This document shows positions 1 to 64,000 of a DNA stretch of 64,000 bases, piece by piece; the stretch's first letter is position 1; each line of letters begins with the position of its first letter. Origin of the DNA: an uncultured Clostridia bacterium (GTDB taxonomy: Bacteria; Bacillota; Clostridia; Oscillospirales; Ruminococcaceae). Where the stretch lies: NCBI GenBank assembly GCA_947627875.1, contig CANQXS010000005.1:62001-126000 (forward strand), given 5' to 3'. Made by a program: the position numbers and the translations under genes. Below the pieces are notes generated by a model, which made no database searches, was not told the DNA's origin, and saw nothing but the letters and a program-made list of their open reading frames with translations.

Positions 1-1992
1 GAGCTCATATCCGACGTCGGCGGCAGCGTAAGCGCGGTCGGCAGCGAGAACGGCTCCCTCGTTCTTAACCCCGGAGACACCGCTACCGTCACCGTAACTG
101 CCGACAGCGGCTACGTCATCGACACGGTCATCGCCTCCGGTCTCACCAAGAACGTAAACTACTCCGAGAACGGCGAGACATATTCCTTCGAGGTCTCCTA
201 TGACGACATCGAGCTCGGCGCGACCATCGTCAGCGCGAAGTTCATAGCCGCCTCGGTCGCTTCTCAGCTCGAGGGCGAAAGCGTCATACCCGAGGTCACC
301 GCTCCCGCGCCCTTCAGCATCGGCACCACTACCGTCAGCGTTGAAAACGGCGGCAGCCTCGTTTTAAGAGTATCCGACCCCAACAACGCCTACGCCTATC
401 AGTGGTATCAGGTAAACGGCAACGGCGAAGGTCACGACAGAATGGTCGGCACCGGCGATGAGCTCATCATCAGTGAAGCCGACAGCAAATACGCCGGCAC
501 TTACTACGTTACGGCTGTAGCCTTTGCCGGCGGCAGCACCGCCTCCACAAAGTCGAACGACTTTGTTACCGTCAACGTGACCCACGCCCACGAGTACGGC
601 AAGCAGGGCTATGCATCGGGCGACAGCGGTCACTACTTCATCTGCAATGTCTGCGGAGAGCATTCCGATATACAGCCTCACGTTTACAACGCCCAGGGCG
701 TATGCGGCTACTGCGGTCATACCAATGACGGCACCCACGAGCACGACTACGGCAGCGTTTACTACTCCGCCGGAGACGCGGGTCACTATCAGTCCTGTAA
801 CCATATAAATGCCGACGGCACCGTCTGCGGCTCCGTTACCCCGACCGTTCCCCACGAATACGGACCCGACGGAAAGTGCAAGCTCTGCGGTCATTATAAT
901 GACGCTATGCACACTCACACTTACGGCGACGAGCTCCTCTACGACGACGCCTCGGGTCACTACACTCAGTGCACTCATATCAATCCCGAGACCGGCGAGC
1001 GCTGCGCTTCGCGCACGGCACTTCTGCCTCACGACACCCAGAACGCCGACCATAAATGCGCCTGCGGCTATGCCGACGTAACTGTTGAGCATACCTACGG
1101 CGGCTATGTTGCCGACGGCGAGCGCGGTCATTACAAGGTCTGCGAGGTCTGCGGAACTCATTCTCCCGTCGAGGAGCATATCTACGGCGACGACGGAGTC
1201 TGCACTGCCTGCGGATTTGTCAACGACGCCGCTCATAAGCACATCTACGACGACGAATGGGAATATGACTCCCAAGGTCACTATCAGGTCTGCGAGCGCC
1301 TTATGCAGGACGGCAGCGCCTGCCCCGTCAGAAAGGATTACGCCGAGCACCGCTACGACGCCGAAGGAAGATGTATCTGCGGATATGTCAACGACGCGGT
1401 ACACGTTCACAATACCCTCGGCAGCTATACCGCCGACGGCGATAACGGTCACTACAGATACTGCACTCATCTTAACGCAGACGGCACCGTCTGCGGTCAG
1501 CGCACCGACATCGAGCCTCACCAATACGGCGCCGACGGTGTCTGCGCCCTCTGCAAATACGTCAGCAGCGATACTCACGTTCACACCTTCGGGACCGAGC
1601 TCTTCTACGACGACGCCTCGGGGCATTACACCCGCTGCACCCATGTAAATCCCGTCACGGGCTTGCAGTGTACCGTTCGCTCCCAAATCGTCCCGCATGA
1701 TACGAATAACGCCGCCCACAAATGCGTCTGCGGCTACACCGCTCCCGCAACGCATGTTCATTCCTACCTTCTGAACTTCAACAGCTACAACCACTGGTAT
1801 CAGTGCGCAGGCTGCGGTGAGATCGCGGGAATGTCGCAGCATACGTTCGTCAACGGCGTCTGCACGGTATGCAGGGTTCCCGACCCGAACGCCGGCGCTG
1901 AAGTTCAGCCTCCCGAGACCGCTCCCGACGACAGCGGAGTCGAAATCGAAGCTCCTACCGAGGGCAAGGCTCAGCTCACTTTCGCCGAGTAA
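1..1992 (+). CDS. Cys/His-repeat surface protein, 3' part
   Basis: The frame is open from base 1 to a TAA at 1990-1992, so only the C-terminal 663 residues are present and the true start lies upstream. The first part (to about base 570) looks like beta-rich Ig-like modules, one with a YQWYQV stretch and one ending in YAGTYYV. The rest is a tandem array of modules containing H-x-YG, GHY, and C-x2-C pairs, spaced roughly 50-70 residues and alternating between two forms (GHYxxCxxCG and GHYxxCxHxNxxTGxxC). Similar Cys/His repeats occur in large extracellular proteins of gut Firmicutes; metal binding is possible but unproven. The C-terminus is acidic and has no LPXTG signal or membrane helix, so anchoring must lie in the missing part. 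An exported location is inferred. Confidence is high that it is coding, low on function. Confidence 0.85.
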   Translation, partial: ELISDVGGSVSAVGSENGSLVLNPGDTATVTVTADSGYVIDTVIASGLTKNVNYSENGETYSFEVSYDDIELGATIVSAKFIAASVASQLEGESVIPEVTAPAPFSIGTTTVSVENGGSLVLRVSDPNNAYAYQWYQVNGNGEGHDRMVGTGDELIISEADSKYAGTYYVTAVAFAGGSTASTKSNDFVTVNVTHAHEYGKQGYASGDSGHYFICNVCGEHSDIQPHVYNAQGVCGYCGHTNDGTHEHDYGSVYYSAGDAGHYQSCNHINADGTVCGSVTPTVPHEYGPDGKCKLCGHYNDAMHTHTYGDELLYDDASGHYTQCTHINPETGERCASRTALLPHDTQNADHKCACGYADVTVEHTYGGYVADGERGHYKVCEVCGTHSPVEEHIYGDDGVCTACGFVNDAAHKHIYDDEWEYDSQGHYQVCERLMQDGSACPVRKDYAEHRYDAEGRCICGYVNDAVHVHNTLGSYTADGDNGHYRYCTHLNADGTVCGQRTDIEPHQYGADGVCALCKYVSSDTHVHTFGTELFYDDASGHYTRCTHVNPVTGLQCTVRSQIVPHDTNNAAHKCVCGYTAPATHVHSYLLNFNSYNHWYQCAGCGEIAGMSQHTFVNGVCTVCRVPDPNAGAEVQPPETAPDDSGVEIEAPTEGKAQLTFAE

Positions 1993-2000
1993 ACAAAAAC

Positions 2001-2034
2001 AAAGCCCGCAGGATAAATCCTGCGGGCTTTTTCT
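2001..2034. terminator. Bidirectional intrinsic terminator
   Basis: A perfect stem AAAGCCCGCAGGA / TCCTGCGGGCTTT with a 4-base loop is followed by T on both strands. It separates the convergent surface protein and ricT genes. Confidence 0.9.
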
Positions 2035-2042
2035 ATGCTGTT

Positions 2043-2906
2043 TTATTCCTTTTCGAGCTCCTTGAGGGCGTTTATCTCCTCGCGGCTCAGCCTCATAACC
2101 GAGTCCTTCACGAGCTTTACCTGATCGCGGGTAAAAACTGCGTCGCCGCCCGTGCCGTCGAGCTTAACGTGCATCTTCCCCGAAATAAGGTTTACGTCGG
2201 TGACCGTTCCGCGCCCCGAGGGCGTATCGACCACCGCGCCGAATTTCGGCGTGATTTTCAGAAGCTCCTCATAGCCGTCCTGCTCGTATTTCAAGCAGCA
2301 CATCAGCCTGCCGCAGGTGCCGGATATCTTAGTCGGGTTGAGCGAAAGGCTCTGCTCCTTCGCCATTTTTATCGAGACTGGCTGGAAATCTCCCAAGAAG
2401 CTCGAGCAGCAGAACGGTCTGCCGCAGATTCCGAGACCGCCGAGCATCTTCGCCTCGTCTCTTACTCCTATCTGCCTCAGCTCTATTCTCGTGCGGAATA
2501 CCGAGGCGAGCTCCTTTACAAGCTCGCGGAAGTCGACCCTGTTCTCGGCGGTGAAATAAAAGAGCAGCTTCGAGTTGTCAAAGGTGCATTCAACGTCGAC
2601 AAGGCTCATCTTAAGCCCCAGCTTCGCGATTTTTTCCTCGCAAATCCCGAAGGCTTCGTCCTCTTTGAGCCTGTTTTTTTCTATCTGCTTCATATCGTCC
2701 TCGGTGGCAATCCTTATAACCGCCTTGAGCGGCGCGACTATCTCGCTTTCGTCGACCTGCTTGTTCCCGAACACGACAAGTCCGCATTCCACGCCCCTTG
2801 CAGTCTCGACGATAACGCTTTCGCCGCTCTTTATCACGAGCCCGCCGGGGGCAAAGTAATAGATCTTTCCGACGTTCTTAAAGCGAACGCCTATTATTTC
2901 GGTCAT
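2043..2906 (-). CDS. ricT: RicT/YaaT family PSP1-domain protein
   Basis: This 287-residue protein matches the RicT (YaaT) family. In Bacillus, RicT works with RicA and RicF as an Fe-S complex that promotes RNase Y-dependent mRNA processing and affects sporulation and competence. The cysteine-rich signature is visible as GLGICGRPFCC and CGRLMCCLKYE in the PSP1 domain, and these cysteines are the expected cluster ligands. It is the last gene of the reverse-strand set darA-holB-ricT and starts 16 bp after holB. The same order (with tmk and yaaR) is found in Bacillus, which supports the call. It ends at the shared terminator with the preceding convergent gene. Confidence 0.93.
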   Translation of the reverse strand: MTEIIGVRFKNVGKIYYFAPGGLVIKSGESVIVETARGVECGLVVFGNKQVDESEIVAPLKAVIRIATEDDMKQIEKNRLKEDEAFGICEEKIAKLGLKMSLVDVECTFDNSKLLFYFTAENRVDFRELVKELASVFRTRIELRQIGVRDEAKMLGGLGICGRPFCCSSFLGDFQPVSIKMAKEQSLSLNPTKISGTCGRLMCCLKYEQDGYEELLKITPKFGAVVDTPSGRGTVTDVNLISGKMHVKLDGTGGDAVFTRDQVKLVKDSVMRLSREEINALKELEKE

Positions 2907-2922
2907 AAAAAATATCCTTTCC

Positions 2923-3885
2923 TTAACGGTTTACCGCAAGCCTGCCGCAGAGGTCGCTCAGGCAGAGCAGGGCAGAGGCGTTGCCGTTTATTTTGGCTTC
3001 GGCGGCTGTTATCTCGTCATACATCTGCCGCAGCGAGCTTCGGCGGACTGTCTCCGAGAGCTTTTTAGCCCTCTCGCGGCAGACCGAATAAAGCTCTCCG
3101 CCGAGCTTTTGAGCTATGGCGTCGCGGATAACGCTTTTTAACGCCGCAAGAACGTCGAGACAGAGCTCGCGGTCGCCTTCGAGCGAGGTCAGGCTTCTGA
3201 GAAGCGCGTATTCGTCGCCGCTTATTATGCAGTCGGTTATCTCGCCTACGGTCTGAGGGAGCTTTTTCGCGCCGTCGTCGCCGAGGTATTCGAGGCATCT
3301 TCCTATGTTCCCGCCGAAGACCGCTATAGCCGATTCCGCGCTCTCGGAAGGTATTCCCGCCTCTAAGAGCGCCTCGCGGCATTCATCTTCGCTCGGCTCG
3401 GGAACGTTCAGAATTATTGCCCTCGAAAGAACCGTCGGCAAAATCTTTTCCTTCGTCTCAGCGGTCATAATGAAGCAGACGTGCTCCGGCGGCTCCTCGA
3501 CGATTTTCAGAAGAACGTTCTGTGCCGCGGGCAGCGCCTTGTCTATCCTCGGGAGGAAGTAGATTTTTTTCTGCCCCTCGTTCGGCGCAACGCTCGAGTC
3601 GGATATAACGGCTCTGAGGTCGTCGGCGAGGTAGTTGCCGGTCTTTCCCCTCGGCGTTACCGTGATAAAATCGGGGTGAGCCCCGTTTTTAATCATCCTG
3701 CAGGATTTGCATTTCCCGCAGGGGAGCCCCGTCCCGCGCTCGCAGAGAATCTGCGCCGCCATATATTTCGCGAGGGTCTTTTTACCGACTCCCTTTTCGC
3801 CGCAGAGAATGAACGCGTGGCAAAGCCTGTCTTTGGCGACCATTCTGCGAATAACGGTCACCGCCGTATCCTTTGAATAGAGCAT
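2923..3885 (-). CDS. holB: DNA polymerase III delta' subunit
   Basis: This 320-residue AAA+ protein is a clamp-loader subunit. It helps load the beta sliding clamp during replication. Visible features are the P-loop GEKGVGKKT near residue 30, a zinc-binding cysteine set (CERGTGLPCGKCKSC) near residue 50, and an E-E-P-P motif near residue 130 typical of delta'. The start codon overlaps the darA stop by one base (TGATG), so translation is probably coupled. The position between darA and ricT matches the Bacillus order yaaQ-yaaR-holB-yaaT, although no yaaR is present between them here. Confidence 0.93.
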   Translation of the reverse strand: MLYSKDTAVTVIRRMVAKDRLCHAFILCGEKGVGKKTLAKYMAAQILCERGTGLPCGKCKSCRMIKNGAHPDFITVTPRGKTGNYLADDLRAVISDSSVAPNEGQKKIYFLPRIDKALPAAQNVLLKIVEEPPEHVCFIMTAETKEKILPTVLSRAIILNVPEPSEDECREALLEAGIPSESAESAIAVFGGNIGRCLEYLGDDGAKKLPQTVGEITDCIISGDEYALLRSLTSLEGDRELCLDVLAALKSVIRDAIAQKLGGELYSVCRERAKKLSETVRRSSLRQMYDEITAAEAKINGNASALLCLSDLCGRLAVNR

Positions 3886-4202
3886 CAGAACTTTTCAAAT
3901 CTCTCGACGTCGGTCACGAATACAGTAGCTCCGCCCACGGTGATCTCGATAGGGTAGGTCGAGAAAGCGCCGCTGACGGCATGGGAAGGCAGGAGCTGCT
4001 TGCGCTTGCGGCAGTGAGAGCGGATAACTTCAATGGCGGTATCCACCTTGTCGTCGTCGATGCAGATAAGTATCGTGGTGTTGCCCGATTTAAGGAAGCT
4101 TCCCGTCGAGCTGAGCCGCGTCGCCTGTATCTCCTTCTGGATAAGCGCGTCCGATACGAACCTTACGTCGTCGTCGTTGATGATTGCAAAAATCAGTTTC
4201 AT
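3885..4202 (-). CDS. darA: PII-like cyclic di-AMP receptor DarA
   Basis: This 105-residue protein matches the DarA/PstA/YaaQ family, trimeric PII-like cytoplasmic proteins that bind cyclic di-AMP. The N-terminal MKLIFAIINDDD and the following TGSFLKSGNTT loop are typical of the family. The conserved GGATVFV segment near the C-terminus is also present. It is the first gene of the operon with holB and ricT. An AAAGGAG ribosome site lies just upstream, and a promoter is visible about 65 bp before the start. The downstream partner of DarA is not known in this organism. Confidence 0.93.
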   Translation of the reverse strand: MKLIFAIINDDDVRFVSDALIQKEIQATRLSSTGSFLKSGNTTILICIDDDKVDTAIEVIRSHCRKRKQLLPSHAVSGAFSTYPIEITVGGATVFVTDVERFEKF

Positions 4203-4266
4203 ATGTCCTGCTCCTTTCGGCGTCAGAATTTACGGACAGAACGGCAAAATATCTCCGTCCGAATAT

Positions 4267-4295
4267 ATGATACCACGTTTTTCACAAAAAAGCAA
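4267..4295 (-). promoter_or_regulatory. Promoter of darA-holB-ricT
   Basis: Reading on the minus strand, TTGCTT and TATCAT are separated by 17 bp. The leader between it and darA can form a small CGGAC/GTCCG hairpin. Confidence 0.65.
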
Positions 4296-4301
4296 TAAGT
4301 T

Positions 4302-4580
4302 TTAGCTCCTCACGCAATATTTTAAAGCCTCGAATATCCTTTTTCTTGCCCGCGAGAGCGTCCGCGACACCGTCGAGACCGCAACTCCGCGCTCCTCCGC
4401 GATTTTATACATATTCCTGCCCTCGAAATAATAGGCATAGACATATGCCCGCTGTTTCGGCGTAAGGCAGCCGTCGATCACCCGCATAAGCTGCCTGTTC
4501 CCGATTTTTTCCGAAGCAGCCCCGAGGCTCCGCCGCCAAAGCACGATATCGGCGCCGTCGGAAGAAACAAGCTCTCTCAT
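4302..4580 (-). CDS. Sigma-70 region 4-like HTH protein
   Basis: This 92-residue protein consists almost only of a sigma region 4-type helix-turn-helix. The segment LTPKQRAYVYAYYFEG followed by IAEERGVAVSTVSRTLSRARKRI is the classic pattern for -35 recognition. There is no region 2, so it is not a complete sigma factor. It could be a stand-alone activator, an anti-sigma-like partner or a remnant. Its start overlaps the stop of the upstream small gene by 4 bases (ATGA), so the two form a two-gene operon. No target is evident. Confidence 0.75.
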   Translation of the reverse strand: MRELVSSDGADIVLWRRSLGAASEKIGNRQLMRVIDGCLTPKQRAYVYAYYFEGRNMYKIAEERGVAVSTVSRTLSRARKRIFEALKYCVRS

Positions 4581-4792
4581 TCCTCCTTCCCCGATACATA
4601 GAGCATCATCGCGCGCATATCCGCCAAAATCTCGTATCTCTCAGCTTCAAGAGTGTTTATTCTCAGCTCGTAGTCCTTCCGCTTATCCACGTCGGTCTCG
4701 AGCCGCATTTTTTCCTCAAGAGCCTTTTTGTATTTCGCGAGCCTCGAAGCCTCGCGCCCGTATTCCTTTATCATTTCCTTAAAATTCTTCAA
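4577..4792 (-). CDS. Small coiled-coil protein of unknown function
   Basis: This is a highly charged, Lys/Glu/Arg-rich helical protein of about 71 residues, and I do not recognise the family. The start chosen is a TTG at 4792 because AAGGAG sits 9 bp before it; an ATG at 4837 in the same frame has no ribosome site and would add 15 unlikely residues. Heptad-like spacing suggests a coiled coil. It is translationally coupled to the sigma-region-4-like gene that follows, so a partner role in regulation is plausible but inferred. Confidence 0.65.
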   Translation of the reverse strand: MKNFKEMIKEYGREASRLAKYKKALEEKMRLETDVDKRKDYELRINTLEAERYEILADMRAMMLYVSGKEE

Positions 4793-4860
4793 TTCAAATA
4801 TCTCCTTATGATTTGGTGTTCCGCACGAAAAGAACAAATGTTCTTTATTCCTTGATTACT

Positions 4861-4888
4861 ATGATAGCGATTTTTTTAAAAAAGTCAA
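4861..4888 (-). promoter_or_regulatory. Promoter of the sigma-like pair
   Basis: On the minus strand TTGACT and TATCAT are separated by 16 bp in an A/T-rich divergent region. Confidence 0.6.
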
Positions 4889-4929
4889 CATCAAATCAAA
4901 AAAGAGTCTGATTTTTCGGACTTTACCTA

Positions 4930-4958
4930 TTGCATTTAACATAAAGTCATGATATAAT
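4930..4958 (+). promoter_or_regulatory. Promoter of DUF896-WYL operon
   Basis: TTGCAT and TATAAT are separated by 17 bp, 32 bp before the DUF896 start codon. Confidence 0.7.
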
Positions 4959-4990
4959 AAACAAAAAGACTTTAAGACTCGGAGGGCGCT

Positions 4991-5191
4991 ATGGAACTTG
5001 ACAAGATACACAGAATCAACTTTTTGGCAAAAAAGGCGAAGACCTCCGGTCTGACCGCCGAGGAGAGGCGCGAGCAGAAAAAGCTCCGCGACGAATACCG
5101 CGAAGAGGTCCGCCGCAGCCTTGAAGACGAGCTCAGCCGCGTCGAATTCACCGACGCTCCGCTAAACGGCGGAAGGAAGGGGAGAGGATAA
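4991..5191 (+). CDS. DUF896 (YnzC-like) protein
   Basis: This 66-residue protein matches the DUF896/YnzC family of small helical Firmicute proteins. The N-terminal pattern of the family is visible: I-x-RIN-x-LA-x-KAK-x-x-GLT-x-EE, then a charged helix. Its function is unclear; Bacillus relatives include a gene in the SOS-linked yneA operon. A GGAGG site precedes the ATG. Its stop overlaps the start of the WYL regulator (TAATG), implying coupled translation. Confidence 0.85.
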   Translation: MELDKIHRINFLAKKAKTSGLTAEERREQKKLRDEYREEVRRSLEDELSRVEFTDAPLNGGRKGRG

Positions 5192-6198
5192 TGCCCGAAG
5201 CAAGACCGAAGCAGAAGCAGAAGCTTTTATATCTGCAAAAAATTCTGCTTGAGCAGACCGACGAGAACCATAAGCTCTCGGGTCCCGAGCTCATAGAAAA
5301 GCTCGAGCAGTACGGCATATCTGCCGAGCGCAAAACCATTTACGACGATATCTCGGTGCTCATAGAGTCTGGGCTCGACATTGAAATAGACCGCCAGGGT
5401 CATTCCAACGTCTACTATGTCGCGTCGCGCCTGTTTCAGGAGGAGGAGCTCTATGTCCTTGCCGACGCCGTAGCCTCCTCAAAATTCCTGACTCAAAAGA
5501 AGTCCAACGAGCTGATTAAAAAGCTCCAGCAGCTCACGAGCAGATACGCCGCCCAGCATCTGCGCCGCACCGTTTACGTCGGCAACCGCGCCAAGAGCTA
5601 CAACGAAACCGTCTATTACTCTACCAACGCTATCCACGAGGCCATCAACACAAACAGGCAGATATCATTTAAATACACCGAATACGACCTTACAAAGCAG
5701 AAGCGCTTCCGCCACGGCGGCGCGGTATATACCGTCTCGCCCTACTACCTCATTTGGGAGAACGAATGCTATTACCTCGTCTGCTACTGCAACAAGCACG
5801 AAAAGATCTGCCGCTACCGCGTCGACAGAATGGCTGAGGTCTCGGTCACCGACCAAAAGCGCCGCGAGCTCACCCTCGATGAAGAGGGGCTCGCCAAAAC
5901 CCTCCGCGCCACATATAATATGTACGGCGGGACTGAGGCGTCGGTCGTCCTCGAGCTGCCCGAAAAGCTCGTAGACGTCATCATCGACCGCTACGGCGAA
6001 TCGGTCCGTATAAATCCCGTCGGCGGAGGAAGGTTCACCGTAAGGCTCGACGTTCAAATCAGCCCGACGTTCTGGGGCTGGCTCTTCCAATTCGGACCCG
6101 AAGCAAAGGTAATATCGCCGGATTGGGTCGTCGGCGAGGCAAAAAAACTCCTCTCGGATATGCAGCGGGTCTACCGCGAGCCGAGAGAGGAATACTGA
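5191..6198 (+). CDS. HTH-WYL domain transcriptional regulator
   Basis: This 335-residue protein has an N-terminal winged helix (about residues 8-70, type 11 HTH) followed by a WYL domain (about 140-240) and a WCX-like C-terminus. WYL-family hallmarks are YTVSPYYLIWENECYYLVCYC and a CRYRVDRM stretch. WYL proteins are ligand-sensing regulators, often responding to nucleic acids or nucleotides, and act in DNA damage, phage defence or metabolism. It is coupled to the DUF896 gene and ends at a strong terminator. No defence genes are adjacent, so its target cannot be read from context. Confidence 0.88.
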   Translation: MPEARPKQKQKLLYLQKILLEQTDENHKLSGPELIEKLEQYGISAERKTIYDDISVLIESGLDIEIDRQGHSNVYYVASRLFQEEELYVLADAVASSKFLTQKKSNELIKKLQQLTSRYAAQHLRRTVYVGNRAKSYNETVYYSTNAIHEAINTNRQISFKYTEYDLTKQKRFRHGGAVYTVSPYYLIWENECYYLVCYCNKHEKICRYRVDRMAEVSVTDQKRRELTLDEEGLAKTLRATYNMYGGTEASVVLELPEKLVDVIIDRYGESVRINPVGGGRFTVRLDVQISPTFWGWLFQFGPEAKVISPDWVVGEAKKLLSDMQRVYREPREEY

Positions 6199-6207
6199 AT
6201 AAAAAAT

Positions 6208-6238
6208 CCCTCCCCCGAGCGATCGGGAGAGGGTATAT
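6208..6238. terminator. Intrinsic terminator
   Basis: An 11-bp stem (one mismatch) CCCTCCCCCGA / TCGGGAGAGGG with a short loop serves the WYL operon and possibly the convergent metY. Confidence 0.75.
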
Positions 6239-6244
6239 TTTTGA

Positions 6245-7528
6245 TTATTTTACCGCGGCGAAGCCCTGTTCGAGGTCGGCGATTATGTCGTCGATGTGCT
6301 CCGTTCCGATAGAGAGGCGAATCGTGTTCTGCCTGATTCCCTGCTCTTCGAGCTCCTCGTCGGTGAGCTGAGCGTGGGTGGTGGTCGCGGGATGGATAAC
6401 GAGGCTCTTTACGTCGGCTACGTTCGCCAGAAGCGAGAATATCTTAAGGCTGTCGATGAATTTATGCGCCTCGGCTCTGCCGCCCTTTATCTCGAAGGTG
6501 AATATCGAAGCCCCGCCGTTCGGGAAGTATTTTTCGTAGAGCGCGTGGTCGGGGTGATCGGGGAGCGAGGGGTGGTTCACCTTTACCACCTGCGGGTGGT
6601 GAGCGAGGTATTCGACTACCTTCTTGGTGTTCTCGGCGTGGCGTTCGAGCCTGAGCGAGAGGGTCTCAACGCCCTGAAGAAGCAGGAAAGCGTTGAAGGG
6701 CGAGATGCAGGCGCCGGTGTCTCTTAAGAGTACCGCGCGTATGTAGGTCACGAACGCCGCAGGACCCGCAGCGTCGGCGAAGCAAACGCCGTGGTAGCTC
6801 GGATTGGGCTCGGCGAGCGCCGGGAACTTGCCCGAGGCTTTCCAGTCGAACTTTCCTGAGTCTACGATAATTCCGCCGAGCGTCGTTCCGTGACCGCCGA
6901 TAAACTTTGTTGCGGAGTGGATAACGATGTCGGCTCCGTGCTCTATCGGACGGATAAGGTAGGGCGTTCCGAAGGTGTTGTCTATAACGAGCGGGATATT
7001 GTGCCTGTGGGCTATTTCGGCGACGGCGTCGATGTCGGGAATGTCGCTGTTGGGGTTGCCGAGGGTCTCAAGGTAAACGGCACGGGTGTTCCAGCGGATA
7101 GCCTTCTCTACCTCTTCGAGATCGTGGGCGTTCACAAAGGTTGTCTGAATTCCGAAGTGCGCGAAGGTCTGACCGAGAAGGTTATAGCTCCCGCCGTAAA
7201 TGGTCTTCTGCGCGACGATATGCCCGCCGTCCTGTGCGAGAGCCGCCGCAGCGTAGGTTACCGCTGCCGCTCCCGAAGCGACCGCAAGAGCCGCCGAGCC
7301 GCCCTCGAGCGCGGCTATTCTTTTTTCTAAAATCTCCTGAGTAGGGTTGGTGAGTCTGCCGTATATGTTGCCCGATTTAGAGAGACCAAACCTCGCCGCG
7401 GCGTCCGCGGAACTGTCGAACACATAAGAAGTCGTCTGATAGATAGGGACCGCCCTCGAATCGGTAGCGGGATCGGGCTGCTCCTGCCCTACGTGAAGCT
7501 GAAGAGTCTCAAATTTGTAATTGCTCAT
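6245..7528 (-). CDS. metY: O-acetylhomoserine sulfhydrylase
   Basis: This 427-residue PLP enzyme of the Cys/Met metabolism family makes homocysteine from O-acetylhomoserine and sulfide; a role in cysteine-linked reactions is also possible. The PLP lysine is K208 in HSATKFIGGHGTT, and the long insert and overall length fit MetY rather than shorter cystathionine synthases. The start is the ATG at 7528, preceded by AGAGGAT; an in-frame ATG 18 bp upstream lies before that site. The gene stands alone behind a promoter, a short leader ORF and a terminator hairpin, which indicates attenuation control. Confidence 0.92.
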   Translation of the reverse strand: MSNYKFETLQLHVGQEQPDPATDSRAVPIYQTTSYVFDSSADAAARFGLSKSGNIYGRLTNPTQEILEKRIAALEGGSAALAVASGAAAVTYAAAALAQDGGHIVAQKTIYGGSYNLLGQTFAHFGIQTTFVNAHDLEEVEKAIRWNTRAVYLETLGNPNSDIPDIDAVAEIAHRHNIPLVIDNTFGTPYLIRPIEHGADIVIHSATKFIGGHGTTLGGIIVDSGKFDWKASGKFPALAEPNPSYHGVCFADAAGPAAFVTYIRAVLLRDTGACISPFNAFLLLQGVETLSLRLERHAENTKKVVEYLAHHPQVVKVNHPSLPDHPDHALYEKYFPNGGASIFTFEIKGGRAEAHKFIDSLKIFSLLANVADVKSLVIHPATTTHAQLTDEELEEQGIRQNTIRLSIGTEHIDDIIADLEQGFAAVK

Positions 7529-7580
7529 AAAATATCCTCTTTTCATTAAATTAAATTCAGATTGATGCCGAATTTGAGCG

Positions 7581-7701
7581 AAAAAAATCCGGAAAGCTTA
7601 CAAAGCTCCCGGGCAAACGGCAGATTATCACAAAATCATCGGAGTGATTTCAGGCGCGCGAAAACAATGCCGAACGCCCCGCCGCATAAGCTGCCCGGGA
7701 G
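7581..7701 (-). promoter_or_regulatory. metY transcription attenuator
   Basis: On the minus strand a bulged stem at 7612-7589 (CCGGGAGCTT with AAGCTTTCCGG, 3-base loop) is followed by a run of seven T, as in an intrinsic terminator. Its 5' arm overlaps TGCCCGGGAG (7615-7606), which is perfectly complementary over 10 bases to CTCCCGGGCA (7701-7692) inside the leader ORF. The two pairings exclude each other, giving a terminator/antiterminator switch. Confidence 0.72.
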
Positions 7702-7757
7702 ATAAACATTCGACGCATACAACCGACAGTATTGAAACCGAAGATGCCGATCGCCAT
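7650..7757 (-). CDS. Putative 35-residue metY leader peptide
   Basis: A 35-codon ORF starts with ATG 8 bp after a perfect AGGAGG and lies between the metY promoter and the attenuator terminator. It encodes Cys at codon 13 directly followed by Met at codon 14, with another Met at codon 17 (local sequence GCMRRMF). The antiterminator strand spans the last base of codon 19 to codon 22. A ribosome stalled at codons 13-14 for lack of charged tRNA-Cys or tRNA-Met would leave that strand free, allowing readthrough into metY, while an advancing ribosome would cover it. I did not match it to a known family. Confidence 0.65.
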   Translation of the reverse strand: MAIGIFGFNTVGCMRRMFISRAAYAAGRSALFSRA

Positions 7758-7798
7758 TTTCACTGCCTCCTGATTGCTTTCGCTCAAATTATGAGGCA

Positions 7799-7827
7799 AG
7801 AATATCACATTTTTTCGGATATGTCAA
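7799..7827 (-). promoter_or_regulatory. Promoter of metY leader
   Basis: On the minus strand TTGACA and TATTCT are separated by exactly 17 bp, about 30 bp before the leader-ORF ribosome site. Confidence 0.8.
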
Positions 7828-7969
7828 TAGCAAATTACGAAATTTTAACTTCCTTCTATGAGAAAATGATGAAAATAAAATGAAATCCTGAAAATATGTT
7901 TGCATTTCGCAGAAAATGTGCTATACTTATCTTGGAATAAAATTCAGCGATTTTTCGGAGGTTTTTTCT

Positions 7970-8932
7970 ATGCCTAAATATATCGGTCAATCCTGCACCT
8001 CCTGCCGCGTTCCCTTCAACGAGAACGACGAGATAGTGGTATGCCCCGAGTGCGGCTCGCCGTATCATAAGGCGTGCTACAAAGCCGAGGGCAGATGCAT
8101 AAATACAGTTCTCCACGAATCGGGGAAGGAATGGCAGCCCGAGCCCGTAGAGCCGCTTCACGTTTCTCAGAGCGCGGCTGTAGACAAGGTCTGCCCCAAC
8201 TGCGGTTTTCATAACGACCCGTCGGCAAGCTTCTGCACCGAATGCGGGACCTCTCTTTCTGCCGGCGCCGAGGCCGATCCCCGCGCCTTCGGTCAGAACT
8301 ACGGCGGAGGCTTTCAGGGTCAGTACGGTCCTTACGGTCAGCAGGGAGGTTTTCCCGGCGGCGATCTTCCGCCGTTCATAAACGTTCAGGCTGTCTCGCC
8401 CGATACCGACATCGACGGAATTACCGTCGGGGAATACGCGGAATACGTCAGGAGCAACACATTTTCCTATATCCCCAAGTTTGTCCGCTTTGCGAAATAC
8501 CATAAGAAGCTCTCCTTCAATTTCGCCGCGTTCTTCCTCTCTCCGTTCTGGTTTGCCTACAGAAAGATGCCGCTCTTCAGCGCGATAACAGCGCTCGTCT
8601 CGCTAATAAGCTCCATTCCCTACGCGATGGAGGCAATGACCGAGATAGGCATAGCCCAGTTCTCGGCTATCAACAGCCGCGCTTTCGCCGTAGTTTCGAC
8701 GGTATGCTATATCCTCAGCTACGCAGTCTCGATTTTCAGCGGTCTCTTCGGCGACTATATCTATTACAGACACGCCAAGAACGACATAACCGCGATAAAA
8801 TCCGAGGCGGCAGGGGATCTGTCGAAAAAGGCTGCTATGTATAAAGCCGGCGGAACTTCGATAGGCTATGTTTTCGCCCTGATAGCGATAACCTACGGCG
8901 CCGCCGCGATAATAACCGCACTTTTACTCTAA
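7970..8932 (+). CDS. Zinc-ribbon membrane protein, DUF2628-like
   Basis: This 320-residue protein starts with a RING-like cysteine cluster (CTSC, CPECGSPYHKACY), then a second zinc ribbon (CPNCGFHNDPSASFCTECG) near residues 75-100. A Gly/Gln/Pro-rich linker follows, then a C-terminal part with about three to four membrane segments. The stretch NFAAFFLSPFWFAYRKM is typical of DUF2628 membrane proteins. The start at 7970 has GGAGG upstream; the longer frame from 7916 lacks one. Its cellular role is unknown; eukaryote-like RING function should not be assumed. It is monocistronic, ahead of the rpsF promoter. Confidence 0.82.
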   Translation: MPKYIGQSCTSCRVPFNENDEIVVCPECGSPYHKACYKAEGRCINTVLHESGKEWQPEPVEPLHVSQSAAVDKVCPNCGFHNDPSASFCTECGTSLSAGAEADPRAFGQNYGGGFQGQYGPYGQQGGFPGGDLPPFINVQAVSPDTDIDGITVGEYAEYVRSNTFSYIPKFVRFAKYHKKLSFNFAAFFLSPFWFAYRKMPLFSAITALVSLISSIPYAMEAMTEIGIAQFSAINSRAFAVVSTVCYILSYAVSIFSGLFGDYIYYRHAKNDITAIKSEAAGDLSKKAAMYKAGGTSIGYVFALIAITYGAAAIITALLL

Positions 8933-8957
8933 CCGGCGAAAAATTTCCGTTTATCGC

Positions 8958-8986
8958 TTGACTTTTTAAGTCGGGTTTGATATAAT
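8958..8986 (+). promoter_or_regulatory. Promoter of rpsF-ssb-rpsR
   Basis: TTGACT and TATAAT are separated by 17 bp. Confidence 0.8.
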
Positions 8987-9001
8987 TCTGATGTTATCCT
9001 T

Positions 9002-9020
9002 GTCCGTGACCAACGCGGAC
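9002..9020 (+). promoter_or_regulatory. Possible S6/S18 autoregulatory leader
   Basis: The leader forms GTCCG / CGGAC with a 9-base loop just ahead of the rpsF ribosome site. Known rpsF leaders contain a CCG-bearing hairpin recognised by the S6:S18 pair, and this could be that element. The match is by position and rough shape only. Confidence 0.45.
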
Positions 9021-9043
9021 TGAATCCAGAAGGAGGTGCGACT

Positions 9044-9337
9044 ATGGCAAAGATCAAAGGAAGCTACGAATCTATGGTAGTTTTCTCGGTGAAGGACGGC
9101 GAAGAGGCTGCGCAGGCGCTCGTCGCCAAGTTCAAGGACATGATCGAAGCTAACGCCGAGCTGACAAATGTTGACGAGTGGGGCAAGAGAAAGCTTGCAT
9201 ACGACATCAACTATGAGTCCGAGGGCTACTACGTTGTTTACAACTTCGAGTCCAAGCCCGATTTCCCGGCTGAGCTTAACCGTGTTCTTAACATCACTGA
9301 CGGCGTTCTTCGCTTCATCGTCATATCGAAGGACTAA
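9044..9337 (+). CDS. rpsF: 30S ribosomal protein S6
   Basis: This 97-residue protein is ribosomal S6, which binds S18 and 16S rRNA in the platform of the small subunit. The segment WGKRKLAYDINYESEGYY is the conserved S6 core. AGGAGGTG precedes the ATG. It heads the near-universal operon rpsF-ssb-rpsR, each gene following the last by under 30 bp. Confidence 0.97.
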   Translation: MAKIKGSYESMVVFSVKDGEEAAQALVAKFKDMIEANAELTNVDEWGKRKLAYDINYESEGYYVVYNFESKPDFPAELNRVLNITDGVLRFIVISKD

Positions 9338-9364
9338 GCGCGCGCTGTCGAAAGGGGAATTTCA

Positions 9365-9865
9365 ATGCTTAACAGAGTTATATTGATGGGCAGGATCACA
9401 CAGGACCTTGACCTAAGGACCACAGCCGGAGGGCAGAGCGTTCTGACCTTTAACATCGCCGTTGACCGCAATTTTGTCAAGCAGGGCGAGGAGCGTCAGG
9501 CTGATTTCATCACCTGCGTCGCTTGGCGCCAGCAGGCAGAGTTCATCAACCGCTACTTCTCAAAGGGCAGACTGATAGCCATCGAGGGCAACCTGCGCTC
9601 AAGGACTTATGAAGACAAAAACGGTACAAAGCATTATGTTACCGAGGTTTACGTCGATCAGGTGTCATTCACCGGCGAGCGTGCCAACCAGGGCAGCGGA
9701 GACAGCTATCAGAGCGGTTACCGCAGCGACGGTCAGCCCTCATACCGCAACGAAACTCCCAAACAGGAGCAGCCCGCATACCGCGAGCCCGACAATAAGC
9801 CTATCTCGATAGGCGGTCTTGACGATTTCGAAGAGATTCTCAGCGACGACGGAGTACCGTTCTGA
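9365..9865 (+). CDS. ssb: Single-stranded DNA-binding protein
   Basis: This 166-residue SSB has an N-terminal OB fold (about 1-105) beginning MLNRVILMGRI, a Gln/Ser/Tyr-rich flexible linker, and an acidic tail ending DDGVPF. That tail is the usual docking tip for replication and repair partners, though it differs from the common DDDIPF. It protects single-stranded DNA in replication, repair and recombination. It is placed between rpsF and rpsR as in most Firmicutes. Confidence 0.97.
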   Translation: MLNRVILMGRITQDLDLRTTAGGQSVLTFNIAVDRNFVKQGEERQADFITCVAWRQQAEFINRYFSKGRLIAIEGNLRSRTYEDKNGTKHYVTEVYVDQVSFTGERANQGSGDSYQSGYRSDGQPSYRNETPKQEQPAYREPDNKPISIGGLDDFEEILSDDGVPF

Positions 9866-9888
9866 TCTGATAAGAAAGGAGAATTACT

Positions 9889-10128
9889 ATGGAGAGAACC
9901 AACGACAGACCCGCAAAGCGTTCCCGCAAAAAGGTCTGCATGTTCTGCGTTGACAGAGCAGAAACTATTGATTATAAAGATACAGCGAAGCTCAGAAAGT
10001 GCATGACCGAGCGTGCGAAGATACTTCCCCGCCGTGTCACCGGCACCTGCGCCTATCATCAGCGCGAGCTGACCAAGGCAATCAAAAGAGCCCGCTTCTG
10101 TGCTCTTCTGCCCTATTCCGCAGACTGA
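9889..10128 (+). CDS. rpsR: 30S ribosomal protein S18, zinc type
   Basis: This 79-residue S18 partners with S6 in the small subunit. It keeps cysteines CMFC near residues 17-20 and another in GTCAYHQR, the pattern of the zinc-binding C+ version common in Clostridia. The rest ([23 protein letters not shown]) is the standard S18 signature. AGGAG lies before the ATG, and a terminator follows directly. Confidence 0.97.
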
Positions 10129-10137
10129 TATTCAAAA

Positions 10138-10170
10138 AAGAGACCTCGCTTCAAAGCGGGGTCTTTTTTA
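10138..10170 (+). terminator. Terminator of rpsF operon
   Basis: The stem AGACCTCGCT / AGCGGGGTCT (one G-U type pair) is followed by six T. Confidence 0.9.
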
Positions 10171-10224
10171 TCCGTCAACCGTCATATTTAAGGCAAAAAC
10201 TCTGAATATAAGAAAGGAGACATT

Positions 10225-10728
10225 ATGGAAAAGCCGCTTTTTGATTTAATAAAGGACCTTCCGAGCGATATTTGGCAGTCCGAGACAGTCGGCATCAGAA
10301 GAATCGAAAACGATGAAGACCTTTGGTACGCCGTTGCGGAGTGCAGAATCCTTCCGGAGCAGGAGGAGTTTGTCAATCCTGCGGGCTTTTCGGTAGGCAG
10401 AGCGTATCTTGCTCCCAACGACAATGTCCCGTGCGTTATTTGCAAAGCCGACGGCGAACGCATCGGTTTTATTGTTTTAAGAAAATGGAGCGGCTCCGAT
10501 AGGGGATTTAATTGGAGCTATTTTATAGACCGAAAATTTCAGGGCTTAGGCTACGGGAAAGCCGCCGCAGAGCTCGCGGTAAAAATTCTTAGAGCCGCCG
10601 ACCCCGAAATGCCTATCAAGCTTTCTGCCGAAGCCGGCAATATCAAGGCTCAAAAGCTGTATCGCTCCCTCGGATTCACAGAATCGGATGAGCTTGATGG
10701 CGACGACTTGGTTTTTATACTTCGCTGA
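10225..10728 (+). CDS. GNAT family N-acetyltransferase
   Basis: This 167-residue protein fits the GNAT acetyl-CoA transferase fold. The acetyl-CoA-binding motif A is seen as a beta strand (IGFIVLRK), then FQGLGYGKAAAELAVKIL (about 110-127), and the late motif AGNIKAQKLYRSLGFTESDE. This resembles SpeG/RimI-like enzymes acting on small amines or proteins; the substrate cannot be read. AAAGGAG precedes the ATG. It is convergent with the following regulator genes, with only 9 bp between stops. Confidence 0.87.
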   Translation: MEKPLFDLIKDLPSDIWQSETVGIRRIENDEDLWYAVAECRILPEQEEFVNPAGFSVGRAYLAPNDNVPCVICKADGERIGFIVLRKWSGSDRGFNWSYFIDRKFQGLGYGKAAAELAVKILRAADPEMPIKLSAEAGNIKAQKLYRSLGFTESDELDGDDLVFILR

Positions 10729-10737
10729 GAAAAAGTG

Positions 10738-11727
10738 TCAATTTTTACCCTTTTTCCTGCCGTAGTCATATAAGACCGTCAGCGCCGCGAGCGAAACCGC
10801 AGGTATCACCGCGCCTTCCGCCCTGATTATCCAGCTTATTCTCGCGAGCCGTTCTCCCGTCGTCAGGCTTTCCGACGATACCGCCGCGAATATTATCAGC
10901 GTAAATACCGCCGCAGCGCAGAGCATTACCCCGAGCGCCGGCAGCAGGACCTTAAGCTTTCTGTCAAAGCCCTTTGCGCGCGTGAGTATCAGATAAAAAA
11001 TAAGGTAGACCGCGCAGCTCAGCGCCGGAGCCGCAAGGTAATACGAAAACACACTTGAACTTTGTGCAAACAGCCCCGTGACAATGAGATTCAGGGTCGA
11101 AATAAGCCAGAGCAGAATTACGCAGGGCAGGCGCTTCGGGTATCCGCGCCCGAGGCTCAGCAGGCAGGCGCCGTCCCTGAATACCGCCGTCATAAAATAG
11201 TACAGCGGAAAGCTGAACACAAAGTTCATTGCCGCGACGAGAAACGGCTGTACCTTCGTGTAGCCGATAAGCGCTTCGAGGGAAGCATTCCCCGCAAACT
11301 GCGTAAGAAGGAACTGTATCCCGTTCACCGTAAAAAACGCAAACAGCTGCGCCGCGATGAGCAGAACCGCGTTGAATAGCGTTTTTATCGGCGGGAGGAG
11401 CTCCTTCGCCCGAATGACAGTATTGACTTTCTCGGACCTAAAGCCGTTTGAACTTCCGTCAGCCGCGCCTGATATCGGCGGCGGGGGAGTCGTAGAGTCG
11501 CTTGCCCGAGCGTTTTCCTCGGGGTCGGGCGAATCCTTAACAAGGCTGTCTATCGTAACGCCGAAGAAGTCGCTTATGGCTTTGAGGTTTTCGAGCGACG
11601 GAACGCCGGTGCCCATCTCCCACTTCGAGACCGCCTGCCGCGAGACTCCGAGCGCCTCTGCGAGCTCCTCCTGCTTCAAATTCCGTTGAGTGCGCAGCTC
11701 ATAGAGCCGCTTCGGCAGACTGTTCAT
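10738..11727 (-). CDS. XRE-type HTH protein with membrane domain (copy 1)
   Basis: This 329-residue protein has an N-terminal cro/CI-type HTH (about residues 5-65, LKQEELAEALGVSRQAVSKWE), a Pro/Ser-rich linker, and about six hydrophobic membrane helices in the C-terminal two thirds. This architecture suggests a membrane-tethered regulator or sensor. The ATG at 11727 is preferred, with GGAGG 9 bp upstream; another ATG lies 6 bp upstream but is only 3 bp from that site. It overlaps the 3' end of the upstream paralogue by 29 bp, so translation is coupled. The HTH is nearly identical in DNA to that of the neighbour, whereas the membrane part has diverged. Confidence 0.85.
   Translation of the reverse strand: MNSLPKRLYELRTQRNLKQEELAEALGVSRQAVSKWEMGTGVPSLENLKAISDFFGVTIDSLVKDSPDPEENARASDSTTPPPPISGAADGSSNGFRSEKVNTVIRAKELLPPIKTLFNAVLLIAAQLFAFFTVNGIQFLLTQFAGNASLEALIGYTKVQPFLVAAMNFVFSFPLYYFMTAVFRDGACLLSLGRGYPKRLPCVILLWLISTLNLIVTGLFAQSSSVFSYYLAAPALSCAVYLIFYLILTRAKGFDRKLKVLLPALGVMLCAAAVFTLIIFAAVSSESLTTGERLARISWIIRAEGAVIPAVSLAALTVLYDYGRKKGKN
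11527..11709. repeat. Near-identical HTH-coding repeat, copy 1
   Basis: This 183-bp stretch matches 12521-12703 at an exact offset of 994 bp with only about a dozen differences by eye. It covers the HTH-coding part of both paralogues. The similarity is much higher than in the rest of the genes, suggesting gene conversion or strong constraint. Confidence 0.85.
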
Positions 11728-12721
11728 TTTCATTTTCCTCCTTTACAAAAGCAGAACGCGTGTGGCATATGGCAACGGCCATTAGAATAAATGCCGCATA
11801 CATAATGCCGAAAATATCGTTTATTCGCGGATAGGTTATGTCCACCGCTGTATAATCAGCGGGCTGCACTCTCATTCTGTTGTACGAGCCGAGTATTTCC
11901 AAGGTAATAAGAAGCCCCGACAGAACTATCGCTGCCAAGAGGTTGAATTTGCTTTTAAACATCGATGGGCGGCCCAGCGCAAGTATCGCGTATATAATAA
12001 ACGTTTCGAGCGTCACCGAAACGGCTCCCAGTGCTGATGAGGAAGCCCACATCGTCCTGAAACCTGCCTGCCACAGCGCTATTTCGAGGACATTCGTCGC
12101 CGCCGGCATAACAAGGTATACCGCAAATGCCGCAGCGACCTTTTTTATTATGATCCTGCGCTTTTCGGGAGACTGCCTTGAATAAAGCTCTTTTGAAAAC
12201 ACCGTCATATTTTTATCTATCATCACCGCCGCCAGATAAAGGAACGGCAGGGCATAGAGCGACGAAATAACGTAATGTATGACCGACGCCGCAGGCATCG
12301 CACGATACATCGCCGCGTCCGTGGTTATGATCATATTCATGATCGTTGTTATCAGCACGGCAGTTACATATCTTAAAACAATTACCTCAATAAAACCCAG
12401 AGCGACAGCCGCCGCGTTTGCCACACGCTTGAGAAAAGGGTCTTTCTCGACGGGGCTTATGCGTTTATTCGGAGAGGCTTCGTTTTCTGCCTTGGAGGTC
12501 TGTGCGCTTTCGGGCGGGGCGGGCGAATCCTTCACAAGGCTGTCTATCGTAACGCCGAAGAAGTCGCTTATGGCTTTGAGGTTATCGAGCGACGGCACGC
12601 CCGTACCCATCTCCCATTTCGAGACCGCCTGCCGCGAGACTCCGAGAGCCTCGGCGAGCTCCTCCTGCTTCAAATTCCGTTGAGTGCGCAGCTCATAGAG
12701 CCGACGGGCGAGCAAATTCAT
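11699..12721 (-). CDS. XRE-type HTH protein with membrane domain (copy 2)
   Basis: This 340-residue paralogue of the next gene downstream begins MNLLARRLYELRTQ and has the same HTH (about 5-65), a charged linker, and roughly seven hydrophobic segments. The membrane part shows no close sequence similarity to that of copy 1. AAAGGAG and a TTTACA-17-TATAAT promoter lie upstream, so this is the first gene of the pair. The stop lies inside the start region of copy 1. Ligand and targets are unknown; possible autoregulation is inferred from the HTH. Confidence 0.85.
   Translation of the reverse strand: MNLLARRLYELRTQRNLKQEELAEALGVSRQAVSKWEMGTGVPSLDNLKAISDFFGVTIDSLVKDSPAPPESAQTSKAENEASPNKRISPVEKDPFLKRVANAAAVALGFIEVIVLRYVTAVLITTIMNMIITTDAAMYRAMPAASVIHYVISSLYALPFLYLAAVMIDKNMTVFSKELYSRQSPEKRRIIIKKVAAAFAVYLVMPAATNVLEIALWQAGFRTMWASSSALGAVSVTLETFIIYAILALGRPSMFKSKFNLLAAIVLSGLLITLEILGSYNRMRVQPADYTAVDITYPRINDIFGIMYAAFILMAVAICHTRSAFVKEENENEQSAEAAL
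12521..12703. repeat. Near-identical HTH-coding repeat, copy 2
   Basis: This is the partner of 11527-11709, in the same orientation. Confidence 0.85.
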
Positions 12722-12749
12722 ATATTAAAACACTCCTTTCAACGCGATC

Positions 12750-12778
12750 ATTATATCAGAATCGAGCCTTATTGTAAA
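12750..12778 (-). promoter_or_regulatory. Promoter of HTH-membrane pair
   Basis: On the minus strand TTTACA and TATAAT are separated by 17 bp. Confidence 0.7.
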
Positions 12779-12796
12779 GCGACAGAGGTTTACAAT

Positions 12797-12863
12797 TTGC
12801 GCAACGCGCCGTTGCGCGGCAAAAACGCTGCTGTTTATGAGGTTTTCGCAAAATGATAACCTC
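12797..12863. other. Inverted repeats upstream of glgP
   Basis: The 320-bp gap between the HTH gene and glgP holds two divergent promoters and two inverted repeats: GCGCAAC-gcgcc-GTTGCGC near 12797-12816 and GAGGTT/AACCTC near 12839-12863. Either could be an operator. Nothing else is seen in the gap. Confidence 0.4.
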
Positions 12864-12968
12864 TTTACCGCGCGTTTTTCGGGAAACATCGGCGATGCGC
12901 TTTTTATTTAAACGAGCGGCGCCGCATTCCGAAGCAACAAATAAACCCTTCCTTCCCCCTTTTCACAC

Positions 12969-12997
12969 TTGACATCTTCGGAATAATTGGTTATAAT
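12969..12997 (+). promoter_or_regulatory. Promoter of glgP
   Basis: TTGACA and TATAAT are separated by exactly 17 bp, a full consensus. Confidence 0.85.
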
Positions 12998-13041
12998 TGT
13001 AACATTGCACTACCGAAAATTCTTACAAAGGAGAGTTTACT

Positions 13042-15435
13042 TTGGCTAAGATTCATTATACCGAAAGGGAGCTCAAGGAAGAGCTCGCCAACGTTCTTAT
13101 GGACAAGTTCGGCGTTAAGCCCGATTCCGCCTCCGATTCTCAGTTTTACGAGGCTTTAGCCGCAATAGTCGTCCCTATCCTCGTTGAAAAGCGCCGCCAC
13201 TATACCAACCACGTTCACAGCGTAGGTCAGAAACAGGTCTATTACATCTCTATGGAGTTCCTTATGGGGCGCTCCTTAAAAACCAACCTCTTTAACCTCG
13301 GTCTGACCGATAAGGTCGAAAAAGTCCTCAAGGAATACGGCGTTTCGCTCAATGCCGTATACGAGCGCGAGCCCGACGCAGGTCTCGGAAACGGCGGTCT
13401 CGGAAGGCTTGCCGCCTGCTATCTCGACGGTCTCGCGACCGACGGCTACCCCGCAACAGGCTATTCCATTCTCTACGAATACGGCATCTTCCGCCAGAAG
13501 ATCGAAGACGGCTGGCAGGTCGAGCTGCCCGACAACTGGCTCCCCGGCGGTTCCTGCTGGCTGGTCCCGCGCCCCGAGCAGCAGATCGAGATCCATTTCG
13601 ACGGCAATCTCCACGAATACTGGGACCAGCAGTATCACCACATCACCCTCGATAACTACACCACCGTTCTCGCCGTTCCCTACGATATGTTCGTCTCGGG
13701 GTACGACAGCGACGCCGTCTCTAAGCTCAGGCTCTGGAAGGCGGTCAGCCCCGCGTTCGATATGAATATGTTCAATTCGGGCAACTACGAAAAGGCGCTC
13801 GGTCAGAATATCGTCGCTCAGGCTATTTCGAAGGTCCTTTACCCCAACGACAACCACCTCGAGGGTCAGTCCTTAAGGCTCAGGCAGCAATACTTTATGT
13901 GCGCCGCCTCGATAGGCGATATAGTCAACCACCATATGGCAACCTACGGAACTCTCGACAACCTCGCCGATAAAGTCGCTATACAGATCAACGACACCCA
14001 CCCGACCCTCGCCATTCCCGAGCTTATGCGCGTTCTGCTCGACGACTGCGGCTACAGCTGGGACCGCGCCTGGGATATAGTTTCAAAGTGCTTCTCTTAT
14101 ACCAACCACACCGTTATGGCTGAGGCGCTCGAAAAGTGGAGCGTAAATCTCCTCGAGAGCATCGTCCCGAGAATTTACTCCATCATCGTCGAGATAAACA
14201 ACCGCTACTGCGCAGGGCTTTGGGATAAATACCGCGACCACGACAGGGTATCCCGCATGTCCATAATCCGCAACGGTCAGGTCCATATGGCGAAGCTCTG
14301 CGTCGCCGCCTCTCACCACGTCAACGGCGTATCGGTCATTCATTCCGACATCATCAAGGATTCCGTCTTTAAATACGAATACGAGAACACCCCCGAGAAA
14401 TTCACCAACGTCACCAACGGCATCGCCTACCGCCGCTGGCTCTGCCAGTCGAACAAGCCGCTCTGCAAGCTTTTGGACAGCACCATCGGCAGCGGCTACC
14501 GCAAAGACGCCCGCGAGCTCAAGAAATTCGAGGCTTATAAAGACGACGCCGACGTTCTCGAATCCCTGAGAAAGATAAAGCTTACCAACAAGACCACGTT
14601 CGCGAAGTTCGTAAAGTCTCAGTGGGGGACCGTCATCGACCCCGATACTCTCTTCGACGTTCAGGTCAAGCGCCTCCACGAATACAAGCGCCAGCATCTC
14701 AACGTTCTGAACATAGTTTCGGAATATAACTACCTTCTCGAGAATCCCGACGCCGATTTCCAGCCCAAGACCTATATCTTCGCGGCTAAGGCAGCCCCGG
14801 GCTATTACCTCGCGAAGCAGATAATCAAGCTTATCTGCGCCCTCAGCGACGAAATTAAGAAGAACCCCGCTATCCGCAGCAAGCTCAACGTGGTCTTCCT
14901 CGAAAACTACAACGTTTCGCTCTCCGAGCTCCTTATGCCGGCGTCCGAAATTTCCGAGCAGATTTCCCTCGCCGGAACCGAGGCTTCGGGTACGGGCAAT
15001 ATGAAGCTTATGCTCAACGGCGCCGTTACCCTCGGCACCCGCGACGGTGCCAACATCGAGATAGGCAACGTTGTCGGCAGCGAGAACATCATCAACTTCG
15101 GTATGACCGCCGACGAGGTCGAGCAGAAAAAGCACGGCTACAATCCCGCTCATATCTACGGAGCCGACCCGATCATCAAGGCGGCTATCGACATGATAGG
15201 CTCGGGAATAAACGGCAGCAGCTTCGACGACGTAGTGAATTCCCTGAAGTTCAGCGACCCTTATATGGTCCTTGCCGACTTCGAGTCATATAGGCAGGCT
15301 CAGGCTTATGCCTCCGAGATATACCGCGACGTTAATAAGTGGCAGTCGATGTCGCTTATGAACATCGCCAACGCCGGAGTCTTCTCGGCAGACAGAGCGG
15401 TCAGGGAATACGCCAAGAATATCTGGAAGCTCTGA
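13042..15435 (+). CDS. glgP: Glycogen/maltodextrin phosphorylase (GT35)
   Basis: This 797-residue PLP enzyme cleaves alpha-1,4-glucans with phosphate to release glucose-1-phosphate in the cytoplasm. The PLP lysine is K655 in SGTGNMKLMLNGAVTLGTRD, the family signature, and the N-terminal part has the usual LGNGGLGRLAACYLDGLATD loop. Length is normal for bacterial phosphorylases. The start is a TTG 9-10 bp after AAAGGAGAG; no nearby ATG fits. It is monocistronic, with no glycogen synthesis genes nearby, so use of stored glycogen or imported maltodextrin cannot be distinguished. Confidence 0.96.
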   Translation: MAKIHYTERELKEELANVLMDKFGVKPDSASDSQFYEALAAIVVPILVEKRRHYTNHVHSVGQKQVYYISMEFLMGRSLKTNLFNLGLTDKVEKVLKEYGVSLNAVYEREPDAGLGNGGLGRLAACYLDGLATDGYPATGYSILYEYGIFRQKIEDGWQVELPDNWLPGGSCWLVPRPEQQIEIHFDGNLHEYWDQQYHHITLDNYTTVLAVPYDMFVSGYDSDAVSKLRLWKAVSPAFDMNMFNSGNYEKALGQNIVAQAISKVLYPNDNHLEGQSLRLRQQYFMCAASIGDIVNHHMATYGTLDNLADKVAIQINDTHPTLAIPELMRVLLDDCGYSWDRAWDIVSKCFSYTNHTVMAEALEKWSVNLLESIVPRIYSIIVEINNRYCAGLWDKYRDHDRVSRMSIIRNGQVHMAKLCVAASHHVNGVSVIHSDIIKDSVFKYEYENTPEKFTNVTNGIAYRRWLCQSNKPLCKLLDSTIGSGYRKDARELKKFEAYKDDADVLESLRKIKLTNKTTFAKFVKSQWGTVIDPDTLFDVQVKRLHEYKRQHLNVLNIVSEYNYLLENPDADFQPKTYIFAAKAAPGYYLAKQIIKLICALSDEIKKNPAIRSKLNVVFLENYNVSLSELLMPASEISEQISLAGTEASGTGNMKLMLNGAVTLGTRDGANIEIGNVVGSENIINFGMTADEVEQKKHGYNPAHIYGADPIIKAAIDMIGSGINGSSFDDVVNSLKFSDPYMVLADFESYRQAQAYASEIYRDVNKWQSMSLMNIANAGVFSADRAVREYAKNIWKL

Positions 15436-15464
15436 AAATAATTCAAAAAAGTTTGCTTCGGGTA

Positions 15465-15493
15465 TTGCAATTTCATTTCTTTTGTGATACAAT
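15465..15493 (+). promoter_or_regulatory. Promoter of secG
   Basis: TTGCAA and TACAAT are separated by 17 bp. Confidence 0.7.
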
Positions 15494-15527
15494 ATCAAGG
15501 ATTAAAGACTTTATGGAGGATTTTTAA

Positions 15528-15788
15528 ATGACAGCAGTAAATATTATAAGCGGGATCGTCCTCGTTATCGCGAGCGTAGCCATCGTTCTGGCGGTTTTGT
15601 TCACCGATACCCATAACTCCGGGCTCAACTCGGCGATAGGCGGTTCTCAGGATTCGTTCTTCGGGCGCAACGGCGGCAACACCCGCGAGGCTAAGATCAA
15701 CAAAGCCACCACAGTAATCACTATCGTGTTCTTTGTTGTCGCGGTCGTCGTCAATATCGTAACGAAGATCGTCGCGAATCTCGGATAA
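15528..15788 (+). CDS. secG: Preprotein translocase subunit SecG
   Basis: This 86-residue protein has two membrane segments (about residues 3-24 and 62-82) joined by a Gly/Ser/Asn loop with the SecG-like stretch GLNSAIGGSQDSFFGRNGG. SecG assists SecYE-mediated export. GGAGG lies upstream of the ATG. It is followed by a hairpin and then by a 32-residue membrane peptide. Confidence 0.9.
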   Translation: MTAVNIISGIVLVIASVAIVLAVLFTDTHNSGLNSAIGGSQDSFFGRNGGNTREAKINKATTVITIVFFVVAVVVNIVTKIVANLG

Positions 15789-15799
15789 CAGAACGGACA

Positions 15800-15835
15800 G
15801 CCGCCCGATTTTCGGGCGGCATTTTGCTTTTCGGA
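15800..15835 (+). terminator. Hairpin after secG
   Basis: A perfect 9-bp GC stem GCCGCCCGA / TCGGGCGGC is followed by a T-rich but interrupted tail, so readthrough into the next small gene is possible. Confidence 0.75.
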
Positions 15836-15843
15836 GAGATAAT

Positions 15844-15942
15844 ATGAAAAAATCCCTTATTTTAAGGATACTTATTCTTGCGCTCGCAGCGCTTATGGTC
15901 TTGGGAATAGTAGCGACCTCGCTCTATTCCGTTCTGGTCTGA
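15844..15942 (+). CDS. 32-residue membrane peptide
   Basis: A short ORF starts at an ATG with GGAGAGATA 3 to 10 bp upstream. It encodes three basic residues near the N-terminus, then one long hydrophobic helix, ending SLYSVLV. It sits between the secG hairpin and ung, only 3 bp before the ung ATG, so it may be cotranslated with ung. I do not recognise a family; it could be a small membrane protein or a regulatory leader. The frame and ribosome site are clear but expression is unproven. Confidence 0.6.
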   Translation: MKKSLILRILILALAALMVLGIVATSLYSVLV

Positions 15943-15945
15943 ACT

Positions 15946-16623
15946 ATGGTAACGATAGGAAACGACTGGGACGGCGTTATAGGCGAAGAATTTGAAAAGG
16001 AATATTACCTTAAGCTTCGCGAGTTTTTAAAAGCCGAGTATTCCTCCTTTAAAATCTACCCCGGAATGTACGACATCTTCAACGCCCTGAAGCTCACGCC
16101 TTATTCAAAGGTAAAAGCGGTCATTCTCGGGCAGGACCCTTACCACGAGCCCGGGCAAGCTCACGGTTTAAGCTTTTCGGTAAAAGAGGGGACTCAGCTC
16201 CCGCCCTCGCTCCGCAACATCTATAAAGAGCTTTACGACGATATCGGCATCCCTCCCGCATCTAAAGGCGACCTTACCCCTTGGGCAGAGCAGGGCGTTC
16301 TTCTGATGAACACGGTGCTGACGGTCCGCAGGGGGCAGGCGAATTCTCACAAGGGTATGGGCTGGGAAATCTTCACCGACGAGGTGATAAAAAAGCTCAA
16401 CGAACGCGAAACGCCGATAGCCTTTATCCTCTGGGGAGCCAACGCAAGGAGCAAAAAAGCCCTCATAACCAACCCTATCCACGGTATCTTTGAGTCGGCT
16501 CACCCGAGCCCGCTCTCGGCGAGCAGCGGCTTCTTCGGTTCGCGGGTGTTCTCTCGGGTCAACAGATTTTTGGTCGAAAACGAGATCCCGCCGATAGACT
16601 GGCGCGTAGAAAAACAGAATTAA
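15946..16623 (+). CDS. ung: Uracil-DNA glycosylase
   Basis: This 225-residue family-1 UDG removes uracil from DNA in base excision repair. The water-activating motif GQDPYH has D64, and the leucine-loop motif HPSPLSA with the catalytic histidine is near residue 187. Length is typical. No independent promoter is obvious, and its start is 3 bp after the stop of the 32-residue ORF. A very strong terminator follows. Confidence 0.97.
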
Positions 16624-16625
16624 CA

Positions 16626-16662
16626 ATAAATATCCCTCGGCGCACTGCCGAGGGATATTTAT
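16626..16662. terminator. Strong bidirectional terminator
   Basis: A perfect 16-bp stem ATAAATATCCCTCGGC / GCCGAGGGATATTTAT with a 5-base loop lies between the convergent ung and MutS-like genes. Confidence 0.9.
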
Positions 16663-16673
16663 GTATGAGAGCT

Positions 16674-18341
16674 TTACGCTTTATTTGCGGCTGCCTGGCG
16701 GCGCTTGACTTCCTCGAAGCTCACGCCGAACTTTTCATAGATAGTCCTCGCGTAGCCGAATTCCTGAGGAGCCGCGCGCTCTATTCTGTAGAGCCTGCGG
16801 TTGTCGTCCGAGGTGTCTACCGTCGTGATGAGGCTTACGAGCTTTGTGTCGCCCTCGACCTCTTCGTTGAGCCTGTCAAGGCTGCGGGCGAGCTCTAAAA
16901 GGTGGGTGGCGTAAACGCCCCTTACCCCAACGCAGCGGAATATCTTAGTGAGCTCAGTCGCGATGTAAACGCATTCGGTAGGCGTGGTCGACTGTATCGA
17001 CTCGTTGAGCAAAAGCATGCTGTAGCGGGTCGCGGTGTCGACTGTCTCCTTGAACTGCTTGCATTCCTGAGTGAAGCGCGAGGTGTTGAGACCGACCTCT
17101 TCCTCCTTCGGAAAGTGTGTATAGATGAAGTCGACAGGGGAGATCTCGCATTCGGTGCAGGGGACGTAAATTCCCGCCTGAGCGAACACCTGAATAATCC
17201 CGATGGCGCGGGTATAGGTGGTTTTACCGCCGTTGTTCGCGCCGGTGAGGACGAAGAACCGCCCGTCGTCGTCAAAGCGGCAGTCGTTGGTGATTATCTT
17301 TCCCTTTAGGCTGCCCATCGGGTCGGAGCCGACCATCTGAATGTAGAACGACAGGTCGAAAACGCCCTTGGCGTTCATTCTGCGCTCCTCCATAGGCAGA
17401 TATTTCGGGCGGCACATCTCGAGCCCTCTCGCGCGGACGGCTTCTACCAGCCTCTTTGCGCCGATATAGAAGCTCATCTGATTCTCAAAGGTGAGGATAT
17501 CCTCGGTAGATTTCTTGAAGTAGGCGCGGATGGCGGTGTCGAGATGGCTTATATACTCCGAGTTGACCTCTTTGAGCTCTCTGAACAGCGGCGCTTCGAG
17601 GTCGTTGGTGCCGCCGTTTTCGTTGTAGAGCGAGTGGGTCCGCCCTATTGCTCTGTCGCCGTTGTCGAGGTGCTTGAATATCCAGTCGAAGCGGCCTTTT
17701 TTCTTTATCGGATCGGTTGCGACCGAGAGGAGCATCGCCTCGACGGGGCGCATCATATCGTCGAAGTTGATTCCGACGGTAACGCTCTTTACGCCCTTAG
17801 CAAGAAGCCGCAGGCATTCGTCGGTCTCGCGCTTTACCTCGTCGAAATACTCGGAATTATATACCGAGGCGAAGTATTCTGCAAGACCCTTGAGCGCCTC
17901 CGAGTTGAACTTCTGCTTGTTCTTGTCGCAGAATTCGTGGCACTTCGTGATGCACTCGATAAAGGTCTTGAGCGATTCAAGGCGCTGGTTGAGGGCGAAA
18001 AAGCTGTCGGCAAGCCCGAGCTTCTGGACGTTTACATGCTCGTTGATATAGAGCTTGTGGACGTTTTCGTAGAGTACCGCTTCGAGCGCGGGGACGTTCA
18101 AGAAGTCCTCCAAAATATCGAGGCGGTAGTTGAGCGTTTCGGGGTCGGTCGAGAGCTGAGTGAATACGCGCTGAGCGTTCAGAGCGTATTCGGGACATAT
18201 AAGCCTCGAAAGCTGCTCGAGCTCAAGGTTGGTGATGTAGTCCTGCGGGAGCTTTGAAATCGCGGCGCCGCGCTCTAAGTGCTGGCGCTTTTTCTCTTCG
18301 CTCGGATACATAAGGTCTACAAGATGAATTTCGTCGGGCAT
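16674..18341 (-). CDS. MutS-family ATPase without mismatch-recognition domain
   Basis: This 555-residue protein has a helical lever/clamp-like region followed by the MutS ATPase domain. Walker A is TGANNGGKTTYTR (about residues 366-378) and the following NTSRFTQECKQ matches the MutS N-2/N-3 region. The Walker B equivalent reads MLLLNES with Asn446-Glu447 where canonical MutS has Asp-Glu. There is no MutS domain I, so it is not a mismatch sensor like MutS1, and no Smr domain is present, unlike MutS2. Substrate is unknown. AAGGAG precedes the ATG. It is last in the ackA-DUF1294-GNAT operon, 14 bp after the GNAT stop. Confidence 0.85.
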   Translation of the reverse strand: MPDEIHLVDLMYPSEEKKRQHLERGAAISKLPQDYITNLELEQLSRLICPEYALNAQRVFTQLSTDPETLNYRLDILEDFLNVPALEAVLYENVHKLYINEHVNVQKLGLADSFFALNQRLESLKTFIECITKCHEFCDKNKQKFNSEALKGLAEYFASVYNSEYFDEVKRETDECLRLLAKGVKSVTVGINFDDMMRPVEAMLLSVATDPIKKKGRFDWIFKHLDNGDRAIGRTHSLYNENGGTNDLEAPLFRELKEVNSEYISHLDTAIRAYFKKSTEDILTFENQMSFYIGAKRLVEAVRARGLEMCRPKYLPMEERRMNAKGVFDLSFYIQMVGSDPMGSLKGKIITNDCRFDDDGRFFVLTGANNGGKTTYTRAIGIIQVFAQAGIYVPCTECEISPVDFIYTHFPKEEEVGLNTSRFTQECKQFKETVDTATRYSMLLLNESIQSTTPTECVYIATELTKIFRCVGVRGVYATHLLELARSLDRLNEEVEGDTKLVSLITTVDTSDDNRRLYRIERAAPQEFGYARTIYEKFGVSFEEVKRRQAAANKA

Positions 18342-18355
18342 ATAATGTTTCTCCT

Positions 18356-19087
18356 TTATTCGGCAGTTTTTGCCTGTATTTCTGTCCAGACCGGCTTAAA
18401 ACCGGCCCGTAATGCGTTTTTGAACGACGGGGTATTGTTCCAAAGGCAGCTGTAAAACGGCGTCTGTCCGGCCTTGATTATCTTCTGCGCGAGGACCGAA
18501 GTGAGAGCCGAGGCGATACCATTTTTGCGGTATTCCGGCAAAACGTCTATCCCTATCTGAAGCATATTTTCCGCGTCCTGCGAGGCTCCCGCCAGACCTA
18601 TAAGCTTATCTCCGTCGTATGCGCCAACGGCGATTTTGTCGAGCTGCGGCCTTTTTGAACAAAGCGCGTTCGACCATTCGGGAAGATACAGGTTTTTAAA
18701 TTCATCGGGCAGGAGCAGGCGGATATCATAGCGGCAGGGCAGCGGGGCGATGTCATCGCCCGCGGGAAGAAAGCAGATGTTTTCAAAGGTCGGAATAAAG
18801 CCGAGCGAAATCAGATCACCTGCAAATATTATATCCGTGTCCTTAAGCGCGCCCGAAACCGCTTCAAATTTGTCTTCTCTGACCGAAACGGCATTTCCGA
18901 AGCCGTAATTCACCGCAAGAAAATCTGCCTTTTCGGGGTAAAAAGCCTTTGCGCCATTTCGCCGCGACGACAAAGTGAACGTGTTTTCGGGGCGGAGAAG
19001 GTCCTCGGGGCTGCAGCCGACGTCCCGCGCGGACTGCATCAGAGCTTCTTGCAGAAATCTGTTCGCAATTAAAGTGCTCTCGGGCAT
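18356..19087 (-). CDS. GNAT family N-acetyltransferase
   Basis: This 243-residue protein has a C-terminal GNAT domain. The strand GLAGASQ leads to MLQIGIDVLPEYRKNGIASALTSVL (about 175-200), the acetyl-CoA site, and the late motif NTPSFKNALRAGFKPVW. The N-terminal half is unrelated to short GNATs and probably gives substrate specificity, which is unknown. AAGGAG lies before the ATG. It sits in the middle of the ackA operon, 31 bp after DUF1294. Confidence 0.8.
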   Translation of the reverse strand: MPESTLIANRFLQEALMQSARDVGCSPEDLLRPENTFTLSSRRNGAKAFYPEKADFLAVNYGFGNAVSVREDKFEAVSGALKDTDIIFAGDLISLGFIPTFENICFLPAGDDIAPLPCRYDIRLLLPDEFKNLYLPEWSNALCSKRPQLDKIAVGAYDGDKLIGLAGASQDAENMLQIGIDVLPEYRKNGIASALTSVLAQKIIKAGQTPFYSCLWNNTPSFKNALRAGFKPVWTEIQAKTAE

Positions 19088-19118
19088 ACGGGTTTTCTCC
19101 TTGGTGGGTATTTTCAGG

Positions 19119-19403
19119 TCACGCTGCGCGCAGCTTTACGGCTAAAAATATTGCCGCTGCGATATGAATAGCGAGCGCCGCATAGTTTACCGCCCAAAAA
19201 TAGCGGTGCTTCGTTTTATGGCGGAAAAGCTTCATTCCCAGAAGCCCGCCAAAGGCTCCGCCTAAAATTCCCAAGCTTAGAAGGGTCTTTTCGCTTATCC
19301 GCCAGGCGCCCTTTTTCGCCCTGAGCTTGTCGATGCCGTAGGCGAAAAAGGTTATTGCGGAAATGATTGCGAAATATGCAAGCGCCGCTTGAAAAGGCTT
19401 CAT
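19119..19403 (-). CDS. DUF1294 membrane protein
   Basis: This 94-residue protein has three hydrophobic segments and the DUF1294 pattern YGIDKLRAKKGAWRISEKTLL followed by GGAFGGLLGMKLFRHKT. Function is unknown. Its ATG overlaps the ackA stop by one base (TAATG), so it is translationally coupled to acetate kinase. Confidence 0.87.
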   Translation of the reverse strand: MKPFQAALAYFAIISAITFFAYGIDKLRAKKGAWRISEKTLLSLGILGGAFGGLLGMKLFRHKTKHRYFWAVNYAALAIHIAAAIFLAVKLRAA

Positions 19404-20614
19404 TACCTGTTTTCGGCGATTACGGCGAGGGTGTCGCGCGCTATCAAAAGCTCCTCGTTTGTCGGGACGACCCAGACCTCTACCTTCGAGTCGGGAGTGG
19501 AGATCTTGGTGAGCTTGCCGCGGATCGTCTTGTTATAAGCCTTGTCGATCTTTATTCCGAAGTATTCCATATCTACGCAGACCGCCTCGCGGACCTCCCA
19601 GGAGTTTTCTCCGATGCCGCCGGTAAAGAGGACCGCGTCGAGACCGTTCATAGCCGCGGCATAAGCGCCGATGTACTTCTTTATCTGATACTGGAGCATA
19701 TCCGAGGTAATGATCGCCCTTTCGTTGCCCTCGAGGCAGGCGTTCTGAATGTCGCGGTTGTCAGAGCTTACGCCCGAGAGACCGAGGAAGCCGGATTTCT
19801 TGTTCATATATTCGCTCATCTCGTGGGGGTCAAAGCCGTGCTTCTGCATAACGAAGGTCACGGCTGAGGGGTCGACCGCGCCGCAGCGGGTGCCCATAAG
19901 GATGCCGTCGAGAGGTGTGAAGCCCATAGAGGTGTCGACCGACTTTCCGCCGTCGACAGCGGTTATCGAGGAGCCGTTTCCGAGGTGGCAGGAGACTATC
20001 TTGAGGTCCTTGATGTCGCGCCCCATAGCCTCTGCGAGAGCGGCTGAGACGAAGCGGTGAGAGGTGCCGTGGAAGCCGTATTTGCGGACGTGATATTTTT
20101 TGTAGTCGTCGTAAGGCAGACCGAAGAGGTAAGCCTTCGGGGGCATAGTCTGGTGGAACGCGGTGTCGAACACGACTACCTGCGGGGTCTCCTTGGGGAG
20201 GACCTTCGAGCAGGCCCTGAGCGCGAGGGCGTGGGGGTGGTTGTGAACGGGCGCGAGCTCCGAAAGACCGTCTATCTGCTCGATAACCTCTTCGGTAACG
20301 AGGCAGGCGCGGTCGAATATCTCTGCGCCCTGAACTATTCTGTGACCTACCGCCGAGATCTCGCTCATAGAGTCGATCACCTTGCCTTCGCCCGAGGTCA
20401 GAAGCTCGACGAGCTTTTCAAAAGCCTCGGTATGGGTCGGGAAGGGGCAGTCCTCCTCGTGGGCGTAGCCCTTAGAGGGGATTTTGTAGGAGACGTGACC
20501 GTCGATGCCGATTCTGTCGCAGTTGCCCTTGGCGATGACCGACTCGTCCTCCATATTGAGAAGCTGGTATTTTAAAGACGAGCTTCCCGCGTTTACTACC
20601 AAAACAAGATTCAT
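19403..20614 (-). CDS. ackA: Acetate kinase
   Basis: This 403-residue enzyme makes ATP and acetate from acetyl phosphate, the usual energy step in fermenting Clostridia. It begins MNLVLVVNAGSSSLKYQLL, the family signature, and has YGFHGTSH and GGIGENS further on. The ATG at 20614 has AGGAAG upstream; a longer frame to 20695 crosses the promoter. No pta gene is adjacent. It leads an operon that continues with DUF1294, GNAT and a MutS-like ATPase. Confidence 0.97.
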   Translation of the reverse strand: MNLVLVVNAGSSSLKYQLLNMEDESVIAKGNCDRIGIDGHVSYKIPSKGYAHEEDCPFPTHTEAFEKLVELLTSGEGKVIDSMSEISAVGHRIVQGAEIFDRACLVTEEVIEQIDGLSELAPVHNHPHALALRACSKVLPKETPQVVVFDTAFHQTMPPKAYLFGLPYDDYKKYHVRKYGFHGTSHRFVSAALAEAMGRDIKDLKIVSCHLGNGSSITAVDGGKSVDTSMGFTPLDGILMGTRCGAVDPSAVTFVMQKHGFDPHEMSEYMNKKSGFLGLSGVSSDNRDIQNACLEGNERAIITSDMLQYQIKKYIGAYAAAMNGLDAVLFTGGIGENSWEVREAVCVDMEYFGIKIDKAYNKTIRGKLTKISTPDSKVEVWVVPTNEELLIARDTLAVIAENR

Positions 20615-20651
20615 AGTGTAACTTCCTTTCAAAGAAAAATCATACAAAAAC

Positions 20652-20680
20652 ATTATATACCATTTCCGAGGAAAAAGCAA
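20652..20680 (-). promoter_or_regulatory. Promoter of ackA operon
   Basis: On the minus strand TTGCTT and TATAAT are separated by 17 bp. Confidence 0.75.
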
Positions 20681-20762
20681 GAGGAGAAGGCGCATAAGAT
20701 GGCGGCAATTATATTATTTTATTTGCTCCCGTTCTCGAAATGTTATTCGAGGAGCCCAAATA

Positions 20763-20858
20763 CCCCTCCCCTCGAGGGGAGGGGTCGTGTCGTTCACCGA
20801 ACGGTGAACGACCGGGTGACGGGGTGAAGCCCCTGCCCCCTCCTTGAGGGGGTAGGGG
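20763..20858. repeat. Three adjacent GC hairpins
   Basis: A perfect 22-bp palindrome CCCCTCCCC/TCGA-centred (20763-20784), a perfect stem GTCGTTCACCG / CGGTGAACGAC (20789-20812), and CCCCTGCCCCCTC / GAGGGGGTAGGGG (20830-20858) lie in a 555-bp gap with no gene. They look like a REP/MITE-type dispersed repeat. None has the T-run of a terminator. Confidence 0.65.
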
Positions 20859-20908
20859 TTTGGGGCGGGGAAGAAAAAGAGTATTTTGTCATCTAACAGA
20901 GTTTTTTA

Positions 20909-21088
20909 TTTGCCTCACTCGCCGTTCGGCAAATGGGGAACCCCCGGCGAGGGTTCCCCAGACGGAAACAGTCCACAGGACTGTTTCCGTCTCCCTTCCT
21001 GCGCTTTGTTTATATAAGATTCCGCGCTCCGCGGAGCGCGACCAAGGGCGCTGCCCTTGGAACCTGCCACCCTTTTGAAAAAGGGTGG
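20909..21088 (-). repeat. Composite hairpin repeat, copy A
   Basis: A chain of hairpins: TTTGCC/GGCAAA, GGGGAACCC/GGGTTCCCC, GACGGAAACAGTCC/GGACTGTTTCCGTC, the palindrome at 21023-21040, CCAAGGGC/GCCCTTGG and CCACCCTTTT/AAAAGGGTGG. Its reverse complement aligns with 44056-44168, including the spacers, so it is a dispersed element in opposite orientation. No coding potential is seen. Confidence 0.7.
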
Positions 21089-21168
21089 ACCTAAAACTTT
21101 TAGTCTTATGATTGATTTCCGCATCGATAATACAAAAGGCAGCGGTCTTTGCAACTGCTGCCCAAAGT

Positions 21169-21393
21169 TTATTTCCCGCTCTCCGAAAAGATCCCGTCTA
21201 TGCTCGTCCCGAACAGCTCCGCGATCTCGGGGAGCTTCGTCGGCTCCGGCATCGACAGCCCGTTCTCCCATTTCGAGACCGCCTGCGCCGTTACCCCGAG
21301 CGCCTCTGCGAGCCCCGCCTGACTCAGCCCCATTTCAAGCCTCCGCGCCTTTATGTTCTCCCCGACGCGCCCTGCAACGCCGCTCTTTTTCAT
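21169..21393 (-). CDS. Small XRE-family regulator
   Basis: This 74-residue protein is essentially one cro/CI-type HTH (about 12-65; LSQAGLAEALGVTAQAVSKWENG). The ATG at 21393 is chosen because GGGAGG lies 7 bp upstream; the TTG 6 bp before it is too close to that site. It is divergent from another small XRE gene, and a full-consensus promoter faces it. Such pairs often cross-regulate, but no partner enzyme or toxin gene is seen. Confidence 0.82.
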   Translation of the reverse strand: MKKSGVAGRVGENIKARRLEMGLSQAGLAEALGVTAQAVSKWENGLSMPEPTKLPEIAELFGTSIDGIFSESGK

Positions 21394-21419
21394 TTTCAAA
21401 CCTCCCGCGTTTTTGCACC

Positions 21420-21448
21420 ATTATACCGCTTTTATGCCAAAATGTCAA
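21420..21448 (-). promoter_or_regulatory. Promoter of small XRE gene
   Basis: On the minus strand TTGACA and TATAAT are separated by exactly 17 bp. Confidence 0.85.
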
Positions 21449-21459
21449 GCATAAACGTC

Positions 21460-21511
21460 GATATTGATATTAAAAAATCAATGCGGATATTGAAAATGAT
21501 TTTCGGATATT
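21460..21511. promoter_or_regulatory. Possible operator, phased GATATT repeats
   Basis: GATATT occurs at 21460, 21466, 21486 and 21506, the last three exactly 20 bp apart. Between the last two lies the inverted repeat GAAAAT-g-ATTTTC. The array fills the gap between two divergent HTH genes. Confidence 0.5.
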
Positions 21512-21551
21512 ATAAAGTAATATAAAGAGCCATTGCGGGGGAGGAGATTCT

Positions 21552-21842
21552 ATGGTTTACGATACGATAAAGCTGCTCAGGGAGCGCGCGGATATGTCGC
21601 AGGCTGAGCTTGCGCGCAGGCTTGATATATCGCGCTCAAGCGTGAACGCCTGGGAAATGGGGATTTCGGTGCCGTCGACTCAATACGTCGTCGAGCTCGC
21701 GCAGATATTCAACGTCCCTACCGATACCATTCTCGGCGTAAGCTCGTCGGACCTGCTCGATATTTCCGACCTGACGCCGGAGCAGCAAAAGATAGTTTCG
21801 CTTCTCGTCCGCCATTTTCAAAGCGAAAACGGCAAAAAATAG
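21552..21842 (+). CDS. Small XRE-family regulator
   Basis: This 96-residue protein has an HTH (about 5-60; MSQAELARRLDISRSSVNAWEMG) and a short C-terminal tail with DLTPEQQKIVSLLVRHF, a pattern common to Clostridial HTH proteins. A GGGGAGGAG site precedes the ATG. It is divergent from the 74-residue XRE gene and ends at a terminator shared with the convergent thioesterase gene. Confidence 0.85.
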   Translation: MVYDTIKLLRERADMSQAELARRLDISRSSVNAWEMGISVPSTQYVVELAQIFNVPTDTILGVSSSDLLDISDLTPEQQKIVSLLVRHFQSENGKK

Positions 21843-21844
21843 CC

Positions 21845-21873
21845 AAAAAAAGCACAGTTTCCCGTGCTTTTTC
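21845..21873. terminator. Bidirectional terminator
   Basis: The stem AAAAAGCAC / GTGCTTTTT with a 7-base loop lies between convergent genes. Confidence 0.8.
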
Positions 21874-21879
21874 TTATGC

Positions 21880-22599
21880 TCACTTATAAAGCTTTATCAG
21901 CGCCATCGTTTCGCCGAGGTCGCGGGATTTTATCGCTATGTTATAGCTGTCGTCGGTCTCGCCGTAAAGGCATTTCACCGTTTCTCCGCGCGGTATCGCC
22001 TTGCGGTAGGTTATTTCAAACCTGTCCGCCTCGCCCTTGGCGTAAGCCTCGTCGGGGAGAATCTCTGCGGCGATGTCGAGGTATTTCACGTTGTTGACGT
22101 GTCCGTTCGGGTCAACGAGCATCCGCCCCGCGGTAATTTCGCGCTCGATGCTGTATTCGCCGATGTCGCGGAGCTTTGTGAGCCAGGCTTCGTCGAAGTT
22201 ATGGCGCTCGGGCTCGCTCTCGTATTTTGCGAACGCCTCGGGAGTCATTCTCTCCAACTTCCCGAGGGCGGTGTTCATTCTCGCCCAGTTTGAAAGCGCT
22301 ATCGCCAGAAGGCTGCCGTCGGCGCTTCTGAGCTCGAACTCGCGCGAAGCCGAAACGCCCTTGAGCTCGCGGCTCCAGGTGTTCACGGTTACAAAGTCGT
22401 TGTATTCCGGACGCTTTAAGACCTTTACGCTGTAGGCGGTCAGAAACCATCTCCCGAAGGAGTCGCGGAAGCCGTCGCCGACTGCCTCGCCCTGAAGGCA
22501 GCAGTCGTCCTCAAACAGCCGAAGCATAGCGGCGTTGGTGATTTTCAGGTCGGGTCCGACGTCGGAAAACCCGACATAGAATTTTTCAGAGTAAACCAA
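21880..22599 (-). CDS. Acyl-ACP thioesterase
   Basis: This 239-residue protein matches bacterial FatA-type acyl-ACP thioesterases with two hotdog domains. The segment GHVNNVKYLDIAAE (about residue 165) contains the catalytic Asn/His-type motif of the family, and the first hotdog starts with the usual NAAMLRLFEDD. It would release free fatty acids from the synthesis pathway. The start is a TTG at 22599 preceded by GGGGGAT. It follows asnA by 19 bp and is likely cotranscribed with it. Confidence 0.85.
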   Translation of the reverse strand: MVYSEKFYVGFSDVGPDLKITNAAMLRLFEDDCCLQGEAVGDGFRDSFGRWFLTAYSVKVLKRPEYNDFVTVNTWSRELKGVSASREFELRSADGSLLAIALSNWARMNTALGKLERMTPEAFAKYESEPERHNFDEAWLTKLRDIGEYSIEREITAGRMLVDPNGHVNNVKYLDIAAEILPDEAYAKGEADRFEITYRKAIPRGETVKCLYGETDDSYNIAIKSRDLGETMALIKLYK

Positions 22600-22618
22600 G
22601 AATATCCCCCGATTTCGT

Positions 22619-23626
22619 TTAAAGCAGCGGTATGCCCGCTTTTTCGCAGCCCTCGCGGGTCTCCTTATCCCAGACCGAGACCTGCACCTCGCCTATATGA
22701 GCCTTCCCGAGCAGCAGCATGCAAAGCCTCGACTGCCCTATGCCTCCGCCTATCGTCAGCGGAAGCTCGCCCGCAAGCAGTTTTTTATGGAATTCCAGCC
22801 CCGAGCGCCATTCGCACTCGGCTTTTTTTAGCTGCGAGCGCAGCGACTCGGCATTTACCCTTATTCCCATCGAGCTGAGCTCAAAGGCGCACCCGAGCGT
22901 GTCGTTCCACATCAGCAGATCGCCGTTGAGCGACCAGTCGTCATAGTCGGGGGCGCGTCCGTCGTGCTTTTCGCCCGATTTCAGCTTGTCGCCGATGCCG
23001 ATAATAAACGCGGTCCTGTGTTCGTTGAGCCAGGCATTTTCGCGCTCCTTCGGCGAAAGGTCGGGATAAAGGTCTTCGAGCTCCTGTGCGGTAATAAAGC
23101 TCACCTCGCGTTCGAGCCGGCAGGGGATATTCGGGTAAATTCTCGTCACCACTTCGGAGGTGTCGCATACGGCGTCGGCGATTTTTTGGACGACGTTCTT
23201 AAGAAATTCGAGATTTCTCTCCTCGGGTGTGATTATCCGCTCCCAGTCCCATTGGTCGACATATATCGAATGGAGGTTGTCGAGCTCCTCGTCGCGGCGG
23301 ATAGCGTTCATATCGGTATAAATACCTTCGCCGGGGTGGAAGCCGTATTCCTTGAGCGCCATTCTCTTCCACTTCGCGAGGGAATGAACTACCTCGGCTC
23401 TCGCGCCGGTCTCCTTTACGTCGAATACGACCGGTCGCTCTATTCCGTTGAGGTCGTCGTTTAAGCCCCTTCCGCCGTCAACAAAGAGGGGAGCCGAGGC
23501 TCTTTTAAGGTTGAGGGCGCGGCAAAGCCCGATCTCGAATGTGTGTTTTATCAGACCGATGGCGGTCTGGGTCTCATAAGGTCCGAGCCTGGGGGAATAC
23601 CCCTCTGGGACGATTAGCTTGCTCAT
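22619..23626 (-). CDS. asnA: Aspartate-ammonia ligase
   Basis: This 335-residue enzyme makes asparagine from aspartate, ammonia and ATP. It has the class-II synthetase-like fold and typical AsnA stretches, including VDQWDWE and the C-terminal GGGIGQSRLCMLLLGK (motif 3-like). Length is normal. A full-consensus promoter lies upstream with no riboswitch visible. It leads the acyl-ACP thioesterase gene. Confidence 0.96.
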   Translation of the reverse strand: MSKLIVPEGYSPRLGPYETQTAIGLIKHTFEIGLCRALNLKRASAPLFVDGGRGLNDDLNGIERPVVFDVKETGARAEVVHSLAKWKRMALKEYGFHPGEGIYTDMNAIRRDEELDNLHSIYVDQWDWERIITPEERNLEFLKNVVQKIADAVCDTSEVVTRIYPNIPCRLEREVSFITAQELEDLYPDLSPKERENAWLNEHRTAFIIGIGDKLKSGEKHDGRAPDYDDWSLNGDLLMWNDTLGCAFELSSMGIRVNAESLRSQLKKAECEWRSGLEFHKKLLAGELPLTIGGGIGQSRLCMLLLGKAHIGEVQVSVWDKETREGCEKAGIPLL

Positions 23627-23672
23627 AATGTCACTCTCCGTTTATTATTGCTTTAATGCAGTAGATTTTTAT

Positions 23673-23701
23673 ATTATACCCCCGCCGCACGAAAATGTCA
23701 A
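23673..23701 (-). promoter_or_regulatory. Promoter of asnA
   Basis: On the minus strand TTGACA and TATAAT are separated by exactly 17 bp. Confidence 0.85.
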
Positions 23702-23757
23702 GAAGAAAGGGGAGCGAATGTCCGAGGCGGCTGTGCCCCTTGAAGCTTCGCCGCACT

Positions 23758-24006
23758 TTACCTCCCGAACAGCCCTTTTTTCCGGTGTTCCTCGCTCGTC
23801 ACCGACAGCACTCTGTAGCCTGCCGCTTCAACGGCTTCGCGCAGCTCCGCCTCGCCGACGGGTTTCTCGGACAGTATCACCGTCTCGCCCTTGGAGTGAG
23901 AAGAAGTTACCTTTTTTACCCTGAATTTTCCGCGAATCGCGTCGTTTATATGCGCTTCGCACATACCGCACATCATGCCGTCGATTTTTACAGTTGTTTT
24001 ATTCAT
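23758..24006 (-). CDS. HMA-domain metal-binding protein (CopZ-like)
   Basis: This 82-residue protein has the heavy-metal-associated fold with GMMCGMCEAHI carrying the C-x2-C metal site at residues 13-16, plus a short basic tail. Free-standing HMA proteins are usually copper chaperones. A GGAGG precedes the ATG. It lies 36 bp after a hydrolase gene, likely in its operon, and about 1.4 kb from a P-type ATPase on the other strand, which may be a partner (inference). Confidence 0.85.
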   Translation of the reverse strand: MNKTTVKIDGMMCGMCEAHINDAIRGKFRVKKVTSSHSKGETVILSEKPVGEAELREAVEAAGYRVLSVTSEEHRKKGLFGR

Positions 24007-24042
24007 TGTTCCTCCGTCCTTTCGTTTTTGGTTTCAAGAGAA

Positions 24043-24978
24043 TTATCTCTGCGGCAATTCATCCTGCCAAACCTCTTTCCAGAACGCCAGCGTTTTTTCA
24101 AAGGCGTCAGAGTCGCTTTTTCGGCACTCGTCGGGGTGCTCGCGCTCGACGCGAAACATCTTCTTTGAGCGCGACGTTATCGGCACGAGCATATGGCTTG
24201 CGAATTTGTAGCGGACGCATTCGCAGGGGTGGGCGAAGCCCTTCTCTTTCAGACGCGCCTCGATTTTATCCGCAGAAATCTCCGAGCACCACATAGCGTC
24301 GTGCTCGGGCAGGAGCATCAGCAGCGGTCCTCCGAGATTTTCGACCTTTATTTGCGCCTCCTCCGGCGCGTTTTGCACCGCGTCCTCATAGCAGGAGCGC
24401 AGGCAGACGCTCCGTTCCCGCAGGCTGTCGCGGAGAATAGCGAACTTGGAAGCTTTCAGTCTTGCCCAAGGGAGTTCTTCCCCACGCCAGCTGAAGGCAG
24501 AGCACTCCAGCTGTTGGACGCCTTTTTTCTTCACAAACCCCTGCCCGCAGATGTTCGTCGGACAAACTGCCGTCACGCAGGAGATCAGCTCCGGCATCAG
24601 GCTGCCGGCAATCAGCGCCAGCTCCGCGCCCATCGAGATCCCCCAAAGACCGATTTTTTCAAAGCCTTGACCGCGAAGCCGCAGCGCCGCCTTTTCCACC
24701 GATTCCGCCGGGACCTTTTCAAATGCGTACGGCAGACCGGGCTCGTTCCAATACGCCAGCGCAAGGATCGTCATTCCCCGAGCGACATACTGCTCGGCTA
24801 AAAGCCTTGTGAGCGGGTAGATGCCGTCGCTTCCGCCGAACATTATGACAGCTTTTCCGGGATATTCATCGACCTCAGGGCGATACAGCGCGCCGGTAAA
24901 GCCGTCGGACCCGAGCGCAAACTCCCGCTCGGGAACAAGTGTGAGCCGAGAAAGCGCCGTTTTATAGCTGCTTTTCAT
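24043..24978 (-). CDS. Alpha/beta hydrolase, BAAT C-terminal-like
   Basis: This 311-residue protein has the fold of acyl-CoA thioesterase/BAAT C-terminal hydrolases. The nucleophile elbow is GISMGAE (Ser near residue 115), with a later D in EHDAMW and H in FASHML as the likely triad. Substrate is unknown; esters or thioesters are possible. The ATG at 24978 has AAGGAGG 8 bp upstream; the in-frame ATG at 24996 lies before that site. It precedes the HMA gene. Confidence 0.85.
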   Translation of the reverse strand: MKSSYKTALSRLTLVPEREFALGSDGFTGALYRPEVDEYPGKAVIMFGGSDGIYPLTRLLAEQYVARGMTILALAYWNEPGLPYAFEKVPAESVEKAALRLRGQGFEKIGLWGISMGAELALIAGSLMPELISCVTAVCPTNICGQGFVKKKGVQQLECSAFSWRGEELPWARLKASKFAILRDSLRERSVCLRSCYEDAVQNAPEEAQIKVENLGGPLLMLLPEHDAMWCSEISADKIEARLKEKGFAHPCECVRYKFASHMLVPITSRSKKMFRVEREHPDECRKSDSDAFEKTLAFWKEVWQDELPQR

Positions 24979-25007
24979 AGTCTTTTCCTCCTTCATATAA
25001 ATAGCTT

Positions 25008-25140
25008 CTCGCCCGTGATTCCGAGTTAGCCAAAGCTAACCAAGCTTCAAAATAAAAGCCGATTGTCCCACCGAGGTTAGCAGCGGCTAACCGCAGACCA
25101 TAAATAAAACCGTCGGCAACGGCAAGGAATCTCGGGCGGC
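25008..25140. repeat. MITE-like or structured-leader element
   Basis: The ends CGCCCGTGATTCC and GGAATCTCGGGCG are inverted repeats with 12 of 13 matches. Inside are two similar hairpins, GTTAGC-caaa-GCTAAC (25025-25040) and GGTTAGC-agcg-GCTAACC (25075-25092), centres 51 bp apart. It lies in the transcribed leader of the hydrolase gene. It may be a small non-autonomous mobile element or a folded RNA leader. Apart from two promoters, nothing else is seen in this 421-bp gap. Confidence 0.55.
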
Positions 25141-25160
25141 TCGCTTAAGAGCGCAAATAT

Positions 25161-25189
25161 ATTTTAGCACGGCGGGAGCGGTTTGTCAA
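25161..25189 (-). promoter_or_regulatory. Promoter of hydrolase-HMA pair
   Basis: On the minus strand TTGACA and TAAAAT are separated by 17 bp, giving a leader of about 175 bases. Confidence 0.75.
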
Positions 25190-25331
25190 GAAAAAGTGCG
25201 GATTTTCCAGGGAGTGTCTCTTCCGCCCACATTATAAAAATCTTTTGCCGGACGATTCGCCGTTGCTAAACACTTTTCACATTTCAATTAAATGTGGTCG
25301 TTTTGTACACTCCCCCATGCGCACCCCGCTG

Positions 25332-25360
25332 TTGCAATTTTCGACATAATGCGCTATAAT
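25332..25360 (+). promoter_or_regulatory. Promoter of P-type ATPase gene
   Basis: TTGCAA and TATAAT are separated by 17 bp, about 40 bp before the start codon. Confidence 0.75.
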
Positions 25361-25399
25361 ATTTATATATACGCATTTCCGTCGGAAGGGGGAACCGAA

Positions 25400-27253
25400 A
25401 TGAAAAAATCCGTGACGCCCGTCGGCATCGTCCTCTGCGTCCTCATCAGCCTGCTTCTTGCGTGGTTCTGCGCCGCCGAGCCCGAGTTTTTGGCGAAGCT
25501 GCCGATCCTCTGCGCATTCGTCGAGCTGCTGCCGTTCGCGCTCGCGGTCTTTATCGCCCGAAACGCTCTTTCGAGCGGGATTTTCTGCTGCGCGGCGTCC
25601 GCCGCTGCCGCCGTTTTCTCGGTTTATGACAGAATTTTCGCGGGCGGGACGCGTTCGCTCCTTGCCCCCGCAGCGGCAGTGCTTGCTGCGCTTATGGTCG
25701 GAAAATATTTCCGCGACAAAGCCGCCCCCGAGCCTCTTTCAAAAGATGATTTTTCCGATGTTCTCCCGCTTTCCGCGACTGTTCTTCGCGACGGCTCGCA
25801 GCGCGAAATCCCCGCCGCAGAGATAGCCGAGGGCGACATCGTCTCCGTCCGCCCGGGCGAGACAGTTCCTTGCGACGGCGAAATCATCGCAGGGCGCTCC
25901 GAGCTCGACGAAAAGCCATTAACGGGTGAGCTTGCCGCCGTTCTGCGCTCCGAAGGGGAGCGCGTTATGGCGGGGAGTCGCAACATAAGCGGCTTTCTTA
26001 CCGTTCGCGCCGACGGCGAAAGACTGCTCGAAAAAACGGTTTCGCTCTGTTGCGAGCGCTCTGAATCGAAAAAGAACCCCGCCGACAAAAAGGCGGCAGC
26101 ACTGCGCTGCCTCGGCTGCGCGGCTGTTTCCGCAGTTGTTTTCGCGACGGTTTTCTTTGCCCTCGGGCTTGACAGCGCGCTGTTTGCGCTCGCTCTTTCT
26201 CTTACGGCGCTCTCGCCCTGCGCTTTCGGAGCCACGAGGTCGTTCGCTCTTCTGTTCGCCTCCTCAAAAGCCGCCTCCGAGGGCGTGCGCTTCCGCGACC
26301 CCTCCGCGCTCGAAAAGCTCTCAACAATCAACTCGGCAGTCGTCGACCTCACGGGTACCGCGACCGTCGGAAAGCTGTCGGTCTTTAAAACCGTCTCTCT
26401 CGGGAAAATGCCCGAAAAGGGCGTTATCAGGCTCGCAGCGGCTCTCTGCGACGGTGCCGAGGGCGGCGAATTTTCCGCAATAAAAGACCGCTGCACCGAA
26501 AACGGCGTCGCGGTTCCGCCCTGCATCGCCTGCGAGAGGCTCGTCGGAAAAATCTCCGGCACAGTCGACGGTCAGAGGGCAGAGCTCAGCTCATTAAAGG
26601 AAGACTCCGCACCCTTTGCCGAAGGCGACCCCGAGCTCGAAGGAAAGCTTCTTAAAACGCTCTTTTTCGGCGGCGAGGCGGTCGGAATCATCGCTCTCGA
26701 AGACAGCGTTAAGCCCAACGCCGTCGCGGCGGTAAGGGCGCTTAACGAAAGGGGAGTGAATACCCTTCTTGTTTCGGGCGGAAGCGTTCATAACCCCGAG
26801 GCTGTCCTCTCGAAGCTCGGCGCGGGGAGCCTTGCCGACGGGCTCGACGCTCTCGGAAAGGCTGAGGCAGTCGAAAATATGAAGAACGATGGCTCCGTCG
26901 CCGTCATTGCCGACGGCGTGAGCGACTGCGCGGCGCTGTCCGCCGCCGACTGCGGCTTTGCTCTCGCTTCTGGAGCGGGAGTCGCTAAGCGCTGCGCCTC
27001 CGCTGTCCTTTTGAGAAACGACCTTCGCGATATCCTGCCGCTTTTCGGGTTGGCAGGTTCGGCTGAGGTCTGCGAAAAGCGGGCGTTTATCGCCTCCGAG
27101 GCTGTGAGAGCCGCCGCATTTGCCGCTTCGGGCGTTCTGGCTCTCTTCGGAGCCTTTGCCGCGGCTTCCGCGGTCTGCGCAGCGGGAATACTTGCCGCTC
27201 CCGCCGCCGCAGCGGTTTTCGCCTCGCGGGTGAAGATAAAATCAAACGGCTGA
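25400..27253 (+). CDS. P-type ATPase relative with altered catalytic motifs
   Basis: This 617-residue protein has the layout of a P1B heavy-metal ATPase: N-terminal helices, actuator domain, membrane metal site (SPC, 272-274), P/N domains and C-terminal helices. Several key motifs are changed. The phosphorylation loop is DLTGT (316-320) instead of DKTGT. The TGDN-like motif is SGGS (459-462), and GDGxND is ADGVSD (504-509). TGE is kept (175-177). The frame is uninterrupted, so this is not a simple pseudogene, but normal ATP-driven transport is doubtful. The ATG at 25400 has AAGGGGG upstream. There is no HMA domain; a separate HMA protein is encoded nearby. Confidence 0.82.
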   Translation: MKKSVTPVGIVLCVLISLLLAWFCAAEPEFLAKLPILCAFVELLPFALAVFIARNALSSGIFCCAASAAAAVFSVYDRIFAGGTRSLLAPAAAVLAALMVGKYFRDKAAPEPLSKDDFSDVLPLSATVLRDGSQREIPAAEIAEGDIVSVRPGETVPCDGEIIAGRSELDEKPLTGELAAVLRSEGERVMAGSRNISGFLTVRADGERLLEKTVSLCCERSESKKNPADKKAAALRCLGCAAVSAVVFATVFFALGLDSALFALALSLTALSPCAFGATRSFALLFASSKAASEGVRFRDPSALEKLSTINSAVVDLTGTATVGKLSVFKTVSLGKMPEKGVIRLAAALCDGAEGGEFSAIKDRCTENGVAVPPCIACERLVGKISGTVDGQRAELSSLKEDSAPFAEGDPELEGKLLKTLFFGGEAVGIIALEDSVKPNAVAAVRALNERGVNTLLVSGGSVHNPEAVLSKLGAGSLADGLDALGKAEAVENMKNDGSVAVIADGVSDCAALSAADCGFALASGAGVAKRCASAVLLRNDLRDILPLFGLAGSAEVCEKRAFIASEAVRAAAFAASGVLALFGAFAAASAVCAAGILAAPAAAAVFASRVKIKSNG

Positions 27254-27262
27254 TTTATATAA

Positions 27263-27308
27263 AAAACCGCACCGCATGTTCCCGAAAGGTTCATGCGGTG
27301 CTTTTAAT
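27263..27308. terminator. Bidirectional terminator
   Basis: A perfect stem GCACCGCATG / CATGCGGTGC is flanked by A-rich and T-rich runs between convergent genes. Confidence 0.85.
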
Positions 27309-27315
27309 TTTGTAT

Positions 27316-27591
27316 TTAATTTTCCGCCGTCCAGTAGTGATAGGCGCTCGGGCAGTAGTTCTTTTTTGCCGCCGCCCTCAGCTCTACGAAGCAGCCGCAC
27401 TCGCGGCAAATTCCGTTTTCGAGACATTCGCAGCTCCGGCAGATATCAAGCCTGCGCTTATATTCTTCAGCGCCGGCTTTTACGTCCTCCGGAAGAGCCT
27501 CTATCAGCTCGCTGACCTTTTTATAGAGCCCCTCGGGGTCAATCTCAAGGAGCAGGCAGCGCTTGCAGACCGGTTTTCCTTCTATCAGCAC
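27316..27591 (-). CDS. Zinc-ribbon protein, DUF6171-like
   Basis: This 91-residue protein has an N-terminal CKRC, then CRSCECLENGICRECGCFVELRAA and a final Cys near the end, consistent with one or two zinc ribbons. The pattern resembles DUF6171 of Clostridia, of unknown role. The start is a GTG at 27591 that overlaps the 3' end of the GH51 gene by 7 bp, so it is coupled to it. Confidence 0.75.
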   Translation of the reverse strand: MLIEGKPVCKRCLLLEIDPEGLYKKVSELIEALPEDVKAGAEEYKRRLDICRSCECLENGICRECGCFVELRAAAKKNYCPSAYHYWTAEN

Positions 27592-29084
27592 AGCTCAATC
27601 GAGAGCACGGAGCATCTCGGAAGCTTTACCGTGAGCTTTTCGCCCTCGAGCTTAACTCCGCTGTAGTCGGCAGGGGAGACCGCCTCGGGGTCGTCGAAGG
27701 TGTTCTTTGCGTCGTAGGCGGCGGTGAGTATCTTCGCGCTGACGGATTTATATTCGCTCCTCGGAATCGCGCAGTCGATGTCGAAGTCCTCCTCGAGCGA
27801 GGCGTTAGAGATAGTTATATGCATCTTTCCGGCTTCGTCGACGGATACCGACTGAGATATAGCGGGCAGGTGGTCTACATGCATACCCGGGTGCCAGTGC
27901 TCGGGCTGGGGCATAAGCTCTACGTTTTCGCAGTTCGAGTAAACGAGGGTCGCCTCCATATGGTCCTTGAACATATCGAATACATGATACGTCGGGGTCT
28001 TTATCATCTTCTCGCCCTCGGTGAGGAGTATGGACTGCAAAACGTTTATCATCTGTGCGATGTTCGCCATCTTCACGCGGTCAGAGTTGAGGTTGAAGAG
28101 GTTGAGGTTGATAGAGGCGAGAATAGCGTCGCGCATGGTGTTCTGCTGGTAGAGGAAGCCGGGGTTAGTGCCGTCGATAACGTCGGTCCAGATTCCCCAT
28201 TCGTCCACTATCAGCCCGACGAACTTGTTGTCGTCAAAGCGCTGCATAATTCCCTTCTGGTCCTTAAGTATGCGCTCCATATTCCAGGTGTGGGCGAGGG
28301 TCTCGTAATATTCCTTTTCGCTGAAGGCGATGGAAGAACCCTTATGACCCCAGTTGTTGGTGGGAATGGTGTAGTTATGGAGCGAGATCCCGCGCATCTG
28401 GTGCGGGCGGATATTCTTCATAAGGGTCTCGGTCCAGTTGCAGTCGTTCCCGTTCGGACCGCAGGCTATCTGCTGCTCGGCGCCCCTAATAAAGGTGTGG
28501 AACTGCTTGTAAAGGCTCGAATAGTATTCAGCGTTCATCTCTCCGCCGCAGCCCCAGTTTTCGTTGCCTATTCCGACGTATTTTACCTTCCAGGGCTTCT
28601 CGCGTCCGTTTTTCTTTCTGAGCTCGGTCATCGGGCTTTCGTTTGCCGAGGTCATATATTCGACCCACTCCGAAGCCTCCTGAACGGTGCCGCTGCCCAC
28701 GTTGAGCGAAACGTAAGCCTCGCAGCCTACGAGCTCGCAGAAGTCGAGAAATTCGTGGGTGCCGAAGCTGTTGTCCTCGGTCACTCCGCCCCAGTTTACG
28801 TTTACTATCTTGCGGCGGTTCTCGCGCGGACCAATTCCGTCGCGCCAGTGATATGTGTCGGCAAAGCAGCCGCCCGGCCAGCGCACGACGGGCAGCTTAA
28901 TGGCTTTGAGCGCCTCTATGACGTCGTTGCGGATACCGCGGGTGCTGGGAATGGGGGAATCTTCCCCTACGAATATGCCGCCGTAGATGCAGCGCCCGAG
29001 ATGCTCTGCGAAATGCCCGTAGATCTCCTTGTTGATTTTGGATATTCTGTTTGTTTTGTCGATTGTCATTTTCAACTCTGCCAT
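27585..29084 (-). CDS. Alpha-L-arabinofuranosidase (GH51)
   Basis: This 499-residue enzyme removes arabinofuranose from arabinoxylan or arabinan fragments. The acid/base Glu lies in GIGNENWG and the nucleophile Glu in IVDEWGIW, both classic GH51 motifs. RWPGGCFADTYHWRDGIG is also typical. There is no signal peptide, so it acts in the cytoplasm on imported oligosaccharides. The ATG at 29084 has GGAGG 8 bp upstream; the longer frame to 29147 runs into the promoter. It is followed by the DUF6171-like gene. Confidence 0.95.
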   Translation of the reverse strand: MAELKMTIDKTNRISKINKEIYGHFAEHLGRCIYGGIFVGEDSPIPSTRGIRNDVIEALKAIKLPVVRWPGGCFADTYHWRDGIGPRENRRKIVNVNWGGVTEDNSFGTHEFLDFCELVGCEAYVSLNVGSGTVQEASEWVEYMTSANESPMTELRKKNGREKPWKVKYVGIGNENWGCGGEMNAEYYSSLYKQFHTFIRGAEQQIACGPNGNDCNWTETLMKNIRPHQMRGISLHNYTIPTNNWGHKGSSIAFSEKEYYETLAHTWNMERILKDQKGIMQRFDDNKFVGLIVDEWGIWTDVIDGTNPGFLYQQNTMRDAILASINLNLFNLNSDRVKMANIAQMINVLQSILLTEGEKMIKTPTYHVFDMFKDHMEATLVYSNCENVELMPQPEHWHPGMHVDHLPAISQSVSVDEAGKMHITISNASLEEDFDIDCAIPRSEYKSVSAKILTAAYDAKNTFDDPEAVSPADYSGVKLEGEKLTVKLPRCSVLSIELC

Positions 29085-29115
29085 AAATTTACCTCCGATA
29101 CAGCTTGTTGCATTT

Positions 29116-29144
29116 ATTTTACAAGGTTTGCGTCTCTGTGTCAA
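29116..29144 (-). promoter_or_regulatory. Promoter of GH51 gene
   Basis: On the minus strand TTGACA and TAAAAT are separated by 17 bp. The divergent gap to the T-box promoter (about 29150-29365) is A/T-rich and shows nothing else firm. Confidence 0.75.
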
Positions 29145-29365
29145 CACCTTTTTGATAAGAAATTATTGATTTTTTATGCCTTGAATGATTTGAATTTTTC
29201 TATTGCGTTTACGCATATGTTTCGGTATGATACGTCAGCAAAATCTACGAAAACGCAAGCCGCTGTTTTTCCCGAAAATTCCGGCAATATCTATCTTCGG
29301 GGATTTCTATAAAATGCGCCGCATAAAACGGCGGCTCCGACTAAAAAATTTATTAAAATCGCCGA

Positions 29366-29394
29366 TTGACATAGTTTTAAAGCGGTGATATAAT
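29366..29394 (+). promoter_or_regulatory. Promoter of T-box operon
   Basis: TTGACA and TATAAT are separated by exactly 17 bp just before the T-box leader. Confidence 0.88.
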
Positions 29395-29400
29395 ATCGGA

Positions 29401-29684
29401 AAATAAAAGCTGTGACGGAGACGGAAGGCTTTGAAAGCGCCTTACAGAGAGCCGGGCAAGGTGGAAGCCGGCGGGCGGAAGGTCCTTCATATCACTCCCG
29501 AGCCGGATACCCCGAGTCTTAGCGAGGTAGGGGCGTCCCGCGGCTGCGCGTTATAGCAGAGGGCTTGTCTGAGCCTCGGAGCGGCGCGGTTTTTCGCGCA
29601 ATTTGAGTGGTACCGCGGGTACATATATTAACTACTGTTAATTATGGCTCGTCTCAAAGAAATTTGAGACGGGTCATTTTGCTC
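29401..29684 (+). ncRNA. T-box riboswitch, isoleucine specifier AUC
   Basis: All parts of a T-box leader are visible. Stem I has the AGAGAGCC and GGTGGAAGCC elements. The specifier loop lies between GGAG/CTCC and GAAGG/CCTTC helices, and its 3' side reads ATATCA. By position (codon, then a purine, then the lower helix, then GAGC) the specifier is ATC, isoleucine. The T-box TGGTACCGCGG is at 29609-29619; its bulge TGGT fits an acceptor end ACCA. A terminator GTCTCAAA-gaaa-TTTGAGAC (extended stem 29646-29675) with a T-rich tail follows. Uncharged tRNA-Ile would permit readthrough into the downstream operon. Confidence 0.9.
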
Positions 29685-29720
29685 TTTAAAATGCACATAT
29701 TAAGAAAGGAATGATTATCA

Positions 29721-31997
29721 GTGAGCACAAACACGGCTTCAACACAGCTTTTGGAGGTGGCGGCGCGAATCCGTGAAATGCGCGAAATTATGGGCTGGAC
29801 TCCGGCGGAAATGGCGGAAAAGCTCAACATCGGCGAGCAGGAATACCTCGTTTACGAAAACGCCGAGGCAGACCTTCCGTTTACGTTCATCCACAACTGC
29901 GCTATGGCGTTCGACATCGACCTCACCGACCTTTTGGAGGGGCGCAGCGCGGCGCGTCTTTCGAGCTACACTCTGACCCGCAAGGGACAGGGTCAGGTAA
30001 CGGCAAGGGAGCAGGGGATAGATATAGCAAACCTCGCCCCGAAGTTCCGCGATAAAATTGCCGAGCCCTACTGGGTAAAATACGAATACAGCGAGGCTCA
30101 GCAGAACGTGCCTATCCACCTTACCCAGCACAGCGGTCAGGAATTCGACGTTATCATCTCGGGCAGCTTGAAGGTCCAGGTCGGAAACCACGTCGAGGTC
30201 CTCCACGAGGGCGACAGCATCTACTACAACTCTTCCACCCCTCACGGAATGATAGCCGTAGAGGGCGGCGACTGCGTTTTCGTAGCGGTCGTTCTTCCGG
30301 GCGAGGATACCGCCGAGGAGACCGTCCGCACCAGCCTCATTCAGGCCAACCGCCCCGAAAAGCACACTCTTCTCTGCGAGAAGTTCGTCGACACCGTTGA
30401 GGACGAGAGCGGCAAGCTCAAGAGTCTCAAGTTCAAGAACACCGAGAGCTTCAACTTCGGCTTCGACTGCGTCGACGCCATAGCCGACAAATATCCCGAA
30501 AAGCTCGCGATGCTTCATCTCGACAAGCACAAGGTCGAGCGCAGGTTCACCTTTAAAGACATCAAGCGCGCCTCGAATCAGACCGCGAATTACTTCCGCT
30601 CCCTCGGTATCAAGCGCGGCGACAAGGTAATGCTCGTTTTAAAGAGGCATTATCAGTTCTGGTTCGCGATGGTAGCCCTCCATAAGCTCGGAGCGGTAGC
30701 TATCCCCGCGACCAACCAGCTCAAGGAGCACGACTTTGAATACCGCTTCAACAGCGCGAGCGTTACGGCTATTCTCTGCACCGCCGACGGCGACGTAGCC
30801 GAGATAGCCGAGCGCGCAGCCGAAAAATGCCCGACCGTAAAGACAAAGATACTCGTTGGCGGCGCAAGAGAGGGCTGGCACGACTTCGACAACGAATACC
30901 CGCTCTTTACCGGAAAGTTCGAGCGCCCCGAGGACTGCTCTGCGGGCAGCGAAATGGCGCTTATGTTCTTCACCTCCGGCACTACCGGCAACCCGAAGAT
31001 GGCAGCCCACGCACATACCTACGCCCTCGGTCACTTCGTCACCGCTAAATACTGGCACTGCTGCGAGCGCGACGGTCTCCATCTCACCATCTCCGACACC
31101 GGCTGGGGCAAGTCGCTCTGGGGCAAGCTCTACGGTCAGTGGCTCTGCGAAGGCGCAGTGTTCGTCTACGACTTCGATAAGTTCGACGCCGCCGACATCC
31201 TGCCGCTCTTCGCAAAATACAACATCACCACCTTCTGCGCGCCTCCGACTATGCTCAGAATGATGATAAAAGAGGACCTCTCGGTTTATGACCTTTCCTC
31301 CATTCACCATATGACCACCGCGGGCGAGGCGCTCAACCCCGAAGTCGCGAAGCAGTTCAAGCAGGCTACCGGTCTCGAGATAATGGAGGGCTTCGGTCAG
31401 ACCGAGACCACCCTCGTTATCGGCAATCTCTTCGGCGACGTCCCGAAATACGGCTCTATGGGCAAGGCTTCGCCTCAGTACGACATCGATATCCTCGACC
31501 CCGACGGCAAGCCCTGCGCCAACGGCGAGGTCGGCGAGATAGTTATAAAAACCTCCGACGAAGTCCCCGTAGGTCTCTATAAGGAGTATTACCTCAACGA
31601 GCAGCTAACCCTCGAGGCCTGGCACGACGGCTACTACCACACCGGCGACACCGCCTGGCGCGATGAAGACGGCTACTTCTGGTATGTCTCCCGCGTCGAC
31701 GACGTTATCAAGTCCTCGGGCTACCGCATCGGTCCCTTCGAGATCGAGAGCGTTATCATGGAGCTTCCCTACGTTTTGGAGTGCGGCGTTTCCGCCGTTC
31801 CCGACGAGGTAAGAGGTCAGATAGTAAAGGCGAGCATCGTCTTAACTAAAGGCACCGTCGGCACCGACGAGCTCAAGAAGGAGATTCAGAACTACGTCAA
31901 GAGCCACACCGCGCCCTATAAATATCCGAGAGTTATCGCTTTCCGCGACGAGCTCCCGAAGACTATAAGCGGAAAGATCCAGAGAAACAAGCTCTGA
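29721..31997 (+). CDS. XRE-cupin-acyl-CoA synthetase fusion
   Basis: This 758-residue protein joins three parts: a cro/CI-type HTH (about 10-75), a cupin (about 130-195, with PHGM and GDSIYY), and an AMP-forming acyl-CoA synthetase (about 240-758). The ATP-binding loop FFTSGTTGNPK lies near 415-425. GDTAWRDEDGYFWYVSRVDD and the C-terminal catalytic Lys in TISGKIQR are intact. It should make an acyl-CoA from a carboxylic acid, ATP and CoA. The T-box and downstream genes suggest a branched short-chain acid such as 2-methylbutyrate. The start is GTG with AAAGGA upstream; a nearby ATG is out of frame. Whether the HTH still binds DNA is unknown. Confidence 0.9.
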   Translation: MSTNTASTQLLEVAARIREMREIMGWTPAEMAEKLNIGEQEYLVYENAEADLPFTFIHNCAMAFDIDLTDLLEGRSAARLSSYTLTRKGQGQVTAREQGIDIANLAPKFRDKIAEPYWVKYEYSEAQQNVPIHLTQHSGQEFDVIISGSLKVQVGNHVEVLHEGDSIYYNSSTPHGMIAVEGGDCVFVAVVLPGEDTAEETVRTSLIQANRPEKHTLLCEKFVDTVEDESGKLKSLKFKNTESFNFGFDCVDAIADKYPEKLAMLHLDKHKVERRFTFKDIKRASNQTANYFRSLGIKRGDKVMLVLKRHYQFWFAMVALHKLGAVAIPATNQLKEHDFEYRFNSASVTAILCTADGDVAEIAERAAEKCPTVKTKILVGGAREGWHDFDNEYPLFTGKFERPEDCSAGSEMALMFFTSGTTGNPKMAAHAHTYALGHFVTAKYWHCCERDGLHLTISDTGWGKSLWGKLYGQWLCEGAVFVYDFDKFDAADILPLFAKYNITTFCAPPTMLRMMIKEDLSVYDLSSIHHMTTAGEALNPEVAKQFKQATGLEIMEGFGQTETTLVIGNLFGDVPKYGSMGKASPQYDIDILDPDGKPCANGEVGEIVIKTSDEVPVGLYKEYYLNEQLTLEAWHDGYYHTGDTAWRDEDGYFWYVSRVDDVIKSSGYRIGPFEIESVIMELPYVLECGVSAVPDEVRGQIVKASIVLTKGTVGTDELKKEIQNYVKSHTAPYKYPRVIAFRDELPKTISGKIQRNKL

Positions 31998-32027
31998 TGA
32001 GCTCAAAAAGGAAAAGGAGGAACGGCT

Positions 32028-32696
32028 GTGTCAATGCATAAGCGAGTAACGCTTTTCGCCGGTCATTACGGCAGCGGAAAGACCAATCTTGCGGTAAACT
32101 GGGCTCTCGGGCTCAAAAAGCAGGGCGGGCGCGTGGTTATCGCCGACCTCGACATAGTCAACCCCTATTTCCGAACGAAGGATTCCGCCGCGCTCCTCGA
32201 AGAAAACGGAATAGAGGTCGTTTCGCCCGAGTTCGCCAACTCAAACGTCGACCTTCCCGCGCTTCCCGCCGAGCTCTACGGCGTGGTCCAGAACAGACAG
32301 CGCTATGCGGTTATGGACATCGGCGGCGACGACAGGGGAGCAGTGGCTCTCGGGCGGTATGCGCCCTATATCTTGGAGGAAAACGACTTCGAGATGATTT
32401 TCGTCGCAAACTTTATGCGCCCGCTCACTCTTACCCCCGCCGACGCGCTCGAAGTCATGCGCGAGATAGAGCAGGCGGGGGGCATCCCGTTTACCTCGAT
32501 AGTAAACAACACCAACCTCGGTCCGCTCACCGAGCCCGAAACGGTGCTTTCGGGGCTCGAAAAATGCCGCGAGCTTTCAGCGCTCTGCGGTCTGCCGATA
32601 CTGTTCACCTCGGCAAGAAGGGATATAGCTTCAAAGCTGAATATATCGCCACTCCTGCCGATAGACATACAGCGAAAGTATTACGAGATTTTATAA
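32028..32696 (+). CDS. MinD/ParA-like P-loop ATPase
   Basis: This 222-residue protein has the deviant Walker A GHYGSGKTN (about 11-19), then DLDIVNPYFRTKD, and MDIGGDDRGA as Walker B region, like the MinD/CobB-type SIMIBI class. It lies between the acyl-CoA synthetase and the ferredoxin subunit in the T-box operon. A role in cofactor or Fe-S delivery to the oxidoreductase is possible but only inferred from position. The start is GTG 7 bp after GGAGG; an ATG six bases later is an alternative. Confidence 0.82.
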   Translation: MSMHKRVTLFAGHYGSGKTNLAVNWALGLKKQGGRVVIADLDIVNPYFRTKDSAALLEENGIEVVSPEFANSNVDLPALPAELYGVVQNRQRYAVMDIGGDDRGAVALGRYAPYILEENDFEMIFVANFMRPLTLTPADALEVMREIEQAGGIPFTSIVNNTNLGPLTEPETVLSGLEKCRELSALCGLPILFTSARRDIASKLNISPLLPIDIQRKYYEIL

Positions 32697-32712
32697 CGAT
32701 TGGAGAAGGATT

Positions 32713-32922
32713 ATGGCAAAGCTGACTTTTGCAACTGATATCTGCAAGGGCTGCGGGCTGTGCGTAAACGCCTGTCCGCGAAAGCTCATAGTGATCGCCA
32801 AGGATAAGATCAACAAAAAAGGTCATTCTCCCGCGGAGATCACCGACATTTCAAAGTGCATCGGGTGCGCCTGCTGTGCGGTCATGTGTCCCGACTGCGT
32901 TATCACGGTTGAAAAGGAGTGA
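32713..32922 (+). CDS. 2 x [4Fe-4S] ferredoxin subunit
   Basis: This 69-residue protein has two clusters: CKGCGLCVNACP (about 12-23) and CIGCACCAVMCP. It is the small electron-transfer (delta) subunit of 2-oxoacid:ferredoxin oxidoreductases and passes electrons between the TPP site and external ferredoxin. It immediately precedes the alpha subunit. GGAG lies before the ATG. Confidence 0.93.
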   Translation: MAKLTFATDICKGCGLCVNACPRKLIVIAKDKINKKGHSPAEITDISKCIGCACCAVMCPDCVITVEKE

Positions 32923-32926
32923 GAAT

Positions 32927-33987
32927 ATGTCAAAGGTATTGATGAAAGGCAACGAAGCTATCGCCGAGGCAGCGATAAGGGCGGGCTGCCGGCATTATTT
33001 CGGCTACCCGATAACCCCTCAGACCGAGATAGCGGCTTATATGGCAAAGAGAATGCCCAAGATAGGCGGAACGTTCCTTCAGGCCGAGAGCGAAATTTCC
33101 GCGATAAATATGGTCTACGGCGTGTCGTCGGCGGGCTACCGCGTTATGACCTCTTCTTCGAGCCCCGGAGTTTCGCTCAAGCAGGAGGGGATATCATACC
33201 TCGCGGGCTCCGATCTTCCCGCGCTCGTAGTAAACGTTCAGCGCGGCGGTCCCGGTCTCGGAGGAATACAGCCCTCTCAGTCCGACTATTTTCAGGCTAC
33301 CAAGGGCGGCGGACACGGCGACTACCACCTCATCGTCCTCGCTCCCGCCTCGGTCCAGGAGATGGCGGACCTCACCGTAAAGGCTTTCGAGCTTTCCGAT
33401 AAATACCGTATGCCCGCTATGCTCCTTGCCGACGGAACTATGGGTCAGATGATGGAGCCGGTAGAGCTCCCCGCCGAGAATTCCGGCAAGACCTACGAAA
33501 AGCCCTGGGCAGTAAGAGGCACCGAAAACAAGCGCGAGCATAATATCATAAATTCGCTGTATCTCGTCCCCGAGCAGCTCGAGGTCAAGAACCTCGAAAG
33601 ATACGAGCGCTATAAAGAGGTCGAGAAAAACGAGACCCTCGTTGAGGAATACCTGACCGACGACGCCGATATCTGCGTGGTTGCGTTCGGAATAGCGGCA
33701 AGAGTCTCGAAAAACGCGATAAACGCCGCCCGTGAAAAGGGGATAAAGGTCGGCTTGATAAGACCTATAACCCTCTGGCCCTTCCCGTCCGAGGCTATTG
33801 CGAAGGCAGCCGAGAAGGTAAAGGGCTTTATCTCCGTCGAGCTTTCTATGGGTCAGATGATAGACGACATAAGGCTCGCCGAAAGCTGCAAAAAGCCGGT
33901 CGTGCTTTGCAGCAGGGTGGGCGGAATGATCCCCTCGCCCGAACAGGTACTTAAAGCTATTGAAGATATGGAAGGAGGAGAGCGCTG

Positions 33988-33988
<1 letters not shown>
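32927..33988 (+). CDS. vorB: 2-oxoacid:ferredoxin oxidoreductase alpha subunit (VorB type)
   Basis: This 353-residue subunit starts [20 protein letters not shown] and contains the pyrimidine-binding domain [10 protein letters not shown], typical of VOR/KOR-type enzymes. The set of four separate subunits and the ilvE and acyl-CoA synthetase neighbours favour branched-chain 2-oxo acids, though 2-oxoglutarate or pyruvate cannot be excluded by sequence alone. The ATG at 32927 has AAGGAG upstream. The stop overlaps the beta start (TGATG). Reaction: 2-oxo acid + CoA + oxidised ferredoxin to acyl-CoA + CO2, reversible with low-potential ferredoxin. Confidence 0.9.
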
Positions 33989-34740
<752 letters not shown>

Positions 34741-34742
34741 AC

Positions 34743-35279
34743 ATGGCTTACACTCAGATACTCATAGCGGGCTTCGGAGGTCAGGGCGTTCTCTTCGCCG
34801 GAAAGGTCCTCGCCTATAAAGGGCTCGAGGAGGAGAAGCAGATAAGCTGGCTGCCCTCCTACGGTCCCGAGATGCGCGGCGGCACCGCCAACTGCTCGGT
34901 AATAATCAGCGACACCCCCGTAGGCTCGCCGATAGTCTCGGAGCCCGACATTCTCGTAGTTATGAATCTTCCCTCGCTCGATAAATACGAAAACGCCGTA
35001 AAAGCGGGCGGCAGCGCCTTTATCGATTCAACGCTCATCGAGCGCAGGGTCGAAAGGACCGACATAAGCGCCTATTACATCCCCGCGACGAAGATGGCGC
35101 GCGACCTCGGTCTCCCCACTCTTGCGAATATGATAATCGTCGGAAAGGTCATACGCGAGACCGGCGTGATAGATATGGACGGCCTGCGCGACGCCCTCGC
35201 AAAAACGGTCTCGGCAAAGCATCAGGATCTTATTGAAGCTAACCTCAAGGCTATTGAGGCAGGATATAACTATATTTAA
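34743..35279 (+). CDS. 2-oxoacid:ferredoxin oxidoreductase gamma subunit
   Basis: This 178-residue subunit begins MAYTQILIAGFGGQGVLFAGKVLA, the standard gamma-domain start, and has SYGPEMRGGTANCSV next. It completes the four-subunit enzyme. The ATG at 34743 is 10 bp after GGAGG; a GTG at 34737 overlapping the beta stop is also possible. Confidence 0.92.
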   Translation: MAYTQILIAGFGGQGVLFAGKVLAYKGLEEEKQISWLPSYGPEMRGGTANCSVIISDTPVGSPIVSEPDILVVMNLPSLDKYENAVKAGGSAFIDSTLIERRVERTDISAYYIPATKMARDLGLPTLANMIIVGKVIRETGVIDMDGLRDALAKTVSAKHQDLIEANLKAIEAGYNYI

Positions 35280-35293
35280 AGGAGAGATATTCA

Positions 35294-36361
35294 ATGCTTG
35301 ACATCAAAATAACAAAAACGGCTTCGCCGAAGAAAAAGCCCGCCAAGGGCGAGCCTCTCGGCTTCGGTCACATCTTTACCGACCACATGTTCGTTATGAA
35401 TTACACCGAGGGCAAGGGCTGGCACGGCCCGAGGATAGTCCCATTCGGCGATATTTCGCTCAGCCCCGCGGCTATGGTCTTCCATTACGGTCAGACTATG
35501 TTCGAGGGCTTAAAGGCCTATAGGGGAGACAGCGGCGATATCTATCTCTTCCGCCCCGATATGAACGCCAAGCGCGCCAACACCTCGAACGACAGGCTCT
35601 GCATACCCCATATTCCCGAGGAGGATTTCGTTCAGGCGGTAAAAGCCGTTGTAGATGTCGACCGCGACTGGGTACCCTCCGAGGAAGGCACCTCGCTCTA
35701 TATCCGCCCGTTCATCATCTCTACCGACGCTCATCTCGGCGTCGCCCCTTCTAAAACCTATCTCTTTATGGTCATTCTCTCTCCTTCGGGAGCATATTAC
35801 GAGAGCGGTCTCGAGCCCGTAGGAATATGGATCGAGGACGAATATGTAAGAGCGGTCCGCGGCGGTATGGGCTTTGCCAAGACCGGCGGCAACTACGCCG
35901 CTTCGCTCGCGGCACAGGTAAAGGCACACGACGGCGGCTATTCCCAGGCTCTCTGGCTCGACGGCGTAGAGCGCAAATATATCGAAGAAGTCGGCTCGAT
36001 GAACATCGCCTTCAAGATAAGCGGCAAGGTCGTTACCCCGATGCTCAACGGCTCTATCCTCCCCGGAATCACCCGCAATTCTATACTTCATCTCTGCCGC
36101 GAGTGGGGATATGAGGTCGAGGAGCGCAGGATTTCCGTCGACGAGCTCATCGAGGCTGCGCATTCCGGCGCTCTCGAAGAGGTATTCGGAACCGGCACCG
36201 CGGCTGTAGTTTCTCCCGTCGGAAAGCTCAGATATAAAGACGAAGTTATAGATATCGGCGGCGGAAAAATAGGCGAGCTTACCCAGCGCCTCTACGACGA
36301 ACTCACGGGTATTCAGTGGGGCAAGAAGCCCGATCCCTACGGCTGGAGGGTCACCGTTTGA
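35294..36361 (+). CDS. ilvE: Branched-chain amino acid aminotransferase
   Basis: This 355-residue fold-type IV PLP enzyme interconverts branched-chain 2-oxo acids and Leu, Ile or Val. The family segments FEGLKAYR, LYIRPFI and YIEEVGSMNIAF are present, with the PLP lysine expected in the segment RKYIEEVGS. AAAGGAG precedes the ATG. It ends the T-box operon, directly after the oxidoreductase, so it would aminate or deaminate that enzyme's substrate. Confidence 0.95.
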   Translation: MLDIKITKTASPKKKPAKGEPLGFGHIFTDHMFVMNYTEGKGWHGPRIVPFGDISLSPAAMVFHYGQTMFEGLKAYRGDSGDIYLFRPDMNAKRANTSNDRLCIPHIPEEDFVQAVKAVVDVDRDWVPSEEGTSLYIRPFIISTDAHLGVAPSKTYLFMVILSPSGAYYESGLEPVGIWIEDEYVRAVRGGMGFAKTGGNYAASLAAQVKAHDGGYSQALWLDGVERKYIEEVGSMNIAFKISGKVVTPMLNGSILPGITRNSILHLCREWGYEVEERRISVDELIEAAHSGALEEVFGTGTAAVVSPVGKLRYKDEVIDIGGGKIGELTQRLYDELTGIQWGKKPDPYGWRVTV

Positions 36362-36422
36362 GCTTGCGCGAAGTCCGAAAAACTCGCTCGAAAGAAATTT
36401 GATTAAAATTTACAAAAATTAC

Positions 36423-36454
36423 TTGACATTTGCCGCGAAATATGGCACTATAAT
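36423..36454 (+). promoter_or_regulatory. Promoter of secreted repeat protein
   Basis: TTGACA and TATAAT are separated by 20 bp, longer than usual; a CTCAA/TTGAG hairpin lies in the leader. Confidence 0.5.
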
Positions 36455-36509
36455 AGATGTAGATTCTCAAAATCTTGAGGTCTTAAATGAAAATAGGAGG
36501 TCATTTACA

Positions 36510-37106
36510 ATGACAAAGAAGATTCTTGCAATCGCCTTAGCCGCTGTTATGGTTATGGCTCTTAGCGTAGCTGCTTTTGCAGATTACGAAGCTGTTGACG
36601 AGCTCGGCGGTCCTCTCACCGGTAACAAGACCATTCCGCTCCCCTCTACTCTCGATATTTCCAACGGTGCGACTGTTACTCTTAAGGTAAAGGGAACCTC
36701 TGCCGATTCCGCCATCAGATTCTACCTCACCGGTCCCACCGATAACGAGCGCGTTACCGATGCTATCTCCGTCCCTGTTGTTGACGGCGCTTTCGAAGCC
36801 GAAGTCGTTATGACTATCGACTCCACCGGTGCTATCCAGGGCAGTGCCGATCCTACCGTTCTTATGATCAAGGGTCCTCAGGCCGGCGTTGACATCACCG
36901 ACACCACCTTCGAGTCCCTCGTTTTCGTAGGAATCGATGCTCCCGCTGCTGAGCCCGCTGCCGAGGAAACTCCCGCCGCTGACGAAGCTCCCGCTGCCGA
37001 TGCTGCTCCTGCCGACACCACTCCCGCTCCCGACACCGGTCTTGCCCTCGCGGTTATCCCCGCTGTTATGGCTCTTGCGGCTGTCGCTGTCTCCAAGAAG
37101 CACTGA
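36510..37106 (+). CDS. Secreted protein with PAADE repeats and TG-type C-terminal anchor
   Basis: This 198-residue protein has a signal peptide (MTKKILAIALAAVMVMALS, cleavage after about AFA at 23), a folded part of unknown family (about 25-145), an Ala/Pro/Glu repeat (PAADE units), and the C-terminal sequence PDTGLALAVIPAVMALAAVAV followed by SKKH. This tail resembles a sortase signal (a TG motif, hydrophobic helix, basic end) but is not LPXTG. A paralogue with the same ends and a different middle lies at 52793-53500. It is likely a surface protein. A GGAGG site precedes the ATG. Confidence 0.85.
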   Translation: MTKKILAIALAAVMVMALSVAAFADYEAVDELGGPLTGNKTIPLPSTLDISNGATVTLKVKGTSADSAIRFYLTGPTDNERVTDAISVPVVDGAFEAEVVMTIDSTGAIQGSADPTVLMIKGPQAGVDITDTTFESLVFVGIDAPAAEPAAEETPAADEAPAADAAPADTTPAPDTGLALAVIPAVMALAAVAVSKKH

Positions 37107-37145
37107 TTTGAGCTTATTCCCGATACCGGAAATATAACATGCTCC

Positions 37146-37178
37146 AAAACCGTATCCGCTTTGCGGGTGCGGTTTTTG
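37146..37178 (+). terminator. Intrinsic terminator
   Basis: The 13-bp stem AAACCGTATCCGC / GCGGGTGCGGTTT (two G-U type pairs) is followed by T. Confidence 0.8.
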
Positions 37179-37179
37179 C

Positions 37180-37208
37180 TTGACAGCCCTTTGCGTTTAT
37201 GTTAAACT
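37180..37208 (+). promoter_or_regulatory. Promoter of prmA
   Basis: TTGACA and TAAACT are separated by 17 bp. Confidence 0.75.
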
Positions 37209-37234
37209 AATCAAAAAACGACGGGAGACAGATT

Positions 37235-38191
37235 ATGGACTGGCTTGAACTCAGGATACACACGGAGCATAAATTTATGGACGACCTCGCTGCGGCGCTG
37301 ATTTCTGCGGGGATAACGGGGCTCGTTATCAACGACCCCGAGGACGTGAGGGAGTTTGCCGCCGAAAAGAATTCGAGCTGGGATTATATCGACGACGAGC
37401 TTCTTAAGTCGGCGACCTCGGGCGACGCCTACGTTACCGTCTATCTTTCGGGCGACGCCGAGGGGGCTGCTATGGCGGAATCGGTCCGCTGCGCGCTTGA
37501 CAGGCTCACCTCGCTCGGAATCTCCTACCGGACCGAGAGCGGGAATATCCGCGAAGAGGACTGGGCTAACGAATGGAAGAAATTCTTCAAGCCCCAGCCG
37601 ATAGGCGAGAGGCTAATAATAAAGCCCTCCTGGGAGGAGGTCCCCGACCCGAAAGGGCGGGCGATAGTCGAGCTCGACCCCGAAAACAGCTTCGGAACGG
37701 GCCGCCACCACACCACTCAGCTCTGCCTCGAGCTCCTCGAAAAATATGTCCGCGAAGGGGACAGCGTCATCGACCTCGGCTGCGGCAGCGGTATAATCTT
37801 CATCTCGGCGCTGCTCCTCGGCGCGAAGAACGCCGTCGGAGTTGATATTTCCCCCGACGCTGCGAAAATCTCCCGCCGCAACGCCCGCAAGAACGGCATA
37901 GCCGACGAAAGAGCCGAGATCTACTGCGGCGACGCAGTCGCAGACCCCGAGCTCCGCGCAAAGGTCAGCCGAAAATACGACATAGTCGCGGCGAATATCG
38001 TCGCCGACGTGCTCCTCAATATGAAAGAGCTCTTTGCCGAGACCGCAAGGCAGGGCGGAACGCTTATCCTCTCGGGCATAATCGACGGCAGGACCGACGA
38101 AGTGTTTTCCGCGATGGAAAGCCTCGGATTTGAACTTACCGAGCAGCACCACCGCGACATCTGGAACGCCGCGGCATTCAAAAAGATATAA
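37235..38191 (+). CDS. prmA: Ribosomal protein L11 methyltransferase
   Basis: This 318-residue SAM-dependent enzyme methylates ribosomal protein L11. The SAM motif I is VIDLGCGSGIIFISALLLGA (about residue 170), preceded by FGTGRHHTTQLCLELLE, a PrmA hallmark, and followed by AANIVADVLL. It has the N-terminal L11-binding domain. It is monocistronic, with promoter and terminator in place. Confidence 0.95.
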   Translation: MDWLELRIHTEHKFMDDLAAALISAGITGLVINDPEDVREFAAEKNSSWDYIDDELLKSATSGDAYVTVYLSGDAEGAAMAESVRCALDRLTSLGISYRTESGNIREEDWANEWKKFFKPQPIGERLIIKPSWEEVPDPKGRAIVELDPENSFGTGRHHTTQLCLELLEKYVREGDSVIDLGCGSGIIFISALLLGAKNAVGVDISPDAAKISRRNARKNGIADERAEIYCGDAVADPELRAKVSRKYDIVAANIVADVLLNMKELFAETARQGGTLILSGIIDGRTDEVFSAMESLGFELTEQHHRDIWNAAAFKKI

Positions 38192-38196
38192 AAAAA

Positions 38197-38226
38197 CCGC
38201 CGGAGCCCAAAGCTTCGGCGGCAGTT
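38197..38226. terminator. Bidirectional terminator
   Basis: The stem CCGCCGGAGC / GCTTCGGCGG with flanking A and T runs lies between convergent genes. Confidence 0.8.
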
Positions 38227-38228
38227 TT

Positions 38229-39755
38229 TTACATCAGCGGCGAGAACAGCTTTAAAACCGCCTGGAGCAGCGCGTAGAGCGCGCCCTTCTTTTTTATTTC
38301 CTCAAGGGTTATTTCCTGCGATTTCTCCTGAGTCTCCAAAAAGTCGCGCTCGACGTCGGCTACGCAGCCCGATTTATAGAACAGCACGCAGTTTTCAAAG
38401 TGGAGGTAAAGGCTCCTGAAATCAAAGTTTGCCGTCCCGACTATGCAAACCTTCCCGTCCATGCTGACGCTCTTTGCATGGATAAATCCCGGCGTATACT
38501 CGAATATCCTTACCCCGCTCATAAGGAGCGTTCTGTAATTCGAGCGCGTCACCGCCATAACCGTCTTTTTGTCGGGAATATGAGGCGTGATTATCCTTAC
38601 ATCGACACCGCTCTTTGCTGCGTGGCAGAGGGCGGTCGTCATTTCGTTGTCGAGAATAAGATAGGGGGTCGTAACATAAAAATGGTCGGTAGCGGTGTTT
38701 ATCAGGCCCATATAGCAGAGCTCGCAGGTGCGGTCGTCGGTCGAAGGACCGTCGGCAAAGGGTTGGATATATCCGTCGCCCTCGCAGGAGAGTGTGCTCG
38801 CGTATTCCCTGTAGTCGATTTTGGTCTCCCCGCGCGAGAAGTGCCAGAGCTGCAAAAAGATCTCGGTGAGCTTCGTCACGGCCTGCCCTTTAAGCATAAC
38901 GCCGGTGTCCTTCCAATGCCCGAAGCGCTCGACCTCGTTTATATATTCGTCGGCGAGGTTTATTCCTCCGGTAAAGCCGACGTTTCCGTCAACGACGAGT
39001 ATCTTTCTGTGGTCGCGGTAGTTGAGGAACGCGTCGAGCGAGGGCTTCATTCTGTTGAACACCGATACCCTAAAGCCCATTTCCTCCAAGGAGCGGTAGT
39101 ATTTTCGCGGAAGCTTGTTTATCGTCCCGATGTCGTCATACATTATCCTTACTTCAACGCCCTCGTCGACCTTTTTCCTGAGCAGTTCGAGCACGCTTCC
39201 GAGCATTTTTCCGTCCTCGATGATGAAGTATTCGAGGAAAACGAACCTCTTCGCCGCCGCTATCTCCCTCATTATCGCTGCGAAGTATTCTTCGCCCGAG
39301 GGGAAATAAACCGCCTCGGTGTTGCCGTAAACGGGGGCGTAAGCAGTCTTTTCAACGAATCTGAGCTGCTTTGCGACCTCGGGGTCGTCTTTCTCTATAT
39401 CCGAGATAGGGTCTTCGGGGTTGGGGAGGGTGTTCCGCATAAGGGTGCGGTAATTCTTGAAGCGCTTCGAGATACGCCTGCTCTGCTTCGACTTTGCAAA
39501 CAGAAGATAGAGCGGCGCGCCGATGACCGGCACCGCCATAACGAGTATTACCCAAGGCAGCTTGAATGAGGGGTTCATATTCTGGTTCGAGATATCGAGC
39601 ACGATAAGCACCGAAACCGCAAGGGTGAAGAAGTAATATACCGAGAATCTCGCCGCGAGGACCCCGATGAACACGAACAGGATTATTACCTGAATGAGCA
39701 TAAGGAGAACGGTTATAAACATTCTGCTCTGTATAATTTTCAGGAACTTTTTCAT
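38229..39755 (-). CDS. cls: Cardiolipin synthase
   Basis: This 508-residue membrane enzyme joins two phosphatidylglycerol molecules to form cardiolipin. It has two N-terminal membrane helices and two phospholipase-D HKD motifs: HRKILVVDGNVGFTGG and HAKSVSMDGKVCIVGTANFD. The ATG at 39755 has AAGGAG upstream; a longer frame to 39788 lies before that site. It is divergent from the pseudokinase gene across a region with phased GTTACAA repeats. Confidence 0.94.
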   Translation of the reverse strand: MKKFLKIIQSRMFITVLLMLIQVIILFVFIGVLAARFSVYYFFTLAVSVLIVLDISNQNMNPSFKLPWVILVMAVPVIGAPLYLLFAKSKQSRRISKRFKNYRTLMRNTLPNPEDPISDIEKDDPEVAKQLRFVEKTAYAPVYGNTEAVYFPSGEEYFAAIMREIAAAKRFVFLEYFIIEDGKMLGSVLELLRKKVDEGVEVRIMYDDIGTINKLPRKYYRSLEEMGFRVSVFNRMKPSLDAFLNYRDHRKILVVDGNVGFTGGINLADEYINEVERFGHWKDTGVMLKGQAVTKLTEIFLQLWHFSRGETKIDYREYASTLSCEGDGYIQPFADGPSTDDRTCELCYMGLINTATDHFYVTTPYLILDNEMTTALCHAAKSGVDVRIITPHIPDKKTVMAVTRSNYRTLLMSGVRIFEYTPGFIHAKSVSMDGKVCIVGTANFDFRSLYLHFENCVLFYKSGCVADVERDFLETQEKSQEITLEEIKKKGALYALLQAVLKLFSPLM

Positions 39756-39822
39756 TTTTTTCTTCTCCTTCCCGTTTTTTTCTCTCAATTATATTATAAC
39801 GCGCCTGTCAAGCCCGTAAAAA

Positions 39823-39849
39823 GTTACAAGTTGGTTACAACTAAGTTAC
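39823..39849. promoter_or_regulatory. Three phased GTTAC direct repeats
   Basis: GTTACAA at 39823 and 39834 and GTTAC at 39845 are exactly 11 bp apart. Such spacing is typical of OmpR/PhoP-type response regulator sites. The array ends 17 bp before the -35 box of the pseudokinase gene, a good place for an activator. Confidence 0.55.
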
Positions 39850-39865
39850 GATTTGGGTTTTTATG

Positions 39866-39894
39866 TTGACAATCGGGGCTTTCGGGGCTAAAAT
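39866..39894 (+). promoter_or_regulatory. Promoter of pseudokinase gene
   Basis: TTGACA and TAAAAT are separated by 17 bp. Confidence 0.75.
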
Positions 39895-39954
39895 ATATTG
39901 AAGATATTCTTAAACGAATAGTTTGTGCATTCATCTGAAAGGAAGACTGTTTTA

Positions 39955-41727
39955 ATGAGTGAACACACCACGCTTTGTATGGGCTGTATGGAGCCGCTTG
40001 AAGAAGCGGGGATATGCCCCTACTGCGGATACGACGACAATTCTCCCTCGCAGCCGAGCTATCTTATGCCTAAAACCGTGCTCGACGGAAGGTATATAGT
40101 CGGCAGGCTTTTATCTGCCAACGGGGAATCGGCGCTGTATATAGGATACGACAAAACGACCGACCAAAAGGTAACGGTCAGGGAATATATGCCCGACGCG
40201 CTCTGCTCCCGCAGCCGCGAAGCCCCCGATATAAAGGTGAATCAGGGCGCAGTTGTGCAATATAAGAATTACATGTCGGAATTCGTCGAGCTCAACCGCA
40301 ACCTTATGAGGCTCAGAAGCGCGACCTCCCATATCCTTGCTCCGCTCGATATGTTTTCCCAGAACAACACCGCTTATGTGATAATGCAATATGCCGAAGC
40401 GATAACCCTTCGGCAGTACCTTGCCGACAATGCCGGAGAGCTCACCTGGGACCAGGTCAGAAAGCTCTTCCCGCCCCTTTTGACCACCCTGAGCTGCATA
40501 CATAATGCAGGAATTCTTCACAGGGGAATAAGTCTCGACAATATCCTCGTCACCGAGCGCGGCGAGCTCTTGCTCACCGGCTTCTCGATACCCGAGATAA
40601 GGACCGTCAACACCGACCTCGCGCCCGAGCTTTATACGGGCTGTTCCGCGCCAGAGCAGTATGCCTCGAGCGAGTGGATAGGCACCTGGACCGACGTTTA
40701 TGGGGTCGCGGCGGTTATGTACCGCCTCCTCACCGGTTGTATGCCTACCGAGCCTATGGCGCGAGTCGGCAGCGACGACCTCTTGGAGCCCGCAAAGATA
40801 AACCCCAACGTCCCCGCTAACGTCTCGAAGGTCATAATGCAGGCTATGCGCCTGAAATGCGATTCGAGGATCCAGACCGTAACGGAATTCGTCACAAAGC
40901 TCTTCGAGCAGCCGAGCTATATGCAGAAGCTCCCCAACGGCTCTACCCAGACTATACCGATCCAGGTCCCTCGGCAGCAGGACAGAGAAGCGCGCCGCAG
41001 AAGAAAGAAGCGCACCGCCGTTATCGCGAACGTGTTTATGGTGCTTTTGGGAATAGCCCTCGTTGCGGCTTTGGTAGCCGGCTTCGTCCTCCTTGCGAGA
41101 ATGATACTGCCCGACAGCTCCGGTCCCGACCGCGGCGAAGCTTCGCAGTCCTCCAACTCCGTTGTTCAGCCCGTCCCGACGACCGCCTCAGAGCCGGTTA
41201 CCGAGCCCCCTATAACCGAGCCCGCCGTCCCGACCACTCAGGCGACAACCGTTCAGCAGGGCAATATGTTCGTAATGCCCAACTTCCTCGGTCAGCGCTA
41301 CGATTCCGTAAGCGCGAGCGAGACCTGGAAGGAGCGCCTTGTGTTTGAAGTGACCTACGATTACTCCGAGGAATATGACGACGGTCTCATCTGCGAGCAG
41401 GACATCGAGGAGGGGACCACCCTCTACCCGATCCAGACCGTTAAGATAATCGTCAGCAAGGGTCTTTCAACGGTAGATATTCCCGATTTCTTTGACGAGA
41501 ACGGCTTCAGAATGACCGCGGAGCAGTATACCGCCATTCTCGACAGCCTCAACATCAAATACGAATACCGCAAGGTCGAAACTCCTTACGAGGCAACGGG
41601 CTACGTTATGGGCGTCTTCTGCCCCGAGACGGGCGGAGAAGTCGGCGGAAAGATAAACGTCGCCGAAGGAAACACCCTTTATGTCGACGTTTCCGAGTTT
41701 ACGCCTACCGTAGGACCCGTCGGATAA
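39955..41727 (+). CDS. Membrane PASTA pseudokinase with zinc ribbon
   Basis: This 590-residue protein has an N-terminal zinc ribbon (CMGCMEPLEEAGICPYCGY), a Ser/Thr-kinase-like domain (about 45-325), a basic stretch, one membrane helix (about 354-384), a Thr/Pro linker and C-terminal PASTA-like repeats outside the cell. The catalytic motifs are altered: the ATP lysine position reads VTVREYM (Arg76), HRD reads HRG (189-191), and DFG reads TGF (208-210). APE-like SAPEQY is kept. It is therefore probably a pseudokinase that senses cell-wall fragments through PASTA (family knowledge) and signals by binding. The ATG at 39955 has GAAAGGAAG upstream. Confidence 0.88.
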   Translation: MSEHTTLCMGCMEPLEEAGICPYCGYDDNSPSQPSYLMPKTVLDGRYIVGRLLSANGESALYIGYDKTTDQKVTVREYMPDALCSRSREAPDIKVNQGAVVQYKNYMSEFVELNRNLMRLRSATSHILAPLDMFSQNNTAYVIMQYAEAITLRQYLADNAGELTWDQVRKLFPPLLTTLSCIHNAGILHRGISLDNILVTERGELLLTGFSIPEIRTVNTDLAPELYTGCSAPEQYASSEWIGTWTDVYGVAAVMYRLLTGCMPTEPMARVGSDDLLEPAKINPNVPANVSKVIMQAMRLKCDSRIQTVTEFVTKLFEQPSYMQKLPNGSTQTIPIQVPRQQDREARRRRKKRTAVIANVFMVLLGIALVAALVAGFVLLARMILPDSSGPDRGEASQSSNSVVQPVPTTASEPVTEPPITEPAVPTTQATTVQQGNMFVMPNFLGQRYDSVSASETWKERLVFEVTYDYSEEYDDGLICEQDIEEGTTLYPIQTVKIIVSKGLSTVDIPDFFDENGFRMTAEQYTAILDSLNIKYEYRKVETPYEATGYVMGVFCPETGGEVGGKINVAEGNTLYVDVSEFTPTVGPVG

Positions 41728-41757
41728 TCGCGCTCGTAATTATACACAGATATTTCA

Positions 41758-41792
41758 AAAAAGACGTGTCGATTTTCGGCACGTCTTTATTG
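41758..41792 (+). terminator. Intrinsic terminator
   Basis: AAAGACGTG / CACGTCTTT with an inner TCG/CGG extension is followed by a T-rich tail. Confidence 0.8.
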
Positions 41793-41802
41793 CAGAAATT
41801 TC

Positions 41803-41831
41803 TTGACTTTGTAAATTTACTGTGATATTCT
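41803..41831 (+). promoter_or_regulatory. Promoter of pfkA
   Basis: TTGACT and TATTCT are separated by 17 bp. Confidence 0.75.
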
Positions 41832-41909
41832 AATGGTATCTACGGGGGTTATCCTGCGGAAGATCGGTAATCCTGTCTGCAATATTAAAGTTTTGGAGGC
41901 ATTACTTTT

Positions 41910-42884
41910 ATGGCAATGACAATAGGTATTCTTACCAGCGGCGGCGATGCTCCGGGTATGAACGCGGCGATACGCGCGGCTACCAGAGCGGCAATAGCAA
42001 AGGGTCATAAAGTGATCGGTATACGCAGAGGATATCAGGGGCTTATCGAGGGCGATATGTATGAGCTCACCGCCCGCGACGTTTCGGATATTCTTCACCG
42101 CGGCGGAACGATGCTCTGCACCGCCCGCAGCAAGGATTTCACCACTCAGGCAGGGCTTGACAAAGCCATGCAGAACTGTAAAAACGCCGGCATCGAGGCT
42201 CTTATAGTCATCGGAGGCGACGGAACATACCGCGGTGCGCTCGATTTCTCGCGCCTCGGAATGCCCTGCGTCGGTATCCCCGGGACTATCGACAACGATA
42301 TCGTCTGCACCGAATACACCATCGGCTTCGATACCGCTCAGAACACCGCTCTCGAGATGCTCGACAAGCTCAAAGACACCGAAATGTCTCATCACCGCTG
42401 CTCGGTCGTTGAGGTAATGGGCAGAAACGCAGGTCATATCGGCGTAAACGTCGCAGCGGCGACGGGCGCTATCGACTGCCTTACGGTAGAAATTCCCTAC
42501 GATTTAGACGATATCTGCCGCAAGATAATCGAGCAGAAGAACGCCGGAAAGACTCACTTCGAGCTTATAGTCTGCGAAGGCGTCGTCCACGGCGATTTTA
42601 CCTCAGACCATATCGCCAAGTATATCGAGCAAAAAACCGGAGTTACCTCCCGCGCGACCGTTTTGGGTCACGTTCAGCGCGGCGGCGCGCCCACCTGCTT
42701 CGACCGCGTTATGGCGCTCAAAATGGGCTACTACGCCGTTGAGCTCCTTGCAAACGGTCAGCATAACAGGATCGTCGCGGTAAAGAACAACAAGATCGTA
42801 GACTACGATATCGAAGAAGCCCTCAGAATGCAGAAGGGCTACGACGAAAAGCTCCATTCGGTCCTGCGCGTGCTTTCCATCTAA
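41910..42884 (+). CDS. pfkA: 6-phosphofructokinase
   Basis: This 324-residue ATP-type enzyme phosphorylates fructose-6-phosphate in glycolysis. ILTSGGDAPGMNAAIRA and VIGGDGTYRGA (ATP site) and the catalytic PGTIDNDI are intact. The Gly in GGDGT favours ATP over pyrophosphate as donor. TTGGAGG precedes the ATG. It is monocistronic, followed by a THF riboswitch. Confidence 0.96.
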   Translation: MAMTIGILTSGGDAPGMNAAIRAATRAAIAKGHKVIGIRRGYQGLIEGDMYELTARDVSDILHRGGTMLCTARSKDFTTQAGLDKAMQNCKNAGIEALIVIGGDGTYRGALDFSRLGMPCVGIPGTIDNDIVCTEYTIGFDTAQNTALEMLDKLKDTEMSHHRCSVVEVMGRNAGHIGVNVAAATGAIDCLTVEIPYDLDDICRKIIEQKNAGKTHFELIVCEGVVHGDFTSDHIAKYIEQKTGVTSRATVLGHVQRGGAPTCFDRVMALKMGYYAVELLANGQHNRIVAVKNNKIVDYDIEEALRMQKGYDEKLHSVLRVLSI

Positions 42885-42908
42885 GCCGCAAAATATATAA
42901 AAATCATT

Positions 42909-43013
42909 TAAGAGTAGAGATACGAGCGTGAAATAGTGTCGGGCAGACGGGGAGTTGCTGCCCGAACAAAACGCCGCAAAAGCGGCTGCGGTTCGTATTT
43001 CGCATCCCGCTTA
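42909..43013 (+). ncRNA. Tetrahydrofolate (THF) riboswitch
   Basis: The 5' AAGAGTAGAGATACGAGCG and 3' TTCGTATTTCGCATCCCGC strands match the conserved arms of the THF riboswitch. Between them are hairpins CGGGCAG/CTGCCCG and CCGC-aaaa-GCGG. It lies directly before the folate transporter gene folT, its known target class. Repression by THF is expected. Confidence 0.85.
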
Positions 43014-43093
43014 ACGTGCCAATAACAAGCCTTTTTTCGGCGTCCGCATATTAAGCAGGTCAAGCCATGTTTAATTTTAAGGAGGAATTGCCG

Positions 43094-43912
43094 ATGAAAG
43101 GCTTTTTCAATCTGTTCAAGCGCTCGGCTCTCGAGCTCAAAAGCATTCGCTGCCTGACGTTTACCGCTATGCTTATAGCATTAGACCTCGCCATCAAGCT
43201 CACGACGACTGTCACCACGAGCGACACGCTTCATATTTCCTTCGCGTTTGTTGCGCTCGCGTCGGTCTCAATGCTCTACGGACCTACGGTAGGCTTCGCC
43301 GCCGGCGTAATAACCGACCTTCTGGGCTTTCTGATAAAGCCCTCCGGCGCGTTCGATATCCGCTTCACTCTTATCGAGGGTCTCGGGGCGCTGATTTACG
43401 GAATATTCCTCTATAACGCCCAGAACGACCGCTGGCTGATTCCCCGCGTAATTGCCGCAAAAACGACGGTAGTAATCGTCTGCAACCTCTGGCTCACGAC
43501 CTGGGCTGTGGCGTCGCTTGCGGGCAAGGGCTTTTTGGCGATGTTCCCCGCAAGGGCGATAAAAAACATAGTCCAGCTCCCGATCGATATAATACTCCTT
43601 GCGCTTATTCTGCCGCTTGTTCTCAAGGCGTGGCAGATGATCCCGGGCAACAAGCGGGTAATAGACGAAAAGCTCCTATTCTGCGACCAGAGCGTCGGTA
43701 AGGCGATGATAGCGCTCACCGTACTGATAATGATAATCGTATTCAGCCTCGGTTACGGCGCGCAGAACCTCAGCGACAAGCTTTCAGAGCTCAAGAGCAC
43801 CGTCAAATCTCAGGGCGAGCAGATAGAGAAGATGGACGGCGAAATATCCGAGCTTTATTCGCGCCTCGGCATAGAGCGCCCCGCGCCGGAAGAGAAGCAG
43901 ACCGCCGAATAA
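43094..43912 (+). CDS. folT: Folate ECF transporter S component
   Basis: This 272-residue membrane protein matches FolT, the folate-binding subunit of energy-coupling-factor transporters. It has about six helices, and GPTVGFAAGVITDLLGFLI and the following GAFDIRFTLIEGLGALIYG are typical of the family. Unlike usual FolT (about 180 residues) it has a long C-terminal extension ending in a predicted coiled coil (about 220-265). AAGGAGG precedes the ATG at 43094. The shared ECF module is not in this window. The THF riboswitch upstream supports the substrate. Confidence 0.9.
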   Translation: MKGFFNLFKRSALELKSIRCLTFTAMLIALDLAIKLTTTVTTSDTLHISFAFVALASVSMLYGPTVGFAAGVITDLLGFLIKPSGAFDIRFTLIEGLGALIYGIFLYNAQNDRWLIPRVIAAKTTVVIVCNLWLTTWAVASLAGKGFLAMFPARAIKNIVQLPIDIILLALILPLVLKAWQMIPGNKRVIDEKLLFCDQSVGKAMIALTVLIMIIVFSLGYGAQNLSDKLSELKSTVKSQGEQIEKMDGEISELYSRLGIERPAPEEKQTAE

Positions 43913-43928
43913 ATTAAAAATTTTCGGT

Positions 43929-43950
43929 CAAGCCTTTTTTAAAAGGCTTG
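43929..43950 (+). terminator. Hairpin after folT
   Basis: A perfect stem CAAGCCTTTT / AAAAGGCTTG lies 16 bp after the stop; it lacks a long T tail. Confidence 0.65.
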
Positions 43951-43961
43951 CGACGAGTCAA

Positions 43962-44044
43962 ATGCAAGCTGGTTTTGTAACCGTTCATACTTCGCGGGCA
44001 TAAACGCGCGCCCGCTCGTATTCTCGTACAAAACCCGCGTGCAT
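43962..44044. repeat. 83-bp inverted-repeat element, copy 1
   Basis: The ends are ATGCA-n4-GGTTTTGTA and TACAAAACC-n4-TGCAT. A second element of exactly the same length and with the same ends lies at 53502-53584. No gene is inside; it looks like a MITE or REP-type repeat. Confidence 0.75.
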
Positions 44045-44055
44045 CGGGCGAGAAG

Positions 44056-44168
44056 CCTTTGGTCGCGCTCCGCAGAGCGCGAAATCTTTTTACAAACAAA
44101 AATCAGGAGGGTAGTCAAAACAGTCCGGTGGACTGTTTTGACGTAGGGGACCCTATTAAGGGGTCCCC
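44056..44168 (+). repeat. Composite hairpin repeat, copy B
   Basis: Hairpins GCGCTC/GAGCGC, GTCAAAACAGTCC/GGACTGTTTTGAC and GGGGACCC/GGGTCCCC follow in order. The stretch aligns with the reverse complement of 20935-21058, including the A/T-rich spacer after the first hairpin. No coding potential is seen in the 398-bp gap between folT and the next gene. Confidence 0.7.
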
Positions 44169-44200
44169 TAAATCAGCTCCTTCAAAATTTCCTCAGGGTC

Positions 44201-44258
44201 TTGCAACATTTCAAAAACAGTAGTATAATAAAAGGCGGGGAGAAAATCTCCGCCTTTT
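44201..44258 (+). promoter_or_regulatory. Promoter with start-proximal hairpin
   Basis: TTGCAA and TATAAT (44224-44229) are separated by 17 bp. The transcript would begin almost at once with AAAGGCGGGGAG / CTCCGCCTTT, a stem followed by T, 60 bp before the SpoIIM-like gene. Confidence 0.6.
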
Positions 44259-44310
44259 CGCTCTCATATCGCCTGTCCCGAGAGAATATATTTTATCGGA
44301 GGTCGATGAT

Positions 44311-44892
44311 ATGAACGAAGAAACCCTGCGCCCGAGGGCGGTAAATTTAGATATAGCTCTGGCGGTCTCGGCGGCTGTCGGCGTTACCGCGGGAGTAATT
44401 CTAAGCATAAATATGGACGAGTCCGCACTCGTTTCTCTGAGCGGAGTGCCCCAAAAGCTCGCGCTCGCGGCTTCGGGCGGCTGGCTCAGGATCTTTATAA
44501 GCTCGTTTGCCGGAGCCGGTCTTCTGCTTTTGGCAGCGTTTCTGATGGGCTTTTGCGCTCTGGCTCAGCCTGCCGAGCTCCTTTTAACGGCTTTTCGCGG
44601 GCTCGGTCTCGGGGTATGCGTAAGGGGAGTATATCTCGGCGACGGCGTATTTAAGTCGCTCGCGGCTTTTCTGCCCTATGCTGTTTTATCGACCGGAGTT
44701 CTTGTTTTGGGCGCAAAAGAGGCTTTTCGGCTCTCAATGAGATATCTTTCTCTCTCGGTCACCGCCGAAAACCGCCTCGGAATAAAAAACGAAATACGGG
44801 ATTACGCCGTTAAATTTTTGATACTCGCCGTTCTGCTTGCCGTTTTCGCTATGGGCGACGCTTTGCTGGCAAAGCTTCTCTGCGGCGCGTGA
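44311..44892 (+). CDS. SpoIIM-like membrane protein
   Basis: This 193-residue protein has about five membrane helices. The stretch FLMGFCALAQPAELLLTAFRGLGLG resembles the core of stage II sporulation protein M/DUF95, where SpoIIM serves in septal peptidoglycan removal during engulfment. The similarity is partial and the length is a bit short, so the call is tentative. GGAGG precedes the ATG. It is 28 bp upstream of a DUF624 gene, probably in one operon. Confidence 0.6.
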   Translation: MNEETLRPRAVNLDIALAVSAAVGVTAGVILSINMDESALVSLSGVPQKLALAASGGWLRIFISSFAGAGLLLLAAFLMGFCALAQPAELLLTAFRGLGLGVCVRGVYLGDGVFKSLAAFLPYAVLSTGVLVLGAKEAFRLSMRYLSLSVTAENRLGIKNEIRDYAVKFLILAVLLAVFAMGDALLAKLLCGA

Positions 44893-44920
44893 CGTTTATT
44901 ACTGAAAGGAAGTCGGAATT

Positions 44921-45805
44921 ATGGGACTGTTTTCAAATTACGAAAGAGTGGGAAAGGGCGTCTCGAAGGACCCCGATAAAAAAATCGCGCTGTTTCGGTT
45001 TATCGACATTTATTTTTCTCACTTCTCAAAGCTTATAATTCTGAATTTCATCTTTATAATCGCGCTTCTGCCCTTCGCGGGGCTTATGCTCCTCGAATAC
45101 TACGGCATCGGGAATATGGTGTTTTACACCGTATTCGTCGCTCTCGGAATATTCGTCGGTCCTGCGGTCTGCGGCTTTATGAAGGTTTTAAGAAACATCT
45201 CCTGCCGCCGCCCCGTGTTTCTCTGGTCGGATTTCTGGCGCGCATTCGGCAGCAATTTCAAGCAGGGCGCTGTAATGGGCGTTATAGATATGCTCTTTAT
45301 CGTCGCGATGTCCTTTGCCTTCCCGATGTATTTCAACCTCGCTCAGGGCAATTCCGTATTTAACATTCCGTTTGTAATATGCCTTGTCACCTCATTTTTG
45401 TTCCTGATGATGCATTTTTACATCTACCTGCTCATCGTTTCAACAACGCTCAACCTATGGCAGATACTCAAAAACTCCCTCTATCTCACCGCTATCGAAA
45501 TAAAGTCGAGCATCGTGAACCTTCTGACGACCGTCATAGTCGTGCTCGCGGTAATAGTTCTGTTCCCGTGGTCGGCTTTTGCAATAGTTGTTCTGCCGTC
45601 GTTTTTGGGGCTTCTCTACGCTTTCAACTGCTTCCCCGCGATACGCAAGCACGTCATCCAGCCCTATTATGAGGAGCGCGGCGAGCAGATGCCCGAGCTG
45701 AGCTACACCCAGCCCTCGGAGGGCGAGGCGGTGTTTGTCGATACCCCCGAGACCGAGATACCCCAGGAGCCTCCGAAAAAGCAGAAGAACAAAAAAATCA
45801 GATAA
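44921..45805 (+). CDS. DUF624 (YesL-like) membrane protein
   Basis: This 294-residue protein has about five membrane helices and the YesL/DUF624 start, with a cluster FRFIDIYFSHFSKLIILNFIF. The C-terminal tail is hydrophilic, Pro/Glu-rich, and ends with Lys residues. YesL-type proteins often sit near glycan-uptake genes, but the role is unknown and no such genes adjoin it. AAAGGAAG precedes the ATG. A terminator follows. Confidence 0.82.
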   Translation: MGLFSNYERVGKGVSKDPDKKIALFRFIDIYFSHFSKLIILNFIFIIALLPFAGLMLLEYYGIGNMVFYTVFVALGIFVGPAVCGFMKVLRNISCRRPVFLWSDFWRAFGSNFKQGAVMGVIDMLFIVAMSFAFPMYFNLAQGNSVFNIPFVICLVTSFLFLMMHFYIYLLIVSTTLNLWQILKNSLYLTAIEIKSSIVNLLTTVIVVLAVIVLFPWSAFAIVVLPSFLGLLYAFNCFPAIRKHVIQPYYEERGEQMPELSYTQPSEGEAVFVDTPETEIPQEPPKKQKNKKIR

Positions 45806-45808
45806 ACG

Positions 45809-45844
45809 TAAAAAACACGTCTGTACATACAGGCGTGTCTTTTT
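45809..45844 (+). terminator. Intrinsic terminator
   Basis: AAAAACACG / CGTGTCTTTTT with an inner CTGTA/TACAG stem and a T run. Just beyond it (45883-45906) lies another GGGGAACCC / GGGGCTCCCC hairpin like those of the composite repeats. Confidence 0.8.
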
Positions 45845-45919
45845 AGACGGCTCTCCTATGTTCGGGCGATGCGGGGGCTTTGCGGGGAACCCTTTCGGGG
45901 CTCCCCGTAAGAGCAATGC

Positions 45920-46096
45920 TCACATAAACATAGCGCCCAAAATGTCCATCATATTGCCGACGGAGTGCATCGCCTTCATTGTGTTTGACTTGAAGCGGCG
46001 CTTTTCGTTCTTTGTGGCGTTGGTCAGGGCGTAGGTCACGACTCCCGCAGCCATTCCCACAGCCACTCCCTTGCAGACAGATGATACGTTTACCAT
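45920..46096 (-). CDS. 58-residue small membrane-associated protein
   Basis: This short ORF starts at an ATG 9 bp after AAAGGAAG. It has one weak membrane helix (VCKGVAVGMAAGVVTYALT), then a basic stretch and MHSVGNMMDILGAMFM. I do not recognise the family, though short Gly/Ala-rich helices like this are common in Clostridia. It is divergent from the pyridoxal kinase gene. Confidence 0.65.
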   Translation of the reverse strand: MVNVSSVCKGVAVGMAAGVVTYALTNATKNEKRRFKSNTMKAMHSVGNMMDILGAMFM

Positions 46097-46169
46097 TGAG
46101 AATACTTCCTTTCGGATGATTGTGAAGATATTCTTTGCCGATTTTCCGAAAATAAACATAAAAAAGCGG

Positions 46170-46198
46170 TTGTTTTTGCCGTAAAGAAATGGTAGAAT
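46170..46198 (+). promoter_or_regulatory. Promoter of pdxY-like operon
   Basis: TTGTTT and TAGAAT are separated by 17 bp. Confidence 0.55.
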
Positions 46199-46252
46199 AA
46201 TATGCAGACACAGGCTTTTATTCTGCCTGAATTTTCCTATGAAGGTGATTTT

Positions 46253-47113
46253 ATGCCGGAACTCAAGCGCGTAGCCGCTATTCACGATATATCGGGGGTC
46301 GGGCGGTGCTCGCTCTCGGTCATTCTTCCCTCGCTCTCGGTAATGGGAATACAGGTCTGCCCCGTGCCGACCGCTCTTTTGTCGACCCATACCAACGGCT
46401 TCGGTGAGGTAGTTTTAAAGGATATGACCGAATATATCCCCGAGGCGCTCTCTCATTATGTCTCCGCAGGCATCGGCTTCGACTGTATCTATTCCGGATT
46501 TTTGGCTTCTCAGGCTCAGGTCAGCCACTGTCTCGAATTTATGGACAGCTATAAGTCGGCTCTGAGGGTGGTCGACCCGGTCATGGGCGACGGCGGCAAG
46601 CGCTACCGCACCTATGACGACGCCCTCTGCGAGCGAATGGGGGAGCTCGTCGCCGCCGCGGATATTATTACTCCCAATCTTACCGAAGCCGCGATACTCC
46701 TCGGTGCTCAGTACCCGAGCGCTCCTCTGACCGTGAGCGAGCTTAAGCAGATGCTTGTCAAGCTCTCGGCGAAAGGACCTAAGACCGTTGTCATCACAAG
46801 CGTTATGACCGCCGACGGCGAGACCTGCAACGTAGGCTACGACAGCGAACACAGCGCCTTCTGGCGCGTTCCCTACGAGATGATACCCAAGAGCTACCCC
46901 GGGACGGGCGACCTCTTCGCGAGTATCCTCACCGGCGGTCTGCTTTTGGGCGACAGCCTGCCGATAGCCATGTGCCGCGCGACAGCATTCTGCGAATACG
47001 CAATAAAAACCACCTTCGGCTACGGCGCGCCGGTCCGCGAGGGGGTAATGCTCGAAAAGTGCCTGCCGATGCTCGTCGAGCAGCGCAGCTATACCCAATA
47101 CCGCAGGCTCTGA
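46253..47113 (+). CDS. pdxY: Pyridoxal/pyridoxamine kinase family
   Basis: This 286-residue ribokinase-fold enzyme phosphorylates B6 vitamers to make PLP or PMP. RVAAIHDISGVGRCSLSVILP is the family N-terminus, and the catalytic anion-hole motif is YPGTGDLFASIL (about 221-232). VVDPVMGDGGKRY is also typical. The ATG at 46253 has GAAGGTG upstream. It starts a run of four genes (trmL, two P-loop kinases) with short gaps. Confidence 0.88.
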   Translation: MPELKRVAAIHDISGVGRCSLSVILPSLSVMGIQVCPVPTALLSTHTNGFGEVVLKDMTEYIPEALSHYVSAGIGFDCIYSGFLASQAQVSHCLEFMDSYKSALRVVDPVMGDGGKRYRTYDDALCERMGELVAAADIITPNLTEAAILLGAQYPSAPLTVSELKQMLVKLSAKGPKTVVITSVMTADGETCNVGYDSEHSAFWRVPYEMIPKSYPGTGDLFASILTGGLLLGDSLPIAMCRATAFCEYAIKTTFGYGAPVREGVMLEKCLPMLVEQRSYTQYRRL

Positions 47114-47124
47114 GAGGTGATAAA

Positions 47125-47622
47125 ATGACTCTTAACATTGTTTTGGTCGAGCCGCAGATTCCTCAGAATACGGGCAACATCTCCCGAACCTGCGCGGTCA
47201 CGGGAGCAAGGCTCCACCTTGTAAAGCCCCTCGGCTTCGAGGTCACCGATAAAAACCTAAAGCGCGCGGGTCTCGATTACTGGGACAAGCTCGACGTCAC
47301 CTATTACGATTCCCTCGCCGATTTCTTTGAAAAAACCGCCGGCGGAAAGTATTATTACTTTACAACCAAGGGCAGGAACGTCTACACCGAAATAAGCTAC
47401 CCCGACGGCTGTTATATCCTCTTCGGCAGGGAGGACGCAGGGCTCCCCGAGGAGCTTTTGCACGCCAACCCCGCCGATTGCGTCCGACTTCCTATGCGTC
47501 CGACACTTCGCAGCCTCAACCTCTCGAACACCGTTGCGATAGCCGCCTACGAGATACTGCGGCAGTGGGATTTTCCCGACCTTGAGCGCGAGGGCAGGCT
47601 CACCAAATTTGAATGGGAGTGA
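47125..47622 (+). CDS. trmL: tRNA (cytidine(34)-2'-O)-methyltransferase
   Basis: This 165-residue SPOUT enzyme methylates the wobble nucleotide of certain tRNA-Leu. It begins MTLNIVLVEPQIPQNTGNISRTC and has LFGREDAGLPEELL and LRSLNLSNTVAIAAYE, the knotted SAM-binding site. GAGGTG lies upstream of the ATG. It overlaps no gene and lies 11 bp after pdxY. Confidence 0.93.
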   Translation: MTLNIVLVEPQIPQNTGNISRTCAVTGARLHLVKPLGFEVTDKNLKRAGLDYWDKLDVTYYDSLADFFEKTAGGKYYYFTTKGRNVYTEISYPDGCYILFGREDAGLPEELLHANPADCVRLPMRPTLRSLNLSNTVAIAAYEILRQWDFPDLEREGRLTKFEWE

Positions 47623-47626
47623 AGCT

Positions 47627-48103
47627 ATGGCAAGAATAATAATCACCTGCGGAAAGCTCTGCTCCGGCAAGACCACCTATTCAAAGCGCCTTGCCAAGGA
47701 GATAGGCGCGGTCCGCCTCTCGGCCGACGAGATAACCCTTTTGCTACTCGGTCCCTTCGCGGGGGATATTTTAGACGAATACTTCCAAAAGCTCGAAAAA
47801 TACCTTATGGAAAAGTCTCTCGAAGCCGCCGAAGCTGGCGTGAGCTCGGTTATCGACCTCGGGCTCTGGACCAAAGCCGAGCGCGAAAAGGTAAGAAAGT
47901 TCTACCGCGAAAGGGGAGCGGAATGCGAAATCCATTACCTTAAAGTCCCCGACGGCGTTTGGCGCGAAAGAATAGAAAAGCGCAACCGCGAGATAGAGGC
48001 GGGGCTCACCGAAGCCTACCCCGTCGATGAAAACCTTTTGAAGAAGTTCGAGAGCTTCTTTGAGGAGCCTTCGCCCGGCGAGGTCGACGCTATTATAGAC
48101 TGA
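47627..48103 (+). CDS. Small AAA-type P-loop kinase
   Basis: This 158-residue protein has the Walker A GKLCSGKTTYS (about 9-19) and LGLWTKAEREKVRKFY, as in AAA_33-type nucleotide or antibiotic kinases. Substrate is unknown. It begins 4 bp after trmL and is followed by another small P-loop protein. Confidence 0.8.
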   Translation: MARIIITCGKLCSGKTTYSKRLAKEIGAVRLSADEITLLLLGPFAGDILDEYFQKLEKYLMEKSLEAAEAGVSSVIDLGLWTKAEREKVRKFYRERGAECEIHYLKVPDGVWRERIEKRNREIEAGLTEAYPVDENLLKKFESFFEEPSPGEVDAIID

Positions 48104-48117
48104 AAGGAGATACAGCG

Positions 48118-48624
48118 ATGATTTTATGGATAGACGGACCTTACGGAGTCGGAAAGAGCACTCTTGCCGAAGCGCTCCACGGGCTGAGACCAGAAAGCTT
48201 TGTCTTTGACGCCGAAGAGGTCGGCAACGCGGTCAGAGACAACCTTCCGACTAATACATACAGCGAAGTTTTCGAGGGCTATCCGCTCTGGTTTAAGTTC
48301 TGCTCCGAGCTTCTGCTCGAAATTTCCAAGAGCTTTTTGGGCGACATTTTCATTCCTATGACCCTTATATACCCCGATTCCTTTGAAAAAGCAGCCGCGC
48401 CCCTGCGCGAATACGGCATAGATATCAGGCATATCCTTCTGGAATCGGATTATGAGACCGTCCGCGGCAGGATCTTGGAAAGAGGCGAGGACGAAGACTG
48501 CTGGTGTATTGAAAACATCGGGCTCTGCCTTGAGAATCAGGCGAAATTCAAAGACGTTATAAGGATAAAGTCGGTCGGCGCGGCTGCAAAAGAGCTCGCA
48601 GAAGAAGTTTTGCACCTGATTTGA
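48118..48624 (+). CDS. TmrB-like ATP-binding protein
   Basis: This 168-residue protein starts MILWIDGPYGVGKSTLAEAL, with Walker A at 8-15, and then FVFDAEEVGNAVRDNLP. This pattern resembles TmrB, the Bacillus tunicamycin-resistance protein, and related AAA_18-type kinases. Whether it gives any resistance is unknown. AAAGGAG precedes the ATG. It ends the pdxY operon. Confidence 0.75.
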   Translation: MILWIDGPYGVGKSTLAEALHGLRPESFVFDAEEVGNAVRDNLPTNTYSEVFEGYPLWFKFCSELLLEISKSFLGDIFIPMTLIYPDSFEKAAAPLREYGIDIRHILLESDYETVRGRILERGEDEDCWCIENIGLCLENQAKFKDVIRIKSVGAAAKELAEEVLHLI

Positions 48625-48644
48625 CGAAAATTTTTCTCAAACTA

Positions 48645-48673
48645 TTGCTATTTCGCGGGAAATTTAGTATAAT
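48645..48673 (+). promoter_or_regulatory. Promoter of pgk operon
   Basis: TTGCTA and TATAAT are separated by 17 bp. Confidence 0.75.
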
Positions 48674-48723
48674 ATAACCGGCACGTTTTACCGACGTATT
48701 TTTTTTGAAAAGGAGATATAATT

Positions 48724-49944
48724 ATGGCAGGTTTAAACAAAGTTTCAGTCGATGATCTTTCGGTCAGAGGCAAAAAAGTTCTCGTGAGGGTCGATTTCAA
48801 CGTACCCCTCAAGGACGGCAAGATCACCAACGACAACAGGATCACCGCCGCTTTGCCGACGATCAATAAGCTTGTAGCCGACGGGGCAAAGGTGGTCCTT
48901 TGCTCGCATCTCGGCAAGCCGAAGAACGGTCCCGAGGATAAGTTCTCGCTTGCTCCCGCAGCCGAAAGGCTTGCCCAGCTCGTGAACACCAACGTTATAT
49001 TCGCCAAGGACGACGCCGTTGTCGGCGATAACGCAAAGAAGGCAGTCGCCGAAATGAAGGAGGGCGAGATAGTCGTCCTCGAAAACACCCGCTTCAGGGG
49101 CAACGACGAGACCAAGAACGGCGAGGGCTTCTCTAAAGAGCTCGCAGACCTCGTCGACGGTCAGGTATTCGTTATGGACGCCTTCGGCTCTGCCCACCGC
49201 GCCCACGCTTCCACAGTCGGCGTGACCAAGTTCGTAAAAGAGACCGCCGTCGGCTATCTTATGCAGAAGGAAATCGCCTACCTCGGCAACGCCGTCGAGA
49301 ACCCCGTCAGACCGTTCGTAGCCGTTCTGGGCGGCGCGAAAGTCGCCGATAAGCTTAACGTCATCTCTAACCTTTTGGAGAAGTGCGACACTCTCATCAT
49401 CGGCGGCGGCATGGCATATACCTTCCTCAAGGCAAAGGGCTGCGAGATAGGCAAGTCGCTCGTTGACGACGAAAAGCTCGACTACTGCCGCGAGATGCTC
49501 AAAAAGGCCGACGACCTCGGCAAGAAGCTCCTTCTTCCCGTCGACACCGTCGTAGCCGATTCCTTCCCTGACCCGATCGACGCTCCTATCGCTGTCGAGA
49601 CCGTTTCTGCCGAAGCCATTCCCGCCGACAAGATGGGTCTTGACATCGGCGAAGAGACCGACAAGCTCTTCTGCGAAGCCGTTTCCGGCGCTAAAACTGT
49701 CGTATGGAACGGTCCTATGGGCGTGTTCGAGAACCCCGTTCTCGCCAAGGGAACTCTTGCAGTAGCCAAGGCTATGGCAGAGACCGACGCCACCACCGTT
49801 ATCGGCGGCGGAGATTCCGCTGCGGCAGTCATCAACCTCGGCTTTGCCGATAAGATGACTCACATCTCCACCGGCGGCGGAGCCTCCCTTGAATACCTCG
49901 AGGGCAAGGGTCTTCCCGGCGTTGACGCCATTGCAGACAGGTAA
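48724..49944 (+). CDS. pgk: Phosphoglycerate kinase
   Basis: This 406-residue enzyme transfers phosphate between 1,3-bisphosphoglycerate and ADP in glycolysis. [12 protein letters not shown] and the C-terminal [11 protein letters not shown] are intact, and the length is usual. AAAAGGAG precedes the ATG. It leads the set pgk, a small membrane protein, tpiA and gpmI. No gap or eno gene is in the window. Confidence 0.97.
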
Positions 49945-50008
49945 TTTATTGCTGAGCAGGCAGGGCGGCAGGCTCTGTCTGCTCTTAATTTGAAAGAGGT
50001 CTGATATT

Positions 50009-50173
50009 ATGTTGAAAAAGCTTGAAGCGGTCAGACGGAGCGCCGACGGCAAAATCCTGTTTTATTTACTTTTGGGGGCGATTGTCGGAATGACCGTGGG
50101 GCTTCTGTTTTCGCCTAAGTATATGGGATGCTTTAACGGATGCGGCAATACCGTATCCGGTGAAAATAACTGA
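50009..50173 (+). CDS. 54-residue membrane protein between pgk and tpiA
   Basis: This ORF starts with ATG after GAAAGAGG and ends 14 bp before tpiA. It encodes a basic N-terminus, then a membrane helix LFYLLLGAIVGMTVGLLFSPKYMG, which resembles the YtxH pattern, and a short Cys-containing tail (CFNGCGN). Function is unknown. Its frame fills the gap between two glycolytic genes, which supports it as real. Confidence 0.65.
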   Translation: MLKKLEAVRRSADGKILFYLLLGAIVGMTVGLLFSPKYMGCFNGCGNTVSGENN

Positions 50174-50187
50174 TATAGGAGATTTAT

Positions 50188-50955
50188 ATGAACAAAAACG
50201 TTAGAAAAGCCGTTATAGCAGGCAACTGGAAGATGAACAAGACCCGCCCCGAGGCGAAGGAGCTCATCGAAGCTATAAAGCCGCTCGCCGAGAACGCAGG
50301 CTGCGAAGTGGTCGTATGCGTTCCGTTTACCAACCTCGAGACCGCCGTGAACGCCGTCAAGGGAACGAATATCCGCGTCGGCGCGCAGAACTGCCACTTT
50401 GAAAAGTCCGGAGCCTTTACAGGCGAGATCTCTGCCGATATGCTCGTTGAGCTCGGCGTCGAATACGTCATTTTGGGTCACAGCGAGCGCAGGCAGTATT
50501 TCGGCGAGACCGACGAGACCGTCAATAAGCGCCTCAAAACTGCCCTTGCCGCAGGCTTAAAGCCGATAGTATGCGTCGGCGAGCTTCTCTGGGAGCGCGA
50601 GTGCGGCATAACCGAGGAGGTCCTCGGCAAGCAGTGCAAGCTCGACTTCTTCGGAATTTCGCCTGAAGATATGCGCAAGACCGTTATCGCCTACGAGCCC
50701 GTCTGGGCGATCGGCACCGGCAGGACCGCCACCGCCGAGCAGGCGCAGGAAGCCTGCAAATACATCCGCGGCGTTATCGCCTCGATTTTCGGAGCCGAAG
50801 TTGCCGAAGCCGTCACCGTTCAGTACGGCGGCTCGATGAACGCCAAAAACGCTGCCGAGCTCCTCTCTAAGGTCGACGTCGACGGCGGACTTATCGGCGG
50901 AGCCTCCCTCAAAGCCCCCGATTTCGGCGAAATAATAAAGGCTGCAAGCGTCTGA
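50188..50955 (+). CDS. tpiA: Triosephosphate isomerase
   Basis: This 255-residue TIM-barrel enzyme interconverts dihydroxyacetone phosphate and glyceraldehyde-3-phosphate. AGNWKMNKT, VILGHSERRQYFGE (His), and the catalytic Glu in AYEPVWAIGTGRTAT are present. AGGAG lies before the ATG. It follows the 54-residue ORF and precedes gpmI. Confidence 0.97.
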   Translation: MNKNVRKAVIAGNWKMNKTRPEAKELIEAIKPLAENAGCEVVVCVPFTNLETAVNAVKGTNIRVGAQNCHFEKSGAFTGEISADMLVELGVEYVILGHSERRQYFGETDETVNKRLKTALAAGLKPIVCVGELLWERECGITEEVLGKQCKLDFFGISPEDMRKTVIAYEPVWAIGTGRTATAEQAQEACKYIRGVIASIFGAEVAEAVTVQYGGSMNAKNAAELLSKVDVDGGLIGGASLKAPDFGEIIKAASV

Positions 50956-50961
50956 CGCAGT

Positions 50962-51060
50962 AAAGCATATTGGCTTTACAACGTGTGAAAAGTAACCTAA
51001 GACGCGGCTTTTCACAATATGATACATTTAAAATCTGTAAAGCTTTTAAGCTTTACAGAT
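50962..51060 (+). other. Three hairpins between tpiA and gpmI
   Basis: TAAAGC/GCTTTA (50962-50979), GTGAAAAG/CTTTTCAC (about 50985-51014) and a perfect 28-bp palindrome with 13-bp arms ATCTGTAAAGCTT / AAGCTTTACAGAT (51033-51060). None has a T tail. They may stabilise or process the operon mRNA. Confidence 0.6.
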
Positions 51061-51098
51061 ACATTAGCGCGATTTAAATTTGAAAGGAAGATTTTCAT

Positions 51099-52664
<1,566 letters not shown>

Positions 52665-52714
52665 CCGCAAGCCCGCAATATTAGAATTTGTCAATATTCA
52701 ATGCATTTACATCA

Positions 52715-52743
52715 TTGAAAATTGACGCAAAAAAGGGTACAAT
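52715..52743 (+). promoter_or_regulatory. Promoter of second secreted protein
   Basis: TTGAAA and TACAAT are separated by 17 bp, followed by a GGTAAA/TTTACC hairpin in the leader. Confidence 0.6.
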
Positions 52744-52792
52744 ATCATTAGGTAAAAATTTACCGAATCATTTAAGTTTGGAGGAACACACA

Positions 52793-53500
52793 ATGAAGAA
52801 AATTCTTGCTATCGTATTGGCAGCGGTTATGATGATGTCCGCTATGGCGGTTACCGTCTCCGCAGCCGATACCAAGGTTATGCTTGAGATCGGTCCCGAT
52901 GTTTTCACACTTTATCAGTCGCCGCAGGTCGATGTCAATGCAAGCGGCACTTATACTTTCACCGCTACCGCTCCTACTTCTATCAGAGGCAGCAGCACCG
53001 GCACTTTTATCGGCATTAAGGTCGTAACCGGTAATAATCCTCAGCCTACCGCTATTCCCGACGGCACCACATTCACCGTAAAATCCGTCAAGTGCGACGA
53101 TGCCGAGGTGTCTTTCAACGCCGATAAGGCTACCTACACCATTGCCAACGGCAATCTTGATTTCATTCTTAAGCTGCTTGAATACGGCTACAGCGAAAAC
53201 ATCTTCGACGGTGAAGTCCCTGCTTTCACCACTATTGAGGTCGTTGTAGACGTAGTTTATCCCGGCGACGAAGCTCCCGCTGCTGACGAGACCCCTGCCG
53301 CCGACGAAGCTCCCGCCGCAGACGAGGCTCCCGCTGCCGACGAGACCCCTGCTGCCGACGAGACTCCCGCAGCTGACGAAACTCCCGCCGCAGACGAGGC
53401 TCCCGCAGAGACCGCTCCCGCTCCGAACACCGGTCTTGCCCTCGCGGTAATTCCCGCTGTTATGGCTCTTGCGGCTGTAGTCGTTTCCAAGAAACATTAA
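52793..53500 (+). CDS. Secreted protein with PAADE repeats and TG-type C-terminal anchor (paralogue)
   Basis: This 235-residue protein has a signal peptide (MKKILAIVLAAVMMMSAMAV, cleavage near VSA at 25), a beta-rich domain (about 30-155), nine or so PAADE/PAADET units, and PNTGLALAVIPAVMALAAVVV followed by SKKH. The last 24 residues are almost the same as in the 36510-37106 protein, but the middle domain is different. The domain has cohesin-like length and a PGDEA junction, but I do not claim cohesin. GGAGG precedes the ATG. A surface role is inferred. Confidence 0.85.
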   Translation: MKKILAIVLAAVMMMSAMAVTVSAADTKVMLEIGPDVFTLYQSPQVDVNASGTYTFTATAPTSIRGSSTGTFIGIKVVTGNNPQPTAIPDGTTFTVKSVKCDDAEVSFNADKATYTIANGNLDFILKLLEYGYSENIFDGEVPAFTTIEVVVDVVYPGDEAPAADETPAADEAPAADEAPAADETPAADETPAADETPAADEAPAETAPAPNTGLALAVIPAVMALAAVVVSKKH

Positions 53501-53501
53501 A

Positions 53502-53611
53502 ATGCAAGCGGGTTTTGTACCCGCTCGCACTTCGCGTTCGTTGCGGATTTGAACACTCGTGCTTGCGGACAAAACCCCGTGCATATGCAATCGGTTTTGT
53601 TCCCGCTCGCA
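53502..53611. repeat. 83-bp inverted-repeat element, copy 2, with a half copy
   Basis: 53502-53584 has the same ends and length as 43962-44044. Directly after it, 53585-53611 repeats the left end (ATGCAATCGGTTTTGT, then CCCGCTCGCA), as if a second copy were cut short. It begins 2 bp after the secreted protein's stop codon. Confidence 0.75.
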
Positions 53612-53633
53612 GTAGAATCTGCAAATTCAGTCA

Positions 53634-53668
53634 CAAAAAGCTCTCCTCAAAAAGGAGAGCTTTTTTCT
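53634..53668. terminator. Bidirectional terminator
   Basis: A perfect stem AAAAAGCTCTCCT / AGGAGAGCTTTTT lies between convergent genes. Confidence 0.88.
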
Positions 53669-54467
53669 ATGCGTTTGCGAGCTTTCGCGACTTTTCCTCG
53701 CAGGCTTTCGCTGCGTCGCGGATAATTTCCTCGAAGCCCCGTTCGTCTAAGACCTTTACCGCCTCTATCGTCGTCCCGCCGGGGGAGCATACGTTTTCCT
53801 TGAGCTTCTGAGGGCTTTCCTCGCTCATCAGCGCGAGCTTTGCCGAGCCCAAAACGGTCTGCGCGGAGAAGATTTTAGCCTGCTCGGGGGTCATTCCGCT
53901 CTCTACGGCGTATTTCATCAGCCCGTCGATAAAGGCGTATACATACGCAGGACCCGAACCGCTCACCGCCGTAACGGTGTCGAAAAGCTCCTCTTTGAGG
54001 ATTTCTGCCTTTCCGAAGCTGCGGAATATCCCGAGGACGTATTCCATCTCATCGTCGCATACGTTTTCGCTCCGGCAGAGCGCCGCCATTCCCTCGCCGG
54101 CGAGAGCGGGGGTGTTGGGCATAACGCGGATAATTTTCGCGCCTTCGCCGAACAGCTCTTTGAGCGTTTCGATGCGCTTTCCCGCGCAAATCGAGACTAT
54201 AACGGCGCCCTTAACGCATTCGCGTATCTCTGCGGCAAGCTCGGAAAGGTTGTTCGGCTTTACGGCTATAATGACCGTCTCCGCGCCTTTTACCGCTTCG
54301 CGGTTGTCCGAGACGGCTTTTACTCCGAGAGCCTTCGCGCGCCCGAGATTCTCCGCCGAAGCGTCGGCGACGGCGACGTCCGCGGGTTTTACGACTCCCG
54401 CGCCGAGGGCTCCCTCGATTATCGCCGAGCCCATATGCCCGAAGCCTATGATAGCAAGTTTGTTCAT
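53667..54467 (-). CDS. proC: Pyrroline-5-carboxylate reductase
   Basis: This 266-residue NAD(P)H enzyme makes proline from pyrroline-5-carboxylate. The N-terminal nucleotide site is AIIGFGHMGSAIIEG, and the C-terminal signature is NVCSPGGTTIEAVKVLDERGF. The ATG at 54467 has AGGAA upstream; a frame extending to 54536 crosses the promoter. It is monocistronic; no proA or proB is nearby. Confidence 0.95.
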   Translation of the reverse strand: MNKLAIIGFGHMGSAIIEGALGAGVVKPADVAVADASAENLGRAKALGVKAVSDNREAVKGAETVIIAVKPNNLSELAAEIRECVKGAVIVSICAGKRIETLKELFGEGAKIIRVMPNTPALAGEGMAALCRSENVCDDEMEYVLGIFRSFGKAEILKEELFDTVTAVSGSGPAYVYAFIDGLMKYAVESGMTPEQAKIFSAQTVLGSAKLALMSEESPQKLKENVCSPGGTTIEAVKVLDERGFEEIIRDAAKACEEKSRKLANA

Positions 54468-54507
54468 ATCATCATTCCTGTTCTTTTTGAATTGTGTCTG
54501 TTTTAAT

Positions 54508-54536
54508 ATAGTAGCACATCTCTGCGCCAAAATCAA
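54508..54536 (-). promoter_or_regulatory. Promoter of proC
   Basis: On the minus strand TTGATT and TACTAT are separated by 17 bp. Confidence 0.55.
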
Positions 54537-54588
54537 CCGCCTTCGTGGATTTTGCGCAAATTTTTATGTAAAAATCTTCTTTCGGTGA

Positions 54589-54617
54589 TTGACTTTGCCC
54601 GAAGTTTTTAGTACATT
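54589..54617 (+). promoter_or_regulatory. Promoter of glycan-hydrolase operon
   Basis: TTGACT and TACATT are separated by 17 bp. Confidence 0.65.
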
Positions 54618-54657
54618 ATAAGTGTAAGAAAAACAACAACGACAAACGGAGGTAATT

Positions 54658-56757
54658 ATGGACATTTACAAGGACAGAACCAAAACATTTGAGGAGCGTG
54701 CGCACGATCTCGTTATGAGAATGACAGTCGAGGAGCGCTGCGAGCAGCTCAAATTTGCGGCTCCCGCCATCGAGCGCCTCAGCGTCGAGGCATATAACTG
54801 GTGGAACGAAGGGCTCCACGGCGTTGCGCGCGCCGGAGTCGCGACTATGTTCCCGCAGGCTATCGGTCTTGCGGCTTCCTTTGACGACGAGCTTTTAAAG
54901 ACCGTCGCGGAGGTCATCTCGATCGAAACAAGGGCAAAATACAACGAATACACAAAGCACGGCGACCGCGACATCTATAAGGGTCTTACCCTCTGGTCCC
55001 CGAATATCAACATCTTCCGCGACCCGCGCTGGGGCAGAGGACACGAGACCTACGGCGAAGACCCTTATCTTACCGCCCGCCTCGGCTGCGCCTTCGTAAA
55101 GGGGATACAGGGCGATGGGAAGAACCTTCGCGCCGCCGCCTGCGCCAAGCATTTCGCCGTCCATTCCGGACCGGAAGCGCTCAGGCACGAATTCGACGCC
55201 GTCGCCTCTCCTAAGGACCTCGAAGAGACCTATCTTCCCGCGTTTGAAGCGCTCGTAAAAGAAGCTAAGGTCGAGGGCGTTATGGGCGCCTACAACCGCA
55301 CCAACGGCGAGCCCTGCTGCGGCAGCGAATATCTCAGCTCAAAGCTCAAGGAATGGGGCTTCGAGGGCTATTTCGTCTCAGACTGCTGGGCTATAAAGGA
55401 CTTCCACGAGAACCACCACGTTACCGCCACTGCCGAGGAGTCCGCGGCGCTCGCCCTTAAGAACGGCTGCGACGTAAACTGCGGCAGCACCTACATACTC
55501 GTATACAAGGCTTATAAAGACGGTCTCATCAGCGAGGAGGAGATAACCTCAGCCTGCGAGCATCTTATGCGCACGAGAATGCGCCTCGGAATGTTCGACG
55601 AGACCGAATACGACAGCCTCGATTACACTTCCGTCGAATCCCCCGAGCACCTCGCCGTAAGCCTCGAAGCCGCAAGGAACGCCTGCGTCCTTCTTAAAAA
55701 CGACGGCATACTCCCGCTCGAACCTTCAAAGATAAAGACTATAGGCGTGGTCGGACCGAACGCCCAGAGCCGGAGAGCTCTTATGGGCAACTACCACGGC
55801 ACCGCTTCGAGATACGTCACCGTTCTTGAAGGAATCCAGGACGCCTTCGACGGCAGAGTTATGTTCTCCGAGGGCTGCCATCTCTTCCGCAATAAGGTAG
55901 AAGGGCTCGCGCTCCCGGGCGACAGGATCGAAGAAGCCGTTATAGTCGCCGAGCATTCCGACGTCGTTATTCTCTGCGTAGGTCTCGACGAGACCCTCGA
56001 GGGCGAGCAGGGCGACGCCTCCAACACCGACGCTTCGGGCGACAAGCTCACTCTCCACCTTCCCGACCCTCAGAGGCTCCTCGTAAAGAAGGTCCTCGAA
56101 GTCGGAAAGCCCACCGTAGTCGTTCTTCTCAGCGGCTCGTCGCTCAACATCGAGACCGATAAGGAAAACGCGCTGTTGCAGGCGTTTTACCCCGGCTCCG
56201 AGGGCGGCAAGGCTATCGCAGAAATTCTCTTCGGCAAGACTTCACCGAGCGGAAAGCTCCCCGTGACCTTCTATAAAGACGTCGAGAAGCTCCGCGATTT
56301 CACCGACTACTCTATGTCAGACCGCACCTACCGCAACGAAAAGCCTGAGGACGACAACGTTCTCTTCCCGTTCGGCTACGGTCTCAGCTACGGCTGCGTA
56401 AAGGTAACCGAGGCTGCCGCCGACGTCGAGGGCGACGTTGTAAAGGCTTCCGTAACGCTTAATAACAGCGGAAAAGCCACTAAAGACGTCCTTCAGGCAT
56501 ATTTCAAGTCGGAATCGAAGGACGCCGTCAGGAACCACGCTCTCTGCGGCTTCAAAAAGGTGACACTCGGCGCGGGCGAGCAGAAGACCGTTGAGATGAA
56601 TATCCCGCTTTCTGCGCTTACCGTCGTCTCCGACGATGGCGTAAGGTATCTCGATAAATCCGCAAAGACCGTAATTTACTTCGGAACCTCTCAGCCCGAC
56701 GCTCAGAGCGAAGCCCTTACCGGCAAGAAGTGCATCGGCGTTGAGATAAAGCTTTGA
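54658..56757 (+). CDS. GH3 beta-xylosidase/glucosidase
   Basis: This 699-residue enzyme has the GH3 TIM barrel (about 15-330), the second alpha/beta domain (about 340-560) and a FnIII-like end. The nucleophile Asp lies in GYFVSDCWAI (about 247). LWSPNINIFRDPRWGRGHETYGEDP and KHFAVHSGPE are close to the xylosidase branch of GH3. There is no signal peptide. It starts an operon with GH43, AlkD, aldo/keto reductase and GH95. GGAGG precedes the ATG. Xylo-oligosaccharide use is inferred with GH43. Confidence 0.93.
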   Translation: MDIYKDRTKTFEERAHDLVMRMTVEERCEQLKFAAPAIERLSVEAYNWWNEGLHGVARAGVATMFPQAIGLAASFDDELLKTVAEVISIETRAKYNEYTKHGDRDIYKGLTLWSPNINIFRDPRWGRGHETYGEDPYLTARLGCAFVKGIQGDGKNLRAAACAKHFAVHSGPEALRHEFDAVASPKDLEETYLPAFEALVKEAKVEGVMGAYNRTNGEPCCGSEYLSSKLKEWGFEGYFVSDCWAIKDFHENHHVTATAEESAALALKNGCDVNCGSTYILVYKAYKDGLISEEEITSACEHLMRTRMRLGMFDETEYDSLDYTSVESPEHLAVSLEAARNACVLLKNDGILPLEPSKIKTIGVVGPNAQSRRALMGNYHGTASRYVTVLEGIQDAFDGRVMFSEGCHLFRNKVEGLALPGDRIEEAVIVAEHSDVVILCVGLDETLEGEQGDASNTDASGDKLTLHLPDPQRLLVKKVLEVGKPTVVVLLSGSSLNIETDKENALLQAFYPGSEGGKAIAEILFGKTSPSGKLPVTFYKDVEKLRDFTDYSMSDRTYRNEKPEDDNVLFPFGYGLSYGCVKVTEAAADVEGDVVKASVTLNNSGKATKDVLQAYFKSESKDAVRNHALCGFKKVTLGAGEQKTVEMNIPLSALTVVSDDGVRYLDKSAKTVIYFGTSQPDAQSEALTGKKCIGVEIKL

Positions 56758-56777
56758 GCTGTTCGGAGGTAAACAAA

Positions 56778-58253
56778 ATGACCGTAAAAGGAACAAATCC
56801 GCTCACAAGGCTTGACTATCCCGACCCCGACGTGATAAGGGTGGGGGACACCTACTATATGTGCTCGACTACGATGTATTTTATGCCGGGCTGCGTTATC
56901 CTCCGCTCCTACGACCTCATCAACTGGGAATTCTGCACCCACGTTTACGATAAGTTGGAAGACACCCCGCGCGAAAACCTCGACGGCGCCCACGCCTACG
57001 GCAACGGAATGTGGGCTCCGACCATAAGATATCACAACGGCGTTTTTCACGTTGTATTCGTCGCGAACGACACCCATAAAACCTACCATTTCACCGCGAC
57101 CGATATTCAAGGACCTTGGAAAAAGAGCTATATAGAGGGCTTCTTCCACGATTCCTCGCTGCTCTTTGACGACGACGGCAGGGTATACATAATGTACGGC
57201 AACCGCGAGATAAGGGTCACCGAGCTCGAAAGCGACCTCTCAAAGCCTAAGGCGGGCGGAATTGACAAAGTAGTTATAAGAGACGTCCCGAAAACGCCGC
57301 TCGGCTACGAGGGCTGCCATCTCTACAAAATCAACGGCAAATACTACGCCTTCTTCATTCGCAGCCTGCCCGACAGGTGGCTGAGAGTCGAGGCTTGCTT
57401 TATGTCCGACAGCATTGACGGCGAATGGCACGGCGGCGACGTTATCGTGAACCCGTTCGAGGGGACCTCCGGCGTCGCTCAGGGCGGCATCGTCGATACT
57501 CCGAGCGGAAAGTGGTACGGCGTCATCTTTGCCGACAGGGGAGCCGTAGGGCGTATCCCCAACCTCGTCCCGATGCGCTTCGGCGACGACCTCTACCCCG
57601 TTTTCGATGAGGTCACGAAGGAGGTCGAGTGCGAGACCACCCGCGAGGGCTATGTTTATGCGCCGCTCTACCGCAGCGACGATTTCTCGGGCAATACCCT
57701 CGACGGCGCCTGGGAATTCAACCATAACCCCGTTGACTCCCACTGGAGGCTCTCCGACGGGCTTGTAATCGACGCTCTGCCCGCACCTGCGTTCGATATG
57801 GCTAAGAATACGCTCACCCAGCGCGCTCTTTGGGACGCCTGCGAAGCCGAGGTGACGGTCGACGCAGGCAGCCTTCCCGTCGGCGGATTTGCGGGTCTTG
57901 CGGCTTTGCAGTATCGCTACGGCGCTCTCGGAATCGAACGCCTCGAAAACGGCTTGAGGATTGCCCTCAAGCTCAGGGACGACGGCGAGGAATACCTTGC
58001 CGATTCCGTCGATACAGCCTCCGAAAAGGCAAGGCTAAAGGTGAAGTATGAATTCGGTCACGGCAAGGACTTCGCCGAGTTTTACGCACTTGTAAACGGC
58101 GAGTGGAAGCAACTCGGCGGGCGCCATAAGATGATCTTTGACCTTAAGCACTTCACCGGCTGCCGCTTCGGTCTGTTCTGCTATACTGCGGGCGAGGAGG
58201 GCGGCTCGGCGAAGTTCAACGACTTCGTTTACAACGACTATGGTAACCGTTGA
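56778..58253 (+). CDS. GH43 beta-xylosidase/arabinosidase
   Basis: This 491-residue enzyme has a five-bladed propeller (about 1-290) and a beta-sandwich C-terminus (about 300-490), as in GH43 with a DUF1349-like domain. The general base Asp is in YPDPDVIRVGDTYYM, the second Asp in FHDSSLLFDDDGRVY, and the acid Glu in YEGCHLYKINGKYY. It has no signal peptide and so works on imported oligosaccharides. The ATG at 56778 has GGAGG upstream. Its end overlaps the AlkD start by 14 bp. Confidence 0.92.
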   Translation: MTVKGTNPLTRLDYPDPDVIRVGDTYYMCSTTMYFMPGCVILRSYDLINWEFCTHVYDKLEDTPRENLDGAHAYGNGMWAPTIRYHNGVFHVVFVANDTHKTYHFTATDIQGPWKKSYIEGFFHDSSLLFDDDGRVYIMYGNREIRVTELESDLSKPKAGGIDKVVIRDVPKTPLGYEGCHLYKINGKYYAFFIRSLPDRWLRVEACFMSDSIDGEWHGGDVIVNPFEGTSGVAQGGIVDTPSGKWYGVIFADRGAVGRIPNLVPMRFGDDLYPVFDEVTKEVECETTREGYVYAPLYRSDDFSGNTLDGAWEFNHNPVDSHWRLSDGLVIDALPAPAFDMAKNTLTQRALWDACEAEVTVDAGSLPVGGFAGLAALQYRYGALGIERLENGLRIALKLRDDGEEYLADSVDTASEKARLKVKYEFGHGKDFAEFYALVNGEWKQLGGRHKMIFDLKHFTGCRFGLFCYTAGEEGGSAKFNDFVYNDYGNR

Positions 58254-58917
58254 ACGGCGGCTCCGCGAGCTTGCCGACCCGAAATACCGCAGCTTTCAGG
58301 CAAAGCTTGTCCCGACCGTCGACGAGAGATCGGTATTGGGCGTAAGGATTCCCGATATCCGCAGGCTCGCAAAAGAGCTTGACCATAGCGAGCGCTCGGA
58401 ATTTCTCTCCGAGCTGCCGCACCGCTTCTACGACGAGAATATCCTTCACTCGGCTATCCTCTGCAATATTCGGGATTTTCCCGAGGCGCTCGCCGAAACC
58501 GAGCGCTTCCTCCCGTTTATCGACAACTGGGCGGTCTGCGATACGCTTTCGCCGAAATGCTTTTCAAAGCACAAAGCCGAGCTCCTGCCGAATATCCGCC
58601 GCTGGATGAAGTCGGGAAGGACCTACACAGTTCGCTTCGGCACCGGAATGCTTATGAGGCACTTTTTAGACGCCGATTTTAAGCCGGAATACCTCAGCTG
58701 GGCTGCCGAAATAAAGTCGGAGGAATATTATGTAAACATGATGACCGCGTGGTTTTTCGCAACTGCGCTTGCAAAGCAGTACGATTGCGCTGTGGGGTAT
58801 ATCGATGAGCGCAGGCTCGGTGAAATTCCCCATAAAATGGCGATACAAAAGGCTTTAGAGAGCTTCAGAGTATCCGACGAGCATAAAGAACACCTGCGCG
58901 CGCAAAGACAGTATTAA
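58240..58917 (+). CDS. AlkD-type DNA alkylation repair protein
   Basis: This 225-residue protein consists of HEAT-like helical repeats, with VRIPDIRRLAKEL and FLPFIDNWAVCDTLSPK close to the AlkD glycosylase family, which removes positively charged alkylated bases. WAVCDTL is the usual Trp-Asp segment of the active site. It overlaps the GH43 gene by 14 bp, so it is expressed with glycan genes although it has no evident link to them. The ATG at 58240 is used because upstream codons are a shadow of the GH43 frame. Confidence 0.87.
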   Translation: MVTVERRLRELADPKYRSFQAKLVPTVDERSVLGVRIPDIRRLAKELDHSERSEFLSELPHRFYDENILHSAILCNIRDFPEALAETERFLPFIDNWAVCDTLSPKCFSKHKAELLPNIRRWMKSGRTYTVRFGTGMLMRHFLDADFKPEYLSWAAEIKSEEYYVNMMTAWFFATALAKQYDCAVGYIDERRLGEIPHKMAIQKALESFRVSDEHKEHLRAQRQY

Positions 58918-58935
58918 ATTATGGAGGTATATAAA

Positions 58936-60036
58936 ATGAAGAAACTCGGATTCGGACTTATGAGACTTCCGCTTAAAAGCGGCGACGGAAAAGACATTGA
59001 CCTCGAAAAGGTCAAGGAAATGGTCGACCTCTTTATGGCGCATGGGTATACATATTACGATACCGCCTATGTATATCACGGGGGCTTCAGCGAGGTCGCG
59101 TTCAGAGAGTGCGTCGTAAAGCGCTATCCCCGCGACAGCTTTACCGTTACGACTAAGCTCCCGCTTTTCGGCAAGCCCGACAGAGCGGGTATGGAGAAGA
59201 TATTCAACGAGTCGATGACCCGCCTCGGCGTTGATTACATCGACTACTACTGGCTCCACGCGATGGGTAAGGATACCTATCAGCACGCCACCGAGGTAAA
59301 GGCGTTTGAATACCTCAAGGAGCTCAAGGAAGCCGGAAAGATAAAGCATATCGGCTTCTCCTTCCACGACAGCCCCGAAATGCTCGAAAAGATCCTCACC
59401 GAGCACCCCGAGGCGGAGTTCGTTCAGCTCCAGATCAACTACCTCGACTGGGAGGACGGTTGGGTCAGGGCTCACAGGTGCTACGACGTTGCCACAAAGT
59501 TCGGCAAGCCGGTCATCGTTATGGAGCCCGTAAAGGGCGGCAGCCTTGCAAATCCCCCCAAGAAAGCCGAGAAGATACTCAAGGATTACAACCCCGACGC
59601 CTCCTGCGCGAGCTGGGCGATAAGATTCGCGGCTTCGCTCCCGAACGTTATGGTCGTTCTCAGCGGTATGAGCGCGCTCTGGCAGGTCGAAGACAACGTC
59701 AAGGTCATGGACGACTTCAAGCCGCTCACCGACGAAGAGCGCAAGGTTTTGGACGAGGCTACCGAAAACATCAAGTTTGCGATTCCCTGCACCGCCTGCC
59801 GCTACTGCACCGACGGCTGCCCGATGAAGATTAGCATTCCCGACGTTTTCGCGCTCTATAACAGCTTAAAGCGCGACCTCCGCAAGAGGCAGGAATCCAA
59901 AGACAAATACGCCGAGCTGATAAAGACCACCGGCTCAGCCGACAGCTGCATCGGGTGCGAGCAGTGCGTAAACGTCTGCCCGCAGCACCTCGATGTGCCG
60001 AAGCTCCTTGCCGAGTGCCTGCTCGAATTGGGGTGA
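58936..60036 (+). CDS. Aldo/keto reductase with C-terminal ferredoxin domain
   Basis: This 366-residue protein joins an aldo/keto reductase barrel (about 1-270) with a C-terminal 2 x [4Fe-4S] domain: CTACRYCTDGCP and CIGCEQCVNVCP. The catalytic Asp-Tyr pair is in YYDTAYVYHGG. Such proteins are common in Clostridia; they may reduce sugars or carbonyls with ferredoxin, but substrates are unknown. GGAGG precedes the ATG. It lies between AlkD and GH95. Confidence 0.9.
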   Translation: MKKLGFGLMRLPLKSGDGKDIDLEKVKEMVDLFMAHGYTYYDTAYVYHGGFSEVAFRECVVKRYPRDSFTVTTKLPLFGKPDRAGMEKIFNESMTRLGVDYIDYYWLHAMGKDTYQHATEVKAFEYLKELKEAGKIKHIGFSFHDSPEMLEKILTEHPEAEFVQLQINYLDWEDGWVRAHRCYDVATKFGKPVIVMEPVKGGSLANPPKKAEKILKDYNPDASCASWAIRFAASLPNVMVVLSGMSALWQVEDNVKVMDDFKPLTDEERKVLDEATENIKFAIPCTACRYCTDGCPMKISIPDVFALYNSLKRDLRKRQESKDKYAELIKTTGSADSCIGCEQCVNVCPQHLDVPKLLAECLLELG

Positions 60037-60040
60037 TATA

Positions 60041-62311
60041 ATGAAAAGCACCGTCTGGCTTGCCTCTCCCGCTCCGACGGGGGAGGACAAGGCGTTTAAA
60101 TTCGGCTGGAACGAAGCCTTCCCGATAGGAAACGGCAGCGTCGGGGCTATGGTCTACGGCGACCCGTTAAAAGACATTCTCCAGCTCAACGAAGACACCG
60201 TCTGGTACGGCTGCGGCGGCAGAAACAGGGTCAACCCGCTTTGCAAGGACAACTGGCAGAAGGTCAGGCAGCTCCTTTTGGAGGGCAGGATAGGCGAGGC
60301 GGAAAAGCTCTGCGAAGAGACTATGTACCCCCACCCCGACCAGCAGCGCCATTACGACACCTGCGGGCATATCGCCCTTGATTTCGGGCACGGCGGCTAT
60401 TCCGATTACCGCCGCGAGCTCGACCTTGAAAACGCCGTCTGCCGAGTTGAATTCTCTGAAAACGGCAAAAAATTCGAGCGCGAATATTTCGTCAGCTTCC
60501 CCGATAAGGTCATAGCCGTGCGCCAGCGCTCCCTCGACGGCGAAAAATTCTCCGCAAAAATAAGCATCGTCCCCGCGAGAGAGGAATACGTCGGCGACGT
60601 CTGCGAAACCGGCAGCTACATCGAGGTCCGGCAGCCCGAGGGCGGCTGCCGCTACTGCGTTATGACCGCTGCCGATTGGGACGGCTTCGGCTGGACCGAC
60701 GGCGCAGTCACCAACGTTACCGACTCCACCGAGGTTACGCTGTTTATCGCGATAAGGAGCGACTTTTTCGGCGACGACATTAAGGCGTGGTGCGAGGAAA
60801 AGCTCAAAGCCGCGCTCGCCCTCGGCTACGACGCCGTTAAGGCGAGGCATATTGAGGACTACCGCGGTCTCTTTGACCGCGTCAGCTTAAATCTCGGCGG
60901 CGAGGATAAAAGCTCAGTCCCGACCAACGAGCGCTTAAAGGGCGCCTCGGGCGACCCTCAGCTCGCAAAGCTTTATTTCGACTTCGGCAGATATCTTTTG
61001 ATATCCTCCTCCCGCCCCGGGACCCGTCCCGCGAATCTTCAGGGAATTTGGAACAAAGACCGCTATCCCGCTTGGGGCTCGAAGTATACCATCAACATCA
61101 ACGCCGAGATGAACTACTGGGCTGCCGGCGTTTCCAACCTCTCGGAATGCGAAATGCCGCTTTTGGAGCATTTAAAGACCATGCTGCCCTACGGTCGGAA
61201 GGTCGCAAGGGATATGTACGGACTCGACGGCTTCTGCGCACACCACAACACCGACATCTTCGGCGACTGCGCCCCGCAGGACCTCTGCATGTCCGCGACT
61301 ATCTGGCCTATGGGCGCGGCGTGGCTCTGCACCCACATAAAGACCCACTACGAGTTTACCGGCGACAGGGAGTTCCTGCGCGAATACCTCGGCATTTTAA
61401 AGGAGGCGTGCCGCTTCTTTACCGGCTACCTCTTCGAGTATAACGGCAAACTCCTTACCGGTCCCTCGATTTCTCCCGAAAACACCTATATCCACCCTTC
61501 CGGCGAGAGGGGCTGTCTCTGCGTCGGACCGACTATGGACTCGATGATAGTCCGCGAGATATTCGAGAGCTGCATCGAGTTTTCCGAGCTTTTGGGTGAA
61601 GACGACGCTCTCTGCGATAAGCTCCGCGAGATGCTCCCTAAGCTCCCGAAGCCTACTGTCGGCAAATACGGTCAGATAATGGAATGGTCCGAGGACTACG
61701 ACGAGGTCGAGCCTGGGCATCGCCATATTTCCCATCTCTGGGGGCTTTACCCCTCGGATCAGCTCAGCTTTGAAAAGACCCCCGAGCTTATGAGCGCCGC
61801 GAGAGTCACCCTCGAACGCAGGCTCCAGAACGGCGGAGGTCATACCGGCTGGTCGAGAGCCTGGATAATCAATATGTGGGCGCGTCTCCGCGACGGCGAG
61901 AAGGCGGGGGAGAACGTCGCCGCGCTTTTGGAGCGCTCGACCTACCCCAACTTCTTCGATATGCACCCTCCGTTCCAGATCGACGGCAACTTCGGCGGCT
62001 CGGCAGGTATAGCGGAAATGCTTTTGCAGAGCCAAGGCGGAGTTATAACTCTCCTTCCTGCGCTCCCGAGCAGTTGGAAGAGCGGTAGCGTAAACGGCTT
62101 CAGGGCAAGAGGCTGCGTTACCGTGAGCTTTATCTGGAACGATGGCAAGCTCTTAAGCGCGAAGTTTGTTTCGGAGCTCGGAAACAGCTTTAAAACCGCC
62201 GTCCCCGACGGCTTTGAGCCGAAAACCTCCGCCTCGGTTAAACCCGCGGAAAACGGTCTTACCGAATTCGGCGGCGAAAAGGGCTTCGAGGTCGAATTGG
62301 TCGCAAAATAA
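60041..62311 (+). CDS. GH95 glycoside hydrolase (fucosidase/galactosidase type)
   Basis: This 756-residue enzyme matches GH95, which removes alpha-1,2-L-fucose or alpha-L-galactose with inversion. NLQGIWNKDRYPAWGSKYTIN followed by AEMNYW carries the catalytic Asn residues. SISPENTY and GNFGGSAGIAEMLLQS are also characteristic. It has no signal peptide, so it acts inside the cell, perhaps on side chains of xyloglucan or pectin pieces. The ATG at 60041 has GGGGTG upstream, and the gene is 4 bp after the aldo/keto reductase. It ends the operon. Confidence 0.92.
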   Translation: MKSTVWLASPAPTGEDKAFKFGWNEAFPIGNGSVGAMVYGDPLKDILQLNEDTVWYGCGGRNRVNPLCKDNWQKVRQLLLEGRIGEAEKLCEETMYPHPDQQRHYDTCGHIALDFGHGGYSDYRRELDLENAVCRVEFSENGKKFEREYFVSFPDKVIAVRQRSLDGEKFSAKISIVPAREEYVGDVCETGSYIEVRQPEGGCRYCVMTAADWDGFGWTDGAVTNVTDSTEVTLFIAIRSDFFGDDIKAWCEEKLKAALALGYDAVKARHIEDYRGLFDRVSLNLGGEDKSSVPTNERLKGASGDPQLAKLYFDFGRYLLISSSRPGTRPANLQGIWNKDRYPAWGSKYTININAEMNYWAAGVSNLSECEMPLLEHLKTMLPYGRKVARDMYGLDGFCAHHNTDIFGDCAPQDLCMSATIWPMGAAWLCTHIKTHYEFTGDREFLREYLGILKEACRFFTGYLFEYNGKLLTGPSISPENTYIHPSGERGCLCVGPTMDSMIVREIFESCIEFSELLGEDDALCDKLREMLPKLPKPTVGKYGQIMEWSEDYDEVEPGHRHISHLWGLYPSDQLSFEKTPELMSAARVTLERRLQNGGGHTGWSRAWIINMWARLRDGEKAGENVAALLERSTYPNFFDMHPPFQIDGNFGGSAGIAEMLLQSQGGVITLLPALPSSWKSGSVNGFRARGCVTVSFIWNDGKLLSAKFVSELGNSFKTAVPDGFEPKTSASVKPAENGLTEFGGEKGFEVELVAK

Positions 62312-62315
62312 AAAT

Positions 62316-62353
62316 CGCCCGCCGTGCGGAATCTCCGTGCGGCGGGTTTTTGC
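62316..62353. terminator. Bidirectional terminator
   Basis: CCCGCCG / CGGCGGG with an inner GTGCGGA / TCCGTGC pairing and a T run lies between convergent operons. Confidence 0.85.
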
Positions 62354-62355
62354 GC

Positions 62356-63099
62356 TTATATCAGCCCTTGCAGGCGTTCAAAATCAAATCCGATGTCCTC
62401 GGGGCGGTGCGCGTCGCTCGAAAGGAGCAGCCTGCCGCCCTGCGACTTTATATATTCGGCTATCTCGGGCGAGGGGTAGGGCTCGTCAAGATACCCTCTT
62501 GCGATGCCGCCGCTGTTGATTTCAAACGGCAGACCGCTCTTTATAAGCCTGTCGGCAGCAGCCCTCCAAGCCGAAACATACCTCGGCTCGCCGCTGTCGA
62601 ACGGGATAAAACTGCGGAATTTTTTTATCAAATCGAAGTGTCCGACGAAGGTCGGGCGCTTTTTTTCGAGCTCCCCGACCAGCGCGAAATAATCCTCGGC
62701 GCAGGCGTAAAAATCCCCGCCGTAAAAACCGTCTATCAGGTTTTTCAGGATATCGGGCGTTTCGTCGACCGAAAAATACCTGCCGCCCCGCTTTATATAG
62801 TGTACCGACCCGATAACGTAGTCGAACCCTTCGCGGCTTTGCTCCGAAAAAATATCCTCCTCAAGACCGCAAAAGACCTCGATTTCTCCGCGATACTTCT
62901 CCTTAAGCCGCCTTACCTCGCCCTGAAATTCCGCGATTTTCTCAGGCTTTATGCAGGATTCCTCATCGAACGGCACATAAGAATGAGCAACGAGCCCTAT
63001 CTGCCCGAATCCCTTTTCGAGAGCCGCTTTAACGGCTTCCTCCGGCGTTGATTTTCCGTCGCAGTAGCAGGTGTGGACGTGAAGGTCGCGCCTTGTCAT
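62356..63099 (-). CDS. hisJ: Histidinol-phosphatase, PHP family
   Basis: This 247-residue protein has the PHP metal-site motifs: [11 protein letters not shown] at the start, [34 protein letters not shown] and [12 protein letters not shown]. It should remove phosphate from histidinol phosphate, the penultimate step of histidine synthesis. Its ATG overlaps the hisIE stop by 4 bases. It ends the histidine operon in this window. Confidence 0.92.
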
Positions 63100-63743
63100 A
63101 CCATTTTCTCCTGCTTGACCTTTTTGTCGATAACGTGGCGCGAGGCGAGCTCGGCTTTTATCTCATCGGGAGTTATCCCCATTTCCGCCATCATCACCAT
63201 AACGTGATAGCAGAGGTCGGCTGTCTCGTAAATAGCCTCGCGGCGGTCCCCGCCCTTTGCGGCTATGACGACCTCGGTGCATTCCTCACCGACCTTTTTG
63301 AGTATCTTGTCGATTCCCTTTTCAAAGAGATAAGTAGTATAAGAGCCCTCCTTCGGCGAGGTCTTTCTCCCGCAGATCAGCTCATAGAGCGCGTTCAGCG
63401 TGAACGGCTCTGGGGCGCCTTCGGCTTCAAAAATTTCGTTTGCAAAGCAGGAGTCGTTTCCGAGGTGGCAGGCGGGACCGTCCTTTTTCACCTTTATCAG
63501 CAGCGCGTCGCCGTCGCAGTCGGCTGTCACCGACTGAATGTGCTGATAATTTCCGCTCGTTTCGCCCTTTAGCCAGAGCTCTTGGCGCGAACGGCTCCAA
63601 AAGCAGGTGAGCCGCTTTTCGAGAGAAATTTCGAGGCTTTCGCGGTTCATATAGGCGAGGGTCAGAACGTCGCCGCTCTCGCAGTCTGTAACAATGGCGG
63701 GGATAAGCCCGTCCTTATCGAATTTAAGGTCATTCAAAGTCAT
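63096..63743 (-). CDS. hisI: Bifunctional phosphoribosyl-AMP cyclohydrolase / phosphoribosyl-ATP pyrophosphatase
   Basis: This 215-residue HisIE fusion carries out two early steps of histidine synthesis. The cyclohydrolase half (1-105) has [13 protein letters not shown], the zinc-site [11 protein letters not shown] and CHLGNDSCF. The pyrophosphatase half (about 115-210) has [19 protein letters not shown] and [17 protein letters not shown] precedes the ATG. It lies between hisF and the PHP phosphatase. Confidence 0.95.
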
Positions 63744-63755
63744 AGTTGATCTCCT

Positions 63756-64000
63756 TTACAGTCTTACGGGTATGCCGTTTTCGGCAAGAGCCGCTTTAAG
63801 CTCTGGAATCGAAATCTCTTTATAGTGGAAGACCGAGGCTGCGAGCCCCGCGTCGACCCAAGGGAGCTTTTTAAACAGCTCGATGAAATCCTCGGTTTTG
63901 CCTGCCCCGCCCGAAGCGATAACCGGCACGGGAACGCTTTTGCAGAGCGCCTCTAACATTTCAATGTCGAAGCCGCCCTTAACTCCGTCGGTGTCTATTG
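63756..64000 (-). CDS. hisF: Imidazole glycerol phosphate synthase subunit HisF, C-terminal part
   Basis: The frame is open to the window edge and encodes the last 81 residues of HisF. The beginning, IDTDGVKGGFDIEMLEALCK, matches the catalytic Asp loop and phosphate site of the barrel, followed by PVIASGGAGKTEDF and the C-terminal ASVFHYKEISIPELK. HisF closes the imidazole ring with ammonia from HisH. The 5' part lies beyond the window. Confidence 0.93.
   Translation of the reverse strand, partial: IDTDGVKGGFDIEMLEALCKSVPVPVIASGGAGKTEDFIELFKKLPWVDAGLAASVFHYKEISIPELKAALAENGIPVRL

Follow-up and report, generated by a model that had tools for sequence, protein, structure and literature searches.

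An isoleucine T-box operon that probably makes isoleucine from 2-methylbutyrate by reductive carboxylation

RESULTS

Promoter, leader and genes of the operon

The window, by which we mean the whole 64,000-nucleotide stretch of DNA analyzed from an uncultured Clostridia bacterium, contains an operon in which a promoter, a T-box and a terminator precede seven genes on the + strand, with short gaps between them: a ligase, a P-loop NTPase, a ferredoxin, the alpha, beta and gamma subunits of a 2-oxoacid:ferredoxin oxidoreductase (OFOR), and ilvE. The features are as follows.

29366..29394, + strand: sigma-70 promoter, TTGACA-17-TATAAT, extended -10 (TG before the -10), 12 of 12 consensus matches
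29403..29659, + strand: T-box leader (RF00230), 74.9 bits, E 1.4e-16 over a 401-base stretch; Rfam gathering score 93
29491..29493, + strand: specifier codon ATC (Ile)
29607..29617, + strand: antiterminator motif GTGGTACCGCG
29644..29677, + strand: intrinsic terminator stem-loop of 15 pairs, alternative to the antiterminator
29721..31997, + strand: fusion of XRE-HTH, cupin and AMP-forming acyl-CoA synthetase, 758 aa; proposed 2-methylbutyrate--CoA ligase
29730..29939, + strand: HTH part of this protein (model residues 4-73), with Pfam HTH_19 and HTH_3 matches under cut-off
29970..30296, + strand: cupin part of this protein (about residues 84-192)
31104..31121, + strand: acyl-pocket motif W462-G463-K464-S465-L466-W467, with Ile-type G463 and L466
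32028..32696, + strand: SIMIBI-class P-loop NTPase (the "MinD-like" ATPase of a preliminary description)
32713..32922, + strand: ferredoxin-type delta subunit with two [4Fe-4S], from profile matches
32927..33988, + strand: 2-oxoacid (2-oxoisovalerate type) ferredoxin oxidoreductase alpha subunit, VorB family; PRK07119, 559.9 bits (cut-off 399)
33988..34740, + strand: OFOR beta (TPP) subunit; above the Pfam cut-off, above no NCBIfam cut-off
34743..35279, + strand: OFOR gamma subunit; TIGR02175, 83.0 bits (cut-off 81.1)
35294..36361, + strand: IlvE, branched-chain amino acid transaminase; PRK13357, 494.3 (cut-off 307), and TIGR01123, 408.4 (cut-off 250.05), the latter assigning it to type II

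The consensus promoter reported in the preliminary description was borne out: it is the top of 8 promoter-like sites in 29100-37300, where shuffled regions average 4.8. The upstream neighbor of the operon is a divergent arabinofuranosidase gene. The operon holds a complete VOR/KOR gene set (alpha, beta, gamma and ferredoxin-like delta). Profile matches recovered the gene families named in that description, but the synthetase is actually an XRE-cupin-ligase fusion, and the MinD-like label did not survive. The hallmark of MinD is a deviant Walker A motif with a signature lysine, KGGxGKT. The window protein reads GHYGSGKT, without the signature lysine of the KGG motif, and we rejected MinD identity.

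The motif G-H-x-G-S-G-K is kept in all 34 P-loop NTPases that were aligned (34 of 65 found), and a fold search with the 222-residue model of the window protein (pLDDT 90.4) led to SRP/FtsY and HypB-type P-loop proteins. Among the relatives described below, the P-loop gene accompanies VorABC in 59 of 60 loci, the copy of L051 being distant and on the other strand. Our guess is that the NTPase helps VOR assembly or activation.

An isoleucine specifier in the leader

A T-box with specifier ATC had been claimed for this leader. A covariance-model check confirmed the specifier and placed the leader at 74.9 bits. This is below 93, which is why a scan of the whole window at the gathering score missed it; the T-box was recovered by a local E-value scan instead. 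Antiterminator and terminator are both present. Ten T-boxes were found in the host genome at E values up to 1, and eight of them, including that of the window, score below 93 with genes that fit. For the other nine, the specifier agrees in every case with the gene behind it (the hisS case has an Asp specifier). Six were read directly from the Rfam alignment: Tyr on tyrS, Asp on hisS, Val on valS, Cys on cysE-cysS, Trp on trpE and Phe on pheS. The remaining three (Ala on alaS, Leu on leuA, Thr on thrS) were read by eye, at a fixed distance to the pyrimidine-GAG motif, because gaps or inserts interrupt the alignment at that point. Behind the Asp T-box the visible gene is hisS; aspS would be expected to follow, beyond the examined locus. 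The Ile specifier is unique among the ten and is located on the window operon.

We aligned 39 of 105 available Ile T-boxes from relatives, selected for ATC, and found double-sided changes at 29 of 51 consensus pairs; since ATC was the basis of selection, agreement in the specifier column carries no independent weight. Two patterns for tRNA-Ile(GAU) found none in the host assembly; the leader has UGGU, the UGGN of a T-box being the element that would pair with the tRNA acceptor end.

The leader bears on the direction of flux. OFOR/ligase pairs in fermenters are often assigned to oxidative breakdown, and by this customary assignment the operon would take isoleucine to 2-methylbutyryl-CoA and reduced ferredoxin, and then to acid and ATP. 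Induction by a lack of isoleucine, however, would be senseless for isoleucine breakdown, and the ilv gaps reported below correspond to the T-box specifiers. We consider a catabolic operon barely credible.

Isoleucine synthesis in the host genome

The host genome (2.57 Mb in 50 contigs; completeness estimate, 100%) has a Leu T-box operon (L163) consisting of leuA, leuC, leuD, leuB, ilvB, ilvN, ilvC and ilvD, and so has the means to make valine and leucine. A search of the host genome for threonine deaminase gave no match (TIGR01127, E 1e-40); its four PALP proteins are two cysteine synthases, TrpB and threonine synthase. Nor did we find a citramalate synthase above cut-off there, the sole match being the leuA product at 80.2 bits. 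The ilvBNCD operon thus stands without the usual isoleucine entry, a gap that the T-box operon would therefore fill. The preliminary description had named a full ilv operon as a reason why the route might be unnecessary; leuACDB-ilvBNCD does exist, and the enzymes for isoleucine entry were not found. A minor source of 2-oxobutyrate is possible, given two O-acetylhomoserine sulfhydrylase-like proteins. Two genus mates in the sample share the ilv pattern of the host and likewise have an Ile T-box ligase (L012, L013).

Paired ligases and their specifiers in relatives

A survey of T-box specifiers in related genomes, as had been suggested, showed that relatives often carry two tandem fused ligases, each with its own T-box: Ile (AUC) on the first and Val (GUA or GUC) on the second, with only Ile or Val among the labels retained. 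Downstream of the pair lie, mostly, the P-loop NTPase, ferredoxin, VorABC and ilvE, the last sometimes directly after the ligase. Among 100 loci (L041-L140), 39 had Ile then Val and none Val then Ile, 41 had Ile alone, and in the other 20 one or more ligases lacked a readable T-box. VorABC was present in 60 of the 100, many of which are cut by contig ends, and ferredoxin accompanied it in all 60. Complete VorABC was missing within the stretch from 26 of the 41 loci with an Ile ligase only, partly because contigs end.

The 80 named loci are the best 80 of at least 591 by similarity to an Ile-type query; nearly all carry a MAG or uncultured label, and rumen or herbivore gut is the source of many. 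Thirty loci are the best matches of the search that gave the pair genomes, and 20 further regions were picked by hand. Val copies were sampled mostly as neighbors of Ile copies, a biased sampling, and a solitary Val ligase could be missed. Outside the order, T-box ligases of both kinds, Ile and Val, adjoin VOR genes in G433, and an Ile T-box ligase occurs in G347 and in G607.

Specifiers were read for 180 ORFs in L011-L140, overlapping loci of one genome being counted twice. The first reading gave ATC for 104, GTA for 31 and GTC for 3, with 4 ambiguous, 9 unread and 29 without a T-box. A second reading gave ATC 114, GTA 35, GTC 7, GCC 1 and none 23; both readings used relaxed patterns, a regex requiring GGTGG having overlooked nearly all of these leaders. 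Two labels were set by hand, L055 to ATC (its antiterminator is degenerate) and L058 from GCC to none, so that after one manual correction in each direction a readable T-box was absent at 23 of 180 ligases. At L125 (Erysipelotrichaceae bacterium NK3D112) and L132 (Solobacterium sp. MAG) the T-box of the second copy is visibly different and its specifier is still Val GUC, which looks like a second acquisition of the switch with the amino acid unchanged.

Does the specifier follow the enzyme? We built a tree (FastTree) of 172 fused ligases of at least 700 aa, dropping exact repeats (108 Ile, 42 Val, 19 without a label and 3 cut). All 42 Val-labelled ligases fall on one side of a branch with support 99 and all 108 Ile-labelled ligases on the other, which amounts to one change; of the 22 unlabelled ligases, 7 fall with the Val copies and 15 with the Ile copies. 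The HTH-cupin part alone again gives one change; the catalytic part alone gives two, with a branch that sets apart 40 Val ligases and not a single Ile one. This match is a hint that the RNA switches may indicate which acid each paired ligase uses.

The fused ligase and its acyl pocket

Structure matches (VIA-align) span model residues 230 to 758 of the window ligase, and the HTH-cupin part was assigned from Pfam and secondary structure. The nearest solved structure is 3ETC, Macs of Methanosarcina acetivorans, with about 49% identity in the catalytic part; by its 3ETC fold and its pocket residues, the window ligase is a Macs-type medium-chain acyl-CoA synthetase. The best NCBIfam model is the MbcS equivalog NF047394, at 438.7 bits against a cut-off of 850, and on this score the ligase was not assigned to MbcS.

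Six pocket positions were mapped onto 3etc by count along the structure alignment; the six 3etc residues, as a set, are those reported in a 2010 paper. These positions (W445, W462, K464, W467, C506 and G559) are invariant in all 150 labelled ligases. The title of structure 3etc names Lys256 and Cys298, and PMC10455477 names Trp259 and a pocket Gly. The best clade-separating sites of the catalytic domain are 463 and 466, both within the motif W462-x-K464-x-x-W467. Residue 463 is Gly in 107 of 108 Ile-labelled ligases and Ala in 42 of 42 Val-labelled ones; residue 466 is Leu in 105 of 108 of the former, and Met (30), Ala (10) or Thr (2) in the latter. With Gly463 and Leu466, the window ligase is of the Ile type. 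A bulkier residue at 463 would probably suit a smaller acid, isobutyrate.

Over the whole protein, 35 of the 45 sites that best discriminate Ile from Val ligases fall in residues 1 to 215, which hints that the HTH-cupin part may also recognize something branch specific. Unfused HTH-cupin genes adjoin the ligase in other classes (L167-L170, where a regex found no T-boxes) and likewise in Parabacteroides distasonis (L173), and these neighbors suggest that the HTH-cupin part may have originated as the ligase's own regulator. We tentatively propose, rating the combined idea somewhat below an even chance, that the ligase is a regulator and an enzyme in one chain, whose cupin would sense a ligand from its own branch (acid, acyl-CoA or amino acid) and whose HTH would bind operon DNA as a second layer of control in addition to the T-box, and that specifier and residues 463/466 together form a code from which the acid of any such ligase in an anaerobe genome could be read.

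Gaps in ilv genes across relatives

Of the 34 listed genomes in which two ligases adjoin, 31 have no ilvC. Across 295 genomes of the order, this means ilvC in 3 of 34 pair genomes (among matches listed) versus 140 of 261 others, counts that, like the Fisher tests, are uncorrected for kinship. For 20 of the 34 listed pair genomes we could read both T-boxes, and 18 of those 20 are without ilvC. The absence of ilvC fits the synthetic direction.

We then looked at ilv genes in 58 genomes of our own selection. For the 21 pair genomes among them, ilvC and ilvD were both absent from 19, ilvA from 19 and cimA (over cut-off) from 21, absences that rest on draft assemblies, several of them less than 90% complete; restriction to the 10 with a completeness of 90% or more left 9 without ilvC and ilvD. 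Both T-boxes were read in 19 of the 21 (G278 showed Ile only, and the leaders of G257 were left out). The listed pair genomes with ilvC are G089, G192 and G254, of which G089 additionally has ilvD and ilvA; pair genome G163 has ilvA. Two genomes (G178, G098) combine an Ile T-box ligase beside VOR genes with ilvC, ilvD and ilvA, and three others (G189, G227, G117) have such a ligase without adjacent VOR and a complete ilv set including ilvA. Hence, the route can be redundant. G071, with a single-ligase Ile operon, has none of ilvC, ilvD and ilvA. The citramalate synthase stretch of G148 (L172) contains no gene of the operon. Leu T-boxes adjoining several of these operons precede 2-isopropylmalate synthase-like ORFs, of which one 87-residue piece was classified (best model TIGR00973, 29.2 bits); a 2-isopropylmalate synthase there would draw leucine from isobutyrate-derived 2-oxoisovalerate.

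Perhaps the ligase activates propionate instead? VOR would then make 2-oxobutyrate from propionyl-CoA, and ilvBNCD with IlvE would finish isoleucine; the host retains ilvBNCD, so 2-oxobutyrate would suffice. However, the listed pair genomes (20 with both T-boxes read; Ile-type ligases 70 to 78% identical to the window's) are mostly without ilvC and, where tested, ilvD, and there 2-oxobutyrate therefore leads nowhere. The window ligase has the Ile-type pocket residues of the pair genomes and groups among their ligases in the tree. Moreover, Macs, the closest characterized enzyme, adenylates propionate but prefers 2-methylbutyrate, with which it completes the CoA ester (PMC10455477). Propionate as the precursor is thus improbable.

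The ligase and VOR might also supply membrane lipids, priming anteiso/iso fatty acid synthesis with branched acyl-CoA in the manner of Staphylococcus aureus MbcS; the best family model is that of MbcS, which feeds branched fatty acid synthesis (PMC10026030). Control by an Ile T-box, co-transcription with VOR and ilvE, the twin with a Val T-box, and the absence of ilvC/ilvD from most twin-ligase genomes all argue against it, and we hold a lipid role to be very unlikely.

DISCUSSION

The comparative evidence, namely the ilv gaps and the match of specifier with ligase clade, supports the synthetic direction that the preliminary description had read from the sequence. We infer that the operon very probably makes isoleucine from 2-methylbutyrate upon isoleucine shortage, substrate and flux being deduced from sequence comparison. 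Uncharged tRNA-Ile would pair with the AUC specifier and stabilize the antiterminator, allowing read-through into the operon. The fused ligase would convert 2-methylbutyrate to 2-methylbutyryl-CoA; ferredoxin-dependent VOR would carboxylate this reductively, at the expense of reduced ferredoxin, to 3-methyl-2-oxopentanoate; and IlvE would transaminate the product to isoleucine. In the host, the route would replace the missing isoleucine entry, valine and leucine coming via ilvBNCD/leuACDB. In relatives without ilvC/ilvD, the paralogous Val T-box ligase would supply isobutyryl-CoA to the same VOR and IlvE.

Gut and rumen anaerobes were already known in the 1960s to use branched short-chain acids (PMC2812497, PMC7356843); we found no gene-level handle on it in print. 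Since the RNA switch names the amino acid, direction and substrate become predictable. Operons labelled as 2-oxoacid oxidation or "AMP-binding protein" could be reread as isoleucine or valine synthesis, genomes could predict acid cross-feeding, and supposed branched-chain amino acid auxotrophies could be corrected. Isolates of Ruminococcus albus and R. flavefaciens require branched acids, and for them Ile and Val T-box ligases without ilvC/ilvD would be predicted. T-box control of the route, a specifier/ligase code and a regulator-ligase fusion were not found in the open-licence PMC literature, where an earlier mention is possible. The chemistry itself is old.

In rumen anaerobes, a carboxylation route leads from 2-methylbutyrate to isoleucine and from isobutyrate to valine (Robinson and Allison 1969; Allison and Peel 1971, both cited by way of PMC2812497 and PMC7356843). 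The reactions, the precursor acids and the rumen/gut setting are those proposed here; as cited there, those works are physiological, whereas the present analysis assigns the route to genes, RNA switches and a pair of enzymes. Methanobrevibacter ruminantium requires 2-methylbutyrate, and its genome paper proposes isoleucine synthesis via reductive carboxylation (PMC2812497). That organism is an archaeon, and the account, in the passages concerned, assigns no ligase and no RNA switch. The acids of S. aureus MbcS are the two proposed here; unlike the proposed role of the window ligase, MbcS serves fatty acid synthesis (PMC10026030). Macs (3ETC) resembles the window ligase in catalytic part and pocket, but it is archaeal, and the matched chain is without the HTH-cupin part. 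Macs of M. acetivorans is not known to have a T-box. Its preferred acid is 2-methylbutyrate (PMC10455477).

T-boxes are collected in the database TBDB (PMC7778990). Those of biosynthesis operons, such as the host Leu T-box on leuACDB-ilvBNCD, have the same leader architecture and logic as the leader of the window operon. The window-type T-boxes differ in that they would control acid salvage and reductive carboxylation, and in that paired ligases carry different specifiers.

P-loop NTPase and gene arrangement

The P-loop NTPase of the operon belongs to a conserved SIMIBI group, carries the motifs GHYGSGKT and DLDIVNPYFRT, and accompanies VorABC in 59 of 60 loci.

Window 32028-32696: conserved SIMIBI P-loop NTPase (alignment A2)

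The ligase and its HTH-cupin part also occur as separate genes. An unfused HTH-cupin (or cupin) gene adjoins the ligase gene in four loci from other classes (L167-L170) and in Parabacteroides (L173).

L167 3599-5842: separate HTH-cupin/cupin and ligase genes
L173 7992-10214: separate HTH-cupin/cupin and ligase genes (Parabacteroides)

At L167, the pair follows P-loop NTPase, ferredoxin and VorABC genes; in Parabacteroides it lies upstream of proline genes.

Citramalate synthase genomes

Seven genomes (G148, G031, G003, G034, G041, G061 and G188) gave matches over the cut-off of the citramalate synthase model, that of G003 with one internal stop. Searches of these seven for ilvC and ilvD found neither. 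The ligase loci of G148, G003, G034, G041, G061 and G188 were looked at, and in all six the ligase had no adjacent VOR.

Other elements of the window and its genome

Window 6245-7546, minus strand: O-acetylhomoserine/O-acetylserine sulfhydrylase family gene (L179; TIGR01326, 638 bits, cut-off 495.1)
Window 42908-43014, plus strand: THF riboswitch (RF01831, 73.8 bits)

The window's own genome (G000) holds two such sulfhydrylase family genes, including L179. The riboswitch has a gene for phosphofructokinase (41910-42884) on one side and an ORF of 281 aa (43067-43912) on the other; for this ORF a Pfam search at 1e-8 returned zero matches. Two patterns for tRNA-Ile(GAU) found none in G000; perhaps it was lost in assembly together with the rRNA operon.

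T-boxes near the ligases

Leu T-boxes (CTC or CTG) lie close to the ligase operon in L084, L106, L108, L111, L121, L122, L124, L135, L138, L139 and L140. Behind them are ORFs of 459-490 aa, LeuA-like by appearance (one 87-residue piece was classified).

Two second ligases follow a T-box of different build, GGTGGTACCACG.

L125 11496-13886: second ligase (locus named Erysipelotrichaceae NK3D112)
L132 6517-8820: second ligase (locus named Solobacterium sp.)

Their specifier is again Val, GUC; apparently, the Val switch was recruited separately here.
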